From: Pilaira anomala | Lineage: Eukaryota > Mucoromycota > Mucoromycetes > Mucorales > Mucoraceae | Length of the DNA: 64,000 nt | NCBI GenBank assembly: GCA_025716855.1 | Contig: JAIXMQ010000023.1 | Coordinates: forward strand, 248,001-312,000 | Direction: 5' to 3' | Shown: positions 1 to 64,000 of the stretch, piece by piece | Layout: every line of letters begins with the position of its first letter | How positions within the stretch are numbered: position 1 is the stretch's first letter | Translations under genes and position numbers: made by a program | The notes under the pieces: model-generated | Database searches by the model: none | What the model was told of the DNA's origin: nothing | The model's input: the letters and a program-made list of their open reading frames with translations, nothing else

Positions 1-665
1 CGGAAGGTATTTATAGTATACAACAACAAATGTTTGTGTGTAGATCAATATCATTTTAAAGTTTGATTTCTCTCTCTCTCTCATCCACACGATATATTCC
101 ACGCACGTGGACATAGAACTTGTCGTTCATACAGTGCACACACACGATGGTCTTTCAGTAAGAAAACTGGGCGGCACAAATAAATATATTTTTATGACAT
201 TTTTCTCCTTATTATTATGTATTACCTCTTATATATTTTAAAATGTTATGTTAATGATGACACTCAAATGCTTTAGTTAGTGTTCCTTTTTTTTCTTTTT
301 TTTTTTTTCCATACCTTGTCACATCACATATACACATTAAAATGATGTAATTTGATTTTGATAAGAGAAAATGTAATGTAATATTAATAATAAAAAGTGC
401 GTGTACTTAAAAAAAAAAAACGTATGATGAGAAATTAGGTCTAAATACTTCATGTTTGTACATTGCATTAAAACAGGGAAATTTTCTTCTTTTTATGCAG
501 TATAAAAAGTAAAAATAACTTGAAAAGAAATCTATGAATGGTTTATATAAAGCGTTTGCTTTTTTTTTTTAAAGAAAAAAATCTAATATATAAGCAACTT
601 GGGCATTATATAATATATATATTTATTACTGAAACAGAGAGAAAGGGTGTAAGAAAAAAAATTTT
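1..665. other. intergenic, no gene seen
   Basis: AT-rich spacer holding a short CT run near position 70, several T and A homopolymers and no credible reading frame. It lies downstream of the dehydrogenase stop codon, so part of it is probably that gene's 3' UTR. Confidence 0.6.
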
Positions 666-2479
666 TTAACTGTGAGTGGGCATACTGACACTAGCCTTAG
701 TATGTTCAGAATCACTTTCCTTCCATAAGGCAGTAACAGTCTTGGGCTTAGTATAGAACTGAAGACCACTCTTTCCGTAGAAATTCATATCACCCAAGAT
801 AGACCCACGACTACCAGTGAAAGAGAAAGGAGGAACAGGAACAGGGATAGGCACATTGATACCTACCTGTCCAACATCAATCTCGTGTTCAAACTTACGA
901 GCACTAGGTCCAGAGTTAGTGAAGACAGCAGTACCGTTACCATAAGGGTTCTTATTAATCAATTCAATAGCATCATCTAAAGTATCTACATTAAGTGTAA
1001 CCAAGACAGGTCCAAAGATTTCTTCACGGTAACATTCCATATCTGTCTTGACATCCGTGATCAAAGTAGGTCCAACAAAGTTACCCTTTTCATACCCCTT
1101 GACAACAACACCACGACCATCCAAGACCAAGTTAGCGCCTTCATCTTGTCCACTCTGGATCAAACGTTCAATACGTTCCTTGGATTGAACCGTAATCACT
1201 GGTCCAACATCGGTCTCAGGATCCATACCGAATCCAACCTTGAGCTCACGAGCACGTTGTGCTAATTCAGGTAACCATTCTTTTGTCTCTCCAACACAAA
1301 CTAAAGTGCTTAATGCCATACAACGTTGACCTGCAGCACCAAAAGCAGCACCAGCAATAGCGTTCAATGCAGATTGCTTGTTAGCATCAGGTAAAAGCAC
1401 AGCATGGTTCTTGGCCCCCAAGTTGGCTTGAACTCGCTTACCGTTAGCATTACCACGTGTATAGATATGTTCACCAGCACGATCGGAACCAACAAATGAA
1501 ATTGCCTTGATCTCGGGCTCATCACAGATATAGTTGACACAATCAACTGCACCATGAACAACGTTCAAGACACCATCAGGTACACCGGCTTCCGCTGCTA
1601 ACTTGGCCAACATCATCATAGCGCCTGGATCACGTTCAGAGGGCTTCATGATGATAGAGTTACCAGCTGCAATAGCCAAAGGGAACATCCAAAGAGGGAT
1701 CATGGCAGGGAAATTGAAAGGACAAATACCTGCAACAACACCTAAAGGTTCACGATACATATCTATACATAAAAAAACATAAGTAAAAAAAAAAAAAAAA
1801 AAAAAAAAAGAGAGATAGATAATGGCTGTGTAAAACAAACTTACATGTTTCCATATCTTTTGCAACTGTTAACTTTTCACCCATCAACATATTCGTAAGA
1901 GCACAAGCTTGTTCAACCACTTGAAGACCACGGAAGACATCTCCTTTAGCATCAGCAAAAGTTTTACCTTGTTCATACACAATGTTCTCTGCAATAGCAT
2001 CATGGTTTTGACGAATCAAGTATTGTAAATCAATCATGACCTTTTGACGAGCCAAGACTGTGGTCTTTTTCCATTCACGAGCTGCTTCCTTGGCAGAGGC
2101 CGTGGCTTCTCTTAATTCTTCCGGTGTGGTTTCAGGTACATAACTAATTAATTCTTGTGTAGCCTATTTGCGTCTCGGGTTGATAAGTAAAAAAAAAATC
2201 AATCGATATTAGTTTTATATATATATATATATACTTACAGGGTTACGAAGTTCAATCCATTTCTCGGTCTTTGATTCAACAAATTTACCGTTAATATAAT
2301 TCTTGACGGTTTCAACACCTGAAATTCTTTGTAAAGCAGGGAACTGGGTACTAAATGCTCTACGAGCAAAGGGTGTAGTTCTAATATATCACATCAGTCA
2401 TTTTGTTTCTTTCTTTCTTTCTTTCTTTATTTACCTTTGAATAGAAGTAGAAGAAGCTCTTAAAAAAGAAGACAGCATT
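666..2479 (-). CDS. methylmalonate-semialdehyde dehydrogenase (mitochondrial), apparent frameshift in exon 1
   Basis: CoA-acylating ALDH6-family enzyme of valine, thymine and beta-alanine catabolism, converting methylmalonate semialdehyde to propionyl-CoA in the mitochondrial matrix. Exons by minus-strand order: 2479-2435, 2380-2239, 2163-1845, 1762-666, about 533 residues, the usual family length. The catalytic cysteine sits in [10 protein letters not shown] at about residue 316; other marks are [19 protein letters not shown], the nucleotide-binding [12 protein letters not shown] and EEIFGPVL. Exon 1 as written is 45 nt and puts exon 2 out of frame. If it were 44 nt (one fewer base at the TTAAAGAGC stretch) the N-terminus would read [15 protein letters not shown] and continue into [14 protein letters not shown], a typical mitochondrial presequence. 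The in-frame codon just upstream in the required frame is TAA, so no alternative start rescues it. A sequencing indel or a real lesion are both possible. The family call is very secure; the 5' end is not. Confidence 0.9.
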
Positions 2480-3013
2480 TTTTTTTTTTTTTTCAAGAAC
2501 GTGAGAAAAAAAAAAAAAAAAGAAAATGTTTTTTTTTACCCCGTTTTTTTTTTGTATTTAAAGGAAATACCGTGCGAAAAAAAAGAAAAAAAAAAAACTG
2601 CATAAAGTAATAAGGTTTGGAAGTAACTGTGACTGTATTGTAATCTTTTGTTTAACAAAAACCCTTTTTTATACAATCATCTCTATAAAATAAATTGACA
2701 TGATTTGTGTGTACATGGTTAAACCATAATACGAGTTTGATAAACAAATATACGTATGAACCTATGTCAAATCATGAAAAAAAAAATTAACAGTTGTCTA
2801 TCTACAAGTTCTTTATAAAGGCGTGAGAAGTAATGCTAAATAACAAATATGTGTTACTTTTAGCCGCGTAACCAAAATATACACACCGGTTAAATGTACA
2901 AGAAAAATAATATAAAGAGATGATTTGCAATGTTTTTATGTATGTATATGCTTGTTGAAATTTATAGTTATAATTTTATACTGAGAGATTACTTTTCTAT
3001 GTGTGCGTGTGTG

Positions 3014-3049
<36 letters not shown>

Positions 3050-3068
3050 ATTATAAATCCTTTATATA
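2480..3068. other. intergenic spacer with compound microsatellite
   Basis: Promoter-side spacer between the dehydrogenase start and the 3' end of the GGA gene. It contains poly-A/T runs and a compound (TG)n(AG)n microsatellite at about 3001-3049. No coding segment is evident; short frames crossing the microsatellite are low-complexity. Confidence 0.6.
3001..3049. repeat. compound microsatellite (TG)n(AG)n
   Basis: About 14 TG dinucleotides (one interrupted by C) pass directly into about 10 AG dinucleotides. It lies just 3' of the GGA stop codon at 3069, on its transcribed side, so it may fall in the 3' UTR. Confidence 0.9.
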
Positions 3069-5162
3069 TTAATTTTCATGATAGACACCAGTTTGTTCCA
3101 TTTCGACACCAAATTGTTCATATGTTACTTTATAACGAAGACGCAAATTATCCTAAAATAAAAGTGATTAATTATTTTTTTTCGTTACAGGTAAATATAT
3201 GTATATCTCTGCTGTACCTGACTAGGATTATCAATCGTAATGGATTGAGTTACCATACTATCAGATTTAGGAGGTACAGAGTCTGAAGAGACTGGACTCA
3301 TCTTTAAGTTCATAGTCTTGGGTGCCGCTAATAGTAACGTCATTTTATCCATAGGTGCTGTAGATTTATTAGAATAATAAGCTTTCATCTTATATGTTGG
3401 ACTTGAGCTATATACATCCAATCGAACCACTAATCCATTCTTATTTATCAAATCAACTATAATAAAGCACGTTTAAGCAAACACATTTAAATATATATAT
3501 ATATAGATTATCATAACTTACTTGATTTTTGAACAGTATTAGGTTTAGGTTTAGGTGATGAAATCATAATAGGAGATGAAGAAGGTGAACAGGTTTTACT
3601 CAAGTTGGGACTTTCAGGAAGCGTATTTTTTTGTATAGATTGTGATAATAAATCAAACGGATCAGCACCAGTGTTCGTTGTATGTGTCACATTGGCTTTT
3701 ACACCGAAAATATCGCTTAATTCATCTATAGGATGTTGCGGCTGCTTCGATCCTGCTGGAGGAGAAGGAGAATCGGATAAATCATTAACCTCATCATCTA
3801 AATCAATTAAGCTAATGGCTTGAGGAGGAGCATTTGAGAAACTATCACTCTTGAATTTTCCACTGATATCATATTCTGTATCATAATTCCCATTCTTTAC
3901 ATCTTGATATTTTAAAATCACACCTTTAATGATCGTTTTCACTTCGTTTAATAGCTCTAATTTCTCACTATCTTCTTCTTCTTTCAACATGTTCTTTATC
4001 TTTGGTAAAGAACTCTCACATGCATTCTTTAATTCTTCCATCGTTCCTTCTTCATCAATCTTGTCTCCCTTCTTCATATTATCCAACATTTCGTATAATA
4101 ATCGTGCTTTATTTTGAATCTTGTGTAACTCTTCTGCAAATTTTTCTTTGAAATTCGTCTGATGTTTTTGGTCCTATGTGTGTGAGAAAAAAAAAAAAAA
4201 TACATTTAGTCCCTGCCTTTGTGTAATTTACTCTTTCTCTCTTTATTTACATAGCCAGTCATGATCTTCATTAATTTGTTGGCTTCTACTAAATCTTGAG
4301 GTCTTCCTCTTCTAATTAATTCTTGTAATTTCTAAAAAATGATTTAAATAAATATGCCTTTTTTTTTTTAAGAAAAAAAAGATTAGAATTCTTACTTACA
4401 GCTGCCTTTGCAATTCGATCTTCTTCTTCCAACTCTAATGCGGATTTCAAAGCCTTTTTTAAAGAATATATATATTTTTTAGTAAAAAAAAAAAACTTTT
4501 TTACACGTGTTAGGAAAATATAAAAACGGTATGTTTACCTCAGTTGGTGCCAAAGCGGCGACTGAAGAATCACGAAGTTCAGGAAATTGATAGCCTAAAC
4601 AAACAATACATGTTAAAAAAAAAAACTCCCGGGAACTGGTAAAAAAATAATAATAATTACCTTTAAACTTTAACAATTTATACATGTCTTTAATATGATG
4701 CATATCATCTTTATACCGAGACAATTCAGCTAATGCAACTTTCCATTCCTTAATCAAATATAAAATACGATCCATGACAGGATTCGCAAGAAATTGTTGA
4801 GGAGGAACATAATCGAAATGATTCCATTGATTCTCGGGTGCAGATTGAACTGGGTTAGGAGCATATCTAGCTGGTGGTCTTTCGGGAAATCTACGAACAA
4901 GGGCATTTAAAAATTCCTTGCTTGCTATTTGAAGATGAAATGGGTATCCACAATTCTTTACACAATTATCCAATAACTAAAAAATACAACTTATTAAAAA
5001 GTCGTTCTCTCTCTCTCATTCGTTTTTTTTTTCTTCTAACTTACAGTCAATGCCAGCATGGCTTGATTTGATCTTGTACTATTTACAAGACGTACAATAG
5101 CTTGTGCTGCAATTCGTGGTCTGATATATTTTGTAATATAAATACATTGAAAAAAAAAATTG

Positions 5163-5199
<37 letters not shown>

Positions 5200-5451
5200 A
5201 CGCACTACCTTGTTTTTTATTGATCGTCTCACAGATCTCAATATTAACTGCCAAGTTAGGATCGAAACGAGAAGGGCTACATGCTCTCTCTAAAACATGC
5301 TTGTCATTAGTTTTCAAAAAAGTTATAATAAAAAAGTTTTTTTTTTTTTTTTAAAGAGAAAATTTTTTTATTAAAAAAAAAAAAGAGATATTTATTTTCT
5401 CTCCTTCCCTCTCTCTCTCTTACCAATTAAAACTGGTAAAGAATATAGCAT
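3069..5451 (-). CDS. GGA-type clathrin adaptor (VHS-GAT-ear)
   Basis: Monomeric trans-Golgi clathrin adaptor that sorts cargo to the vacuole/endosome. Ten exons keep frame: 5451-5424, 5289-5202, 5120-5045, 4976-4661, 4594-4539, 4453-4400, 4331-4251, 4173-3522, 3456-3218, 3152-3069, about 557 residues, close to yeast Gga proteins. The VHS domain covers roughly residues 1-140, starting MLYSLPVLIERACSPSRFDP and continuing DPNLAVNIEICETINKKQGS. The GAT helical bundle follows (about 185-310; LQELIRRGRPQDLVEANKLM, then a helix ending NKARLLYEML). An acidic/Ser-rich hinge with LIDLDDEVNDLSDSP, a clathrin-box-like LIDLDDE, leads to a gamma-ear domain (about 435-557; VLKYQ.. upstream, VTQSITIDNPSQ, LRLRYKVTYEQFG). 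The start leaves almost nothing before the first VHS helix, so a missed upstream exon is possible. The 5' end is divergent from the Dsc3-like gene with a 220-bp shared promoter region. Confidence 0.9.
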
Positions 5452-5671
5452 AATGTTACTATACAAGTGGTAATATATATTTAAAACCACAAAAAAAAAT
5501 CGAGGAAAGAAGAAGAGAAAAAGAGAGAAAGGAAAACAAAACTGACGGTTTATATTTCCAGGTTGTTTAAAATCGGAAATACAAATAAATACAGTAGTAC
5601 ACATAATACACACTCCCCTCCATTCTATTTCAAACCTCTCTCTTTTCTTACAAAAAAAAAACTTGGCATAA

Positions 5672-6571
5672 ATGGAACCCGATGAGTACTACGAAACTGT
5701 TGAACTGCATATACGATGGTCTGAAAGACAAGACTTGGTATTTAACGTACCAGTGGAAGAAACAATATACGCTATTAAACAAAAAGTTCGTTTCTTTTTT
5801 TTTTTCTTTCTGCAACATACAAACTTATTTTTGCTTTTCTCTCTCTTTTTAGATTAAGCAATCGTCAAGTAGGACTGAAAACAAATATATTCGATTAATT
5901 CATAACGGACGAGTACTAGAAGATGGCAAAACATTAAAAGACTATCATATTGGAAAGATAAATATAACTTCTTCAAAGGCAAAGTTAGAACCGCCTGCTC
6001 CTGTTTATTTTCACTGTTCATTATCTGATTATACTCCAGAAAATCCTAGCTTAAAAAATGTTGGTCTTTTACGGTTAAAATATATATATATATATATATA
6101 TATTATCACTTGATTAAGCTAATTTATTATTTTACAATATAGAATCAACCACAAATGATACCACCGACCGGCTTTGATAGATTAAGAGAATCAGGATTTA
6201 CAGAGGAAGATATCAGGAATATCAGAACTCAATTTCATCGATTACATGGTACGCCATTTGAAGAAGGTCCAACTGAAGAAGCAAGAAATTTGGAAGAACA
6301 ATGGATGGATAATACAGGCGAAACATTACCTGATGGAAGTAAAGTGGTTTTCTTCATTTTAAATCATTCTATACATATATATTAACGTTTCATATTAGCA
6401 ATACAAGGAACATATAAAGAAATGTTATGGGGACTTATGCTTGGTTTCTTTCTAGGTATCATTTGTTTTTTTTGGTTCCGAGAATCTGTATTTTCTAGAA
6501 GACACCAAATGGGTATTATTGCTGGTATTCTAATAAATATTTCTTTTGGTGTTTTACGTGTTTACTATTAA
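5672..6571 (+). CDS. Dsc3-like ubiquitin-like membrane protein (DUF2407 family)
   Basis: Likely subunit 3 of the Golgi Dsc E3 ubiquitin ligase complex (quality control and SREBP cleavage in fission yeast and Aspergillus). Exons 5672-5785, 5853-6059, 6143-6338, 6399-6571 give about 229 residues. The N-terminal about 80 residues are a ubiquitin-like fold (VELHIRWSERQDLVFNVPVE, then YIRLIHNGRVLEDGKTLKDY). A second conserved block, GFDRLRESGFTEEDIRNIR, is the DUF2407 C-terminal signature, followed by two hydrophobic segments (MLWGLMLGFFLGIICFFWF and GIIAGILINISFGVL) that anchor the protein. Every splice junction keeps phase. It is followed head-to-tail by the polyprenol reductase after only 96 bp. 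The family is clear; membership of a Dsc complex is inferred from homology. Confidence 0.85.
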
Positions 6572-6667
6572 AAAATAAAATAAAAAATTGTACTCCTCCT
6601 CCTCCTCCTCCTCTCACACAACACTCCCTGGCGGTTTTTCTCTCTTTTTATTTATTTACAAAAAAAA

Positions 6668-7570
6668 ATGTTTTTAATCAATTTTATAACGTGTTGTTTA
6701 ATCTTATTGACTCTATTAAGTATATGTGCTAAAAAATTACATGAATTACAAGCTTCCGTTTTATCCTATGGAAAATTAAACTTACATAACCATAAAAAAC
6801 CAACTACTTTCTGGGCAACGCAATTAGCAAAACTGACTGTACCAAAGCACTACTTTAGTCACTTTTATCTTGTGGGCCTAGTCTTTGCTTTCGTTTGTAT
6901 ACTTGAACTAGCCTATTTACAATACTACCAACACCCTTTCCTTTTGATCGCTTTATTACAACATTACGATTCAATGAACCGAACACATGTCCTCGAATGG
7001 CAATCGTGTATCATCGGTTTGACCTTGCTCACACTCCACTTATCTCGACGTGTTTATGAATCTTTCTGGATCGAAAAGCCTTCAAAGACAGCAACAATGC
7101 ATCTATCTCATTACTTAATCGGTATTGGATTTTATGGCGCCATGGTATTTGGTACCTGGCTTGAAGGTCTTTCAAATTTTTATGAATATCAACCACTACA
7201 ACCCTTCCCTATTACAACCTACATAGCCATCCTCTTATTTATGTATGCATCCTATCATCAATACCAATGTCATGTCATTTTAGCTTCGCTCAGAAAAGAT
7301 ACCGACACAGAAGGCTATAAAATTCCTAGAGGAGATTGGTTTGAATGGATCGTCACTCCTCATTATTTTGCAGACATCTTAATCTATCTTTCTCTCTGTA
7401 TACTCTATCGATTCCAAAGTTATATCTTAAATGCAGGTCTCATTTGGACCGTCGTCAACCTTTCTATCGTATCCAATGAAACAAATACTTGGTATCATCT
7501 CCACTTTCCGGCTGAAAAATATAATCTTGCCTTTCCTAAAGGTCGTTGGAGAATTATGCCTGGTTATTAA
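6668..7570 (+). CDS. polyprenol reductase (SRD5A3/Dfg10 family)
   Basis: ER enzyme of the steroid 5-alpha-reductase family that supplies dolichol from polyprenol for N-glycosylation. Single exon, 300 residues, in line with SRD5A3/Dfg10 homologues. About six hydrophobic segments are visible. Family marks lie in the C-terminal half: YKIPRGDWFEWIVTPHYFAD, then SIVSNETNTWYHLHFPAEK and the terminal FPKGRWRIMPGY. The N-terminus LINFITCCLILLTLLSI is a membrane anchor rather than a cleaved signal. The start codon follows A-rich sequence and is the first in frame. The gene converges on mitochondrial uS19. Confidence 0.9.
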   Translation: MFLINFITCCLILLTLLSICAKKLHELQASVLSYGKLNLHNHKKPTTFWATQLAKLTVPKHYFSHFYLVGLVFAFVCILELAYLQYYQHPFLLIALLQHYDSMNRTHVLEWQSCIIGLTLLTLHLSRRVYESFWIEKPSKTATMHLSHYLIGIGFYGAMVFGTWLEGLSNFYEYQPLQPFPITTYIAILLFMYASYHQYQCHVILASLRKDTDTEGYKIPRGDWFEWIVTPHYFADILIYLSLCILYRFQSYILNAGLIWTVVNLSIVSNETNTWYHLHFPAEKYNLAFPKGRWRIMPGY

Positions 7571-7760
7571 ATATATGTATATATATATAAAAAGTATAGT
7601 AACTGCATGAAATAAATTAGATAAATAAAAAAAAAGTAATTTGTTTTCTAGATTTTTTATTGTACAAAAAGGTGTGTGTAAGTTGTGTGTGTAAAGCGTA
7701 TATGTGAGTGTCTGAAGTGTGTGTGTGTGTTGGTTGAAATATGCGTATATTTTGGTGCGT

Positions 7761-8096
7761 TTACTTGTTCTTGGTAAAACGGTAAGAGAATCTTTGTCTA
7801 GTAAAAGCAAATTCTCCCAACTTATGTCCAATCATCTCTTCAGTAACATGAACTGGTAAATAATCCTTTCCGTTATGTACTAAAAACTTGAGTCCAACAA
7901 AAGACGGTAAAATTGTACAACTACGAGCTATATTTTTCATATTAGTTTTTTTTTTTTTTCGTTGTTTTTTTTCCCTGTATTTTATATATATATATATATA
8001 TGTACCTTGGGTAGCGATAGGTGTACCGGCTTGAACTGCCTGTTTCAACCCAGGGAATGCTACAAAAAATGGACCTTTCCAAGCGGCACGAGGCAT
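7761..8096 (-). CDS. mitochondrial small-subunit ribosomal protein uS19
   Basis: Organellar uS19 of the mitoribosomal small subunit. Two exons, 8096-8006 and 7927-7761, give 85 residues. The protein starts [12 protein letters not shown] and carries the conserved uS19 core [20 protein letters not shown] followed by [17 protein letters not shown]. The short length and lack of the cytosolic eS15 N-terminal extension favour a mitochondrial or bacterial-type protein. The intron contains a TA repeat and a T/A tract. A longer conceptual read-through with TYIYIYI is intron sequence. Confidence 0.9.
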
Positions 8097-8409
8097 ATTC
8101 AAATAGATAATAAAAGAAGAGAAGAAGGGAGGGGGTTGTTTCTTTTTGATTTGCTTCAAGGAAAGCCACCCCGGCTATGTGACGGTTTCTTCTACAATAC
8201 CTTATTGGAAATGCAAAATGATGTCTTGTTGCTTGCTGGTATTTTACAATGCCCGCTGTCGTTGGTACTACTTACACAATCAATTGTGACAGATATATCA
8301 GAGAGATCAATAAACTGCAGTTGTCAAAGGGAAAATTCAGCCAAAAACGTAAAAGATTTTTTAATAACGTTCATTGAAATGTACCTCTACTTTATGTGAA
8401 AAATATAAT
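8097..8409. other. intergenic, no gene seen
   Basis: Upstream of uS19m. A longer plus-strand open frame runs through it but is antisense to the uS19m promoter, lacks any recognisable domain and is probably chance. The recognisable pseudogene copy begins at its right edge. Confidence 0.5.
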
Positions 8410-8835
8410 GGAGAGTAACGCTATAGGTTTAAGGATGTTTTACACAGTTTCTTTAACATTTCACTCTTGTAAATAAATATTGTCTTTTTCACTATCTTTC
8501 AGTGAGGCCTGGATACGCATTGCCTCCTTTTTGGCTTATCAGCCCCCTTATTAGTGAAAGGACCTTTATGGCTACTTGAGAAACGTTGACGGCTATTCAT
8601 TTAATATTCACGAAGGCTATTATATGATAACTTTACAATGACTATGTACCAAAAATAGTCCAACATCACAAATAATTACATCCGTAGAATTTCCTCAAAC
8701 GATAACTGAGGTAGACTGGAAAGTTTGAATGAAAAAAACAAAATTTGGGTCCAAATAATGATGAAGTATATCTAAGAACTGATGGTCCTAAAGATAAAGG
8801 GGATTTCCCCCACCTATACAAACACCAATTAATAA
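8410..8835 (+). pseudogene. decayed copy of the DUF3472 gene (3' half)
   Basis: This stretch matches, with many substitutions and indels, the coding strand of the intact DUF3472 gene at 31247-32020. Visible matches include the region around TTGCCTCCTTTTTGGCTTAT at 8520 and GGTCCTAAAGATAAAGGG near 8786, which in the intact gene encodes GPKDKG just before the stop. The copy also carries a post-stop match, AATAAATAAAATATTACATC. Frameshifts and in-frame stops break every frame, so it cannot make the protein. The orientation is opposite to the parent. Confidence 0.85.
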
Positions 8836-9095
8836 ATAAAATATTACATCACCCGTAGATTTTGATTATTTTATCTTTTACTCACTCAATCTCTTTTCTT
8901 TTTCTTTTTCGAGCTTATTCTAGAATTTTTTTTTTTTATTATTATCTAGAATATGATGCTCTTAAAGCTTTATTGAAAAGAAAGCTTCCTCAAAACGAGT
9001 GGGCCAAAGAACACAAGTCGAAGTTTGTGGAACAACTAGAAAAAGAACTGGCCAAAGCGTATCATTTTCAATGTGTCAAGCTATCGAATGTCACA
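8836..9095 (+). pseudogene. decayed copy of the VTC4 5' region (SPX domain fragment)
   Basis: Continues the duplication into the gene that follows DUF3472 at the parental locus. From 8950 the copy reads [17 protein letters not shown] and [13 protein letters not shown], nearly identical to exon 2 of the intact VTC4 ([30 protein letters not shown]). The region of VTC4 exon 1 and most of intron 1 is missing. Coding similarity stops at about 9095, where foldback-repeat sequence (GGACTTTACTTTTGC) takes over. It is a truncated, non-functional fragment. Confidence 0.9.
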
Positions 9096-10666
9096 GAGGG
9101 ACTTTACTTTTGCAAGAAAAATTTACAGAGCTTAAAACCTAAAGTGGTGTAGTGAATACGTGGTGTATGTAGTTCCTTGGTGGTGCATTTAGTCACATCT
9201 ACACGCCCCAAATTTTAAGCCTTGGAAATCTTTCATGTCAAAGTAAAGTCCTTCAATATTAACTATTTTATTATACAATACGATATCCAGAAAATTTTAA
9301 ATTTAAATGGGTAGATGTTGTAATACAAAAATATAATTTTTTATATGTAAAAAATATACTTTTTCTAAGAAAAACTGTTTTCCTTACATGCACTACAAAT
9401 GGAGAGTGCATGTAGCGCAGTCTACATACACCTCGTTTTTCGGTCCCAGAAATTGAAATTTTGACAAAAAATACCTTCTTGTCAAAGTGAAGTCCCTCTA
9501 AATCAGATATTTCATTAAACAATATGATATACGGAAAGTGTAGAATTTGAAGGCGTATTTTTCTATATAATTTGATTTATATTATTAGAAACAGAAAATA
9601 TACTTGCCCTAACAAAAACTTTATTTCGTTTTCTGACAATAAACATAAATTATTGTTTTTACTTTGCTTTGATTTTTACATCATTCGAAAGAGCGCAAAA
9701 TTCTACATATGTTATTAAAAGGCCAAGCTTTAAAACCTTTTTAATCTAAAGATGTATGGATATTTCTGAATTTTGAAAAAATCCATAGGGGGGGACTAGC
9801 AAATTTTTCTAAAAAATGGAATTTTTTTCACAGCTTAAAAAAAATTAAAAATTAGAAATGCAGATATATCTTTGTATTTAAATGGTTTTAAAGTCTAGAC
9901 TTTTATTGATTTCTAAGGTATAATTTGACGCTCTTTCGAATGGTGTAAAGATAAAAGTAACATAATTATAAAGTTTAATAATCATTGCGAAAAAGCACAG
10001 CTTCTATTAGGGCATGTATATTTTTTATATATAAGATGATAAATCTAAATGCATAGAAATCTTAGTTTTTAAATTCTACATTTTTGGAATATAACATTGT
10101 CTAACAAAATACGTCTGTATCCTGATTTGGTTTTTTTCTTGTTTTTGGACCTAAAAATTGAGATTTGGGTCCAAATTTCTTTCTTTTCAAATTAAAATAT
10201 TTTATTTCACCTATTATATTATATAATATAATATACAATCGATGCAGAGTTTGAAGGCGCATCTTTCTATTGATTTAGAATTATTATTTTAGATATAAAA
10301 AATATACTTGCCCTAACAAAAACTGTATATCTTTTTTTCATAATACCTATAAATATTTGTTACTATTTTACTTTGATTTTTATATCATTAAAAAGAGCGT
10401 AAAAATTTACATATATCTTTAAAAATTTAAGCTTCAATAGCATTTCAATGTAAAGATACATATACATTTCTGATTTTTGAAAAAATCCAAAGGTAGGGGA
10501 TCGTTGATTTTTGGCTAAAAATGTAGTTTTTTCACTTTTTCCGATGATTTGATTGGCTCAAATTTATTTTCGCCACAACAAAAAAAAACATCGTTTTCTT
10601 AATCAAAAAAGACTAACGAAGGTCAATAAAACACAGAGAATAGCGTAAGGACTTTGCTACCATAAT
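9095..10666. mobile_element. foldback repeat element, copy A (left-truncated)
   Basis: Non-coding dispersed repeat sharing long stretches with 33458-34500 and 45967-47841. It contains alternating direct and inverted versions of one module marked by TATACTTGCCCTAACAAAAA (9600, 10303) and its inverted form near 10005. The right end (about 10545-10666) is the terminal inverted repeat: GATTTGATTGGCTCAAATTT, then CGAAGGTCAATAAAACAC, then GCGTAAGGACTTTGCTACCA. No left terminal repeat is present; the left edge is the junction with the VTC4 pseudogene and corresponds to about 46250 of copy C. A perfect 9-bp stem lies at 9386-9394/9405-9413. No transposase frame was seen. Confidence 0.8.
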
Positions 10667-11431
10667 AACCAGGTATTCTGGAAGGAAAATGTGCGGCTGA
10701 TGAAGTTTCTTGTAGTAAGAAATCCAGGTAAGTGATGTTTAATCTTTAACTACCCTCAAATAAATCATTTGTATTATTGAAACCTTCACTGGAAATATAA
10801 CTACATGCTTTTTTTTATATGTCTATCCACAAAAAAATATTTACAATAAATCAATAGGTTGAAGGAAAATTTCTATTCTTTTGCCTTAAAATAAAAAAAA
10901 GGGTGAGAAAATCAAATCATGGAATATATACTTGGGTCAAAAATATAAATAATTTTTGACGATATGTAGACTTTTTATCGTGAGACTTTAAAGCTCTCTT
11001 TTTACCTAAAGCAACGAGAAAATTAAAGTTTCTGCAAAACAGAAAAAAAAAACGTCCATGTGTCATTTTATAAATTGACTAAAATTTGTTTGTAATATGT
11101 AGGTAACAACATTTGCATAATATACCAGTTTACCGATGAACCTAATCGATCGACGCGAATAGTGTTTTTTTTATTACATATTGATAAAAGAATATAGTAT
11201 TTAAATCCGCTGTTTTTCTTTGATACGACTGCGCCGTTTATTATAATTAGCATCCCCTCATTTTTATATTCGGATAATGAAAATGAAGCAACATAATTTC
11301 AGGTGCAAGCTATGCGACGTATTTGATGATTCTTTAAATGATGCATCATATGTAGGTATACGAATGTTTTGACACCTGTCATACAGAAGAAGAAAAAAAT
11401 AAGTTTAATTATGTATGCACAACAATTGGTT

Positions 11432-11468
<37 letters not shown>

Positions 11469-11569
11469 ATATGTATTTAAAAGGTTAATGAACAAAAAAG
11501 TTTTGTGTATGAAACAATCAATTCTGGCGAAGATTGAAATTTTTTTATTTATTTTGCAAAAGAAGAGAC
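10667..11569. other. intergenic, no gene seen
   Basis: AT-rich spacer right of repeat copy A, including a run of about 31 A near 11437-11467. No conserved protein or RNA gene is apparent. The part near 11500-11569 is probably the 3' UTR of the reductase gene. Confidence 0.5.
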
Positions 11570-12630
11570 TTAATCAAGCTCTTCAAACTTAGTATTACCG
11601 CCGGTAGTAACAGCACTCACTAATTTACCACTGGTAAGGGATAATGTACCTGAAAGATATCCTTCTAATTGACTACAGACACAAATGAAATAAATTTAGA
11701 AAAAGTGGAAACTACATCTTTTTTTTTTTTTTTAAAAAAAAAAACAAAAAAAACTTACGTTGCGATATGTGCTGGAGAAGTCCAGGTACCAAAATCAGCA
11801 TTAGGCATAAACTTTCTATTCATAGGAGTATCAATTGTAACACTACAGAAAACAAAAATTTAGAAAATCAATAGTAATAATAATAAAAAAAAGAGAGAGA
11901 GACTTACGGTAAGATAGCAGTTACTTTACAACCTTCAGGAAGTCCGCTAGAAGGAGCAGCTAAATCTTTTACGAGATGATGAACAGCAGATTTAGCAATA
12001 CCATAACCGATCATACCCGGTGTAGCATCTAAAGCGGCTAAGGCACCTGTCAAGGAAAGTAATCCACCACTTTTTTTTTTAAGAGGATAAGTAAAAAAAA
12101 AAGCATTGCATTGAGAAAAGTTATTCTTTAACTTACGTTTGAAGATGTTTGGAAGCAACATGAGCAGCAATTAAAGAGGAATTGACACTTTGATGAATCA
12201 TGAGTTCAGAAGATTTCAAAAAGTCTAGTTTTTTTTTTAAGAAAAAGTAAATATCTATTTTGGAAATGAAATCATTGTTATTATTTTTTTTACCTTTGCT
12301 TCCAGAATTTCCTCCAGCCCAACCACCTGCAACACAAAAGATAGCACATAATTTTTCTGACCCTAATACAGAGGTGATAGAATCATTGATAGCTTGGCCT
12401 TGTTCAGAGAGAGAACCTGATGTAGTTGTCAAGGTATTAAAATCTGCATCTTTATTTTCAATTAAATCAATATTGATCACGGTCTAAAATAATTTTAGAA
12501 AGGTGTTAGTGATACAATTGAAACACAAAAAAAAAAATCTGTTTTAATTTACATATCCCTTTTGTTTAAAATGTTGAACAAGAACACGACCTAAACCACC
12601 GGCACCACCATAGACTACAAGTTTACTCAT
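11570..12630 (-). CDS. dihydropteridine reductase (SDR family)
   Basis: NAD(P)H-dependent quinonoid dihydropteridine reductase, which regenerates tetrahydrobiopterin. Six exons: 12630-12553, 12483-12294, 12224-12137, 12069-11908, 11842-11759, 11672-11570, giving 208 residues, somewhat shorter than animal QDPR (about 240). Rossmann-type dinucleotide motif: [17 protein letters not shown] at the N-terminus; [18 protein letters not shown] is typical of QDPR rather than other SDRs. The catalytic Tyr/Lys pair is in [17 protein letters not shown], and the C-terminal [14 protein letters not shown] also fits. All junctions keep phase. The presence of this enzyme suggests pterin-dependent phenylalanine hydroxylation in this fungus, which is consistent with early-diverging fungi. 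It is the first of a block of minus-strand genes. Confidence 0.88.
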
Positions 12631-12675
12631 TTTTTAAAATTAATTTATTAGATATAGAAGTAAAGAGAAGAGAGA

Positions 12676-12711
<36 letters not shown>

Positions 12712-12801
12712 AAAATAATTTTTAAAATAAGAGTGAGGGAAAAGTTTAAATAGAAAGGACAGTCCTACTATCACTAGTATTGTTACACATCAAAATAGAA
12801 A

Positions 12802-14818
12802 TCAAGCAAGGCGTGAGAAAATATTCAGATCATCGTCTTCTTCTTGTCCTGTACAGATAGATTTATCTGGATCAGAAGATACACTACCTGTAGTTGGATC
12901 TACCTGAGTTACATTACAAATGGCAGTGGAGATCGGATAGATACCCATGGTGAATGGAATGGGTTTATATTTCAGTACTCCTCTTACAACCAGACCATAA
13001 GGATATCGAATCATACGAGACCATCTTTCGTTTCCACTTAAATCAGCACCAGGAGATTTAATTCGAATTTGACTGATGGCTTCTTTTGAGCATTTATCAA
13101 ATGCACTGGATTGAATCGATAAAGGTTCATCAAAATGAACAAGATTACCCAAGTATTCGGCAGGATCTACACCTTTCACTTGTGTGGTGTTGAAGAGGAG
13201 ACTACTCGGTACAATTTGACTGAATGCAAATATACTGATATCTGCATCCATCACATGCACTGTCCACCAATTCCAGTTCTCTGCTTGTACTTTTAGATCA
13301 AAGATGAGTTCTTTATCGGTCGCTAAAACTCGACCGATATCGACAGTGAGTTCCATCAGAGGTTGAGCTCTATAAAATATGAATAAAAATAAAATAATGA
13401 TGCTGGAAAGAATAAATAAGATGGCATTTCGACACATGTTTCTATTACAGTTCTTTTTGTTTCGTGGTATCCTTTTATGTCTTCGAAGTAATAAAGGTGC
13501 ATCTTCTTCATCACTTGTGTATCCACACGAGTGATGTATACCACTTCCATAATGATACGTTGGATGTTTTTGAGAATTATTTTGTTGTTGTATTGGAGGT
13601 AATCTCTTTTTGGTATTGATTTTATCATGAGAAGAAGCTACAAAAGTATCATGCCATCGGGTCAAGATACTAAATTTATCTGGTTTTTGATGTGTAGATT
13701 CATAATTTTTGATGACATTATTTCTTAACTTGGGTCTTCTACTGTATTCACTACTTGACCATTCATCTTCTTCTTCATCTAATGTATGTATGGGTTGTTG
13801 TATCTTGGAATTTTTTAGGTAAAATGCTTGCTTTAACCATTCTCCAAGTCCGCCTGGTCCTTGTCTTCGTTTTAAATCATATAATAATGAACCGGGTGTA
13901 GATCGAACCGATAATGGTCTGTGCATATTAGATGTGGATATATCAGATAGATGATGATTTGATGATTCGTTACCACTAAAAGGATAAACATAATGTTCAT
14001 TTTCATCCGAATCTAAAAAAAAAACAAAAAAAATCGTTATTAAAAAACCTTCTCAAAGCTTATTATTATATTACCTTCTACATTCGATACAGCATCTACC
14101 AAGTTTCTATGAAACACTTCGGCAGGACTTGCATGCATAATTGGTTTTGTTTGCTTTTTATTGTGATGTTTCTTACGACTTGTGTTACTATTTTGGTTAC
14201 CCTATATATGATTTTTTTTTATGACATGAATAAAAAGTTTTTTATTTTTATTTTTTTTATTTTATAAAAGGTATGTATGTCAAATTATGTAATAGTTACC
14301 TCACTTCGAACTGGGTTTATTCTTCTTCTGTCACTCATAGAATGACTTGTAGTTAATGGACTAGTGGTTGATAATACACTACTATTACTACTTAGGGTTG
14401 GGGCTGAAGGAGACATAGTGAGAGTATAAGTCATTTCAGGAGTAGGTGGCGATTGACCTAATTCATTCTCGGTAGCTGAAGAGAGATGGTCATGAGTTGA
14501 GTCAAAGATCTTTGGAGAAGGAGTAGAATAACTGACCGAAGTTTTTATTGAGGCAGCAGACGCTTGTTGTTGTTGTTGTTGTTGTTGTTGTTGCTGTTGC
14601 GAGGCAACAGTAGAAGGTGGAGGAATAGGAGGAGGTATAATTTCTTCAATAGGTTCAAACCTTGCTTTTTCTACTGTCATGGTTTTATCAAAATTAGAAA
14701 GTAATAAGTCTCTACGAAGTGAATGAACGTATTTATCTTGAACTAAAGAAGAAGAGAATTTATTGGAAGACCTTCTTTTATCATCGTTATTTGATCTAAT
14801 ATTAGATTCACTTGGCAT
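12802..14818 (-). CDS. Vac7-like vacuolar membrane protein (LEA2/TMEM106-type domain)
   Basis: Probable homologue of Vac7, the vacuolar regulator of the PI3P 5-kinase Fab1. Exons 14818-14300, 14201-14075, 14012-12802 give about 618 residues. The N-terminal about 410 residues are low-complexity and predicted disordered, with a polyglutamine run (CAA/CAG codons, about 14571-14606) and Pro/Ser-rich stretches. One transmembrane segment, NAILFILSSIIILFLFIFY, follows a basic RRHKRIPRNKK stop-transfer-like stretch, predicting an N-cytosolic, C-luminal protein. The luminal domain (LMELTVDIGRVLATDKELIF, then ENWNWWTVHVMDADISIFAF) resembles the LEA2-like fold of Vac7 and TMEM106. Fold family likely; one-to-one orthology is inferred. 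Confidence 0.7.
14571..14606 (-). repeat. polyglutamine-coding CAA/CAG repeat
   Basis: About a dozen glutamine codons (TTG/CTG on the plus strand) inside exon 1 of the Vac7-like gene. In-frame trinucleotide repeat in a disordered region, likely length-polymorphic. Confidence 0.9.
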
Positions 14819-14947
14819 AATAATAATAATAATTGTTATTTAAAAAAAGAAAGAAAGAAAGAAAAATAATTGATATTTTCTCTCTCTATTAACGCTAAAA
14901 AAAAAAATTCTGAGCTTATTATTTTTAATAAATAAAATTTTATTTTT

Positions 14948-16103
14948 TTAATTATAAACAGTGACTTCAAGAGTTGGAAGTTCGGGTAATGGATCATTTT
15001 CATCATTTACAGATAAGGTTACAATTCTAGCAAACGGACATAATAAATCGGCAGGATCAAATTGATTTTCTTCACCTTCTAGTAATATGGGTGCAGGACA
15101 AGAAGAAATTTCATCATGAAATTCTAGACCTCTTTCTTTTAATTGTTCTCCATTCGTAATTTTACCCCATAAATCGAATATTGGTAAATGATCAAAAGAA
15201 GGCAAGTCTAGTAATAATTGTCTCATTTCATCATCATCATCATCTTGAGTCATTAAAGGTAAATCAAATATTGAAATCGCATCTTGATATTCTTCTCGCA
15301 TCTTTTGTTTTCTTAATTCTAAATGATGTGTTGATAAACTCTTTTTGTTCTTGAAATTTGGATAAAGCATGCTATATCCTCTTAAATAAATTAATTCTTC
15401 AAAATATCTTCTCCATGATTTCACCCAATCGTTGGATCGAAGTTCGGGTACTCTTATATCTTGCATATCAAATCCGTGAATATCTGCAGTTCTGGCTGTG
15501 ATGTAATCATGAAATTCTCTCCAATGTTCTGGAAAGAATAAAGCACCAGAATAGCTAGGCCATTGCATTAAAAATGGTGTATTTTGGGTAAGGTTGGATT
15601 CGGTCAAGACATGATTGGGATCAAATGGATATCTACCTTTTGGATCCGTTTCGATCAATGGTGGTGTATATAAACTAATGCCAAACATATCTTTTGTTGT
15701 TGTATTCTCTGGTTCCAAATATCTATATTTCAATACCGTATACTTTAACCAAGAATAATAATAAACTGATAATTCAATTTCGTTGTTTAAAATCAGGGCG
15801 TATTCATGGTTACTAGCTGGATACCAAGATTCAACAAAGAGATGTGATTGACTGGCTTGAGCAATCCGATGGCGTACACTTTTAGGTCCAAATTTCCAAT
15901 TGTAATTGTTTACAAATGTTTGGGTCACTTGATCTGTTGAATAATCCATCAGGATTGTTAATTCTACATCATCTCCCAAATAATGTGCGGCACTGGCTGA
16001 ATTTAATAATCGTGCTAATGCATGTGGTTTTTTATCTGTATTAATTAAAAGTTTGATAGAAAAGGAGTTCCATTCTAATAATTTAAAGTTTAATATTATA
16101 TAC

Positions 16104-16140
<37 letters not shown>

Positions 16141-17921
16141 TGTCCCTTCACAGTACTTACTTGAAAGCGTATCAATAGGTAACTCAGTCATCCAAAGAAC
16201 ATGTGGTATATCTTGTGTAGGTAAATAAATATTGGTCACGTCTGCAATTTTACATGCAGATTGTATACTTGAATAAAACAGGTTTTCTTTATCTACAGTA
16301 TGAATTAAAACTTTTGGTTGTATCACAGACATGATACGTGTCAATCGATGCAATAAATCGTTGCTAGAACTACTACTACTACTACTGGTCGAGTCACCGG
16401 TTGAAACGAGACTAAGATCATGAATCACTACTTTCACGATGGATTGACTACATGAATGAGGTAAATATGATTTCACTTGTCGATCCGATAATAATCCAGT
16501 ACCAATGACGATATGTAAATCCTCTTTGGATGATGCAAATCTACAAACGAGTGGGGATAAGTTCTCGAGTGCTTTTAAAGAATCCATATAAATAAAAACT
16601 GGTGATTTTGTCCCTTGGCTTCGATAAAACAAGTCCAAGGGTTTCTTTTGAATGAACTTTTCAACGGATTTACAGGTATCTGATTTTTTTGCCTTTTGTA
16701 ATCGAACATCACCCCAATAAGCACGTTCGATCGGGTCGGTAGGTAATGCGATGGAAGGAATGCCTGCATTCATAGAAAGTACTCGACTGATAAATAAACC
16801 TGTCAACGGTTCTACACTGGTTGTCTTTTGAAGTGCGTCTAATAAATACGGTACCCAAGAGCGATGCAATAACCAACTATCAAGAATCATATCCACGACC
16901 TGACTCTTCATTTGTTTACTTTCTGAATGCATCAATGCAGGTATACATTCAACCACCGTGCGACCATTCTCTCGTTTTAACATCACAGCTTCAGTACCTA
17001 ATAATGCTGATTGATATTGTTTCGTCATGGATAACTTGATCAAGTTTTCCAAATATCTCTTTCCAGGTACAATATCTTGATCAATTAACCAAACAAAATC
17101 CGTCGAAATATGTGACATGATTTGTAACCATTGGTTGGGCGTAGCGTCCATACGATCTCGGGCTAGGATTTTGACACGTCTTCTGTCCAATGTCATAATA
17201 CGTGCTTCTACTTCGGATTTTTGTTCCGTATCACAAAGGATCCAGATATGTTCAGGTAAAGCTGTCTGAGTTAGGACAGATTGTACTTGAATGTAGAGTT
17301 GTGTTACTGTCTTGGTATGGACGATCGCAGTGACTGGTACACGACGGTGTTGTTTATTCATGGACGTAGAAGGTAAGGTGATAGAGTGCGTCAATCGACG
17401 GAGTTGATCGAAGGTGTGGCCTTTGGAGAGTTGCGTTAGGAACTGGTTTTGACCAGGGTTGAGTGTATCCAAGCGGTTGACATCGACTCGAGATGAAGTA
17501 ATGCCTAATAGACAGAGATCAAAAAAAAAAAAAAAAAAAAGTTAGACTTTGGCTGAGAAAAAAAGTTAAAATAAAGGGTACCGTTCTTCTCAGAAAAGAG
17601 TTTATTTAATAGCGCATAATGAGTGAACTGACTCGAGTCGTTATATTCTGTAGACTGTTCAAAAACTGAAGTTTGTTTTCGCGTGTGTGTTTTGAAGGAG
17701 AAAATGAGGTAAAAGATGAATAGGATAAAAAAAATAATAATTAAAGTTATGGAGCGAGGTGGTGCTTTATGGTTCTTTTTTAAGGAAAGTCTTTTGGTTT
17801 CTAGTGAGTGTTTTGATGGTGGTGGTGATGGTGGGGGATAAACTGAATATTGTTTCGAGTTTGAAAGTTGTCTCCTTGAACGGGTTCCAGCCCTTTCCAA
17901 GTCATCGTCATCTATCGACAT
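14948..17921 (-). CDS. type II membrane glycosyltransferase with two GT-A-like modules
   Basis: Large Golgi-type glycosyltransferase of unknown acceptor. Exons 17921-17582, 17504-16161, 16035-14948 give 923 residues. After a cytosolic tail rich in Pro/Lys there is a single anchor (SITLIIIFFILFIFYLIFSF, about residues 57-77). The first module has GT2-like features: VPVTAIVHTKTVTQLYIQVQ, then FVWLIDQDIVPGKRYLENL with a DQD metal-binding-type motif. A second module from about residue 565 (HALARLLNSASAAHYLGDDV, HEYALILNNEIELSVYYYSW, MQWPSYSGALFFPEHWREF) resembles a GT-A domain shared by uncharacterised fungal and plant proteins. Intron 2 on the transcript contains a run of about 33 A. Substrate and linkage cannot be read from sequence. 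Confidence 0.7.
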
Positions 17922-17932
17922 TCTATAAGAGA

Positions 17933-17970
<38 letters not shown>

Positions 17971-18688
17971 AAAAGAAAAAAGAAAAAAACTATGCTTTTT
18001 TTCCTTTCTGGGATTAAATAGATTTATTAACTATAAACTTATATTATTTCCATATTCATATACACTTTGTAATTAATCCTCGTGAATATCCCCTCTTTTG
18101 AATCCAATGGAAAAGGATGCCGGTCAAAACTCAAAGGACGAGGGGCACATAATATATACCTTTTGGGGGAAAAAGCGAAATGATTGCTAACAGAATTGAA
18201 GAGGCAGTCAAGAAAGTTGTACCTGTAAAGACTGTCAAAAGGCCTCTTTTTAGGCTTCAAAACCAGCCACCAGTTGTTAAAAAAAAAAACCATATAAAGT
18301 TGTGTTACTTTATAAAAGAAACGTTTAATATTGAATTTGTTCTGTGGCACATTTATTGTCATAGTGGAAAAAAAAAAGGTGGACCTGCATAAATAAAAAT
18401 AAAAAAATAAAAATGGAAAATTAAGGGGTTTCTTGTTCTTGCTTCTTCTCGGGTTCTCTTGTAACATATTATCCGTGTTCCGTGACTAAAACATAAATAG
18501 TAGGTTGCACTTAATGAGACTTTGCCGTACAAAGTATAAATAGAGAAAGAGAGAAACAGTTTTAAAAAAACTTTATTTGGAGAAAGGATAGTAACGAGAT
18601 CAATTGAAAAAAAAAAGGTATAAAAGGGGGGTTTATAGAGAGAGAGAGGCTGGTATCATTGATGCGTTTATATTTACAGTTTGAGAGA
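17922..18688. other. intergenic, GA microsatellite, no gene seen
   Basis: Spacer between the glycosyltransferase promoter and the kinase stop codon. A (GA)n tract occupies about 17936-17966, right at the glycosyltransferase 5' UTR. A 70-codon plus-strand frame at 18180 (MIANRIEEAVKKVVPVKTV) has no recognisable domain and I do not call it. Confidence 0.5.
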
Positions 18689-20717
18689 TCAATTCGAGTG
18701 AAACAACAGTTTAGAAATATGTCTTCCAATCCCATTGTCAACCACTTTTTGTTTCGGTTCAACAATACAAGTAGCATTCAACTGATTCTCCAATACATCC
18801 AAACGTCTCTGAAGTGCCTCTTTTTCATTTTTCATTTGATTGTATTGATCTCGCATTTCCTTTACATCCGCTTCAGCAAGAAACAATCGATGATGCAATA
18901 CGTCAAATGCACTGGGTCTTACACACGCTTCGACATGCATCATATTCAATATAATTTCAGATTGTTCTGGATACTTGCTAATAAACGCGAGTGGTAAAAC
19001 ACCCCCTTTTTTTAATTGCTCAATATGTTCTGCTCGCTCCATGGCGGTATCGAAGGGTTGGTATAGCTCAAATAAGATGATGCCTAATGAATATATATCG
19101 GCTTTTTCGTCATATGCTGAAGAGGGTATAGCGATTTGTTCAGGTGCTGCATACTGTGTGTGTGTGTTTTTTTTTAAAAAAAAGAAGAGTAAGTATATAT
19201 CTATATTATTTCTATTTTTTTCACTTACAGTTCGAGTACCAACTCCACTTGTTCTACTTCGACTTAATTTTGGTCGTGGATGAAGAGGCATACGACGACC
19301 AGTAGTAGTAGTAGTTTGAAGTAACTGATGGTTTTCAAGTTTTGTATTCTGAATAAAATTTAAATGATCCATCGTAAACACATCATCCTCATCTTCTGTT
19401 GTGGGCAGGCTATCATCACAAAGTACATTGGCAGCTAACCCAAAATCCCCAATTTTAGGTACCATCATGGATTCATGATTATGTCGTTTCGATAAAAAGA
19501 TATTACTTGGTTTTAAATCTCGATGAATTAATCCTTCTCCATGAATATAAGCACAACCTTCCAAAATTTGTTTAAATAAATCCAGGTTTTGTTTTGCATC
19601 AAAATAAATTTCAACATGTTGATTTCTGTATTTAAGGTATTCATGCAAAGTACCTAATTTTAAAAAATTAAACGTTACACACACACACACATCTTAACAC
19701 TACTACTTTGTATATTATACTTACTAGGACAAAGTTGCATTTGAATAAATAATGTAAAACTACCCTTCATACTATTTCTTTCATCTGTACTGTTGCTACC
19801 CTCACTTTCTTCATAAGAATCCTCTTCCTCTTGTGCTTCTTCTTCTTCTTTTTCCGCTGATGCATATTCTAACCAAGACGAATAATATCGCACCACGTTA
19901 CGATGTTCCAATCGCGCTAAATTTTTAATTTCTCTAAATATTTTATCGTACCCTTCCTTAGCATGCATCAATCGAATTTTCTTAATAGCATATTCAATAT
20001 CATCTAATTTATTCTTGGCTCGCCACGCACTGGCAAACCCACCACGACCGAGTATCTCACCTTGAATGAAATCATTTTGATACCTTGAATTTTGAATACT
20101 CAACGAGTACTGAAAATTATCCACGTTATCATTCAACGTAAGTAACTTTGTACCCGGTTGACCCCCTCCTACTCCTCCTCCTCCTATCTGTTGTTGTCGG
20201 GTCACTTCCACCGCTGTATGAAATAATTGATCAAATGCATGATGATAATTAAATCGCATACCGGCCATTTCATCATAGAATTCGTTATCGATAAACCCCA
20301 AGGATCGAAGTGCTTGACAGATCTTGAAGAAGATCTTGCGTGTGGTGTTAGGTGAGGACGCTGTATAGCTTTTACAGAGTGATTCGATGATGGAAACAAG
20401 TAGGATCTTGGTTTGATGTCTTTTGGTTTCGTTGGATAGCGTGAGTCCTTCGTCTGTTGTGTTGTTGTTAGACATGGAATAGATATAAGCTGAAGAAGAA
20501 GTGTCTGCTGTTTTGATTTAATAAGCGTTATTTTTTTTTTTAAAAAAAAATAGATATACTTTTTAAACTATTTTTTACCTTCGGAATATTCAACAGTTTC
20601 TGAACTACTCGTCTCTTGTTCTTCTAGTTGAGTCCAGAATTTTAAAGGTGGTGAAGAACACGAAGAAGAAGAAGAAGAAGAATTATTTGAATGAGTCGAC
20701 ATGGCTTTTTCTTTCAT
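18689..20717 (-). CDS. eIF2-alpha kinase, HRI (EIF2AK1) type
   Basis: Stress-activated Ser/Thr kinase that phosphorylates eIF2alpha and lowers translation initiation. Exons 20717-20579, 20507-19725, 19653-19229, 19153-18689 give about 603 residues (a second in-frame ATG lies at 20702). An HRI-like N-terminal helical region (LLVSIIESLCKSYTASSPN, CQALRSLGFIDNEFYDEM) precedes a kinase split by an acidic insert, as in PEK/HRI/GCN2 kinases: glycine loop LGRGGFASAWRAKNKL, lysine in EYAIKKIRLMH, insert EKEEEEAQEEEDSYEESEGS, catalytic HRDLKPSNIFL, DFGLAANV, YAAPEQIAIPSSAYDEKADI. A C-terminal coiled coil (MRDQYNQMKNEKEALQRRLD) ends the protein. The HRI assignment over GCN2 rests on the lack of RWD and HisRS domains and the N-terminal block; activation signal unknown. 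Confidence 0.85.
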
Positions 20718-20909
20718 TATTTACATAAATATATGAAAAAGAAGAAAAGAAAGATACAGAATCTTTTTTTCTTTCTTTATTCTTTATTGACAATCAAAAA
20801 ACTATACAAACACCCTCCCCCAAAAAGCTCTCTTTTTTAATTTCGTCATCTTTTTTTTTTATTTAATTATTATTATTATTATTTATTTATTTTTTTTTTC
20901 TTTTTTTTT

Positions 20910-22649
20910 TTAATCTTCAGCTTCAAGTTTAGAAACACGATTACTTTTTCGATACATTTCATACGTTTCAATCGGTTGAAATAAAGCAGGTTCAGGTTGA
21001 GACAAAGGACTACTACTACTGTTTCCATGCTGTTGTAACAAATTCACATCAAATAAAGGTGTATGTAGCGTAGGCGAAGTAGGCGAATCACTTTCACGAT
21101 AATCATAACTTCCATGCCGCATCATACTCGCCGTTCTTCTAGGTATATTACTATGTTGCGTCAATTCACTACTAGGTAATGAATTCGTAATGGAGTTCTG
21201 AACCGTACGTTTCGAGGAGGCGCTCATGGATCTTCTTAGGTTCTCACAAATTTGTTGCATATTTAAATGATCCAGAGATCCTTCCTCTACTAACGTCTTG
21301 TTGGTTGGTTGATCATAAAGTAATTGTTCCAGCAATTCTTCTGGGGCTGGTGATACACAGACAACTGGGAACACACCTTTGAGTCCCGTCGTTACGTTAA
21401 ATCCAAGTGCCCAGCCATCATCAAAGTTCATGGCAACACATACAATATCTCCAACATGTAATCCTAATTCGTCTCCCATTTGTGGTGGATAAGGATGTTT
21501 GACTTGATAGAATTCTTCCAATTGTTGAGGTAATTCTGTTGTTGTTGTTGTTGTGGTTGTTGTGGTTATCGGCGGTGGTGGTGGTGGTGGTGGTGATTGT
21601 AGTGATGGTAATAAAACGTGTGGTGTAGATGTATCAATGCTTGATTTATGTTGATGATGGTTAAATAAATGTTGTTGTTCTTGTTGTAATTGTTGTTGAT
21701 GATGTTGTTTAGAAGGAGGTACAAGTACACCTTGAGAACCTAATGATTCATATCCTAAAGCACTTGAACTATCATTATGATGATGATGATGATGATTTTG
21801 TTCTACTTTTGCATTCATACTAAATCCAGTATTTAAATAACTAACACCCTTTCTTGTTCGTTGCTTAGATCTCAAATAAAATACAATAGCACCTATAATT
21901 GATAAAAAACCTAAAACACCAATAATAATCCCTATAATCGCACCAACCGATAACTTTCTACATCCATTCAAAGATTGACAGCAGGTATCTTCTTTATTGG
22001 ATTTACAATATTCACATCCATCCGATAATAATTGAAATCCACAATTCTCAGGTTCATTCGCTTTACCCAATATACAATTTAATGTACCATTCAAACCGGA
22101 CCAATAAACACAGGTTGAATTCAAGTTTAATAACTGACTTGTACTCTCTGCTTGATTTGGACAGACATCTGGGTTGGAAGAGATATGTTGTACACTCGAT
22201 GTATAATCATAACAAGTCGATTGACATAAAGGCGGAGGATTTAAATTATGTTGATAATTACAGGGTAATGAATGAATACTATCTTGAATTAATGAAGCAC
22301 ATAAATAGGATAAAGAATAACGTGCATAGGGTATCGTAGTGGCAGTATCGGTTGCTTTATTATTACATCCAAGTTGTTGATAATATGGACTCGCTGTCTT
22401 CATCAAATTCTTCATACCTTCATCAAATGATTTTATATCGGTGACATTTGATAAAAATGGGTACTGTGCTTGGTTGCCTGAAATACTAATATAAAAGCTT
22501 TGAAAGGCTGCACACGTCTTTGAGTCTTTTAATGAAAAACATTGTTCTTCTTCTGCTTGTTGTTGTTGTTGTTGTTGTGCTAGTGTGGTAGTTATCCGTG
22601 TGCTTGAAAATAGTAAGAATATAATTGTACAAGTCCTTGTGAGCTTCAT
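20910..22649 (-). CDS. secretory single-pass membrane protein with Cys-rich ectodomain and cytosolic SH3 domain
   Basis: Not a gene I can name. One exon, 579 residues. A signal peptide (MKLTRTCTIIFLLFSS, cleavage near residue 24) is followed by a Cys-rich, N-glycosylatable ectodomain to about residue 233 (motifs CFSLKDSKTCAAFQSFYISI, CQSTCYDYTSS, CEYCKSNKEDTCCQSLNGC), loosely Frizzled-like in Cys spacing. A transmembrane segment (VGAIIGIIIGVLGFLSIIGA, about 235-259) with basic KQRTRKG leads to a cytosolic tail containing His/Gln/Pro-rich low complexity and an SH3 domain at about 380-435 (YQVKHPYPPQMGDELGLHVG, DGWALGFNVTTGLKGVFP). The architecture suggests a surface sensor or scaffold feeding Pro-rich signalling partners, as Sho1-type proteins do, but that is inference. 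Confidence 0.75.
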   Translation of the reverse strand: MKLTRTCTIIFLLFSSTRITTTLAQQQQQQQAEEEQCFSLKDSKTCAAFQSFYISISGNQAQYPFLSNVTDIKSFDEGMKNLMKTASPYYQQLGCNNKATDTATTIPYARYSLSYLCASLIQDSIHSLPCNYQHNLNPPPLCQSTCYDYTSSVQHISSNPDVCPNQAESTSQLLNLNSTCVYWSGLNGTLNCILGKANEPENCGFQLLSDGCEYCKSNKEDTCCQSLNGCRKLSVGAIIGIIIGVLGFLSIIGAIVFYLRSKQRTRKGVSYLNTGFSMNAKVEQNHHHHHHNDSSSALGYESLGSQGVLVPPSKQHHQQQLQQEQQHLFNHHQHKSSIDTSTPHVLLPSLQSPPPPPPPPITTTTTTTTTTELPQQLEEFYQVKHPYPPQMGDELGLHVGDIVCVAMNFDDGWALGFNVTTGLKGVFPVVCVSPAPEELLEQLLYDQPTNKTLVEEGSLDHLNMQQICENLRRSMSASSKRTVQNSITNSLPSSELTQHSNIPRRTASMMRHGSYDYRESDSPTSPTLHTPLFDVNLLQQHGNSSSSPLSQPEPALFQPIETYEMYRKSNRVSKLEAED

Positions 22650-24609
22650 TTATATATTTATATATATATTTATATATTTCGTTTTTTTTTTTTTTAGAAA
22701 AAAAAATATATTTTAAAACTGTATAAAACAAGATGATGAGTCTTTTTTTTTTTCAATGGGGAAAAAGAAAAAAAAAAAAAAAAAAAAAGGAAAAAGAGAT
22801 GGCTGAGAATCAAACTAGTCGATGCTAATCTCCTAATTGAGGAGAACTGTTTAAAATAAAAATAAAAAAAGAAAAAAGGTATTCAATATGAAAAAGGGCT
22901 AGTTTAAATAAAACTCTATAATCAAAATTGACAAGTTGTTTAAAAAGAACAAGGGTAAAAAAAGAGGGCAAAAAAAAAAAAAAAAGAAGCTTTTTCGGTG
23001 TTTTAATGCTTTTTTCTCAAGTACTACTTTGTAAACATGAAAAAACACAATTCATTCGTGTACACTGTGAGTGGCGTTAAAAAAGTGTATTTTTAGATTT
23101 TATTTCTTATTTTGTAACTTTCAATAAACTAAATATTCGAGTAAATAAAATATCTCTGATTTTATCAAGTAACCAGGAACCAAAAAAATTCATTTTATTT
23201 CTACTGAGCCACTTTTTTTTCCTCCTCCTCAGCCCTATACTTATTACATATTGTTTCCCGACATCACTTATTAACTCGTGGTTTTTTTTTTTAAAAAAAA
23301 AAATGACAGTTCCCAATCAAAAGTTACTTTCCCGAGAAATACTTCTCGGGTGATACCTTAGCGTTGATCCAAGAAATGTGTTGTCGATAGTTGAATAACT
23401 CTCTCCTTTTGACAGAGAGGTCTAGTTATTGTTTATATTCAATCAGGTACATTATTTGAGTTTCATGCGTTAGCTATATTTTAATGAAAAAAAAAAAATC
23501 GCAGTAACAACACTAGATCTATCGTTTAGGCAGAGTTTTTTGCATTAGCCACGCATTTACTAGATAATACTTGCATTCGTACTTGTCATAAATAGAAGCG
23601 TTTTATTCATTTGATTATGTATCCATCTTTTTTTTTTTTACTTTACTTTATAAATCCTCTCTTTATTGCTTTTCTATTATTATCGTCTTTTTAATCTCTT
23701 GTTTTGATTACATTCAAACAAAAGCAATATTTATTTAGACGACGTCTTTGTACATATTTATAAAAAAAAACAGTCTAAAAGAATATCAAAAACAAGATGT
23801 ATACAAAGTATAGTCATTTGCAATACATAAGTATATCCATATACAAACTGTCTTACTAACCCATTTCTGCTAATGATATGTATATTAGAGATGCAACGAA
23901 AGTTTTTTCGTCATTTTTTGAGCATATAAGAATATTCACAACGCAAATTGTAGCTTCCTTTTCTGCTAAAGAAAAGGAAGACTGAAGACAAACCCCCCTA
24001 TCCATGTGTACTTCTACTACTACGAGAGCCTCTTGAGCTCTCATAATCTGGAGAATCGGTTTATGTGATAATAAAAGGTTCCTGAAAAGGATACAAAAGA
24101 AATAACAGAAACTGGGCTTAGGACCCCACCAATTCTATTGAAGAAAAACTTCGCTATGAAAATATCTCAGCAGTACAATATCAAAATGGAAGAGATCAAG
24201 CTACGTAATCTATTCGTAAGGTGCGAAAAAAAAAAAACTTGTATAATAACCGTTTATGTAATACGCTTTCTAACTTGACGGACTCTCTCATCACACAATG
24301 AGTTTCAAAGGCTCTCTATGCATTTGATCTCCTGATCAAAACCTGTGGCTTTTACTAGTGGTTGAGGAGAACATTCCTCTTACCTCCAGCTTTTAAAATT
24401 TAATTTATAGTTATTATCCTTGTTAAACACTTGAATAGAATTGCTTTTTTACCCATTGATGACCTGTCAAAAATAGCTCGAATGACGTCACATACGGTAA
24501 AAAGAACAAGAAAAGGACTTGTATATAAAAAAAAAAGCCGGTCCTTTATATATAAAAAAAAAACAATTCTTTTTTTTTTTTTGTATTTTTTACCTTTCCT
24601 TTAAAAATT
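22650..24609. other. 2-kb intergenic region with hairpins, no gene seen
   Basis: No convincing coding region. It holds T(n)A(n) self-complementary tracts (22681-22708, 23282-23303), a perfect hairpin CCCGAGAAATACTTCTCGGG at 23331-23350, and another with 10-bp arms at 23954-23963/23971-23980 (loop 7 nt). Divergent promoters of the SH3 protein gene and COQ2 must lie here. Confidence 0.5.
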
Positions 24610-25817
24610 ATGTCAAGACACTTTACAGTGGTCTCTTTACTGAGACAAACAACAAGACCTTGTCCAACCCGAGTCAATTCATTTTTGACCTTTCGCCCTG
24701 ACAGCCCTATCCGACACCTTTTAAAACCACATACTCGAGCTCTCCCTATCTTTTATAGACAGCAACAACACTGGAGTTCAACGACCCAAGAAGAAAAAAA
24801 GCCCATTGTGTATCATAATTGGCTTGATCATTTACCCACGAAAATCGCACCTTATGCAGCTCTCACTCGTATTGATAAACCAATTGGTACCTGGTTATTA
24901 TTTTGGCCATGCGGTAAAATAAAGAAAGAAAAAAAAAAATTGGTACCTGAAAAAAAAAAAAAAAAAAAAAATAACTCATTCTATCTTTTAAAAAAAAAAA
25001 AGCTTGGGGTATTTCAATGGCATCTTATGCAACAGGGGGATCTGTCATGGAAACAGCCACCATGATCGGATTATTCGGTACGGGCTCACTTATCATGCGA
25101 GGTGCAGGATGTACCATCAACGATTTATGGGACAGAGATATCGATAATAAAGTCGAACGTACCAAGATCCGACCGATTACCAGCGGCGCCATCCGTCCCA
25201 CACAAGCCATTGGGTTCTTGGGCCTTCAACTCACCGCAGGACTCGGTATCTTGACTCAACTCAACTTATACAGTATCTTATTAGGCGCCAGTTCACTTTC
25301 TTTAGTCGTGACTTACCCCCTCATGAAACGTGTGACCTATTGGCCACAACTGGTGTTGGGATTAGCTTTCAATTGGGGTGCTCTCTTGGGCTGGTCCGCC
25401 ATGACGGGTTCCTTAGATCTATCCGTTGCAGGTCCTCTTTATTTAGGTGGCGTCTGTTGGACCTTAGTGTATGATACCATTTATGCACATCAGGATAAAA
25501 TTGATGATGCCAAGGTCGGTGTCAAATCCACTGCCTTACGCTTTGGTCACAAGACTCCCGAATGGTTAGCTGGCTTCTCTTCTGCTTTTGTCGCCTTGAC
25601 CGCAATGGCTGGCTACATGAACGGGCAAGGATTGCCCTTTTATGCCATCAGTGTGTTAGGAACCGCGGCTCATTTAGCTTGGCAGTTGAAGACCGTGAAT
25701 TACAATGATTCTGTGAGTTGTTGGAATAAGTTCAAGAGTAATACTTGGACTGGTGGTATCTTATGGTCTGGGATTGTTGCTGATACTGCTTATGCATCAA
25801 TGCAAGTGGCTGCATAA
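24610..25817 (+). CDS. COQ2: 4-hydroxybenzoate polyprenyltransferase (ubiquinone biosynthesis)
   Basis: Mitochondrial inner-membrane UbiA-family enzyme that prenylates 4-hydroxybenzoate, the committed step of ubiquinone synthesis. Exons 24610-24913 and 25003-25817 give 372 residues. The N-terminal about 70 residues are basic and Ser/Thr-rich, a mitochondrial presequence. The two Asp-rich substrate/Mg motifs are present: [20 protein letters not shown] with following IRPITSG, and [20 protein letters not shown]. The start [18 protein letters not shown] is canonical and spans the intron. About eight hydrophobic segments are visible. The small intron is A/T homopolymer-rich. The gene converges with the lectin gene, 113 bp between stop codons. 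Confidence 0.95.
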
Positions 25818-25930
25818 AAAAAAAATTTATATATATATATATTTTTTTTTTTAATTTTTAATTTTTTTTTTTTAAAAAATAAATTGAATGATAATAGAAT
25901 AATTATGTGTTTTTTTTTTTATTATTATTA

Positions 25931-27830
25931 TTATTGAGGGTAGTTGGGATAACCGTATTGATCTTGAGGTCTGTTACCTGGTAATGGAGGTGGAGCGTTA
26001 TATCCATAAGCATGATCATCATGAGGTCTGTTACCTGGTAATGGAGGTGGAACAGAGTATCCGTAATTATCATGGCCTTGTGGAGGGTACACGTTTCCAC
26101 CCGGATTACTGGAAGATGGAGGGTAAACGTTTGAACCAGGATGACTAGGAGATGGAGGGTATCCGGTTGTGTTGCTAGGAGGTGGATAAGCAGATGGATA
26201 ACCTGATGGAGGAGAAGTAGACAATTGAGGTGGAGATCCAGGGTATCCATGGTTATGTTGAGATGGAGAACTAGGGTATCCAGCGGTTGTACTTGAAGGA
26301 TAACCCAAGTTGTTGTTGTTGTTATTATTATTCAAGTAATTGGAAGGAGATGGAGGAGCAGGTGGGTAACTTGATGAACTTGGGTAACCTGGTTGTTGTT
26401 GAGGATAACCGGATGGTGTAGGAGGGTAGTTGGATGTAGGTGTAGGTTGTTGATAATTAGAAGGAGAAGGTGGTTGAGTAGGGTATCCACCAGCACCACC
26501 TGGACCAGGAGGATAAGAAGGTGGTTGAGCATATCCTTGGCCTGGAGAAGGATAACCAGCACCACCAGCACTAGGAGGAGGAGGAGGAGGATAAGGGTTG
26601 TTTTGAGATGAAGGAATGGGTCCAGGTTGTGGAGGAGGAGGATAATTGGAGCTAGAAGAAGAATCAGTAGGTGGAGGACCGGGAGGAGGAGGATAGGCAG
26701 GTTGTGGACCTGGTTGAGCAGCAGGAGGAGCGGTAGTAGAACCACCATAGAAAGAACCATATTGTGCTAAGGCGGGATCAATACGAGAATTATCGACGGG
26801 ACCGTTGGTGGTGGGTGTACCGGTATTGGCACCCACACCAGCGATTTTATTGTTCTCGGGAATCGATTTGAGTTCAGGAGGGACACCTACTTCGGCTGCA
26901 TAGCCAAGTCTGGGTTGACCAAAGTTTTCTTTTTTATGTAAAGGTAATGAGGTGGTGGCTAAGTCCAATGCGCCTTCAAATAATTGGTATGGCTCGAATT
27001 GCCATAATTGGTTCAAGTTGTCAGTATCTTTACGCTTATATAATAATACTTGAGCTCCACCTTTTGGACTATCACCCTATACAGTTTCATGTGTGTGTGT
27101 AAGTTTTAAGTGTATGTATATTCCCTTTTTTTTTTTATTTCTTTACCCTGATATCAAGTACAAGACTAGGATATTCTTTTGAACAAATAAATCCTTGATC
27201 ATAAATCCACTAAAAAAAAAAAAAAAACGGGGTTCAATATATAGTTTTTTTAAACACGAGCTCTTTTTTTTTTAAAAAAAAAAAAAAAATACTTACTTCT
27301 TGTGATTGTTTACTAGGTTTACGTTTCTTTTGAACAATTGTTTTATCTTTTTTAAAAGCACCTACATAATGATGATGATGATGATGGATTAGACGAGAAA
27401 AGATACGTTTAAATTTCGCAATAATAGAATTACTTGAACTAATATCCATCACTAATAAAATAAAAAATAAATTTTTAATACACAATTACATCATTTGAAT
27501 TCAACTGGCTTATGTATTTTTCTTTACCGAGACCAGATTTTTTGTTTATTAAACGACCTCCTTCATGAGACCACAATCTACAATAGACAATAGGTTGTTA
27601 ATATCGAGAGTTTATAAAAATTTATTTCTCACACTTTACTGGTTATCACTATCTTGGAATTTTTGAGGCCAAACGATCAAGTTACTTCCTTCCTATTTTT
27701 CTTAATGTCAATAAACTACGTGGCTAAAAGAAATAAGAGTACTTTTACTTACAGACGTTTGTCCATCATAAACATCAAGAGCAAACCCGTGTTTACGAGA
27801 TAAAATATAAAATAATCCTTCAGGAAACAT
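25931..27830 (-). CDS. ricin-B-type beta-trefoil lectin protein with proline-rich tail
   Basis: Predicted cytosolic carbohydrate-binding protein; no signal peptide. Exons 27830-27753, 27692-27640, 27577-27528, 27451-27297, 27209-27147, 27076-25931 give 514 residues. The first about 150 residues are a beta-trefoil: MFPEGLFYILSRKHGFALDV, WPQKFQDSDNQLWSHEGGRL, INKKSGLVMDI, WIYDQGFICSKEYPSLVLDI, NLNQLWQFEPYQLFEG, with the recurring Q-x-W lectin signature. A His run and basic stretch sit in the middle of the trefoil. The remaining about 300 residues are Pro/Gly/Tyr/Ser-rich with repeated YPPPP, GYPSS and PPPLPGNRP units, predicted disordered. Such Pro-rich trefoil proteins recur in Mucoromycota; the ligand is unknown. 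The last exon has strong out-of-frame shadows from its repetitive codons. Confidence 0.8.
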
Positions 27831-28694
27831 TTTTTTTTTTTTTAAAAAAAGTGTAAACGTAAAAGAAAAAAGAAAAATGTTATTTCCTTTTTTCCTGAAC
27901 CCTAATTTAGATGTAATTTTGTACAATGTAAGGCGAGGCTTTTTTTTTTTTTTAAAACGCCTGGATTTTAAATACTTTTTACACGTTTTATAAAGTCATT
28001 TTGAACTAAAAGACGAAAATGATGAAATTTATGGTGTGGCGGGCGAGACGTGTAACCTTCTAAAGAAGGTAAGTATCAAGACCTCATTGAACTTTTTCCA
28101 ATGCTCTTTGGGTTTGTTAAACAAGTAGTATAGCAATAATAGTAGTTACTAGTATAAAGTGGAGTTCGTGGTGTAAGTGATGCTATCGATTCTAGATGCT
28201 CGATACTTCCAGTTATAACGATGCAATTGATTCTTCAAAAAAAAAAGCAACAGACCATGCCAAGAAAGTTGCTAATATAAAATTATTAAAAATGCGATAA
28301 ATCTAACTAAAAGCTTCTTTTCTTTTTCTGTATAAATTTTTCAAATCAAGGTACGGCGTTATAGTTATGCGTACCTTGTCAGTTTGAAATAAAATCATTA
28401 CTTAATAAAAAAGATCTGATAAGTTTTCAATATCTAAAAAAAACAATCTGATAACAACAGCTCTTTTTTTTTTTATCTATATCTTTTATATCTTTCAGCT
28501 AACTACTAAAAAATCAAAAGTTTAGAACTTGCACTGATTTTAATTAAATATATGTTCTTTTTATAAAGATTGCAATATCAGGTTTCGTCCAAACATCTTG
28601 GGACTTTCAGAAACTCTTAAAAAATAAACTTATAACAGATACATACAGGATGTCTTATCCATCCTTGGCTGTTTATTTTAAAAAAAAACAATTT
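27831..28694. other. intergenic, no gene seen
   Basis: Spacer between the lectin start and the VTC4 stop codon. It contains a T(n)A(n) tract directly 5' of the lectin ATG, other homopolymers, and no frame with recognisable content. Confidence 0.5.
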
Positions 28695-31121
<2,427 letters not shown>

Positions 31122-31246
31122 ATTATGTCTTTATATGCAGATATACGAGCAAGAAAAAAAAAAGAAAGAAAGAAAGAAAGAAACAAGAGAGAAAGTAGAA
31201 AATAGATAAAAAACAATTGAAATCTCCGAGTGATGTAATATTTTAT

Positions 31247-32020
31247 TTATTTAGGATTTGTAGGCGGGAAGATCCCTTTATCTTTAGGACCATCAATTCT
31301 TTGATATACTTCATTATTTGGACCCAAGTTTTGCTTTTGCATCCAAACATCGTTAGTTGATTTAGGTTCAGTATGAGTAAATCCTACGGACTTGATGCTT
31401 TGTCTTTTACGATCCTGAGAAGTGATTGTAAAGTTACCATAATACCCTTCGCGAATTTGAGATTGATCACCGCCAAAGTTTTCCAAAAAACCATAGAGGC
31501 CCTTCAAGTAATAAGGTTGCTGATTAGCAAAAAAGGAGGCAACGAGTTTCCACGTTTTACCGAGATCGGTACTATAGTATCCCGAGAAAGTAGATCCGTT
31601 TCTTTTCGTATCCACGTTCGATGTCACTTTGAAAAAAACAGTCTCTTGGGTTTTCCAATCATACTTGAGATATGCATGAGCTCCAGTACCTTCTCCTCCA
31701 AACCCTTCGGCAATTGCATTAGATGCTTTTTTCACAAGGTCCACTGTACTTCCCTTTCCATTGTCCCAGATAGAAAACAATATCCGACGCTCTGTACCCG
31801 AATTGTGTTGCATACCCATATAGCCAACTGAGAATCCGTTTGCTTCCCAGTATGTGTTGGTTGGATCAGAGCCAGTAGGTACTCGAATAGAAGATACCAT
31901 TTCTGTAATGTTACCAGTTCCAGAGGGTATATTCCACCAGTTATGAACAGAGACACAGGAGACTTGTTGAGTCACAAGTAGAGCTGAGATGGCGATAGTA
32001 ATGTAACGAGAAATAAACAT
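31247..32020 (-). CDS. secreted DUF3472-family protein
   Basis: Function unknown. One exon, 257 residues. A signal peptide ([20 protein letters not shown], cleavage near residue 22) precedes a domain with the DUF3472 pattern: [48 protein letters not shown] and [20 protein letters not shown]. There is a single N-glycosylation site at NFTIT and another at NGST. No anchor or GPI signal is visible, so it is likely released. The gene lies 125 bp upstream of VTC4 on the same strand, and the junction of the two was copied to 8410-9095. Similar proteins occur in bacteria and fungi, often near carbohydrate-active enzymes; a role in glycan binding is only a guess. Confidence 0.75.
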
Positions 32021-33457
32021 TGTGTTATTTTGATTTGTTTTGATTTGATTTTGCTTTATTCTCTTTGCTCTTTATATATGTCAAAAAAAAAATTTTTTTT
32101 GTGTGTGTAATTCCTATGCAGATCGCGTTTCTTGAATTTGCCCACGAGGAGATTATCCCTCAGGGATAAAAAAAAAAAAAGTATATTTATTGAATGGATT
32201 TTAACGCTTAAAAGCTAGCATATCTGCATATAAAAAAAAAGGAAATTTAGTATGTGATGCAAGTCATTAAAATAAATTAATGGCAGTTATATAAGTGTGA
32301 AAAAAAAAGAGGGGCAATACAAGTAATCAAATTGATCAAAATATAAAAGTGGAATAGAAGATACCAATTACAGGAGTGGAATGTTACTTTTTGTTAAACA
32401 GCTACTAAAACATTCTTAGAATCTATAATGTATATTCCTTTATAAATATTTTTGATGATATTATTTCTGTTAGTTTTTTTTTTTTTTTTTTTTTTTTTTG
32501 TCCCTGAAATCGTACGACAAGCTTTTTGTAAAAGGTAAAATAAAGTTCCACGTGTTGAAAAACCGATAAAAAAAGTTATATGAAAAAAAAATTAATCCAA
32601 CAATAAAGCCGCTAATTTATTTTCGTAAATTAGGGAAAATTACATCAATCGAGTGAACAATAACTACTATTTATCCATACAAGACCTTTACATAGAGGTC
32701 CTCTATGACGTTACTAAAACATATTTATTCATCGTGGTTTCACGTAAGGTTCTTATGATTAAAGTTAATTTGAAAATTACGTACAGTAAACAAGGTTAAG
32801 GATATAGCATTGGTAAAAAAAACTTACAGGAAAAAGGCACCATTACTGATTTTACTTTATTTTCTGATAATAATTTACTAACAAATCAGTCCTCAGTCTG
32901 GACCCAGTCATATCTTTTTCTTTTATCGCATGTACTACACAATGGATCGTGTGCTGCTATTTAGACACTCTATTATCAGATCAATGCATATCATAGAGTC
33001 CTTTGGATTTTCTCAAATTGGTCAATTCAAAATATATATCGTAAGAAACAGTCCTCATCTACTCATATTATGAAGCAAAAAGTATATTATCATTTGAGTG
33101 AATCAAATACTTATGATATTGTATACCTTAAATACCGAAAAAACATTGATTAAAACTATCAAAAAAAAACATTGAGAGCCTACCTCATCAGAGGGTGCCG
33201 CGAACCTATTTTAGCCATTAACATTTATTATTTGGGTTTACATACTATTCGAGTTAACATGTACTATTCAGCTTACTATTGATATACAGTTGTTGTTATA
33301 TAGAATAGATTGAAAATAACAAAAGAGAAGAGACTATTGAAATAGTTTTACAATATATTATTAGAGTAAAAAGAGTAAAAATTAACTATCATCCCCAAAT
33401 TACCCAACTTTTTTTTTAGAAAAAAAAAATCCAACCTTCTTAAAACTAACTTTGAAT
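32021..33457. other. intergenic, no gene seen
   Basis: AT-rich spacer upstream of the DUF3472 gene, up to the foldback element. A T run of about 23 lies near 32477-32499. I see no coding or RNA gene. Confidence 0.5.
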
Positions 33458-34500
33458 CATGGTAGTAAAGTCCCTACGTTATGTTACATGTTTACTGACC
33501 TTGATTATTATTATTTTTTTGATAAAGAAAAAGAAGATACAATAGCCAAGGTTTTCTCGTTTAGCTGAAAAAAAAAGGAGGCCATGATTTTTTTTTATAG
33601 TGGAAAATATTCTAGCCAATCAAATTGTCTAAAAGAGGGAAAAAGTATATTTCAGGCAAAAATCAGCCATTCTCAACTTTTGCACTTTTCTAAAAATCAG
33701 AAATGTGGATATATCTTTACCTTAAAAAGGTTTCAGAGCTTAGGTTTTTAATGATTACTAATGCAAAATTTTATGTTCTTTCGAATGGTGTAAAAATTAA
33801 AGTAAAATAGTAATAAGGATTAATAGATATTGTGGAAATACACAGTTTCTGTTGGGGCATGTATATTTTTTATATATAAGATAATAAATCTAAATGCATA
33901 GAAGTTTTATTTTTTGAAGTCTGCATCTTTGGAATATAACATTGTCTAACAAAATACGTCTGTATCCTGATTTGGTTTTTTTCCTGTTTTTTGGACCTAA
34001 AAATTGAGATTTGGGTCCAAATTTCTTTCTTTTCAAATTAAAGTCCTTTGTATCGACTATTCTATTATACAACATAATATACAGACGATGCAAAATTTAA
34101 AGGCGCATCTTTCTAATGATTTAGATTTACTATTTGATATATAAAAAATATACTTGCCCTAACAAAAACTTTATATCATTTTTTCATAACAGCCATTAAT
34201 ATTCGTAATTACTTTGCTTTTCTTTTTACATCATTGGAAAGAGCGTAAAATTCGACATAAAACAGTAAAATGCCAAGCTTTAAAGTATGTTGGATGCTAA
34301 GATATATATTCATTTCTGATTTTTGAAAAAATTCAAAGGTCGGGGATGGATGATTTTTGCCTAAAAATGTAGTTTTTTCTCTTTTTCCGATGATCTGATT
34401 GGCTCAAATTTTCTTCCGTTATAACTTTTTTTTTTATCGAAAAAAAAACTAATAAAGGTCTGTAAACACATAGTGTAGCGTAGGGGCTTTACCGTAATAC
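33458..34500. mobile_element. foldback element, copy B (apparently complete, about 1 kb)
   Basis: The whole interval is an imperfect inverted repeat: the left half (33458-about 33960) reads, as reverse complement, like the right half (about 34040-34500). Outer ends match: ATGGTAGTAAAGTCCCTACG on the left, and the reverse complement of GTAGGGGCTTTACCGTAAT on the right. Inside are paired blocks GCCAATCAAA/TTGGCTCAAA, TTCTTTCGAATGGTGTAAAA/CATCATTGGAAAGAGCGTAA and GGGGCATGTATATTTTTTAT/AAAATATACTTGCCCTAACA. The centre is near 34000 (GGACCTAAAAATTG..GGGTCC). No transposase frame; a non-autonomous DNA element is the likeliest class. Target-site duplication could not be fixed by eye. Confidence 0.8.
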
Positions 34501-35855
34501 AATATTTATTTCAAATAAGCTTGCTCGTTTTTTTTTTTTAAAAAAAAACTGTGTGATTTAAGGGGACAAAATAGGTGGATGATGGAGTTTATCGTAGTAG
34601 GAGACGTTTAACTTTTCCCTTTCAGAAAGCGTTAGTTAGTTACTTTGAAAGGTATTCAACATTTTTTTTATCAGCCCTTTTTCTTCATGAAAATATGCAG
34701 CGACGCATAGCTATCATGGCTCATGTTCCTGCCAAGACTTTGCTTTAGGGCTTTGTAATGCATATGTGTGGCTTCTGCTGTGAATGGTCTCCGTAGGCTT
34801 GCCAGATATCTTTATCCAGGACGCAACTAAAAAGAGTAAACTTGCCTGTTTGAAACAGACACGGTGATTATTTAGATGTTTTGCATTAATGTCATTCTTT
34901 TTCGATACTATTGTTAGTAACGTAAATCTCATATATTTTTTTTAAAAAAAAAAAAACTAATAATGAGAAGGGGAATACATTGTACCAAGAGAGCTCATGT
35001 TGTTGCTATGTATCATAATGACCAAGTTATGTATTCTTCTTTTATGTGAATTATCCTTTAAAGTAACTGAAGTTTGATATCGCCTATCTCCTCTTTTTAA
35101 CAGCTCCCTAGTATTTCGCTGTATAATTTAAGATAATTACCAGTTAAATAAACTCGCTTGTTCGCTTTCTCTTACATTTTACAGCTGTAAACATATGATT
35201 GTTTCTTGTTCTTCCAATTACTGTATTGCACTCAATTCGATTCTCTCTAGGTAGTGTTGTATAGCTATTACCTGATGAGTCTCAAAATAATAAAATATCG
35301 ACCTGTCTATATGATTTCCTTTAGCTTATCAATACTCTGTTTCTTCAGGGCTTAATTAAAAAAGAGACGTACCCGTCTGTTTACTCTTTTCAGTATATAT
35401 GATGCTTAGTTATTATGCTAAATTTGTGAAACCCGCCTCTACATTTAAGCTTAGCTTGTTGTTCCCGCTTCATTCTATCCAAAAATATGACGGACTATAT
35501 CTTAAAATAAAGACATTTATCTTTTTTTTTTAAAAAAAATAATTCGGTAAATCAAGACTGGAAACGCCTTAATTGTTATACATGTGACGAATTAGGAATG
35601 CACAGTACGTAATAGAATTTTCTGCTGCTAAGCATTAAAAACAAATGACTCTTATTTTTTGTTTTGTGAAGCCTGAAATTACTATATTAGAATTAGTGTC
35701 ACAGATTCTTGGGTTTCTTTTTTTTTAAAGAATTATTACGATTTGACTGGTAAAATTTCTTTTTTTTTTTTTCGATTATAAATTTTCTTTTTTTTTTTTA
35801 ATTCCCTTTTTCTTCTTTTTGTTACAAACAAAAATTATACCATATTAAAAAATAA
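34501..35855. other. intergenic, no gene seen
   Basis: Contains three T(n)A(n) self-complementary tracts (34528-34548, 34936-34956, 35522-35539). A 72-codon minus-strand frame at 34714-34932 ends WIKISGKPTETIHSRSHTYA; the text is coding-like but short and I cannot assign it. The segment just before 35856 is T-rich promoter of the wall-protein gene. Confidence 0.45.
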
Positions 35856-37720
35856 ATGAAGTTTGTTTTAAAAACATCAATTATATTAGTTTATTGTACA
35901 TTAGGTAAGCTGTCATCTTGCATTTATCTGACGGTTTCGTTTTTATTAACATCATAAATATAGCTGTACTTGCTAAAGGAGGTGGAGGTGGAAGAGGTGG
36001 AGGTGGTACCTCTTCTGGAGGTGGAACCTCTAGTGGAGGCGGAAGAGGTACTGGAACTGGAAGCACTGGTGGAAGCACTGGTGGAAGCACTGGTGGAAGC
36101 ACTGGTGGAAGCACTGGTGGAAGCACTGGTGGAAGCACTGGTAGAGGCACTGGTGGTGGTTTTACTGGTGGCTCAGCAGGTAATAATTTCATACAATTCT
36201 AAAGTTCTACCGATTCTTCAAAGAAGAAAAAGGTTCCACTAGTTTAGTGAGAGCTGGTAGTTCTAATAGATTAAAAAAAAAAGCTTGTATTCCGTATGAC
36301 TAACATGATTTTTCTTATAACTTATAGGCAGAACACCTAGTAGTGTTTCTTCCAAGGGAGGAACCGGTACATTCTCAAATGGTGCCCCACCAGCATATTC
36401 ACAAACTAGATGTAAATATTTCAACAACACAAACAAATATCCCGGATTCTAACCTTTTCTGTTTTTTTTTATCTAGCAAATTATAATAACTATGCCCCAG
36501 CATATGGTGGCAATTACTCACCTGCATCTAGACGTGGATACACCGGAGCCTACAACCCAGCTTTATTATACTTTGCAATCATGCCATCCTTCTTCTTTTT
36601 AGGATACTACGGTGCATATCATCGTTATAACCGAGATGACGGATACTATTACGCACCATTCATTACAGAACAAGGCAGTGGTACACGACATGTTATGATT
36701 AACGGTACAACCAATTCCGGTAAAGACGATAATTACAGATACACATTTGATATTAGCACAGAAAACCAGTTCCCTATTGCCGATCATGCATTCTATGCTT
36801 CTTCTGACGCAAACGCTAATCCCGCTGATTTCGCTTACCGTTTACAAACATCTCAAATCGTCGAATTTGAAGATACCAATCAAAACGGCTTTTATGATCC
36901 CAATGAACCTATCTTATCCGTTACCTCCCTTCAAAACTTGAATTGGGAGAACTTTATGGTTTCTAATATCACTGTACCCAATCGTACTGGCGAAGATTAT
37001 CTTCAAACTGGTACTGTTGCAAGTGTCGTCTATAACAACACTGCCCCTGGTGGCGGCAATGGTAATCCCAACTTCAATATCCGTATTACCTATAGAGCTA
37101 GTAACTTGCAATTGAACAATACTGCTCCAATTGTCATGCAACCCAATTCTTTACAATACGATTTCGCTGTCGAAAATTTCCCTAGAACTGTTGCAGGCTC
37201 AAATGCTAATGCCAAGCTCGCTTTTGCTCAAGTATTATCTACCTTCCCTCAAATCCCAACTGTCTTCGATGTCAATATGACTACACCTGTTGATGTTGCT
37301 AACCAAATTAAGACAAACTTGACTTATGGTATTTCGATTGGTGAATACACTCAAGGTCGTTTAGAATTCCAACCTACCGTCAATATTACCGATGTCGGTA
37401 CAGTCAATACTTGGACTAGCATGGATGCAAATAGTTTGGCTGGTATTCCTACTTATACTGAAGATGATTGGATTTGGGGTAGTCAAAACCCTGCTTCTGG
37501 TCGTGTTAACAAATTACTCTTTGTCACTGTTCCCGGTTATTCAAATGGCACTGGACTTATCAACACTTCTTATTCAGGTTTTGGATTTTTAGATACAGAT
37601 GTCATGAACGCTTTGGCCAACGGTGAAGATGTTGGTCAATCGGCTGGAACTAAATTAATTTCTACCAAATTATCCACTCTTTTGTTAGCCACTATCGTAG
37701 CTACTTATTTTGTAATCTAA
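35856..37720 (+). CDS. Gly-rich GPI-type cell-surface protein
   Basis: Not a characterised family I recognise. Exons 35856-35904, 35964-36179, 36328-36411, 36477-37720 give 530 residues. A signal peptide (KFVLKTSIILVYCTLAVLA) is followed by a Gly/Ser/Thr tract made of GSTG units (12-bp tandem repeat), a Tyr-rich segment (SNYNNYAPAYGGNYSP) and a hydrophobic patch (LLYFAIMPSFFFLGYYGAY) that is either a membrane anchor or a buried strand. A large domain follows with several N-glycosylation sites (INGTTNSG, SNITVPN, NLTYGIS, FNVNMTT-like) and an EF-hand-like loop EFEDTNQNGFYDPNEPIL. The C-terminus TKLSTLLLATIVATYFVI fits a GPI-attachment signal. Likely a cell-wall or plasma-membrane protein; role unknown. 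Confidence 0.75.
36059..36142 (+). repeat. 12-bp minisatellite coding GSTG, seven perfect units
   Basis: Seven tandem copies of GGAAGCACTGGT in frame in exon 2 of the wall-protein gene, followed by a degenerate unit AGAGGCACTGGT. The perfect identity of the units suggests recent expansion. Confidence 0.95.
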
Positions 37721-38713
37721 TCATCTTTTTTTAATAATAATAATAATAATAAACACAGTGTACTTTTTTTTCTGCTTATTCTGTCTTGGCATCTCACGAT
37801 CTCGATCGAGATTACTCAACTGTGATTTATTTGTAATGAAATAAATCTATTGCTGACCTATGCTTTCTTTTTCTGTTTTCTATATTTACCCATTTTAATA
37901 TGAAGCTTATAATAATATACCATGCTTACGAGTTGAGTTAACTCACCACATGAATATATACTATTCTTTTTTTTTACATATTGAAAAAAATATACATTAA
38001 CTAAATCCAAATATGTTATAAACCTCTCGTCATTTCGGTAGACAAGCTTCATACAACTGTCATATGAATTATTTTTAAACTATTTGTTAAGGACAAGATT
38101 GATTTTACGATCGGACCAATGGGTCCAGATTTTATTTTATTTGAAAAGGTCTACCCTGCTATACCTATAGCAGGACGTATTAGCTTTTCACTATTTATTT
38201 TCTCCCGCAGCAGTAATCACATCAATTCTACACAATTTTCTTCGTATTTGTTAAATTCCGCCGCCTTTCCAGAAAAATCCGGTTTTAAACGCCAAACAAT
38301 GAACTAAAAATAAAAAATGATATAATAATGTCGTCTACTATTATACCTTGATAAATGGTTACGCTAAAAAGCTTCAAAGAACCCCCCCCCCTTCTCCTCA
38401 CTTATTAGTACAGTAGCCTATAAGAAGTCGAAGCACAAGTTTACTAATGTTTACTAAGCACATCAGCGTAAATGCAAAACTTTTTCCTTCTCGTTTTCAA
38501 AAGGCGAAGACTTTTCGCCCCCAAAACTAGCATTTGTACCACGCGGGTAAATTTTACTGGTGAAATTTCCCGAGAAAAAGAACCCCAAAATTAAAAAAAA
38601 AAAAATAGTAGTAGTAGTTTGAACAAGTTTTTTTTTTTATTTATTTATTTATGATTGTTCATGCAAGTGTGTGTGTGTGTGTGTGTATTAAAAGAAGAAA
38701 GAGAGGGGAATAT
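37721..38713. other. intergenic with paired hairpins, no gene seen
   Basis: Spacer between the convergent 3' ends of the wall-protein and transaldolase genes. It contains a perfect 9-bp-arm hairpin CCTGCTATACCTATAGCAGG (38155-38174), a smaller hairpin GGACCAATGGGTCC (38113-38126), a C9 run near 38383 and a TG microsatellite near 38667-38686. Confidence 0.5.
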
Positions 38714-39870
38714 TTACAAATTGAGCTTCTCCTTTAACAAGTTTTCGAGCTTGACACCATCCTTGGCAAAGTTACGGATACCTTCAGACAACTTCTCAGT
38801 GGCCATAGCATCTTGGTTCATTTCCCAACGGAAAGCAGCTTCATCATTAAAGTAAGAAACCTTTTGAACTTCAGCAGCTTGAGCGATTTCAGGGCTCAAT
38901 TTACGTTCCAATTTCTTTTCATCCTTTTGTAAGTCACCCAAGAGAGAAGGAGAGATAGTCAAGTAATCACAACCAGCTAATTGTTCAATCTCACCAGTGT
39001 TACGGAAAGAGGCACCCATTACAATAGTGTTATAACCGTACTTCTTGTAGTAGTTGTAAATGTTGGTGACGGAAAGAACACCAGGATCGCTAGTGGCACT
39101 GTAAGTCTCACCAGTGCTCTTCTTGTACCAATCGAGGATACGACCGACGAAGGGAGAGATAAGTGTGACACCAGCCTCGGCACAGGCAACGGCTTGAGAG
39201 AAACCGAACAATAAAGTCAAGTTACAGTGAATGTTGTGCTCAGTCTCGAGAACATGAGCGGCTTGGATACCTTCCCAAGTAGAGGCGATCTTGATCAAGA
39301 CACGTTCCTTGTCAATACCGTTATCAGCATACAACTTGATAAGAGAAAGGGCCTTAGCAATAGTAGCTTCCTTGTTGAAAGAGAGACGAGCATCAACTTC
39401 AGTAGAGACACGACCAGGAACAATCTTGAGGATTTCAGAACCAAAGTTTACTAAGAGCTTATCAGTAGCTAATTCAAGCTTCTCTTCAGCAGAGCTAAAA
39501 AAAAAAAAGTATTTATATATAATCAGTTTAATATTTTTCTCAATCTCTCTCTCTCTCTCTGTCACTTTATTTCGCTCTTTATCTCTTTTGATGTCACTAT
39601 TGTATTATATTACTTACACATCCTTGGAAAGAGCATACTTGATAGCATCTTCAGTAAGATGAGCATATTGAGGTTGTTGAGCAGCAGACAAGATTAAAGA
39701 AGGGTTAGTGGTAGCATCTTGAGGTTTGTATTGAGCAATAGCTAATAGAAAAAAAAACGCGTTTAAATAAATCCATTCATTTTAAATATATATATATACT
39801 ACTTACTCTCAAAGTCACCAGAATCGGCAACGATAGTAGTGAATTGCTTAAGTTGTTCGAGGACAGACAT
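38714..39870 (-). CDS. transaldolase
   Basis: Cytosolic pentose-phosphate enzyme that moves a dihydroxyacetone unit between sedoheptulose-7-P and glyceraldehyde-3-P. Exons 39870-39807, 39741-39618, 39494-38714 give 322 residues, the usual length for the TalB/Tal1 type. Signature TTNPSLIL near residue 32, Schiff-base lysine in [12 protein letters not shown] at about residue 132, then [29 protein letters not shown] and [20 protein letters not shown]. Codon use is stronger (fewer A/T third positions) than its neighbours, consistent with high expression. Confidence 0.97.
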
Positions 39871-40397
39871 TTGTTTTGATATATATTTTTAAATAAATAA
39901 AAAGAAAAGAAAAAAAGAAGAGATGAGTCAGTCATTATTAAAGCCTATTTATAATATTTCCGCTTAAAGGGAACTCGGTGCTTTAAAAAAAAGATGACGA
40001 GGACTATGACTAAAAACCAAACGGATTTTAATGATTTAGAGGAGGAACTACAATTTTAAGTGACTTTGAATCAGATTATATTTGATTGCATGATTAAATG
40101 ATTACACATAAAATTTTGAGATTAAACTTTTATTTACAAATTAAGGGTAAATCCTCCGAGTGAAATTTAATTTTAGCTTTCAATAGCTGAAAAAGTGAGT
40201 ACTACGTCTGATAAACATTTTCTTATTAACTTTTACAGCTAATCTCGGGTTTATTCTTTTTTTTTTAAGTCCCTTAGAATTCATTAATTCTGTTTAATTG
40301 TCTTTTTTTCTTCTACATACAAAAGATGAGTATATTTTCCTGGATGGGTGAAATATAAAGGAAGGGAGGAAGAGCCCAAAGATTTTATAAGCTTTGT
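39871..40397. other. intergenic, no gene seen
   Basis: Upstream region of transaldolase. AT-rich, with no recognisable coding or RNA gene. Confidence 0.5.
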
Positions 40398-40832
40398 TCA
40401 TTTTCGTCGGTCGAGTCTTGTCCTTACACAATTGTCTAATCGATGAGCCAGCTTTTCAACCGAGCTTCTGAACATAAACAACCTCTTAGTGGCAGAAAAG
40501 AAGCCGCCAAGTTGTGAAAATGTACTAGGAAATGTAATTGAAAACTGTGGAACATTTATATGATAGTTGTTGAACAAACTGTTGTGGCAGGTGTAAAAAA
40601 AACAGGTTCTGCCAGACAATTGCAGCATATCAAATTTATCCTCGTCAATGTCAAAAAGGATACGAATCTCCACTTTGAAACTAATGATATTATTATGGTT
40701 TTGATATAAAGCAGCTTTTGTGTACGTCGAACCAGAAAGAACAGTTTCCTCAACCTTGATGCTAACTATCTCGTCATTGATGTGAAATAAGTTTTTAAGT
40801 AAGGGATGAAGAGGATGGTTGCTCGGCATCAA
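40398..40832 (-). CDS. orphan open reading frame (hypothetical, possibly remnant)
   Basis: An uninterrupted 144-codon frame starting MMPSNHPLHPLLKNLFHIN and ending VEKLAHRLDNCVRTRLDRRK. I recognise no family. Length and mixed composition (less biased than surrounding spacer) make chance less likely than for most frames here, yet no neighbouring exon or domain supports it. It lies 80 bp from the LSU-rRNA-like fragment, so it may belong to decayed inserted DNA. Confidence 0.25.
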   Translation of the reverse strand: MMPSNHPLHPLLKNLFHINDEIVSIKVEETVLSGSTYTKAALYQNHNNIISFKVEIRILFDIDEDKFDMLQLSGRTCFFYTCHNSLFNNYHINVPQFSITFPSTFSQLGGFFSATKRLFMFRSSVEKLAHRLDNCVRTRLDRRK

Positions 40833-40909
40833 TCTGCTGATTTAAACTTTTTAGCCTTTTAACACCATCTAGTGTCACCTCGGCTTCACAACAGAGAAGA
40901 GTAGTATGA

Positions 40910-40962
40910 TTTATCATCTGCTGGATAATGGTTGAACGCCTCTAAGTCAGAATCCATGCTGA
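40910..40962 (+). pseudogene. degenerate nuclear LSU (25S/28S) rRNA fragment
   Basis: About 50 nt read CATCTGCTGGATAATGGTTG then AACGCCTCTAAGTCAGAATC and CATGCT. This is the highly conserved segment near the 3' end of nuclear large-subunit rRNA (consensus CTGAACGCCTCTAAGTCAGA) with a few changes. Sequence on either side does not match rRNA as I know it. The reverse strand reads MDSDLEAFNHYPADD, the antisense peptide seen in many misannotated rDNA-derived proteins. It is an isolated scrap, not a gene. Confidence 0.8.
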
Positions 40963-41400
40963 AACTAGCTTTCTTTTTTATGCCTGATTTTCTTTTTTTT
41001 TTCTACCTTCTTATCAAAGAATTCTACGGTACAAACCTTGCGTAGTTGTTACTTCTAACTAATTCTCGATTTAATAGCGAAGCCTTGTGCGTATGCGCGT
41101 TTGACTATAATCAAAGCACAGAGGTGTTCCTCACGTAAGGGCTTGAAATTTTGCTTTTCCTTTTACTATATGAGATTTCCTATTGGATTAACCACTACAC
41201 GCTTTGGTTTGTTTCAAAATAATGATAAAAAATCTTGTATTAAAGCTGTCAATTTTCAGTTTATTATTTTAAAAAATGAATACATGTTTCCCTCTCTCTC
41301 CCCTCTTGGGTTCTCCCTTTCCTTTTTTTTTTTTTGAAAAAAAACCTACAAAAAAAGGAATAAAAAATTTTATAAAAAAAAAATTACAAAAACAACAAAA
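40963..41400. other. intergenic, no gene seen
   Basis: Spacer between the rRNA-like fragment and the chitin deacetylase stop codon. T- and A-rich; no recognisable coding segment. Confidence 0.5.
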
Positions 41401-43292
41401 TTATAATAAGAATGCAATAACGCAAGAAGAGATAATAAATAAAGATTCCCAATGAACAGTTTGGATTGTTACAGCAGCGCTTGCAGATCCCGAACCGTTA
41501 GCAACAATACCATTTCCATTTGAAGTATGGTTAACCATGACGGCTGTATCTTTATACTGACAATCATTTGCTGTACATAAACATGCATTTCCAATAGGAT
41601 CCCACCATTTTGTACTAGTTAAAAATTTTAGTTTCGATATACAATCAGAATATACATCACTTAAACACACACTTACTCGCAGTTATTAGGGATAGGATAT
41701 CTAAATCCAGCAGATCCATTTTGTGCTGCAGTTGCAGGTGTTGGCATATCTAATGTAGGTGCAGTACTTGGACAATTGAAACAAGTATTAAATGTAGTAG
41801 TACCAAAATTACAACTAGTAACAGAATGTTAAAATGAAACTAGTATACTATTAAAGATTTAGTATATATTACATTACCTATTCATAAGACCTTCATCTAC
41901 ATTTTGATTTCCATCATCATCAAGACCGTTACAAATCTCTTTAGCAATGACAGGTTGTTCACAACGCATGTAATCTTGATTTCCTAATTCGGAAGCTTTG
42001 ACTGGATTTTTCATCCATTGAAGTAACTGTTGATTCGTAACGAACCAAACATCAGGCATTTCAGATAATTTTTTAATCAAAGAAACTAAACCATCGAGTT
42101 TAGGTGCAGGATCGGGTAAACCAGGATATCCTGTAAGATGAGCTTTTTTTTTATCATGTTAGCTTTTTTCTAATGCATAATCCAATTGCATAACTACTTA
42201 CTTGGATGAACATAGATACCAAAAGGTTGTCTTCCACCTGTATAATGCTTATTAAACGTATTCAAACTCCATTCTTCAACATCTTTAGGTTGTCCTGCAA
42301 TATAAACATCCATGAGTTGAGGTGCATTTGTATTATCAAGCACTGCATACATTGGAATTTCCCAAAGTCCCGGAATCTTGGTCTGACTCGAGCCACAGAT
42401 ACCCGTCCAACAATCATTGGCCATACCGTAATCAAGTGTATAGGGCCAATAAGCATCATCTTGCAATGCACTGGCGCTTGAATCGTACAAAAATCCTAGT
42501 CGGCTTAATCGGTTTAATGTTTCCTTTGTATAATTTAAAAAGGGTGCACGAAATCCCTGGATCTTTGCATTGGGAACTCCACCATATGTATTCAACATCT
42601 CTCTACAGCTCACAATTTCCTCTAAGGAGTTTTTTTTTTGTTAGCATAAAAGGGGGGTATTCTTTTGGTATTGTATACACAATTTTATTTTTTACCACTT
42701 ACTATCAGAAGGAGTACCAACATGAGTAAATGTATGACTAAACAAATGCAAAAAAAAAAGTAATTTGTAAATGTATTTTAATACTTGTTTCAATCTATTT
42801 ATTATTATACTTACTCGGCAATTTCGTTACCAGTAGAATACCATTGTTGTACTAACGAGAAATCTGTATATTGCATAGAAACATACCATGTTCCGCGACC
42901 AGGACATCCATTAGGGTTTCTGATAAATATTAAAAAAGAACGCACATACAAAAATTAGTTGTGTTCTACATATATATATAATTTTTTTAAGAAGAAACAT
43001 ACGTAACGTTCAACATTCTTTTGGCTGTTTTATATAATTGAGGTTGAATAGAATCATCAAAAGTAACGGTAACAAATTGAGGTGTATCCGCTTGTGAAAG
43101 ACCATTAGGAGGGTTTTTTGAAGCACATAAACATCCATTAGCAAGTTTACATACTTGTGGATCACAGGCGTAAGTGGATGATCCAGCTGCTGCTGCTGCT
43201 CCTGCTGGTACACCACCGCCTCCCGCTTGACATAATGTTGTATGAACAAAAAGTGCTAACGTTGTAATAGCAAATGTAATATGAGATCTCAT
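41401..43292 (-). CDS. chitin deacetylase, GPI-anchored, with Cys-rich N-terminal module
   Basis: Polysaccharide deacetylase (NodB/CE4 fold) that converts wall chitin to chitosan, abundant in Mucorales. Seven exons: 43292-43003, 42919-42815, 42737-42703, 42621-42202, 42130-41878, 41814-41677, 41614-41401, giving 484 residues. Signal peptide SHITFAITTLALFVHTTLC, a short Cys-rich segment (YACDPQVCKLANGCLCAS), then the catalytic domain: VTVTFDDSIQPQ, the metal-binding DHTFTHVGTPSD block, FRAPFLNYTKETL and FGIYVHPRYPGL. The first motif reads TFDDS like other CE4 enzymes. A second Cys-rich part (EICNGLDDDGNQNVDEG, CNFGTTTFNTCFNC, NACLCTANDC) precedes a Ser-rich stretch and a hydrophobic end (LFIISSCVIAFLL), a GPI signal. 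Secreted to the plasma membrane/wall. Confidence 0.9.
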
Positions 43293-43747
43293 TATATATT
43301 AAGTGTAGTATTTTAGTAGTTGTAAAAGAATAAAAGAAAAAAAAGAGAGATCAACTTTATTCACAGAGAACGAAACCAAGTCAATGTTATATAACTGCAC
43401 TCCTTTTTTTTTCTTTCTTTCTGTAGCTCTTTTATGGTCTAGATTTAGGAGCATACATTTAAATAAGCACAAGGACTTTTTTTTCTTTTGAAAAAAAAAC
43501 ATTACACATAGATATACACCCCTTTGGTTTCTTTTACTACTTTTTTTTTTCTAAAAAAAAAAGCCCCCCTCTTCTTCTAACCCCCCTTCAAGCTTCTCCT
43601 CCTCAGTCTTCTTTTTTCAACCTGATATAAATAAACATATAAGGGTCCGTGCGGTTAAATTATATATACTACATTGTCTTTATTTTATTTTTTTATCTTT
43701 TTTTTTTTTTTGATATAAAAAGAGAATAAAGAAAGAGATTTAAATTT

Positions 43748-45316
43748 TTATTTACGATGTCTAGCACAGAACTCATCCATTCTTTTGTAAGCCTCTTCAA
43801 GACGATCAATTGTAGGAGTAATAACGAATCGAACATAATTAGGATAATTGAAACACTACATATACAGAAAAAAAAAATTAGTTATGCACATAAAAAAAAA
43901 AAAAAACTCCAATTTTTTTGTTCTCTTTATACCTCTCCAGGAAGACAAACTACATTTTCTTCAGCTAAAAGTTTAGCACTGAATTGAACATCGTTCTCAA
44001 TATCCTTAAACTTGTTTACCTCAATGCCTACCATCATGTACATGGCACCTTGAGGTTGAACAGGAACTAAACCATCGATTTTAGAAACAACCTTCATACT
44101 CAGTTTCACATTATCTTCCAATTGTTTAATGGTGGATTGAAAGAAGGATTCAGGTGTCTTTTCAAGAATATCTGGAATAGCTGCTTGAATAAGTGAGTTG
44201 GGTCCCAAAATGATTTGTGCTAACTGATGAAGTCCTTCATTGACCTCTTTAAAGATACCGTTACGATCATGAATCGTAATCCATCCAACTCTCCAACCAG
44301 GTACAAGCCATTTCTTGGCAAGCCCACCCACTGCTAAAATAGGTACTGTAGATGTTAACGTGGCCATTGGGAAGAACTTGTTTCCTTCAAATACAAGGTC
44401 ACAATAGATTTCATCAGAGATTATTGGTACATGATACTTTTCTGCTACCTTTAAAATCGCTTGAAGATGTTCGCGAGAATAAACGGATCCACAAGGATTA
44501 GAAGGACTATTATTTTTTAAAAAAAAACAAAGTCAATAAGAGTTGTCCTTTTTTTTTCATGCAAACTTACTTGTTGACTAAAATAGCACTAGTCTTATCA
44601 TCAATCAAGGACTCCATTTGTGCCAAATCTGCTTCCCAATTCTTCTCAGGCTTTACACATATATATATAAAATTAATTAAATAAAAAAATAAAAAAAAAA
44701 GCTTACTTTTGTACAGTTATAACTTACCAACAAATTATAATACTTTGTTTCAACAAATCGAGTTGCAGCTAAAGATGCATAAAGAGAGAACCCAGGACGA
44801 GGCAAGAGAATATTAGTTCCTTCATTACAAAGTACATTTACACACATCTCAAGTGCTCCCGAGCAACCATTGGCCAAGATAACATCACTGGGCTCTAAAG
44901 GTGCAGCAGGTGTACTATATTCTTTTGCAATAGCTGTACGTGCCAATAAAGTACCTATTTTTATATATATATACTTAATCTTATGTACCTGTTTTTTTTA
45001 CAATTTTACAATCTTACCGTCAGCAGGTGGATATCCATTTGATTTGAAACTATTCAATTGCTTTGCAACTGCTTCATTGATACTAGGATCCACATTAAAA
45101 TTACCAAAAATAGTGGGGTCACCTAATTATATGACACGTCAATATTTAAAAATTTCACACGCTTTCTTTTTTGACATTACCAATAGACAAACTGATTAAG
45201 GGTTTAGTAGCATTAGGATCTAACTTGAGTTGATCAACAATAGCTCGAATAGGGTTATGAGCTTGTTTAGCAGTTCTTGAAGACTTGATATTCCAGCTAG
45301 CACGGTCAGAACTCAT
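43748..45316 (-). CDS. tyrosine aminotransferase-like class I aminotransferase
   Basis: PLP enzyme of aromatic amino-acid catabolism; closest by pattern to tyrosine/nicotianamine aminotransferases. Six exons: 45316-45181, 45122-45018, 44954-44728, 44650-44571, 44506-43933, 43855-43748, giving 409 residues. Marks: WNIKSSRTAKQAHNPIRAIV and ISLSIGDPTIFGNF at the N-terminus (typical TAT start), DVILANGCSGALEMCV, NNPSNPCGSVYS, IISDEIYCDLVFEG with the PLP-contacting Asp and Tyr, and GGLAKKWLVPGWRVGW carrying the Schiff-base lysine. C-terminal FVITPTIDRLEEAYKRM. With dihydropteridine reductase in this window it suggests a phenylalanine-tyrosine degradation route, but the two genes are 31 kb apart and not clustered. 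Confidence 0.9.
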
Positions 45317-45812
45317 TTTTATAAAAAGGTGAAAGGGGGAGAGAGAGAGAGAAAGCGAATGAAAAAAAAATGCACTTGTTTATATAATGACTCATTGAAA
45401 CAAACTGAGGTTGAATATAATAGGAAGAAGGAACTCAGTTTTGTTTGATGATTTATCGCATAAATGTTATAACGTATATTTATTTTGGTGTATCATAAGT
45501 TCAATTATGATGTTACAGAATATTCTATCGTTTTTCATTGCTTTTTATCTTAATCTTTCTTGAAAGTAACAAGCAAATTATAGAATATCATACTTTTTTT
45601 ACTCGGCGTTATGTCCTATACAACGTGTGTGAATTTTCTCACTATGCCGATAAAAACCTTATAATAAACTTCTTTAAAAAAAAAGTGGCCGTATATTTAC
45701 ATCTACAGAGATTGTTTTTCTTTGGAAAAAAATCAGCTACGAGCATCTTGATATTTGTGTTTGAAGAACTTGGTTTTGTTGAAAACGATAACTGTTTTAA
45801 TCCGCTTCATAA
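45317..45812. other. intergenic, no gene seen
   Basis: Promoter side of the aminotransferase. A 98-codon plus-strand frame at 45538 is low-complexity and not supported. Confidence 0.45.
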
Positions 45813-45905
45813 TCATTTCTTTCATTTATACTAGACCATATATCCACTCTCACGGATATCTATGTTGCTCTGTCAAGAGTTAAATTTCCTAAAAATTTAT
45901 CTAAC
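45813..45905 (+). pseudogene. remnant resembling the C-terminus of a PIF1-family helicase
   Basis: The frame through 45840-45893 reads HISTLTDIYVALSRVKFPKN followed by L. YVALSRV is the conserved C-terminal motif of PIF1-like helicases, including those of Helitrons. A stop codon (TAA at 45810) lies just upstream in frame and nothing longer is preserved, so this is a fragment. It ends about 60 bp before foldback copy C. The motif is short, so confidence is moderate. Confidence 0.45.
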
Positions 45906-45966
45906 TTTTATTTACAGAGCCTTTTTTTTTGTAAAAACAAAAGAGCCCTTTTAAAACTATCTTTAA

Positions 45967-47841
45967 ATTACGTTATCAAAGTCCCTACGCTAAGCTATGT
46001 GTTTACTGACCTTCGTTAGTTTTTTTTGGTCAAGAAAGGCCAAAGTTTTTTTTTTGTTAAAGCGGGAAAAGCATTTCAGCCAATCAAATCTTCTAAAAAA
46101 GATTGAGTGAGAAAACAATATACAGTTTGAGTTAGAGCAAGTATATTTTTTACATCTAAAATTATAATTTTAAACATATAGAAAAATGCGCCCTTAAATT
46201 CTATATTTTTTGTATATCATATTGTTTAATAAAATAGTTGATCTAGAGGACTTTACTTTGACATGAAAGGTTTCCAGGGCTTAATGCTGTAGGCTGTGTG
46301 TGGTCAAGTTAGCAGCGACTAGACGCACTACTATGAAACTACACACACCGCAAAAGGACTATAAACACCCCAACTTTTAAGCCCAGAAAACCTTTCATGT
46401 CAAAGTAAAGTCCTTCAATATTAACTATTTTATTATACAATATTATATCCAGAAAATTCTAAATTTATATGGGCAGATAATTGTATATAAAGATGTATTT
46501 TTTTATATGTAAAAAATATACTTTTTCTAACAAAAACTGTTTTCCTTACATGCACTACAAATGGAGAGTGCATGTAGCATGGTCTATATACACCTCGTTT
46601 TTCAGTCCCAGAAATCAAAATTTTGACAAAAAATACCTTCTTGTCAAAGTAAGGTCCCTCTAAATCAACTATTTCATTAAACAGTATGATATACAGAAAG
46701 TGCAGAATTTGAAGGCGAATCTTTCTATATTTTTAAAAGTATATGTTTAGTTGTGCAAAATATACTTGCCCTAACAAAAACTTTATTTTGTTTTTTGACA
46801 ATAAACATAAATTATTGTTATTACTTAGCTTTGATTTTTGCACCATTAGAAAGAGCGCAAAATTCTACATATGTCATTAAAAGGCTAAGCTTCAAAACCG
46901 TCTTAATCTAAAGATGTATGGATATTTCTCAATTTTGAAAAAATCCATAGGGGGGGACTAGCAAAATTTTCAAGAAAATGGAATTTTTTTCACAGCTTAA
47001 AAAAAATAAAAAATTAGAAATGCAGATATATCTTTGTATTTAAATGGTTTTAAAGTTTAGATTTTTATTGATGTCTAAGGTAGAATTTGACGCTCTTTCG
47101 AATGATGTAAAAATCAGAGTAGTATAATTATAAAGTTTAATAGTCATTGCGAGAAAGCACAGCTTCTATTAGGACATGTATATTTTTTATATACAAGATA
47201 ATAAATCTAAATGCATAGAAATCTTAGTTTTTAAATTCTACATCTTTGGAATATAACATTGTCTAACAAAATACGTCTGTATCCTGATTTGGTTTTTTTC
47301 CTGTTTTTGGACCTAAAAATTGAGATTTGGGTCCAAATTTCTTTCTTTTCAAATTTAAGTCCTTTATTTCACCTATTCTATTATACAATATAATATACAA
47401 TCGATGCAGAATTTAAAGGCGCATCTTTCTATTGATTTAGAATTGCTATTGTTTATGTAGAAAATATACTTGCCCTAACAAAAACTGTATATCGTTTTTT
47501 CATAATACCTATAAATATTTGTTACTATTTTACTTTGATTTTTACATCATTGAAAAGAGCGTAAAAGTTTACATATATCTTTAAAAATGTAAGCTTCAAC
47601 AGCATTTCAATGTAAAGATACATATACATTTCTGATTTTTGAAAAAATCCAAAGGTAGGGATCGTTGATTTTTGGCTAAAAATGTAGTTTTTTTCACTTT
47701 TTCCGATGATTTGATTGGCTCAAATTTTTTTTCGCGATAAGAAAAAAACCTTGTCTACAATGCCTCGTTTTTCTTTATCAAAAAGACTAATTAGGGTCAG
47801 TAAACACACATAATGTAGCTTAGGGCTTTACTCTCGTAATA
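45967..47841. mobile_element. foldback repeat element, copy C (composite, about 1.9 kb)
   Basis: Longest copy of the family. The ends are inverted repeats: left TTACGTTATCAAAGTCCCTA, CGCTAAGCTATGTGTTTACT, GACC; right, reverse complement, ATTACGAGAGTAAAGCCCTA and AAGCTACATTATGTGTGTTT. Inside, a palindrome is centred near 46310 (GGACTTTACTTTGACATGAA at 46252 versus TTCATGTCAAAGTAAAGTCC at 46394), followed by the same direct-inverted-direct module order as copy A: TACTTGCCCTAACAAAAAC at 46762 and 47467, the inverted form near 47165. From about 46380 it runs collinear with copy A. No long reading frame. Confidence 0.8.
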
Positions 47842-49861
47842 GAATGGTAGTATCAGAAGGTCTCTTTTTTTAATTTTTTTTACCGTAAATTAAAAGTGAG
47901 AGAGGCAGATTTAGCTATCAAGAATTATATTACTTTGGCAATGACCACCAAAAGTCTTAATGCAATATTGTATAGTTAGTTAAACTGATATATCTGCTTT
48001 ATTTTTACCTAAGCAAAATGGCATGTCGTCAAAGATAGAAAAAAATTAACAATTATAACAATGTGCATAACTAGTGAATGATATTTATAAAAATCTAGTG
48101 AATGATGTTTAAAAAGTTATATATATATATGTATTCCAAACTCTGGCCACAAATCAAAATATTATATTCGAAGGCGTGTCTAATGTGTAACTAGTATGAA
48201 GCGAATGTTAGTCATGATTTTAGACCCAACATTCGATCTAAAATACAAATCAAGGCAAACAACTGATAGCGTAAAAGTGGCATACAACTTACTTGCAATA
48301 GTACATAAAGTTGCATCCACTTTCTTTTACGCTGATGTCACTTTATTCAAAAAAAAATAAAGGTTTGTATTTCGATGCATCTGATAAAATGATTTGCCTC
48401 TAAAAAAAAAAAAAGGAACAATCATACCAAAGAATAATACGACCTGAAGTACACTTTAAAGAAGCAAAATATTTTTTGCTATTGACGGAATTGGATTATG
48501 TATTTACTGCTCACTTTTTGAAGATGTGCGTATTCAAGACATTAACATATAATAACATAAAAGTTTCTAACGTTAAGATTGCAGAAAAAGAGACATATCT
48601 TTTTTACAGAATGTGAAGTATAGGTATATATAACACTGGATTTTTTTTATAGACGCCCTAGCCCTTATTATCGCTCTAGGATACGTAACGGAATATTGAG
48701 ACATGGTCGCTGTTTTGAATATGCTTGATGTTGTAAGACATCTTCGAAAATACGGTTATATTTTAACAGAATTCATGCGAGCAGGGATCCCGCAAGCCCA
48801 AAGACAACGATAGGTTATCTGATTTATGTTATATGTTTTTTTTTCTATTTATTCTACGCTCTATTTACTTTGTGCTTTTTCTCTTCATTAATTAAAATTT
48901 TGGCAGAGGAAAAAACGCCTCAATGGGCTGAGGCTACCTTTATTTTTTTTGTGTACGTTGCAGTAATTTTGGTTATAACTGTTTGTAGACTCCACAATAA
49001 AATTGACACAAGATACATGGCTAATATATTAAACATTGTTTGTATCTTGTAAGCTCTTGTAAGTTTAAAGAGAATATTTCTACTCATATTAGGATTGTAT
49101 CGAGGAAATAAAGTTCATTGCTTCTCATGCTAACTAGTTAAACTGCTGACATATAATACAAAGCTAGCGACAGTACCTATTTATGTAATCATAGAGTGAA
49201 CATATAAATATATTTTTCTCCTCAACTAACTCGATCAGCGCTATTTGAATTTTCAGGGGGATGATGATTTTATCTGGTTTATCAACGCGAATCTTGTCCC
49301 TTACAAGGCATTAAAAATAAAAAAGAGAACGATGGCTGTTGAGCCGCGATAACAAATAAAAATAGCTTTATATATTGTGGATAGGTTAACCGATGTACTA
49401 AATAAGCTTGCTTCAAGATAAAGATAAAACCGAGAATTTATTTCCCTTGCACTTAGTACGAAGTAAGAAGAAAAAAAAAACAAAGCTATTTGAAATAACA
49501 AAAAAAAAAAAAAAGAAAAAGAAAAAGACATGTGCTGTTTTAAACCAAATCTATCCGTTAACTTATTTTCTCCACATTAAGTTTGTATTTTGAGGATCTT
49601 CCTTTTTTTTTTAAAAGTCGTCTTTTCCGTAACACACATATAATTATTTTTAGATTTTTCACTGACAGAGTATAAATCTGGAACCTTTTTCCCCTTTGTA
49701 AAAATTTTTTATATTATATATAAATAATATGTACAGTTCCTGGAGATCGTTGTCTTTTTCTTTTTCTTTTTGTTTTTTTTAGCTCCTCTTTTTTTTTGTT
49801 TTTTCTATACCTATTCCCTTTCTTTTTCTTTTAAATAATATATATATATATGTATAAAAAG
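47842..49861. other. 2-kb intergenic region, no gene seen
   Basis: No supported gene. There is a short direct repeat CTAGTGAATGAT (about 48070 and 48093), and a short arginine-rich frame near 48651 (RRPSPYYRSRIRNGILRHG) that ends in a stop and is unassigned. The T-rich stretch before 49862 is the LRR gene promoter. Confidence 0.5.
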
Positions 49862-51972
49862 ATGAAGAATCGTGTTTTTATACTGCTATTTGTTATACTA
49901 AGCCTAATTGCTATTGTGTTTGGTAGGTTTTACTTTGTTTACATTGCTAAGCTCTATTTATTTACTGTTCTTTTTTATTTCGATAGCTCAAGAAGATGAT
50001 TATGATGAAGAGGAAACGATGACTGATAATATGCCTGATACAACCGAATCTGAGCCATCTTCCTCCATACCTGAAACCGAAACCACACCTACCTCGAGTA
50101 TTATCGCCGACGCCCCCTCTTCCACCAATATCGAAACAACACCATCTGCACCTGTTAGTACAACTGTCAACCCACTTGCATGTACTGCTTTACAAAAGTT
50201 ATATACTACATTAAACGGAAACGGTTGGGTTGTTAAAACCGGTTGGGATTCAACAGATATGAATACCTGTTGTAACTGGTATAATGTCCACTGTAACAGT
50301 TTTGGACAAGTGTTAAAAGTGTAAAGTATACACCCCCTCCTTCTCCCTCTCTTTTTTCTTATTATGCGAGCACCCCCTTATATGTACGTTTATCTTCTTT
50401 ATTCTAATCAACTTTTTTTATCTTTTTTTTTTTTTTTTTACATACATAGCGTGCTTGCACATAACAATCTCGTTGGACAACTTCCTGATAGCTTTGACCA
50501 GCTCCCAGATCTTCAAACAATGTAATACAGTACTACCTAATTTGATTATTATCGACAAAAAAAAGATTAACACCATTTCACTTTCTTTTTTAATAGCGAT
50601 TTAAGTCATAATAATATTTCTGGACCAATTCCTGGTACAATCGGTAGTCTTTCTAGCTTAAGATCAATGTAAATAGAAAAGAACAATACGCGATTCATTA
50701 TTATTTACCTTTTTTTTTTTTGCCTCATATAGTAACTTTGATGTCAATTTTCTCTCTGGTTCACTTCCCTCGGGTTTAAGTACTCCTGCTAATCTTACAA
50801 CTATGTAAATCTTAATATTTTTAAAAGAAATAGAGCGATAGAAAAACTTAAAATTATTTAAACTTCTAGTCATTTTAAAAATAATTCATTCACTGGATCT
50901 ATCCCTGATTCTTGGGCCAACATGAAGGCAATTCAAAATATTTATCTCAGTAACAATAATTTGACAGGTCCATTCCCTAATATAATCACTCAAATGCCTA
51001 CACTCAAGTCACTGTAAAGTTTTATATTTGTATACAATTTTAATTTTTTTTTTTTTTTTTTTTTTATTTTTAACTTTAAATTTGTAGTTATATGGATAAT
51101 AATGCTTTTAATGGATTTTTACCTTCAAATTTGGGTGACCTTGCTTCTCTTGTACAATTGTAAGTTTATCTGGATCGAAAAATAATAATAATAAAAATTA
51201 ATTGTTTGTTTCTTTTTTGTATATAGAAACCTTAAAGATAATCATTTACTTGGAAACATCCCATCATCGATTGGTAATATCACCGGATTACAATCTTTGT
51301 AAGTTATTTGTTTATCGTGTTCATATTTATTTATAGATTTTTAATTTTTTTCTCTTTTTTAGAATTGTGTCACATCAAATGTTGAACGGAACTATTCCTG
51401 ATGAGGTCTATAACTTAGTAGGACTTCAAGTTTTGTAAGTATTTTTTTTTTCTTTTTCTTGCCTTTATTTATATCAACCTCCATTAAACTCTTTTTTTTT
51501 TTTTTCCTTCTATTTAGAGATCTTTCCAACAACAGATTCACAGGTCCTATTTCTTCTAAATTGGGTCAACTTGTCAATGTACAAAGATTGTAAGTCTAGT
51601 AATGTGGTAAACAAAGAAGAATATTAACTTTAGTTTTCTTATAGAAACCTTGGACATAATGGATTAACTGGTCCAATTCCTGAGGAAATCAGTCAACTGA
51701 CAAAGCTTCAAAGTCTTAATTTAAATTACAACGCATTAAATGGTCGATTTCCTTCCGCTGTAGCTCCTGCCGCTCTCGGTTACTGCTACATGACCCCAAA
51801 TCAATTTCAATCTTGTCCTGGCCCTGAAGTCATTAACAATCCTGAAAGTTTAGCTTTCCAATGCTCTGTTGATTGTATCGTTAGAACAAAGACAAAAGGT
51901 GATGCTTCTCATCTTGGTTCTTCTATCTCTGCTTTGTTCATTGTTATCATAGCTACCTTAATTACCATGTAG
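49862..51972 (+). CDS. plant-type leucine-rich-repeat surface protein, one exon per repeat
   Basis: Secreted or GPI-anchored LRR protein, 456 residues, ligand unknown. Eleven exons: 49862-49922, 49987-50320, 50450-50521, 50597-50668, 50733-50804, 50870-51013, 51088-51159, 51227-51298, 51363-51434, 51518-51589, 51645-51972. After a signal peptide (VFILLFVILSLIAIVFG) comes an acidic Ser/Thr-rich stretch, then an LRR N-cap with paired Cys (LYTTLNGNGWVVKTGWDS, NTCCNWYNVHC). Eleven LRRs follow, of the plant type LxxNxLxGxIP (for example LSHNNISGPIPGTIGSLSSL, LSNNRFTGPISSKLGQL, LGHNGLTGPIPEEISQL). Seven exons are exactly 72 nt, and one is 144 nt with two repeats; every intron in the array is phase 2 at the same repeat position. 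A Cys-containing C-cap and hydrophobic tail (SALFIVIIATLITM) fit GPI anchoring. No kinase domain. Confidence 0.9.
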
Positions 51973-52409
51973 TTTTATTATTATTATTATTTTGCATTAA
52001 ACCTATAGTATTATTTTTTTTTTCTTCTTGATCTTTTTTTCTCCTGTTTTGTATGCAAACAAAAAATAGTTTATAGACTCACATATTTATCAGAAAATAT
52101 ATACTCAATATTTAAATATAGGTAATTAATAACTATACTTTTTTTTTGTTTGTTTGTTTGCATGTTAACTATAAAACACACAGATGGAAATTATGCAAGT
52201 AAAAGTAGTAGTAAAAAAAAAAAAGGTTTAATAAAGTAGATTACAAGAAATAAAGAGGATGTGAGAAATAGATAAGATCATTAAATGTAATAAGTTGGAG
52301 AAAATAACAATAAGACTTGTTTAAATTGATAATGTGCTGCAAGTAATTTTTGACATGACCGAGAGAGAAGATAAAATGAAAAAAAAAAATGAAAAGGAGA
52401 GATGTAAAA
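51973..52409. other. intergenic between convergent genes
   Basis: 3' UTR space between the LRR and RGS genes. AT-rich, nothing else seen. Confidence 0.5.
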
Positions 52410-53611
52410 TTACTGAACAGGCATAGGATCGTATTCATTAGTAATGACAAGTGCAGGGATTGTTACACTCAGACTTAAAAACATGGCAACAATCCAAATA
52501 TGAAGACACATTTCCTATAAAGACAATGGTTAGTAAAAAAAAAAAAAAACTTGCAATGAATGATATATTAAACTTACTCTGCTATATTTCAAGTACTCAG
52601 GATCAATAACACCCACCATTTTCTTTTGACTATCAACATCTAATTTCCTACCATTTAATCTTTCGTTTTTACCTTCTCCTAACTGATAGTATTCATCGAT
52701 CTCATACATGGGGACCATTCGGATGTTTAATGCAGCTCGAATCGTACAGAACCCAATACGCCCTGAAAGTATACTGATTGCAAACAAGAATGTGATAGGA
52801 AATAAAAAGAGTCGATACCAACGAGACGCATGATTAGAGTATGAATAATATAACACCATTGGGATATGTAAAAGGTTCACAAGTGCTTGAACGTAGTGAA
52901 GAACAACCCAGCTGTATCTAATATTTTGTAAGGCATTATTCAAGAAACTATTGAGACTAGAGGTTCTCATGATATTATAGACATGCTCATGGACATCAAT
53001 AAACACATCAGGATGTGTAGTTTGACAACCATAGTATAAAACATGTCGACTCATCCAACCTTCAATGTTTAACTCCTTGAAAGATTCAGTATGGAAGAAG
53101 GTTCTTAAAACTGCATCTACTTCGGCTCTGAAGGGCTGATCCTTTTCGGTTTCATATTCAAGATCGGTGGGAACAGATTGTTCAAAGAAATCCTTGTTAG
53201 AATCATGAGTAGTTGGCTTGTATCCTGCCTTCTTCAAATCGTCTAAAGGAAGATTATAAGAGTTTGGTGTGGCCCGTTCTTTGGGAGGTTGGGATTTCAT
53301 TTGCTCCTCTTCTGGTAAATCTTGAAATCTGCGCTTGTAACTAAGATACCAAGTATAAAAATCAAGATTCTCGACCGAATGCTCTTTATTCATTAAAAAG
53401 TATCGAAAATCTTTCAATGAAATAGGTTGACATGTTGTATTATTCAAGATCTGATCTATAAAATTATTTCTCTTGTTAGTATTAATGAACTCGGCTTTTG
53501 TTTATCCTGTTTATGTTTACACTTACCAATATGAACTGTTTTAATATCGGCTTGTCCACCAACTAACCAACGCTTAACTGATTTATCAAAAGTTTTTAAA
53601 TGTTCGAGCAT
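52410..53611 (-). CDS. RGS-domain membrane protein (Rax1-like)
   Basis: Putative regulator-of-G-protein-signalling protein with C-terminal membrane segments, the architecture of yeast Rax1 (bud-site landmark). Exons 53611-53527, 53455-52578, 52514-52410 give 355 residues. The N-terminus has an RGS-type start (ILNNTTCQPISLKDFRYFLM, then VENLDFYTWYLSYKRRFQDL) and a second RGS segment (VDAVLRTFFHTESFKELNIE, FIDVHEHVYNIM). Three hydrophobic stretches follow: VVLHYVQALVNLLHIPMVLY, LFLFPITFLFAISILSGRIG and the last-exon IWIVAMFLSLSVTIPALVI. The final exon encodes 34 residues plus stop. Family placement is by architecture and pattern; partner Galpha unknown. Confidence 0.7.
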
Positions 53612-54250
53612 ATCAAGAAAAAAAAAAGAAAAGAAAGAGCTTTGAAGGTAATTGAAATAAGAACGGGAAAAAAAAAGAAGGTCAGAATGAAAAAAAAAAA
53701 CATCTTACATTTATACTTTCACCCAAGGATGTAAAAAAAAAAATCAGTTAGTATCTAATCGTATAATTAGAATCTTCTAATGACACTGGTGGCAAAAATT
53801 ATAAGAGCTTTGGTAATAACTGTACGCTAAAACTAAGGGCACCCCAAAAAATAAACTATCAGGACACGGTTCAATCTTAAAATCCTAAAGCACCCCTATA
53901 TTTTAATGGATGCACTATACTTATAGAAACAAGAGATTGTATCCTTTTGTTTAAAGTCCAAAAAATACGGCATCACAATAATATAACTTGTATATTATTT
54001 AAAAAGATTAACTTTTTTCTAACTTGATGATTCATTTTTAATCTATATTAAATCAAAAGAAAAACATGACATTCGGTACAGATTCGAATGCTCTTGTATT
54101 GTTTTCAGAATGGTCATAGTAACGAAGAGCGTTTCATTTCTTTGCATTATGTTATTCAATTAGTTTAGACATTTTTACAACTAGGCCCTATGATCTTTAA
54201 CAAATAGGAATTGAAGAAAAGAATGCATAAAATTTAACACATACGCACAC

Positions 54251-54288
<38 letters not shown>

Positions 54289-55423
54289 TTTTTTATGTTC
54301 ATGTGAAGTACATATGTAAAGTCATAATATTACGTAACTATAAAGTTTAACTAAAAATGAGTTGATTTAAGACTATAGGCCTTCCTAAAATATTTGCATA
54401 AATGAAATTCTTTCAAAACAACAAAATGGAAAAATCTTAAAGTATTGGATAATATCACAGTATTGGATACTGTGATTTAAGAAACTCTTCCGAAACAATT
54501 GGAAGTTTGAACTGAGGTAGCTATATATGCTATGCAACAAAATTATTTTATTACATATAATTATACTTATCATACATTTGATAGCCGTTGATGAGAGACA
54601 CACCAGATCAAAAACGCTGTCTTAATAATCATATGTAACAGAAGATCAAAGGTTTTTAAGTACAGGACCTGAAGATGAAGATGTCGAGGAATAATTGAAT
54701 ATCAGAATTATTATTGTTATTATTGATACTGCCATATTTGCGTCATCTCTACTTATAAATATAAGTACATCAAGGTTATAAACTAAACGTTATAATAAAA
54801 ACCTGACATATCTTCATAGTATGTATAGTAATTAAACCTCAACAATATGTAAAAAAAAAAAAAAAAAAAAAGTTCTAGAACGAATTAGAGCATCTTGAAT
54901 AAAATTAATATAATTAATTTATTCGTATTTTTACGGTAAAGTACACACATGCGATTCATTATATGTTTAGATTTATGTATACTTTTTACACAATGAGATG
55001 TCAAATTTATTTACAGTACAAGTTAATGTTTTTTTATAAGCATAAGTAGGTACAACATTTGCTTTAAAAGAATATATATAGTCTAGTATTTCTAATACCA
55101 TATTAAAGCATATGATAAAAAAAAAAAGAAAGAGAGAGTCAATTAAACATTAATATTAAATTATTGCAATTACACACATGCCAGTTACACGACGCTGTGT
55201 GATTTTCGACATTTGAAAGACTTTCATTGACTTGTGTAACTCTTTCTAGGGGTATATTCAGTTTACCGAGGATAGATGAGTAAATTATAGTAGGTGTATT
55301 GAACATTGCTTTAATGCGTTTCTTCAAAAAAAAAAAGGTATAAAAAGGAATTTGAATGTTTAACATTGAGTACTACCAAAAAACCCCCCCCCCTCCCATT
55401 CTATTTTATTTTAAATATAAAAA
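53612..55423. other. 1.8-kb intergenic region, no gene seen
   Basis: Divergent promoter region of the RGS gene and the cellulase gene. It contains a T run of about 32 (54255-54286) and an A run near 54850-54870. A 75-codon minus-strand frame at 55139-55366 (with GKLNIPLERVTQVNESLSNV) is coding-like but unassigned. A C11 run precedes the cellulase start. Confidence 0.5.
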
Positions 55424-56610
55424 ATGAGAATTTCAGCTACTCTTGCATCAATCACTTTAGCTACATCTTTTGTATCTGCTGCAAGCGCTGCTTGTAGTCC
55501 TATGTACGGTCAATGTGGTGGTAGGTTTTTTTCTTTCTTTCTATCTTGTACTCTTATTTTTATATATGAATATTAAGTTGTTCATTTTATATTTTTAGGT
55601 ATTTCTTGGAATGGACCCAAGTGCTGTGATTCTGGATTAAAATGTGAAGCTTTTAACCCTTATTATTCTCAATGTATTCAGGGTTGTAAGTAGATCAATT
55701 CGACGATATACTTTGTTAATTTTTGATTTCTTATTCCCTTTTTTTTTTTATTATTATTAATTTGTTAAAGCTAATAAGCCAGTAACTACTGTAGCTCCTA
55801 AACCTACAACTACTACAGCCCCCAAAACCACAACCACTGTTAAACCTCAACCTACCCACCAAGATAATACTTCTAAACCTGCTTACTCTGTTATCCCTGG
55901 GGGGATCTCAGGTAGCAGTAAAACCACACGTTACTGGGATTGTTGTAAACCTTCTTGTGGATGGAATGGTAAAGCTCACGTTACTTCTCCTGTTAAAACT
56001 TGTGCAAAGAACGGTGTCACCGTGATTGATAATAATATACAAAGTGGTTGTGCTGCCGGTGGTAGTAAGTTTCCTTTTTTTTTTTTTTAAGTCAAGCAGA
56101 TTTCAACAGTATTAACACATTTTTTAATTTTTAGGTGCTTATGTCTGTAACGACAATCAGCCTTGGGCTGTTAATGATAACCTCGCCTATGGTTTTGTTG
56201 CAGCGAGTATTGCTGGATCCACTGAAGGAGGATGGTGTTGTTCTTGCGTTGAAATGACTTTCACTAGTGGACCAGTGAAAGGTAAGAAGATGGTTGCACA
56301 GATCACAAATACTGGAGACGATGAAGGATTAGATAAACGTGAACATCATTTTGATTTACTCATGCCGGGTGGAGGCGTTGGTCTTTTCAACGGTTGTAAG
56401 CCTCAATGGAACGCACCGGATGAGGGATGGGGAGTTCGATATGGTGGGGTTTGGTCAGCTGAGCAATGTAAACAACTTCCTTTAGCACTTCAACCGGGTT
56501 GCAATTGGAGATATGGATGGTTTAAGGGGGCTGATAACCCAGATATGACTTTCAAACAAGTGACATGTCCTGCTGAAATTGTTGCTAGATCTGGATGTAA
56601 CAGACTTTAA
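55424..56610 (+). CDS. GH45 endo-1,4-beta-glucanase with N-terminal CBM1
   Basis: Secreted cellulase. Exons 55424-55520, 55599-55685, 55771-56064, 56135-56610 give 317 residues. Signal peptide [20 protein letters not shown]; then a CBM1 cellulose-binding module ([34 protein letters not shown]) interrupted by intron 1 after the GG; a Thr/Pro/Lys linker; then the GH45 domain. The nucleophile/base region is [14 protein letters not shown], followed by [39 protein letters not shown] and [18 protein letters not shown], whose Asp is the proton donor. The CBM1-first order matches Mucorales cellulases of the Rhizopus RCE type rather than ascomycete enzymes, where CBM1 is usually C-terminal. Catalytic residues appear intact. 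Confidence 0.95.
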
Positions 56611-56657
56611 AAAAAAAACTTAGTTTATTTAGAAAATGATTGAATAAAATTTGAGCA

Positions 56658-56700
<43 letters not shown>

Positions 56701-56723
56701 GTAAATGAAGATATTTGTATTGC
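56611..56723. repeat. poly-T tract between convergent genes
   Basis: A run of about 38 T (56661-56697) separates the 3' ends of the cellulase and antiporter genes. Long homopolymers of this kind recur through the window and may be length-unreliable. Confidence 0.8.
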
Positions 56724-59591
56724 TTATTTTATTTTTGAAAATGAAGCAGATTGGATAATTAAGATACTGGCTTTTTTTGTACCATTTTTCAAAACTTCAA
56801 AACCTATTTTTCCAAGAGCGCTTTCATACTCTTCCTCTTCTCGAACGGTTTGGTCGTTGCATTGACGTCCTAAAATAACTAGATCGTGTTCATCTAAAGG
56901 TCTTTCAAGTGATTTCGTGAATGTAGATCCACTCAGTTCATTCAAGGTTTGACAGACAACGTGACTCTTGGCATCACTGGTTGCAAACAGTGTATTGATA
57001 TCCTGATCTTCACTGTATTGTTGAATAGATACATTTGTAGCATATAATAATGATGATGATGGTTTAGAGCCTTCTCTTATCACAGTTAATCTGATATCTC
57101 TACTATTTGCTTGTAATCGTAAGGCGAACAAAAGAGCCGCTTTATCATCTTCAGATCCTTCACGGTAGGCAACTACAATGTGTGGGTTTAACTCAACATC
57201 ACCATCTTGTATTTGACCGAACCCTCTATCAATAAATAAACCGACAGTGCAATGAGGTATATGAGAGAACGCTTGATTGACAAAGTCTAGATCTGAAGTA
57301 GAAGTATTATCCAAGAGTGCTGAAGCGTAATTCACATTGTTGATTAAATAGCGATTGATCCAAGGTAATAAAATAAAATCTGCGTCTACTTTTGAACCAT
57401 AATCAGACATTGTCTTGATATAGTTTGTAGAGGAACAATAGTCAAGTTGTGTCTTTAAAGAGTTTATGCCAATTAAGTTTGCAAATGTACGAAACACGTT
57501 TAGAACAGGGTCTTGCTTTTCTGTTTCTCTAAAATCCTTATATTTCATGACGACGGATGTACGTTGAGTTAATTCCATTAAACGAAGTGTGTGAATATCA
57601 ATTGGGGTAGAAGAGAATTTATCACGTTTTAAAAGCTGTATTAACGTCATTAAAGAAGATACCGATTCGATACGGTTTAACATGGTCACAATACAATAGT
57701 GTTTTGAGTCTACAGCTTCAATTATTTCTGTTTTATCGTCTAATTTCGTATCAACCACTTCTGTGGATTTTATGCGATTGTTTGTGCTAGAGATATCCTC
57801 TTCTAATGCAGCTGTTTGCTTTTGGTACCATTCGGGGTAGACAAAAAGAACAACGGGAGTGGTCATGAACGTTGTGACAAGCGCCATGACAACTAAAATA
57901 ACAAAGACTGTATCGCAACATGAATTAGTAGTATCACTCATCTAGATTCATTCTTGTTTATACCTTGATCGTTTAAAACACCTGCATCATGCCCAAGGTT
58001 CAAAACAATCAGCTCTACAAGACTAGATATACACATAATTAATTAAATAGTTTTGAAATAATAAAAAACAGTTACAGCTTCTTAGTTACCCTTTACAGTT
58101 CATCAAGAAACCAACAGCAAAAGATTCTCGCGTGGTCATACCTGATAACTTGGCAGCGACCGTACATCCAACAATTTTACCAAAACAAGCAAGAAAAATA
58201 ACCAAAATGACATAGCCCCAAACCAAGCCAGAATCAAGTAAACCAATTTGAGTTTTTAAACCAGATAAAGTAAAGTACTACAAAAAAAAAAAAAAATGAA
58301 TACGAGAAAAAAAAAAGGCAAGACATGATTTCAAACTTACAAGAGGTAAAAAGATGATGTTGATCATATCTTCTAATTTCTCAGTAATTTTAATAGAAAG
58401 ATCGTGTTCGTGTGGAATGATGACACCCGCCAGAAATCCACCAAATATACTATGAACACCAATAATGTTGGTGACAAAGGCGCAAAGTAATACAAGCATT
58501 AAAGTCACTGTCATTAAAAGGGGACTAGGTCCATCTTCAAATGAGTTTGTGTGGATACATAATCTACGATAAAGTGGTCCAATGACGAAAATCACAAATA
58601 AAGTAAATGCTGTTGCGGTTAAAAATACGTAAAGTGCTACTATTCCGCCTGAAGAATTTAATAATGCAACAACTAATGCTAATAAAACCCTAATATTGAT
58701 GTTGTTAATTAATGTCATCGATTTTGCTTTTATAACTTTTTTTTTTTTACCATGCTGTACAATCATTGATGAGACCACTTGCCATGGTAATTGCACCTAC
58801 TTTTGTACGTAATAATTTTAATTCTGCCAAAATACGAGCTAAAACAGGAAATGCCTAATATATACACAAAATGTCAACAAAATGTCAAAAAAAAGCTTAT
58901 AATAGAGTTTAACAATTTACAGTAATGGACATGGCAACACCTAAAAATAATAAAAAACTTCCAAAAGGTATAGATGGATCATTTTGTATCTTGTAGAGTC
59001 CTACACTGACAGCGCCGCCTAAACCAAAGGGCAATGCCATACCTGCAACAGCCACAGATACACTTTTTCTCCAATCTTTTTTAATGACTTGTATATCTAC
59101 TTCAAGTCCTACTTGAAATAAAAAGAAGACAAGACCTAATGTCGCTACTAGATTTAAAAATGGAAGTGATTCTGTAGGGAATATAGCGGATTTGAAACCA
59201 GGGATTCTTCCCATGACTGTAGGACCAAGAATGATACCTGCAATCACTAATATCTTTATGAATCAAAAAGAAAAAAAAAAAAGATATATACAAAAAAAAA
59301 AAAAAATGAATACCTTCTGCAATAACTCGTGGCTGTCGTATGTAGCCTAATGGAATAGCAATGATTCTACAAAAGGATATAATAACTGCTACCTTATTGG
59401 TTCATGCAAAAAAAAAAAAAAGAATTAGTTTTTCGAGGGCAAAAAAAAAAAAAAAAAAAAGTGCCCTAGGATCATATGTATTATACTTGAATGATAAATA
59501 AGACAATAGGATCAGATGCATTGAACTGCAAAGGATTTAAGCCAGAGAAGACACCAGCTTGAGGTGCAGCAGCTAATGGTTGATCTGCCAT
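56724..59591 (-). CDS. K+/H+ antiporter, CPA2 family (Kha1-like)
   Basis: Monovalent cation/proton antiporter of endomembranes, related to yeast Kha1 and plant CHX. Eight exons: 59591-59487, 59392-59314, 59246-58921, 58854-58751, 58689-58341, 58277-58090, 58022-57964, 57907-56724, giving 797 residues. The transport domain (about 1-430) has twelve or so hydrophobic segments with RQPRVIAEVIAGIILGPTVM, FFLFQVGLEVDIQVIKKDWR, ASGLINDCTAWVLLALVVAL (the ND ion-binding motif) and HSIFGGFLAGVIIPHEHDL. The C-terminal about 370 residues form a cytosolic region with two USP-like halves (HYCIVTMLNRIESVSSLMTL and NPHIVVAYREGSEDDKAALL). The last exon starts after an internal AG (GATACAG), so the ATG 45 nt upstream is intronic. 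Confidence 0.88.
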
Positions 59592-60592
59592 AAAAGTAAA
59601 AAAAGGGAAAAAGTAAAGAGAAAAGAGAAAGGGAAAATTAAAAAAAAAACAGGGAAAAAACTGCTTTTTTTTTTTTTAGAGAGAGAGAGGTTCCTCCGGA
59701 AGAGTCCTAAACTTGTTAATTTTGTGCCACTTATATAATTCTCTCCGATGCAAGTAATTTTTGTTTGAACAGCAGCGTTCATCTATGTATATAATTGATG
59801 TGATCGACACAAAGTTGCCATAAATAGATATAAAAAAAAAATGCTGACCCTTCATAAAAATTACACCCTACAACACTACATGTTTATGTTCATTTCGAAG
59901 GTCTATCAATGGTAAAAATTGCCCCAGAACGAAGGTTCGTGAACACCTACTATTCTATTTTTTTTTTATATAAATTAAATGATATAAATTCATCTTGCTA
60001 AAACAAATCCTTTTTAAAAGGACTCGTCTTTAAAATAAATAAGTGTTCTAAATCCTAAACTTTATCATATGCTTTTGTGACATTAACTTCTTTCTTTTTC
60101 TCGCACGCCACAACAAACAGGTTCTTTTTTTTTTTTTTCATCTCAAACTAATATATAAATCGTTCTCTGACCAATCTCCTCTACATATATCCTACCCAGA
60201 CAAGAAGAAATAAATAACTTTGGCACTTGTTATCTGTGTGGTAAGAGTCATAATCATATAAACACCACAAAGTTTATATATATATATATCTCAATGATAA
60301 GACTTAATATAAAATGCTCTTTTCTTTGAAGACTGCAATTGGATTTGGAAGACATTTCAACCTATCGACAAATAGAACCCAAACTTTCAGTGTGTTAAAC
60401 ACAACTGAACGAGCAAAACGGATTAGAGATTTGAAAATACCACACAATGCGGAGATAGATACTACACTTAAAAAAAAAAGTGACGTCGAAGTGCAATCAG
60501 TACCGAAATTTAATAGGCCCTGCTCTTCTTCTCTTCCTCTTTTCTCTCTACCTTTTTTCTCTCTCTTTTTTTTTTTAATATTGTTCACAAGA
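59592..60592. other. intergenic; possible in-frame upstream extension of MIC19
   Basis: Divergent promoter region. From 60314 an open frame stays in phase with the MIC19 start at 60593 (MLFSLKTAIGFGRHFNLSTN), but the part just before 60593 is a T/C-rich 5'-UTR-like tract translating to SLPLFSLPFFSLFFFLILF, so I treat it as untranslated. Nothing else is seen. Confidence 0.45.
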
Positions 60593-61343
60593 ATGGGGTC
60601 AACACAATCTAAATCAGCACAACCTGTTATTTTCTATAACCAGAGCTCTCCTCTTCAAGTAAAAAAGAAAAGAACGATAACACAAATAAAAGAATAAAAA
60701 ATTGATTTTTTTGTACTTGTATAGCACTCTCAAGGATATGAAGAGCCTGTAAAGAATAAAGAGGTACGAATAGAAAAAGAAGAAGAAGGTTAAAAAAAAA
60801 ATTAATACATGTTGTTAGGAACCTATTCCAGTAAGCAACGAAAAGATTGAACACCTTGTTCGTGAACGAGTTGCACAAGAATTAAAGCGTCAAAGGGATG
60901 AACAAGAGCAAGCGAATAAGCAAGCTTATGGAGATTTGGCAAAGAAAAATATCCAAAATGATCATAATTCAATTGCAATTGGAGAGGATATTGATACCAT
61001 GATGCAAAAGTTACAAAGGTAAATTGTCGTTTGATGCTGCTGCTGGTTTTTTTTTTTGATCCATTTATATATAAAAATTATAGATCTACACCTGCTGATA
61101 TTCCTGCTGTCATTGCTGAACGTCAAGAAGCACTTATTGTTTGTTACAAGTAAGTTTTTTGGGGAAAAAAAAAAGGGGGGGGGGGAAATGAAAAAAGAGT
61201 GGATATTAAAAATATATATATATATATACTTTATTTATAGGAACAATCAATCGAGACCTCTTGATTGTTGGGAAGAAGTTGAAGAGTTCAAGAATGCTGT
61301 TGCTAGTGAACAAAAGAAATTTGTTGCTGCTCATCAACGATAA
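60593..61343 (+). CDS. MIC19: MICOS complex subunit Mic19-like (DUF1690)
   Basis: Small peripheral inner-membrane protein of the mitochondrial cristae-organising MICOS complex. Exons 60593-60658, 60725-60763, 60819-61018, 61084-61149, 61241-61343 give 157 residues. The N-terminus MGSTQSKS is a classic myristoylation signal, as in Mic19/CHCHD3, and decides the start. A charged helical middle (EKIEHLVRERVAQELKRQRD) precedes a C-terminal segment with two cysteines (ALIVCYKNNQSRPLDCWEEV, spacing CX10C) and a conserved tail EFKNAVASEQKKFVAAHQR. Tiny exons of 39 and 66 nt are framed correctly. The single CX10C motif is shorter than the animal CHCH twin motif, as in other fungi. Confidence 0.8.
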
Positions 61344-61452
61344 ACGCTCCTTTTTTTTTTTTATTTTTTTTTTAAAAATCCCCAAATAAAGCGAAATTGA
61401 TCATTAAAAGAATGGCATTATGTAAGCAATAGGAATATGTAAATTCAGGAAC

Positions 61453-61496
<44 letters not shown>

Positions 61497-61546
61497 AAAA
61501 GTATAACAGAAAGATTTTATCAAAAAAAAAAAAAAAGGGATAAATT
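61344..61546. repeat. spacer with long poly-T, convergent 3' ends
   Basis: Holds a run of about 34 T (61459-61492) between MIC19 and PheRS alpha. No other content. Confidence 0.6.
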
Positions 61547-63391
61547 TTAATCTTGGCTCAAACCAACCAATTCCTTACCCATCTTCTTATCTAAACGACA
61601 AATAGGATATTCCTTGATCATACCAATGTTTACCTTATGACCTAAAAGATCACGAATGTTGGAGATACCATACTTGACCATCGTAGGACGTTCAAGGCCA
61701 AGACCCCAAGCAATAACACGTACATCTTCAGGTAAACCTAAAGGCATCAACATTTCAGGACGAAACATACCCGAGTTACCAATTTCAACCCAAGACTTTA
61801 ATCCTTCATGGTAAGAGAAGATCTCCATGGAAGGTTCCGTATAAGGGTTATATGTAGGCTTGAACCGAATTTTATCCATACCCATCTTCTTGAAGAAGAC
61901 ATCCATGAACCCAATCAAATCACCCAAAGTTAAGTTTTTATCAGCAATCACACCTTCAATCTGATGGAACTCGGCTAAATGAGTAGCGTCCACGGATTCG
62001 TTACGGAAGACACGATCAATCGAGAAATATTTTGCAGGTCGGAATTCACCTGTCTTTTTCGTCTCCTCTGAGAGTTTATGAAGCATATACGAACTGACAG
62101 CGGTCGTATGCGTACGTAAGATTAATTTTTGTGCTTCTTCTTCTTTCCAAGTATAGTTGTAACCAATGGAACCCGTATCACCGCCGTTTTCATGTGTCTT
62201 TTTGATCTTTTCCATTAAATCGCGAGGGTAACGGTCAGAACTGGCTGGATCCTTCAAAAAGAACGTGTCGTGTGCGTCTCGGGCAGGATGTTGTTGAGGT
62301 TGGAATAAGGCGTCAAAGTTCCAGAAACTACTTTCGGCAAAACAGTTGGTGGGCATCTCTTGGAATCCCATTTCAAAGAAAATCTCTCGGAATTCTTGAC
62401 GTACCTTCATTAAAGGATGAAGATGACCACTGGCAGGTGGAACACCTGCTGCGTCAAAGTTATACTTTTTGAAAGTTGCTTTCTTCCACTCACCACTTTT
62501 TTTTTTTTTTTTAGAAAAAAAAAGAGTTAATGACACTCTACCCTTCTTTTTTTTCCCTCCCTTTTGTAAGAACTTACGATTGAATCATCTCATATGTAAT
62601 ATCAGTAGCTTCCTTCTTAACAGTTAAAGAGAAATCAGGACCCTTTGATACAGAGTAAGTTGTTGTCTTTCTATATATAAAATAATATTTTTTTTTTTTT
62701 TTTTAGTGTCCGAACACAGAGAAAAAAAAAATGTATATAAATGAGTCATACTGCTTGTCAACTAAGGTTCTCTTCTTCAAGTCAGCAAGGACCTTCTCAT
62801 TCTTGAGAGTACCAGTAGATTCAATTTCCTTTAAATCCTTTTGTGTTTCATCTACAATACTTTCCACAGCACGTACGAGGTTTGCACCCTTCTTTACAAC
62901 CCATTTGTTCTTGAAGGCTTTACCTTGACCTGGTTTAGCAGAGGCACCTACCTTGCTCTATTTTTTTTTTTTTTTTTTAGATACTTTTCGCTTCTTTTTT
63001 TTTTTTATTTTGACTTACTTGAAGTTCGGCAATTGGAAGACCTTCTTCACCAGCAGGAATGGCAGCAAAGACACGAGCTTCGTGACTACCGTCTTTTGCA
63101 AGTTGCTTTCCTTCTTCAGTTAAAATCCAAGTAATACGGTCGATAGGACTAAAGTCGATCATCTAGAATATGTTTATGGTTTGAATATTATGTATAAAAG
63201 CTTATTGTTGTTGTTGTTGTTTTGTTTTTGTTTTTTTTTACCTCCTTGGACTTTAAACTGTTGAGTGCACCAAGAAGAGCAAGTTGGTCAACTGGCTTCT
63301 CGTTCAAGAGTAAAGACTTTGAGTCAGTAATGACATTTTCTTTATCAAGTGTGGTAAGCACGAGAGTTTGAAGTTCCTCTGTTGTAGCCAT
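61547..63391 (-). CDS. FRS2: cytosolic phenylalanyl-tRNA synthetase alpha subunit
   Basis: Catalytic class II subunit of the cytosolic (alpha-beta)2 PheRS. Exons 63391-63242, 63162-63019, 62957-62752, 62670-62578, 62495-61547 give 513 residues, close to the yeast and human alpha subunit. The N-terminal winged-helix region (about 1-170; [20 protein letters not shown]) binds tRNA. The catalytic core has [38 protein letters not shown], motif 2 [20 protein letters not shown] and motif 3 [18 protein letters not shown]. The C-terminus [19 protein letters not shown] is typical. All junctions keep phase. A T/A homopolymer intron precedes the large last exon. Confidence 0.96.
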
Positions 63392-63799
63392 TTTATGTAA
63401 AAACAGAAAAAGAAAAAAAAAAGAAGTAAAAAAACACAAAACAAAAAAAAATTATATGGATAATATTAGGCTCAGCCACCCAAAGAAAAAAAAAAAAAAA
63501 AAAAAAAAGAAGTGAATTGATCATAGTGTATTCAACTTTTTTTTTTTTTTTTCAATAGAAAGTATACTATGATAATACATACTTGAAAATGAAATTAAGA
63601 TTATATGTGTTATGGAGAAAAAGAAGTGAGTACTTGTAAAAAAAGAAGAAGAAGGCTAACAAAGACGTTACATTTTACTTGGAAGTAAAAAAAGCGGATA
63701 TTTAATAAATAAAATGCTTTAAATAAAAAAAAATAGACGTGTTTTTTTTTTCTTCTTTCTTTTTTTTTCTTTTGTTCCTATTAAAATAATATATAAAAT
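63392..63799. other. divergent promoter region
   Basis: Between the PheRS alpha start and the next plus-strand gene. Contains A and T homopolymers (about 63488-63508, 63538-63552); no gene seen. Confidence 0.5.
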
Positions 63800-64000
63800 A
63801 TGGATAAATCAAATAACTTAAAACGTAGAAATGAATCAAATAATTCAACCAATACAACCAAAGACACGAAAAGACAAAGACCAAAGTTAAACATGAACCA
63901 AGGACCTCGTATCCCTGTCCGTTCAACGTTAGCAAGTCGATCCAATCGTAATTCACCTACTACGAGTACGAAAGCCGAAAAAAGATTTTCCAATATCTCT
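63800..64000 (+). CDS. 5' part of an unidentified gene, truncated by window end
   Basis: Open from the ATG at 63800 to the window edge (67 codons). The encoded N-terminus is basic and Asn/Ser/Thr-rich (MDKSNNLKRRNESNNSTNTT, later GPRIPVRSTLASRSNRNSPT), typical of a disordered head. Such RST/SRS-rich heads occur in front of kinesin-14-type motors and other cytoskeletal proteins, but nothing here identifies the family. A divergent gene start opposite PheRS alpha supports it being real. Confidence 0.6.
   Translation, partial: MDKSNNLKRRNESNNSTNTTKDTKRQRPKLNMNQGPRIPVRSTLASRSNRNSPTTSTKAEKRFSNIS

What the first reader, a model, noticed from the sequence alone, without database searches (positions are those of the whole stretch)
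49862..51972. LRR gene assembled from 72-nt exons, one leucine-rich repeat per exon, all introns in the same phase
Seven exons are exactly 72 nt (24 codons) and one is exactly 144 nt, and each array intron splits a codon in phase 2 at the same repeat position. That is what tandem duplication of an intron-exon module produces, with the 144-nt exon looking like loss of one intron. The repeats are plant-type (LxxNxLxGxIP), unusual for a fungal surface protein. Seen directly: exon sizes and phases. Inferred: expansion by module duplication and a possible recognition role.
Basis: partly seen in the sequence, partly recalled or inferred. Interest (0 to 1): 0.75.

Follow-up and report, generated by a model that had tools for sequence, protein, structure and literature searches.

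The report
Fungal LRR surface-protein gene, repeat per exon
A fungal gene for a probable cell-surface protein is cut into exons that mostly encode exactly one protein repeat each; the layout looks old and stable, a fungal example of an arrangement already described in brown algae, ciliates and vertebrates.

Summary
The gene at 49862-51972 has 11 exons: exons 3, 4, 5, 7, 8, 9 and 10 are 72 nt, exon 6 is 144 nt. Introns 2-10 are all phase 2 at one point of the 24-residue repeat. Each of the nine array junctions is spanned by an ungapped alignment to at least one of four Mucoromycota relatives. The 456-aa product has a signal peptide, Ser/Thr-rich linker, Cys-capped array of 11 LRRs and GPI-type tail, and no kinase.

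Repeats pair by position with Circinella in 10 of 10 cases, less cleanly with Umbelopsis (5 of 10 and 6 of 9). Circinella and U. isabellina models each lack one whole 24-aa unit; the two Umbelopsis models together account for 11. This favours old module duplication and later intron loss, not recent expansion. Four searches found no second gene of the kind in the genome.

Such phase-2 arrays are in print for brown algae and vertebrate receptors, and at 90 bp for Tetrahymena; this is a fungal case. A recognition role is plausible and untested.

The parts
49862..49922 (+). exon 1, signal peptide (61 nt, ends phase 1)
   Evidence: hydropathy; another in-frame ATG lies upstream at 49850
49987..50320 (+). 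exon 2 (334 nt): acidic and Ser/Thr-rich linker (23 S+T of 61) and Cys-rich N-cap (CCNWYNVHC)
50450..50521 (+). exon 3, LRR 1, 72 nt, phase 2-2
   Evidence: 5' junction spanned in P0121 only
50597..50668 (+). exon 4, LRR 2, 72 nt, phase 2-2
50733..50804 (+). exon 5, LRR 3, 72 nt, phase 2-2; about the unit missing in the U. isabellina model (gap at residues 179-202; LRR 3 is 180-203)
50870..51013 (+). exon 6, LRR 4 and LRR 5 fused, 144 nt, boundary without intron
51088..51159 (+). exon 7, LRR 6, 72 nt, phase 2-2
51227..51298 (+). exon 8, LRR 7, 72 nt, phase 2-2
51363..51434 (+). exon 9, LRR 8, 72 nt, phase 2-2; exactly this unit (residues 300-323) is missing in the Circinella model
51518..51589 (+). 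exon 10, LRR 9, 72 nt, phase 2-2
51645..51972 (+). exon 11 (328 nt): LRR 10 and LRR 11 fused (second boundary without intron), Cys C-cap, GPI-type hydrophobic tail, stop

Best explanation
This is a single-copy Mucoromycota gene for a secreted LRR solenoid that is probably held at the cell surface by a GPI anchor and binds a ligand, most likely along its concave face. Its one-repeat-per-exon layout arose by duplication of an exon-intron module flanked by phase-2 introns before Mucorales and Umbelopsidales parted. Repeat number has been nearly stable since, with precise loss of the R4/R5 and R10/R11 introns. Inferred: module duplication, GPI anchoring, ligand binding. Every array exon can be skipped alone or in pairs without a frame change, whereas retention of any array intron gives an immediate TAA; whether skipping happens is unknown.
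For: Gene model and register; nine of nine junctions spanned by at least one relative. Relatives in Circinella, Backusella, U. vinacea and U. isabellina. Ten of ten Circinella repeats are the best match of Q R1-R7 and R9-R11, and Backusella's last five of Q R7-R11. Missing units are whole repeats: Circinella lacks Q residues 300-323, U. isabellina 179-202. The Umbelopsis models complement each other: eight repeats pair by position; U. vinacea lacks counterparts of U. isabellina repeats 1 and 7, U. isabellina lacks U. vinacea repeat 2. U. vinacea carries extra residues at repeat junctions that read like unspliced intron. Hydrophobic C-terminal tail without cytoplasmic part in Q, Circinella and both Umbelopsis. 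The Circinella model (pLDDT 84.5) is an LRR solenoid like plant receptor ectodomains and PGIP.
Against: No DNA of any relative was available, so their introns are inferred from predicted proteins, and missing repeats may be prediction errors. Pairing with Umbelopsis is weak at repeat level: only 5 of 10 (U. isabellina) and 6 of 9 (U. vinacea) best matches are positional; Q R8 and the U. isabellina repeat at its place are not best matches. Array introns show no clear similarity (best z 3.15 of 36 pairs, mean 0.8), so copying of introns is not directly seen. The Circinella and U. isabellina models show no obvious signal peptide and the Backusella model is garbled at both ends, so secretion and tail are not shown for all relatives. 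No GPI predictor, expression or ligand data.
Confidence: 0.68

Rival explanations
1. Introns were inserted independently, many times, at the same site of already repeated DNA, rather than copied with the exons.
For: Introns are not similar to each other. Repeated DNA offers the same context at each boundary.
Against: Nine of nine at one nucleotide. The base before each array intron is T, the second base of an Ile, Leu or Val codon; in 24 rough candidate introns elsewhere in the window it is A or G in 17 and T in 7 (uncurated; it recovered none of this gene's introns), so this is not an obvious insertion site. Boundaries without introns fit loss more simply.
Confidence: 0.14
2. Repeat number is still changing in this lineage, or splicing drops single repeats, so that the gene makes a set of receptors.
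For: All eight exons 3-10 are symmetric; each single skip and 28 of 28 pairs stay open. Two of four relatives' models lack an R8 unit. MtSERK3 in Medicago has variants lacking the exon of the first LRR (PMC3061892, passages).
Against: No closely similar repeats in the gene; pairing across genera; no second copy. U. vinacea's gap carries apparent intron remnants, which points to annotation error.
Confidence: 0.12
3. The gene came with its introns from a plant or another eukaryote by horizontal transfer.
For: Among the 120 listed of 2785 hits, named non-fungal ones are plant LRR proteins; closest solved folds are plant ectodomains.
Against: LRR similarity is dominated by the shared consensus, and eight unnamed proteins in the same list match at 33-37% identity too. 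The cap profile finds only four Mucoromycota proteins, two of them in the profile itself. No LRRNT_2 match.
Confidence: 0.05

Closest known systems
Brown algal LRR-ROCO genes (PMC11378527, passages)
   Same: 72-bp exons, one LRR per exon, called phase 2 by the authors
   Different: LRR-ROC-COR GTPases with shuffled exons and several splice variants; their text (nucleotides 3-71 form 23 codons) suggests another codon register than here (nucleotides 2-70)
Tetrahymena 90-bp-exon LRR genes (PMC6564038, passages)
   Same: Arrays of equal-sized LRR exons with extreme phase-2 bias and the same 1+2 split of the junction codon
   Different: 90-bp exons, more than 1000 LRR genes in most species, recent clonal expansion; here one gene and an old array
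Vertebrate gonadotropin receptors (as described in PMC11378527)
   Same: LRR domain with all introns phase 2, thought to come from one LRR exon
   Different: Seven-helix receptors with another LRR class (recalled)
Plant LRR receptor kinases such as SERK, and PGIP
   Same: 24-residue LxxLxLxxNxLxGxIP repeats, similar solenoid; in Medicago SERK3 exon 3 encodes the first LRR and can be skipped
   Different: No kinase, no LRRNT_2 match, probable GPI anchor; inhibition of polygalacturonase unknown
Fungal LRR 'receptors' of Soanes and Talbot (PMC2939053, abstract and section 5 read)
   Same: They list two zygomycete species with one-helix LRR proteins without other domains; these may be this family
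   Different: Their sequences and exon structures were not seen (supplement not read)

Membership tests
One-LRR-per-exon phase-2 gene architecture | Exons equal to one repeat or a whole multiple of it | tested here: met
   seven of 72 nt, one of 144 nt
One-LRR-per-exon phase-2 gene architecture | All array introns in one phase at one repeat position | tested here: met
   9 of 9
One-LRR-per-exon phase-2 gene architecture | Alternative splicing of repeat exons (reported for brown algae) | not testable with these tools
   No transcripts; symmetry only
Tetrahymena and brown algal LRR exon arrays | Expanded multi-gene family in the genome | tested here: not met
   No second gene found; one search recovered 5 of this gene's 9 LRR-bearing exons as a sensitivity check. 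Counts are lower bounds by the tool's statement. I do not file the gene as a member of these two families, only under the wider architecture
Plant LRR receptor kinase | Kinase domain | tested here: not met
   no kinase family in the window protein or in P0001, P0015, P0017
Plant LRR receptor kinase / receptor-like protein | LRRNT_2 N-cap (PF08263) | tested here: not met
   E<=0.1, 0 of 4 proteins (P0121 not scanned), no match in the genome at E<=1
Plant LRR receptor kinase / receptor-like protein | 24-residue plant-specific LRR | tested here: met
PGIP | LRR solenoid fold | tested here: met
PGIP | Inhibits polygalacturonase | not testable with these tools
   Needs an assay
GPI-anchored surface protein | Signal peptide and C-terminal hydrophobic tail without cytoplasmic part | tested here: met
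   Hydropathy of the window protein; tails of relatives by eye
GPI-anchored surface protein | Anchor attachment site used in vivo | not testable with these tools
   No predictor or experiment
Fungal LRR adenylate cyclase | Cyclase domain | tested here: not met

The most novel reading that the evidence does not exclude
A lineage of a kingdom reported to lack LRR receptors has kept a single LRR surface receptor whose repeats are splice cassettes: regulated skipping of whole 72-nt exons, R8 first of all, would give one gene several ligand-binding lengths for recognising bacteria, mates or hosts.
Probability: 0.08. Interest if true: 0.75.

Novelty: new member of a known kind. Interest (0 to 1): 0.42.

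Why it matters
The exon layout is known elsewhere, but none of the ten answered paper searches (open-licence papers only; listings judged by title and start of abstract) showed a fungal case, nor did the parts seen of seven papers. It extends a striking pattern, phase-2 introns at LRR boundaries, to another kingdom, so one can ask whether such introns are ancestral to LRR modules or arise repeatedly. It also offers a compact, apparently single-copy candidate surface LRR protein in a kingdom where such receptors are reported as nearly absent (PMC2939053).

Tried and rejected
Recent tandem duplication: rejected, since repeats are diverged and array introns not clearly alike. A second gene of the kind: not found. 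Of ten other LRR loci examined by motif, eight show three or more repeats within one frame; several of these genes also have frame breaks whose introns I did not map. The other two: L051 has two repeats in one frame, and L045 has an LRR gene of another type by eye, with introns inside the repeat region, one of which follows a 69-nt LRR exon in phase 0 by my reading. So the genome has another short LRR exon, but not of this size, phase or repeat type. Bacterial and viral contigs: 26 and 14 pattern matches, none confirmed; patterns came from the C-cap, so only that cap was tested. The C-cap region search found only Backusella though Circinella and Umbelopsis share the cap, so its sensitivity was low. 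Background splice context: a first script gave 7 candidates, a looser one 24; both uncurated, and neither recovered an intron of this gene. TTA at all four junctions of introns 7-10 (0.017 from this gene's Leu usage; chosen after seeing it) with GTAAGT donors only there: not pursued. N-cap resemblance to bacterial and stramenopile caps is recalled; my first pattern found 0 of 121 proteins, the window's own kind included, so it was too strict, and a looser one flagged none. Foldseek's viral library was not used. L052 and L053 were fetched and not analysed. The species was not identified.

Full report
Observation. The sequence gives an 11-exon gene at 49862-51972 with ten GT-AG introns and a product of 456 aa. 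Exons 3, 4, 5, 7, 8, 9 and 10 measure 72 nt and exon 6 measures 144 nt. Intron 1 is phase 1; introns 2-10 are phase 2 and all lie at the same offset modulo 72. They split the codon of residue 1 of the repeat, the Leu, Ile or Val at the start of the LxLxxN segment. All 11 repeats are spaced exactly 24. Nine of 11 boundaries, counting N-cap/R1, carry an intron; R4/R5 (exon 6) and R10/R11 (exon 11) do not.

Is the model right? Without transcripts I used relatives. Each of the nine array junctions falls inside an ungapped block of a pairwise alignment with at least one of four relatives: Circinella covers 6 of 9, Backusella 4, U. isabellina 7, U. vinacea 4. The N-cap/R1 junction rests on U. isabellina alone. 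The relatives are predicted models, so this tests the joined frame rather than splicing itself.

Relatives. A full-length search (best 120 of 2785 listed) is dominated by plant LRR proteins but is headed by Circinella umbellata P0001 and includes Backusella circina P0015 and Umbelopsis vinacea P0017. A profile of the two caps made from the window protein, P0001 and P0017 returned four proteins at E<=1 among 496 candidates: those two, P0015 and U. isabellina P0121. Scans of bacterial and viral contigs with C-cap patterns confirmed none. As found, the family is confined to Mucorales and Umbelopsidales; only proteins of 0.55-1.75 times the query's length are searched, so badly predicted relatives can be missed.

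Repeat history. In one search ten of ten Circinella repeats are the best match of the positionally matching Q repeat, Q R8 having none; Backusella's last five match Q R7-R11, while its first, at R6, does not. For Umbelopsis only 5 of 10 (U. isabellina: R4, R6, R7, R9, R11) and 6 of 9 (U. vinacea: R3, R4, R6, R7, R9, R11) best matches are positional, although whole-length alignment keeps the order. The gap in Circinella is exactly Q residues 300-323, that is exon 9; in U. isabellina it is 179-202, one residue off LRR 3. Between the two Umbelopsis models eight repeats pair by position; U. vinacea lacks counterparts of U. isabellina repeats 1 and 7 and carries extra residues at those places that read like intron, so prediction error is likely there. 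Together the two account for 11 repeats. Loss of whole units from predicted proteins is expected if each repeat is an exon there too, but this is indirect. Within the window gene repeats average 30% identity (best 54%, R7/R10), array exons 48% at DNA level, and array introns show no convincing similarity. I conclude that module duplication is old and that repeat number has been almost stable.

Only one such gene found. The genome (34.25 Mb, 225 contigs) was searched with LRR_8, the protein, LRR_1 and a two-repeat consensus. The last recovered 5 of this gene's 9 LRR-bearing exons (4, 6, 8, 10, 11); its other 15 of 20 matches lie in open frames of 135-1480 aa. Of ten other loci examined by motif, eight show three or more repeats in one frame and L051 shows two. 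L045, picked because its LRR_1 match lay in a frame of only 37 aa, holds an LRR gene of another type by eye with introns in the repeat region, among them one after a 69-nt exon, phase 0 by my reading. Counts of this kind are lower bounds by the tool's own statement.

Consequences of the layout. Leaving out any one of exons 3-10, or any pair (28 of 28), keeps the frame open. Retention of any array intron instead gives NTG then TAA, since all nine begin GTAA after two bases of a codon. This follows from phase 2 plus a usual donor and is no special design. Whether exons are skipped is unknown.

Comparison. Brown algal LRR-ROCO genes have 72-bp LRR exons called phase 2, with shuffling and splice variants (PMC11378527, passages). 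The same paper says that all introns of gonadotropin receptors are phase 2. Tetrahymena has tens of thousands of 90-bp LRR exons with phase-2 introns (PMC6564038, passages). A Medicago SERK3 variant lacks the exon for its first LRR (PMC3061892, passages). Soanes and Talbot report LRR receptors as nearly absent in fungi, with two zygomycete species among the few exceptions (PMC2939053, abstract and section 5); whether these are relatives was not checked. PMC5296948, PMC4776374 and PMC10197012 were seen as passages only and gave no fungal case. So the kind is known, and the fungal case is new to the searches made here.

Verdict. Real, well formed, old by inference, and apparently single-copy: a new member of a known kind of gene architecture and a good candidate surface protein. 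Recent expansion is not supported; the recognition role is open.

Noticed in passing
window 45998-47808: Repeat-rich block about 2 kb upstream with nested inverted repeats and 29-nt outer arms (86% complementary); a 341-nt piece has 99 matches in the genome (40 of 362 candidates scored), so it looks like a high-copy foldback or MITE-like element.
   Followed up: partly
window 50321-51644: Introns 7-10 have GTAAGT donors and interrupt a TTA Leu codon, while introns 2-6 have other donors (GTAAAG, GTAATA, GTAAAT, GTAAAT, GTAAAG) and interrupt GTC, ATC, ATT, ATT and CTT.
   Followed up: partly
L045:1850-2150 (minus strand): An LRR gene of another type by eye with introns inside its repeat region, one after a 69-nt exon.
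   Followed up: partly
window 52530-53501, minus strand: A 323-aa open frame downstream, RGS-like at its start by eye only.
   Followed up: no
window 44000-45316, minus strand: An intron-bearing gene that looks like an aminotransferase by eye only.
   Followed up: no
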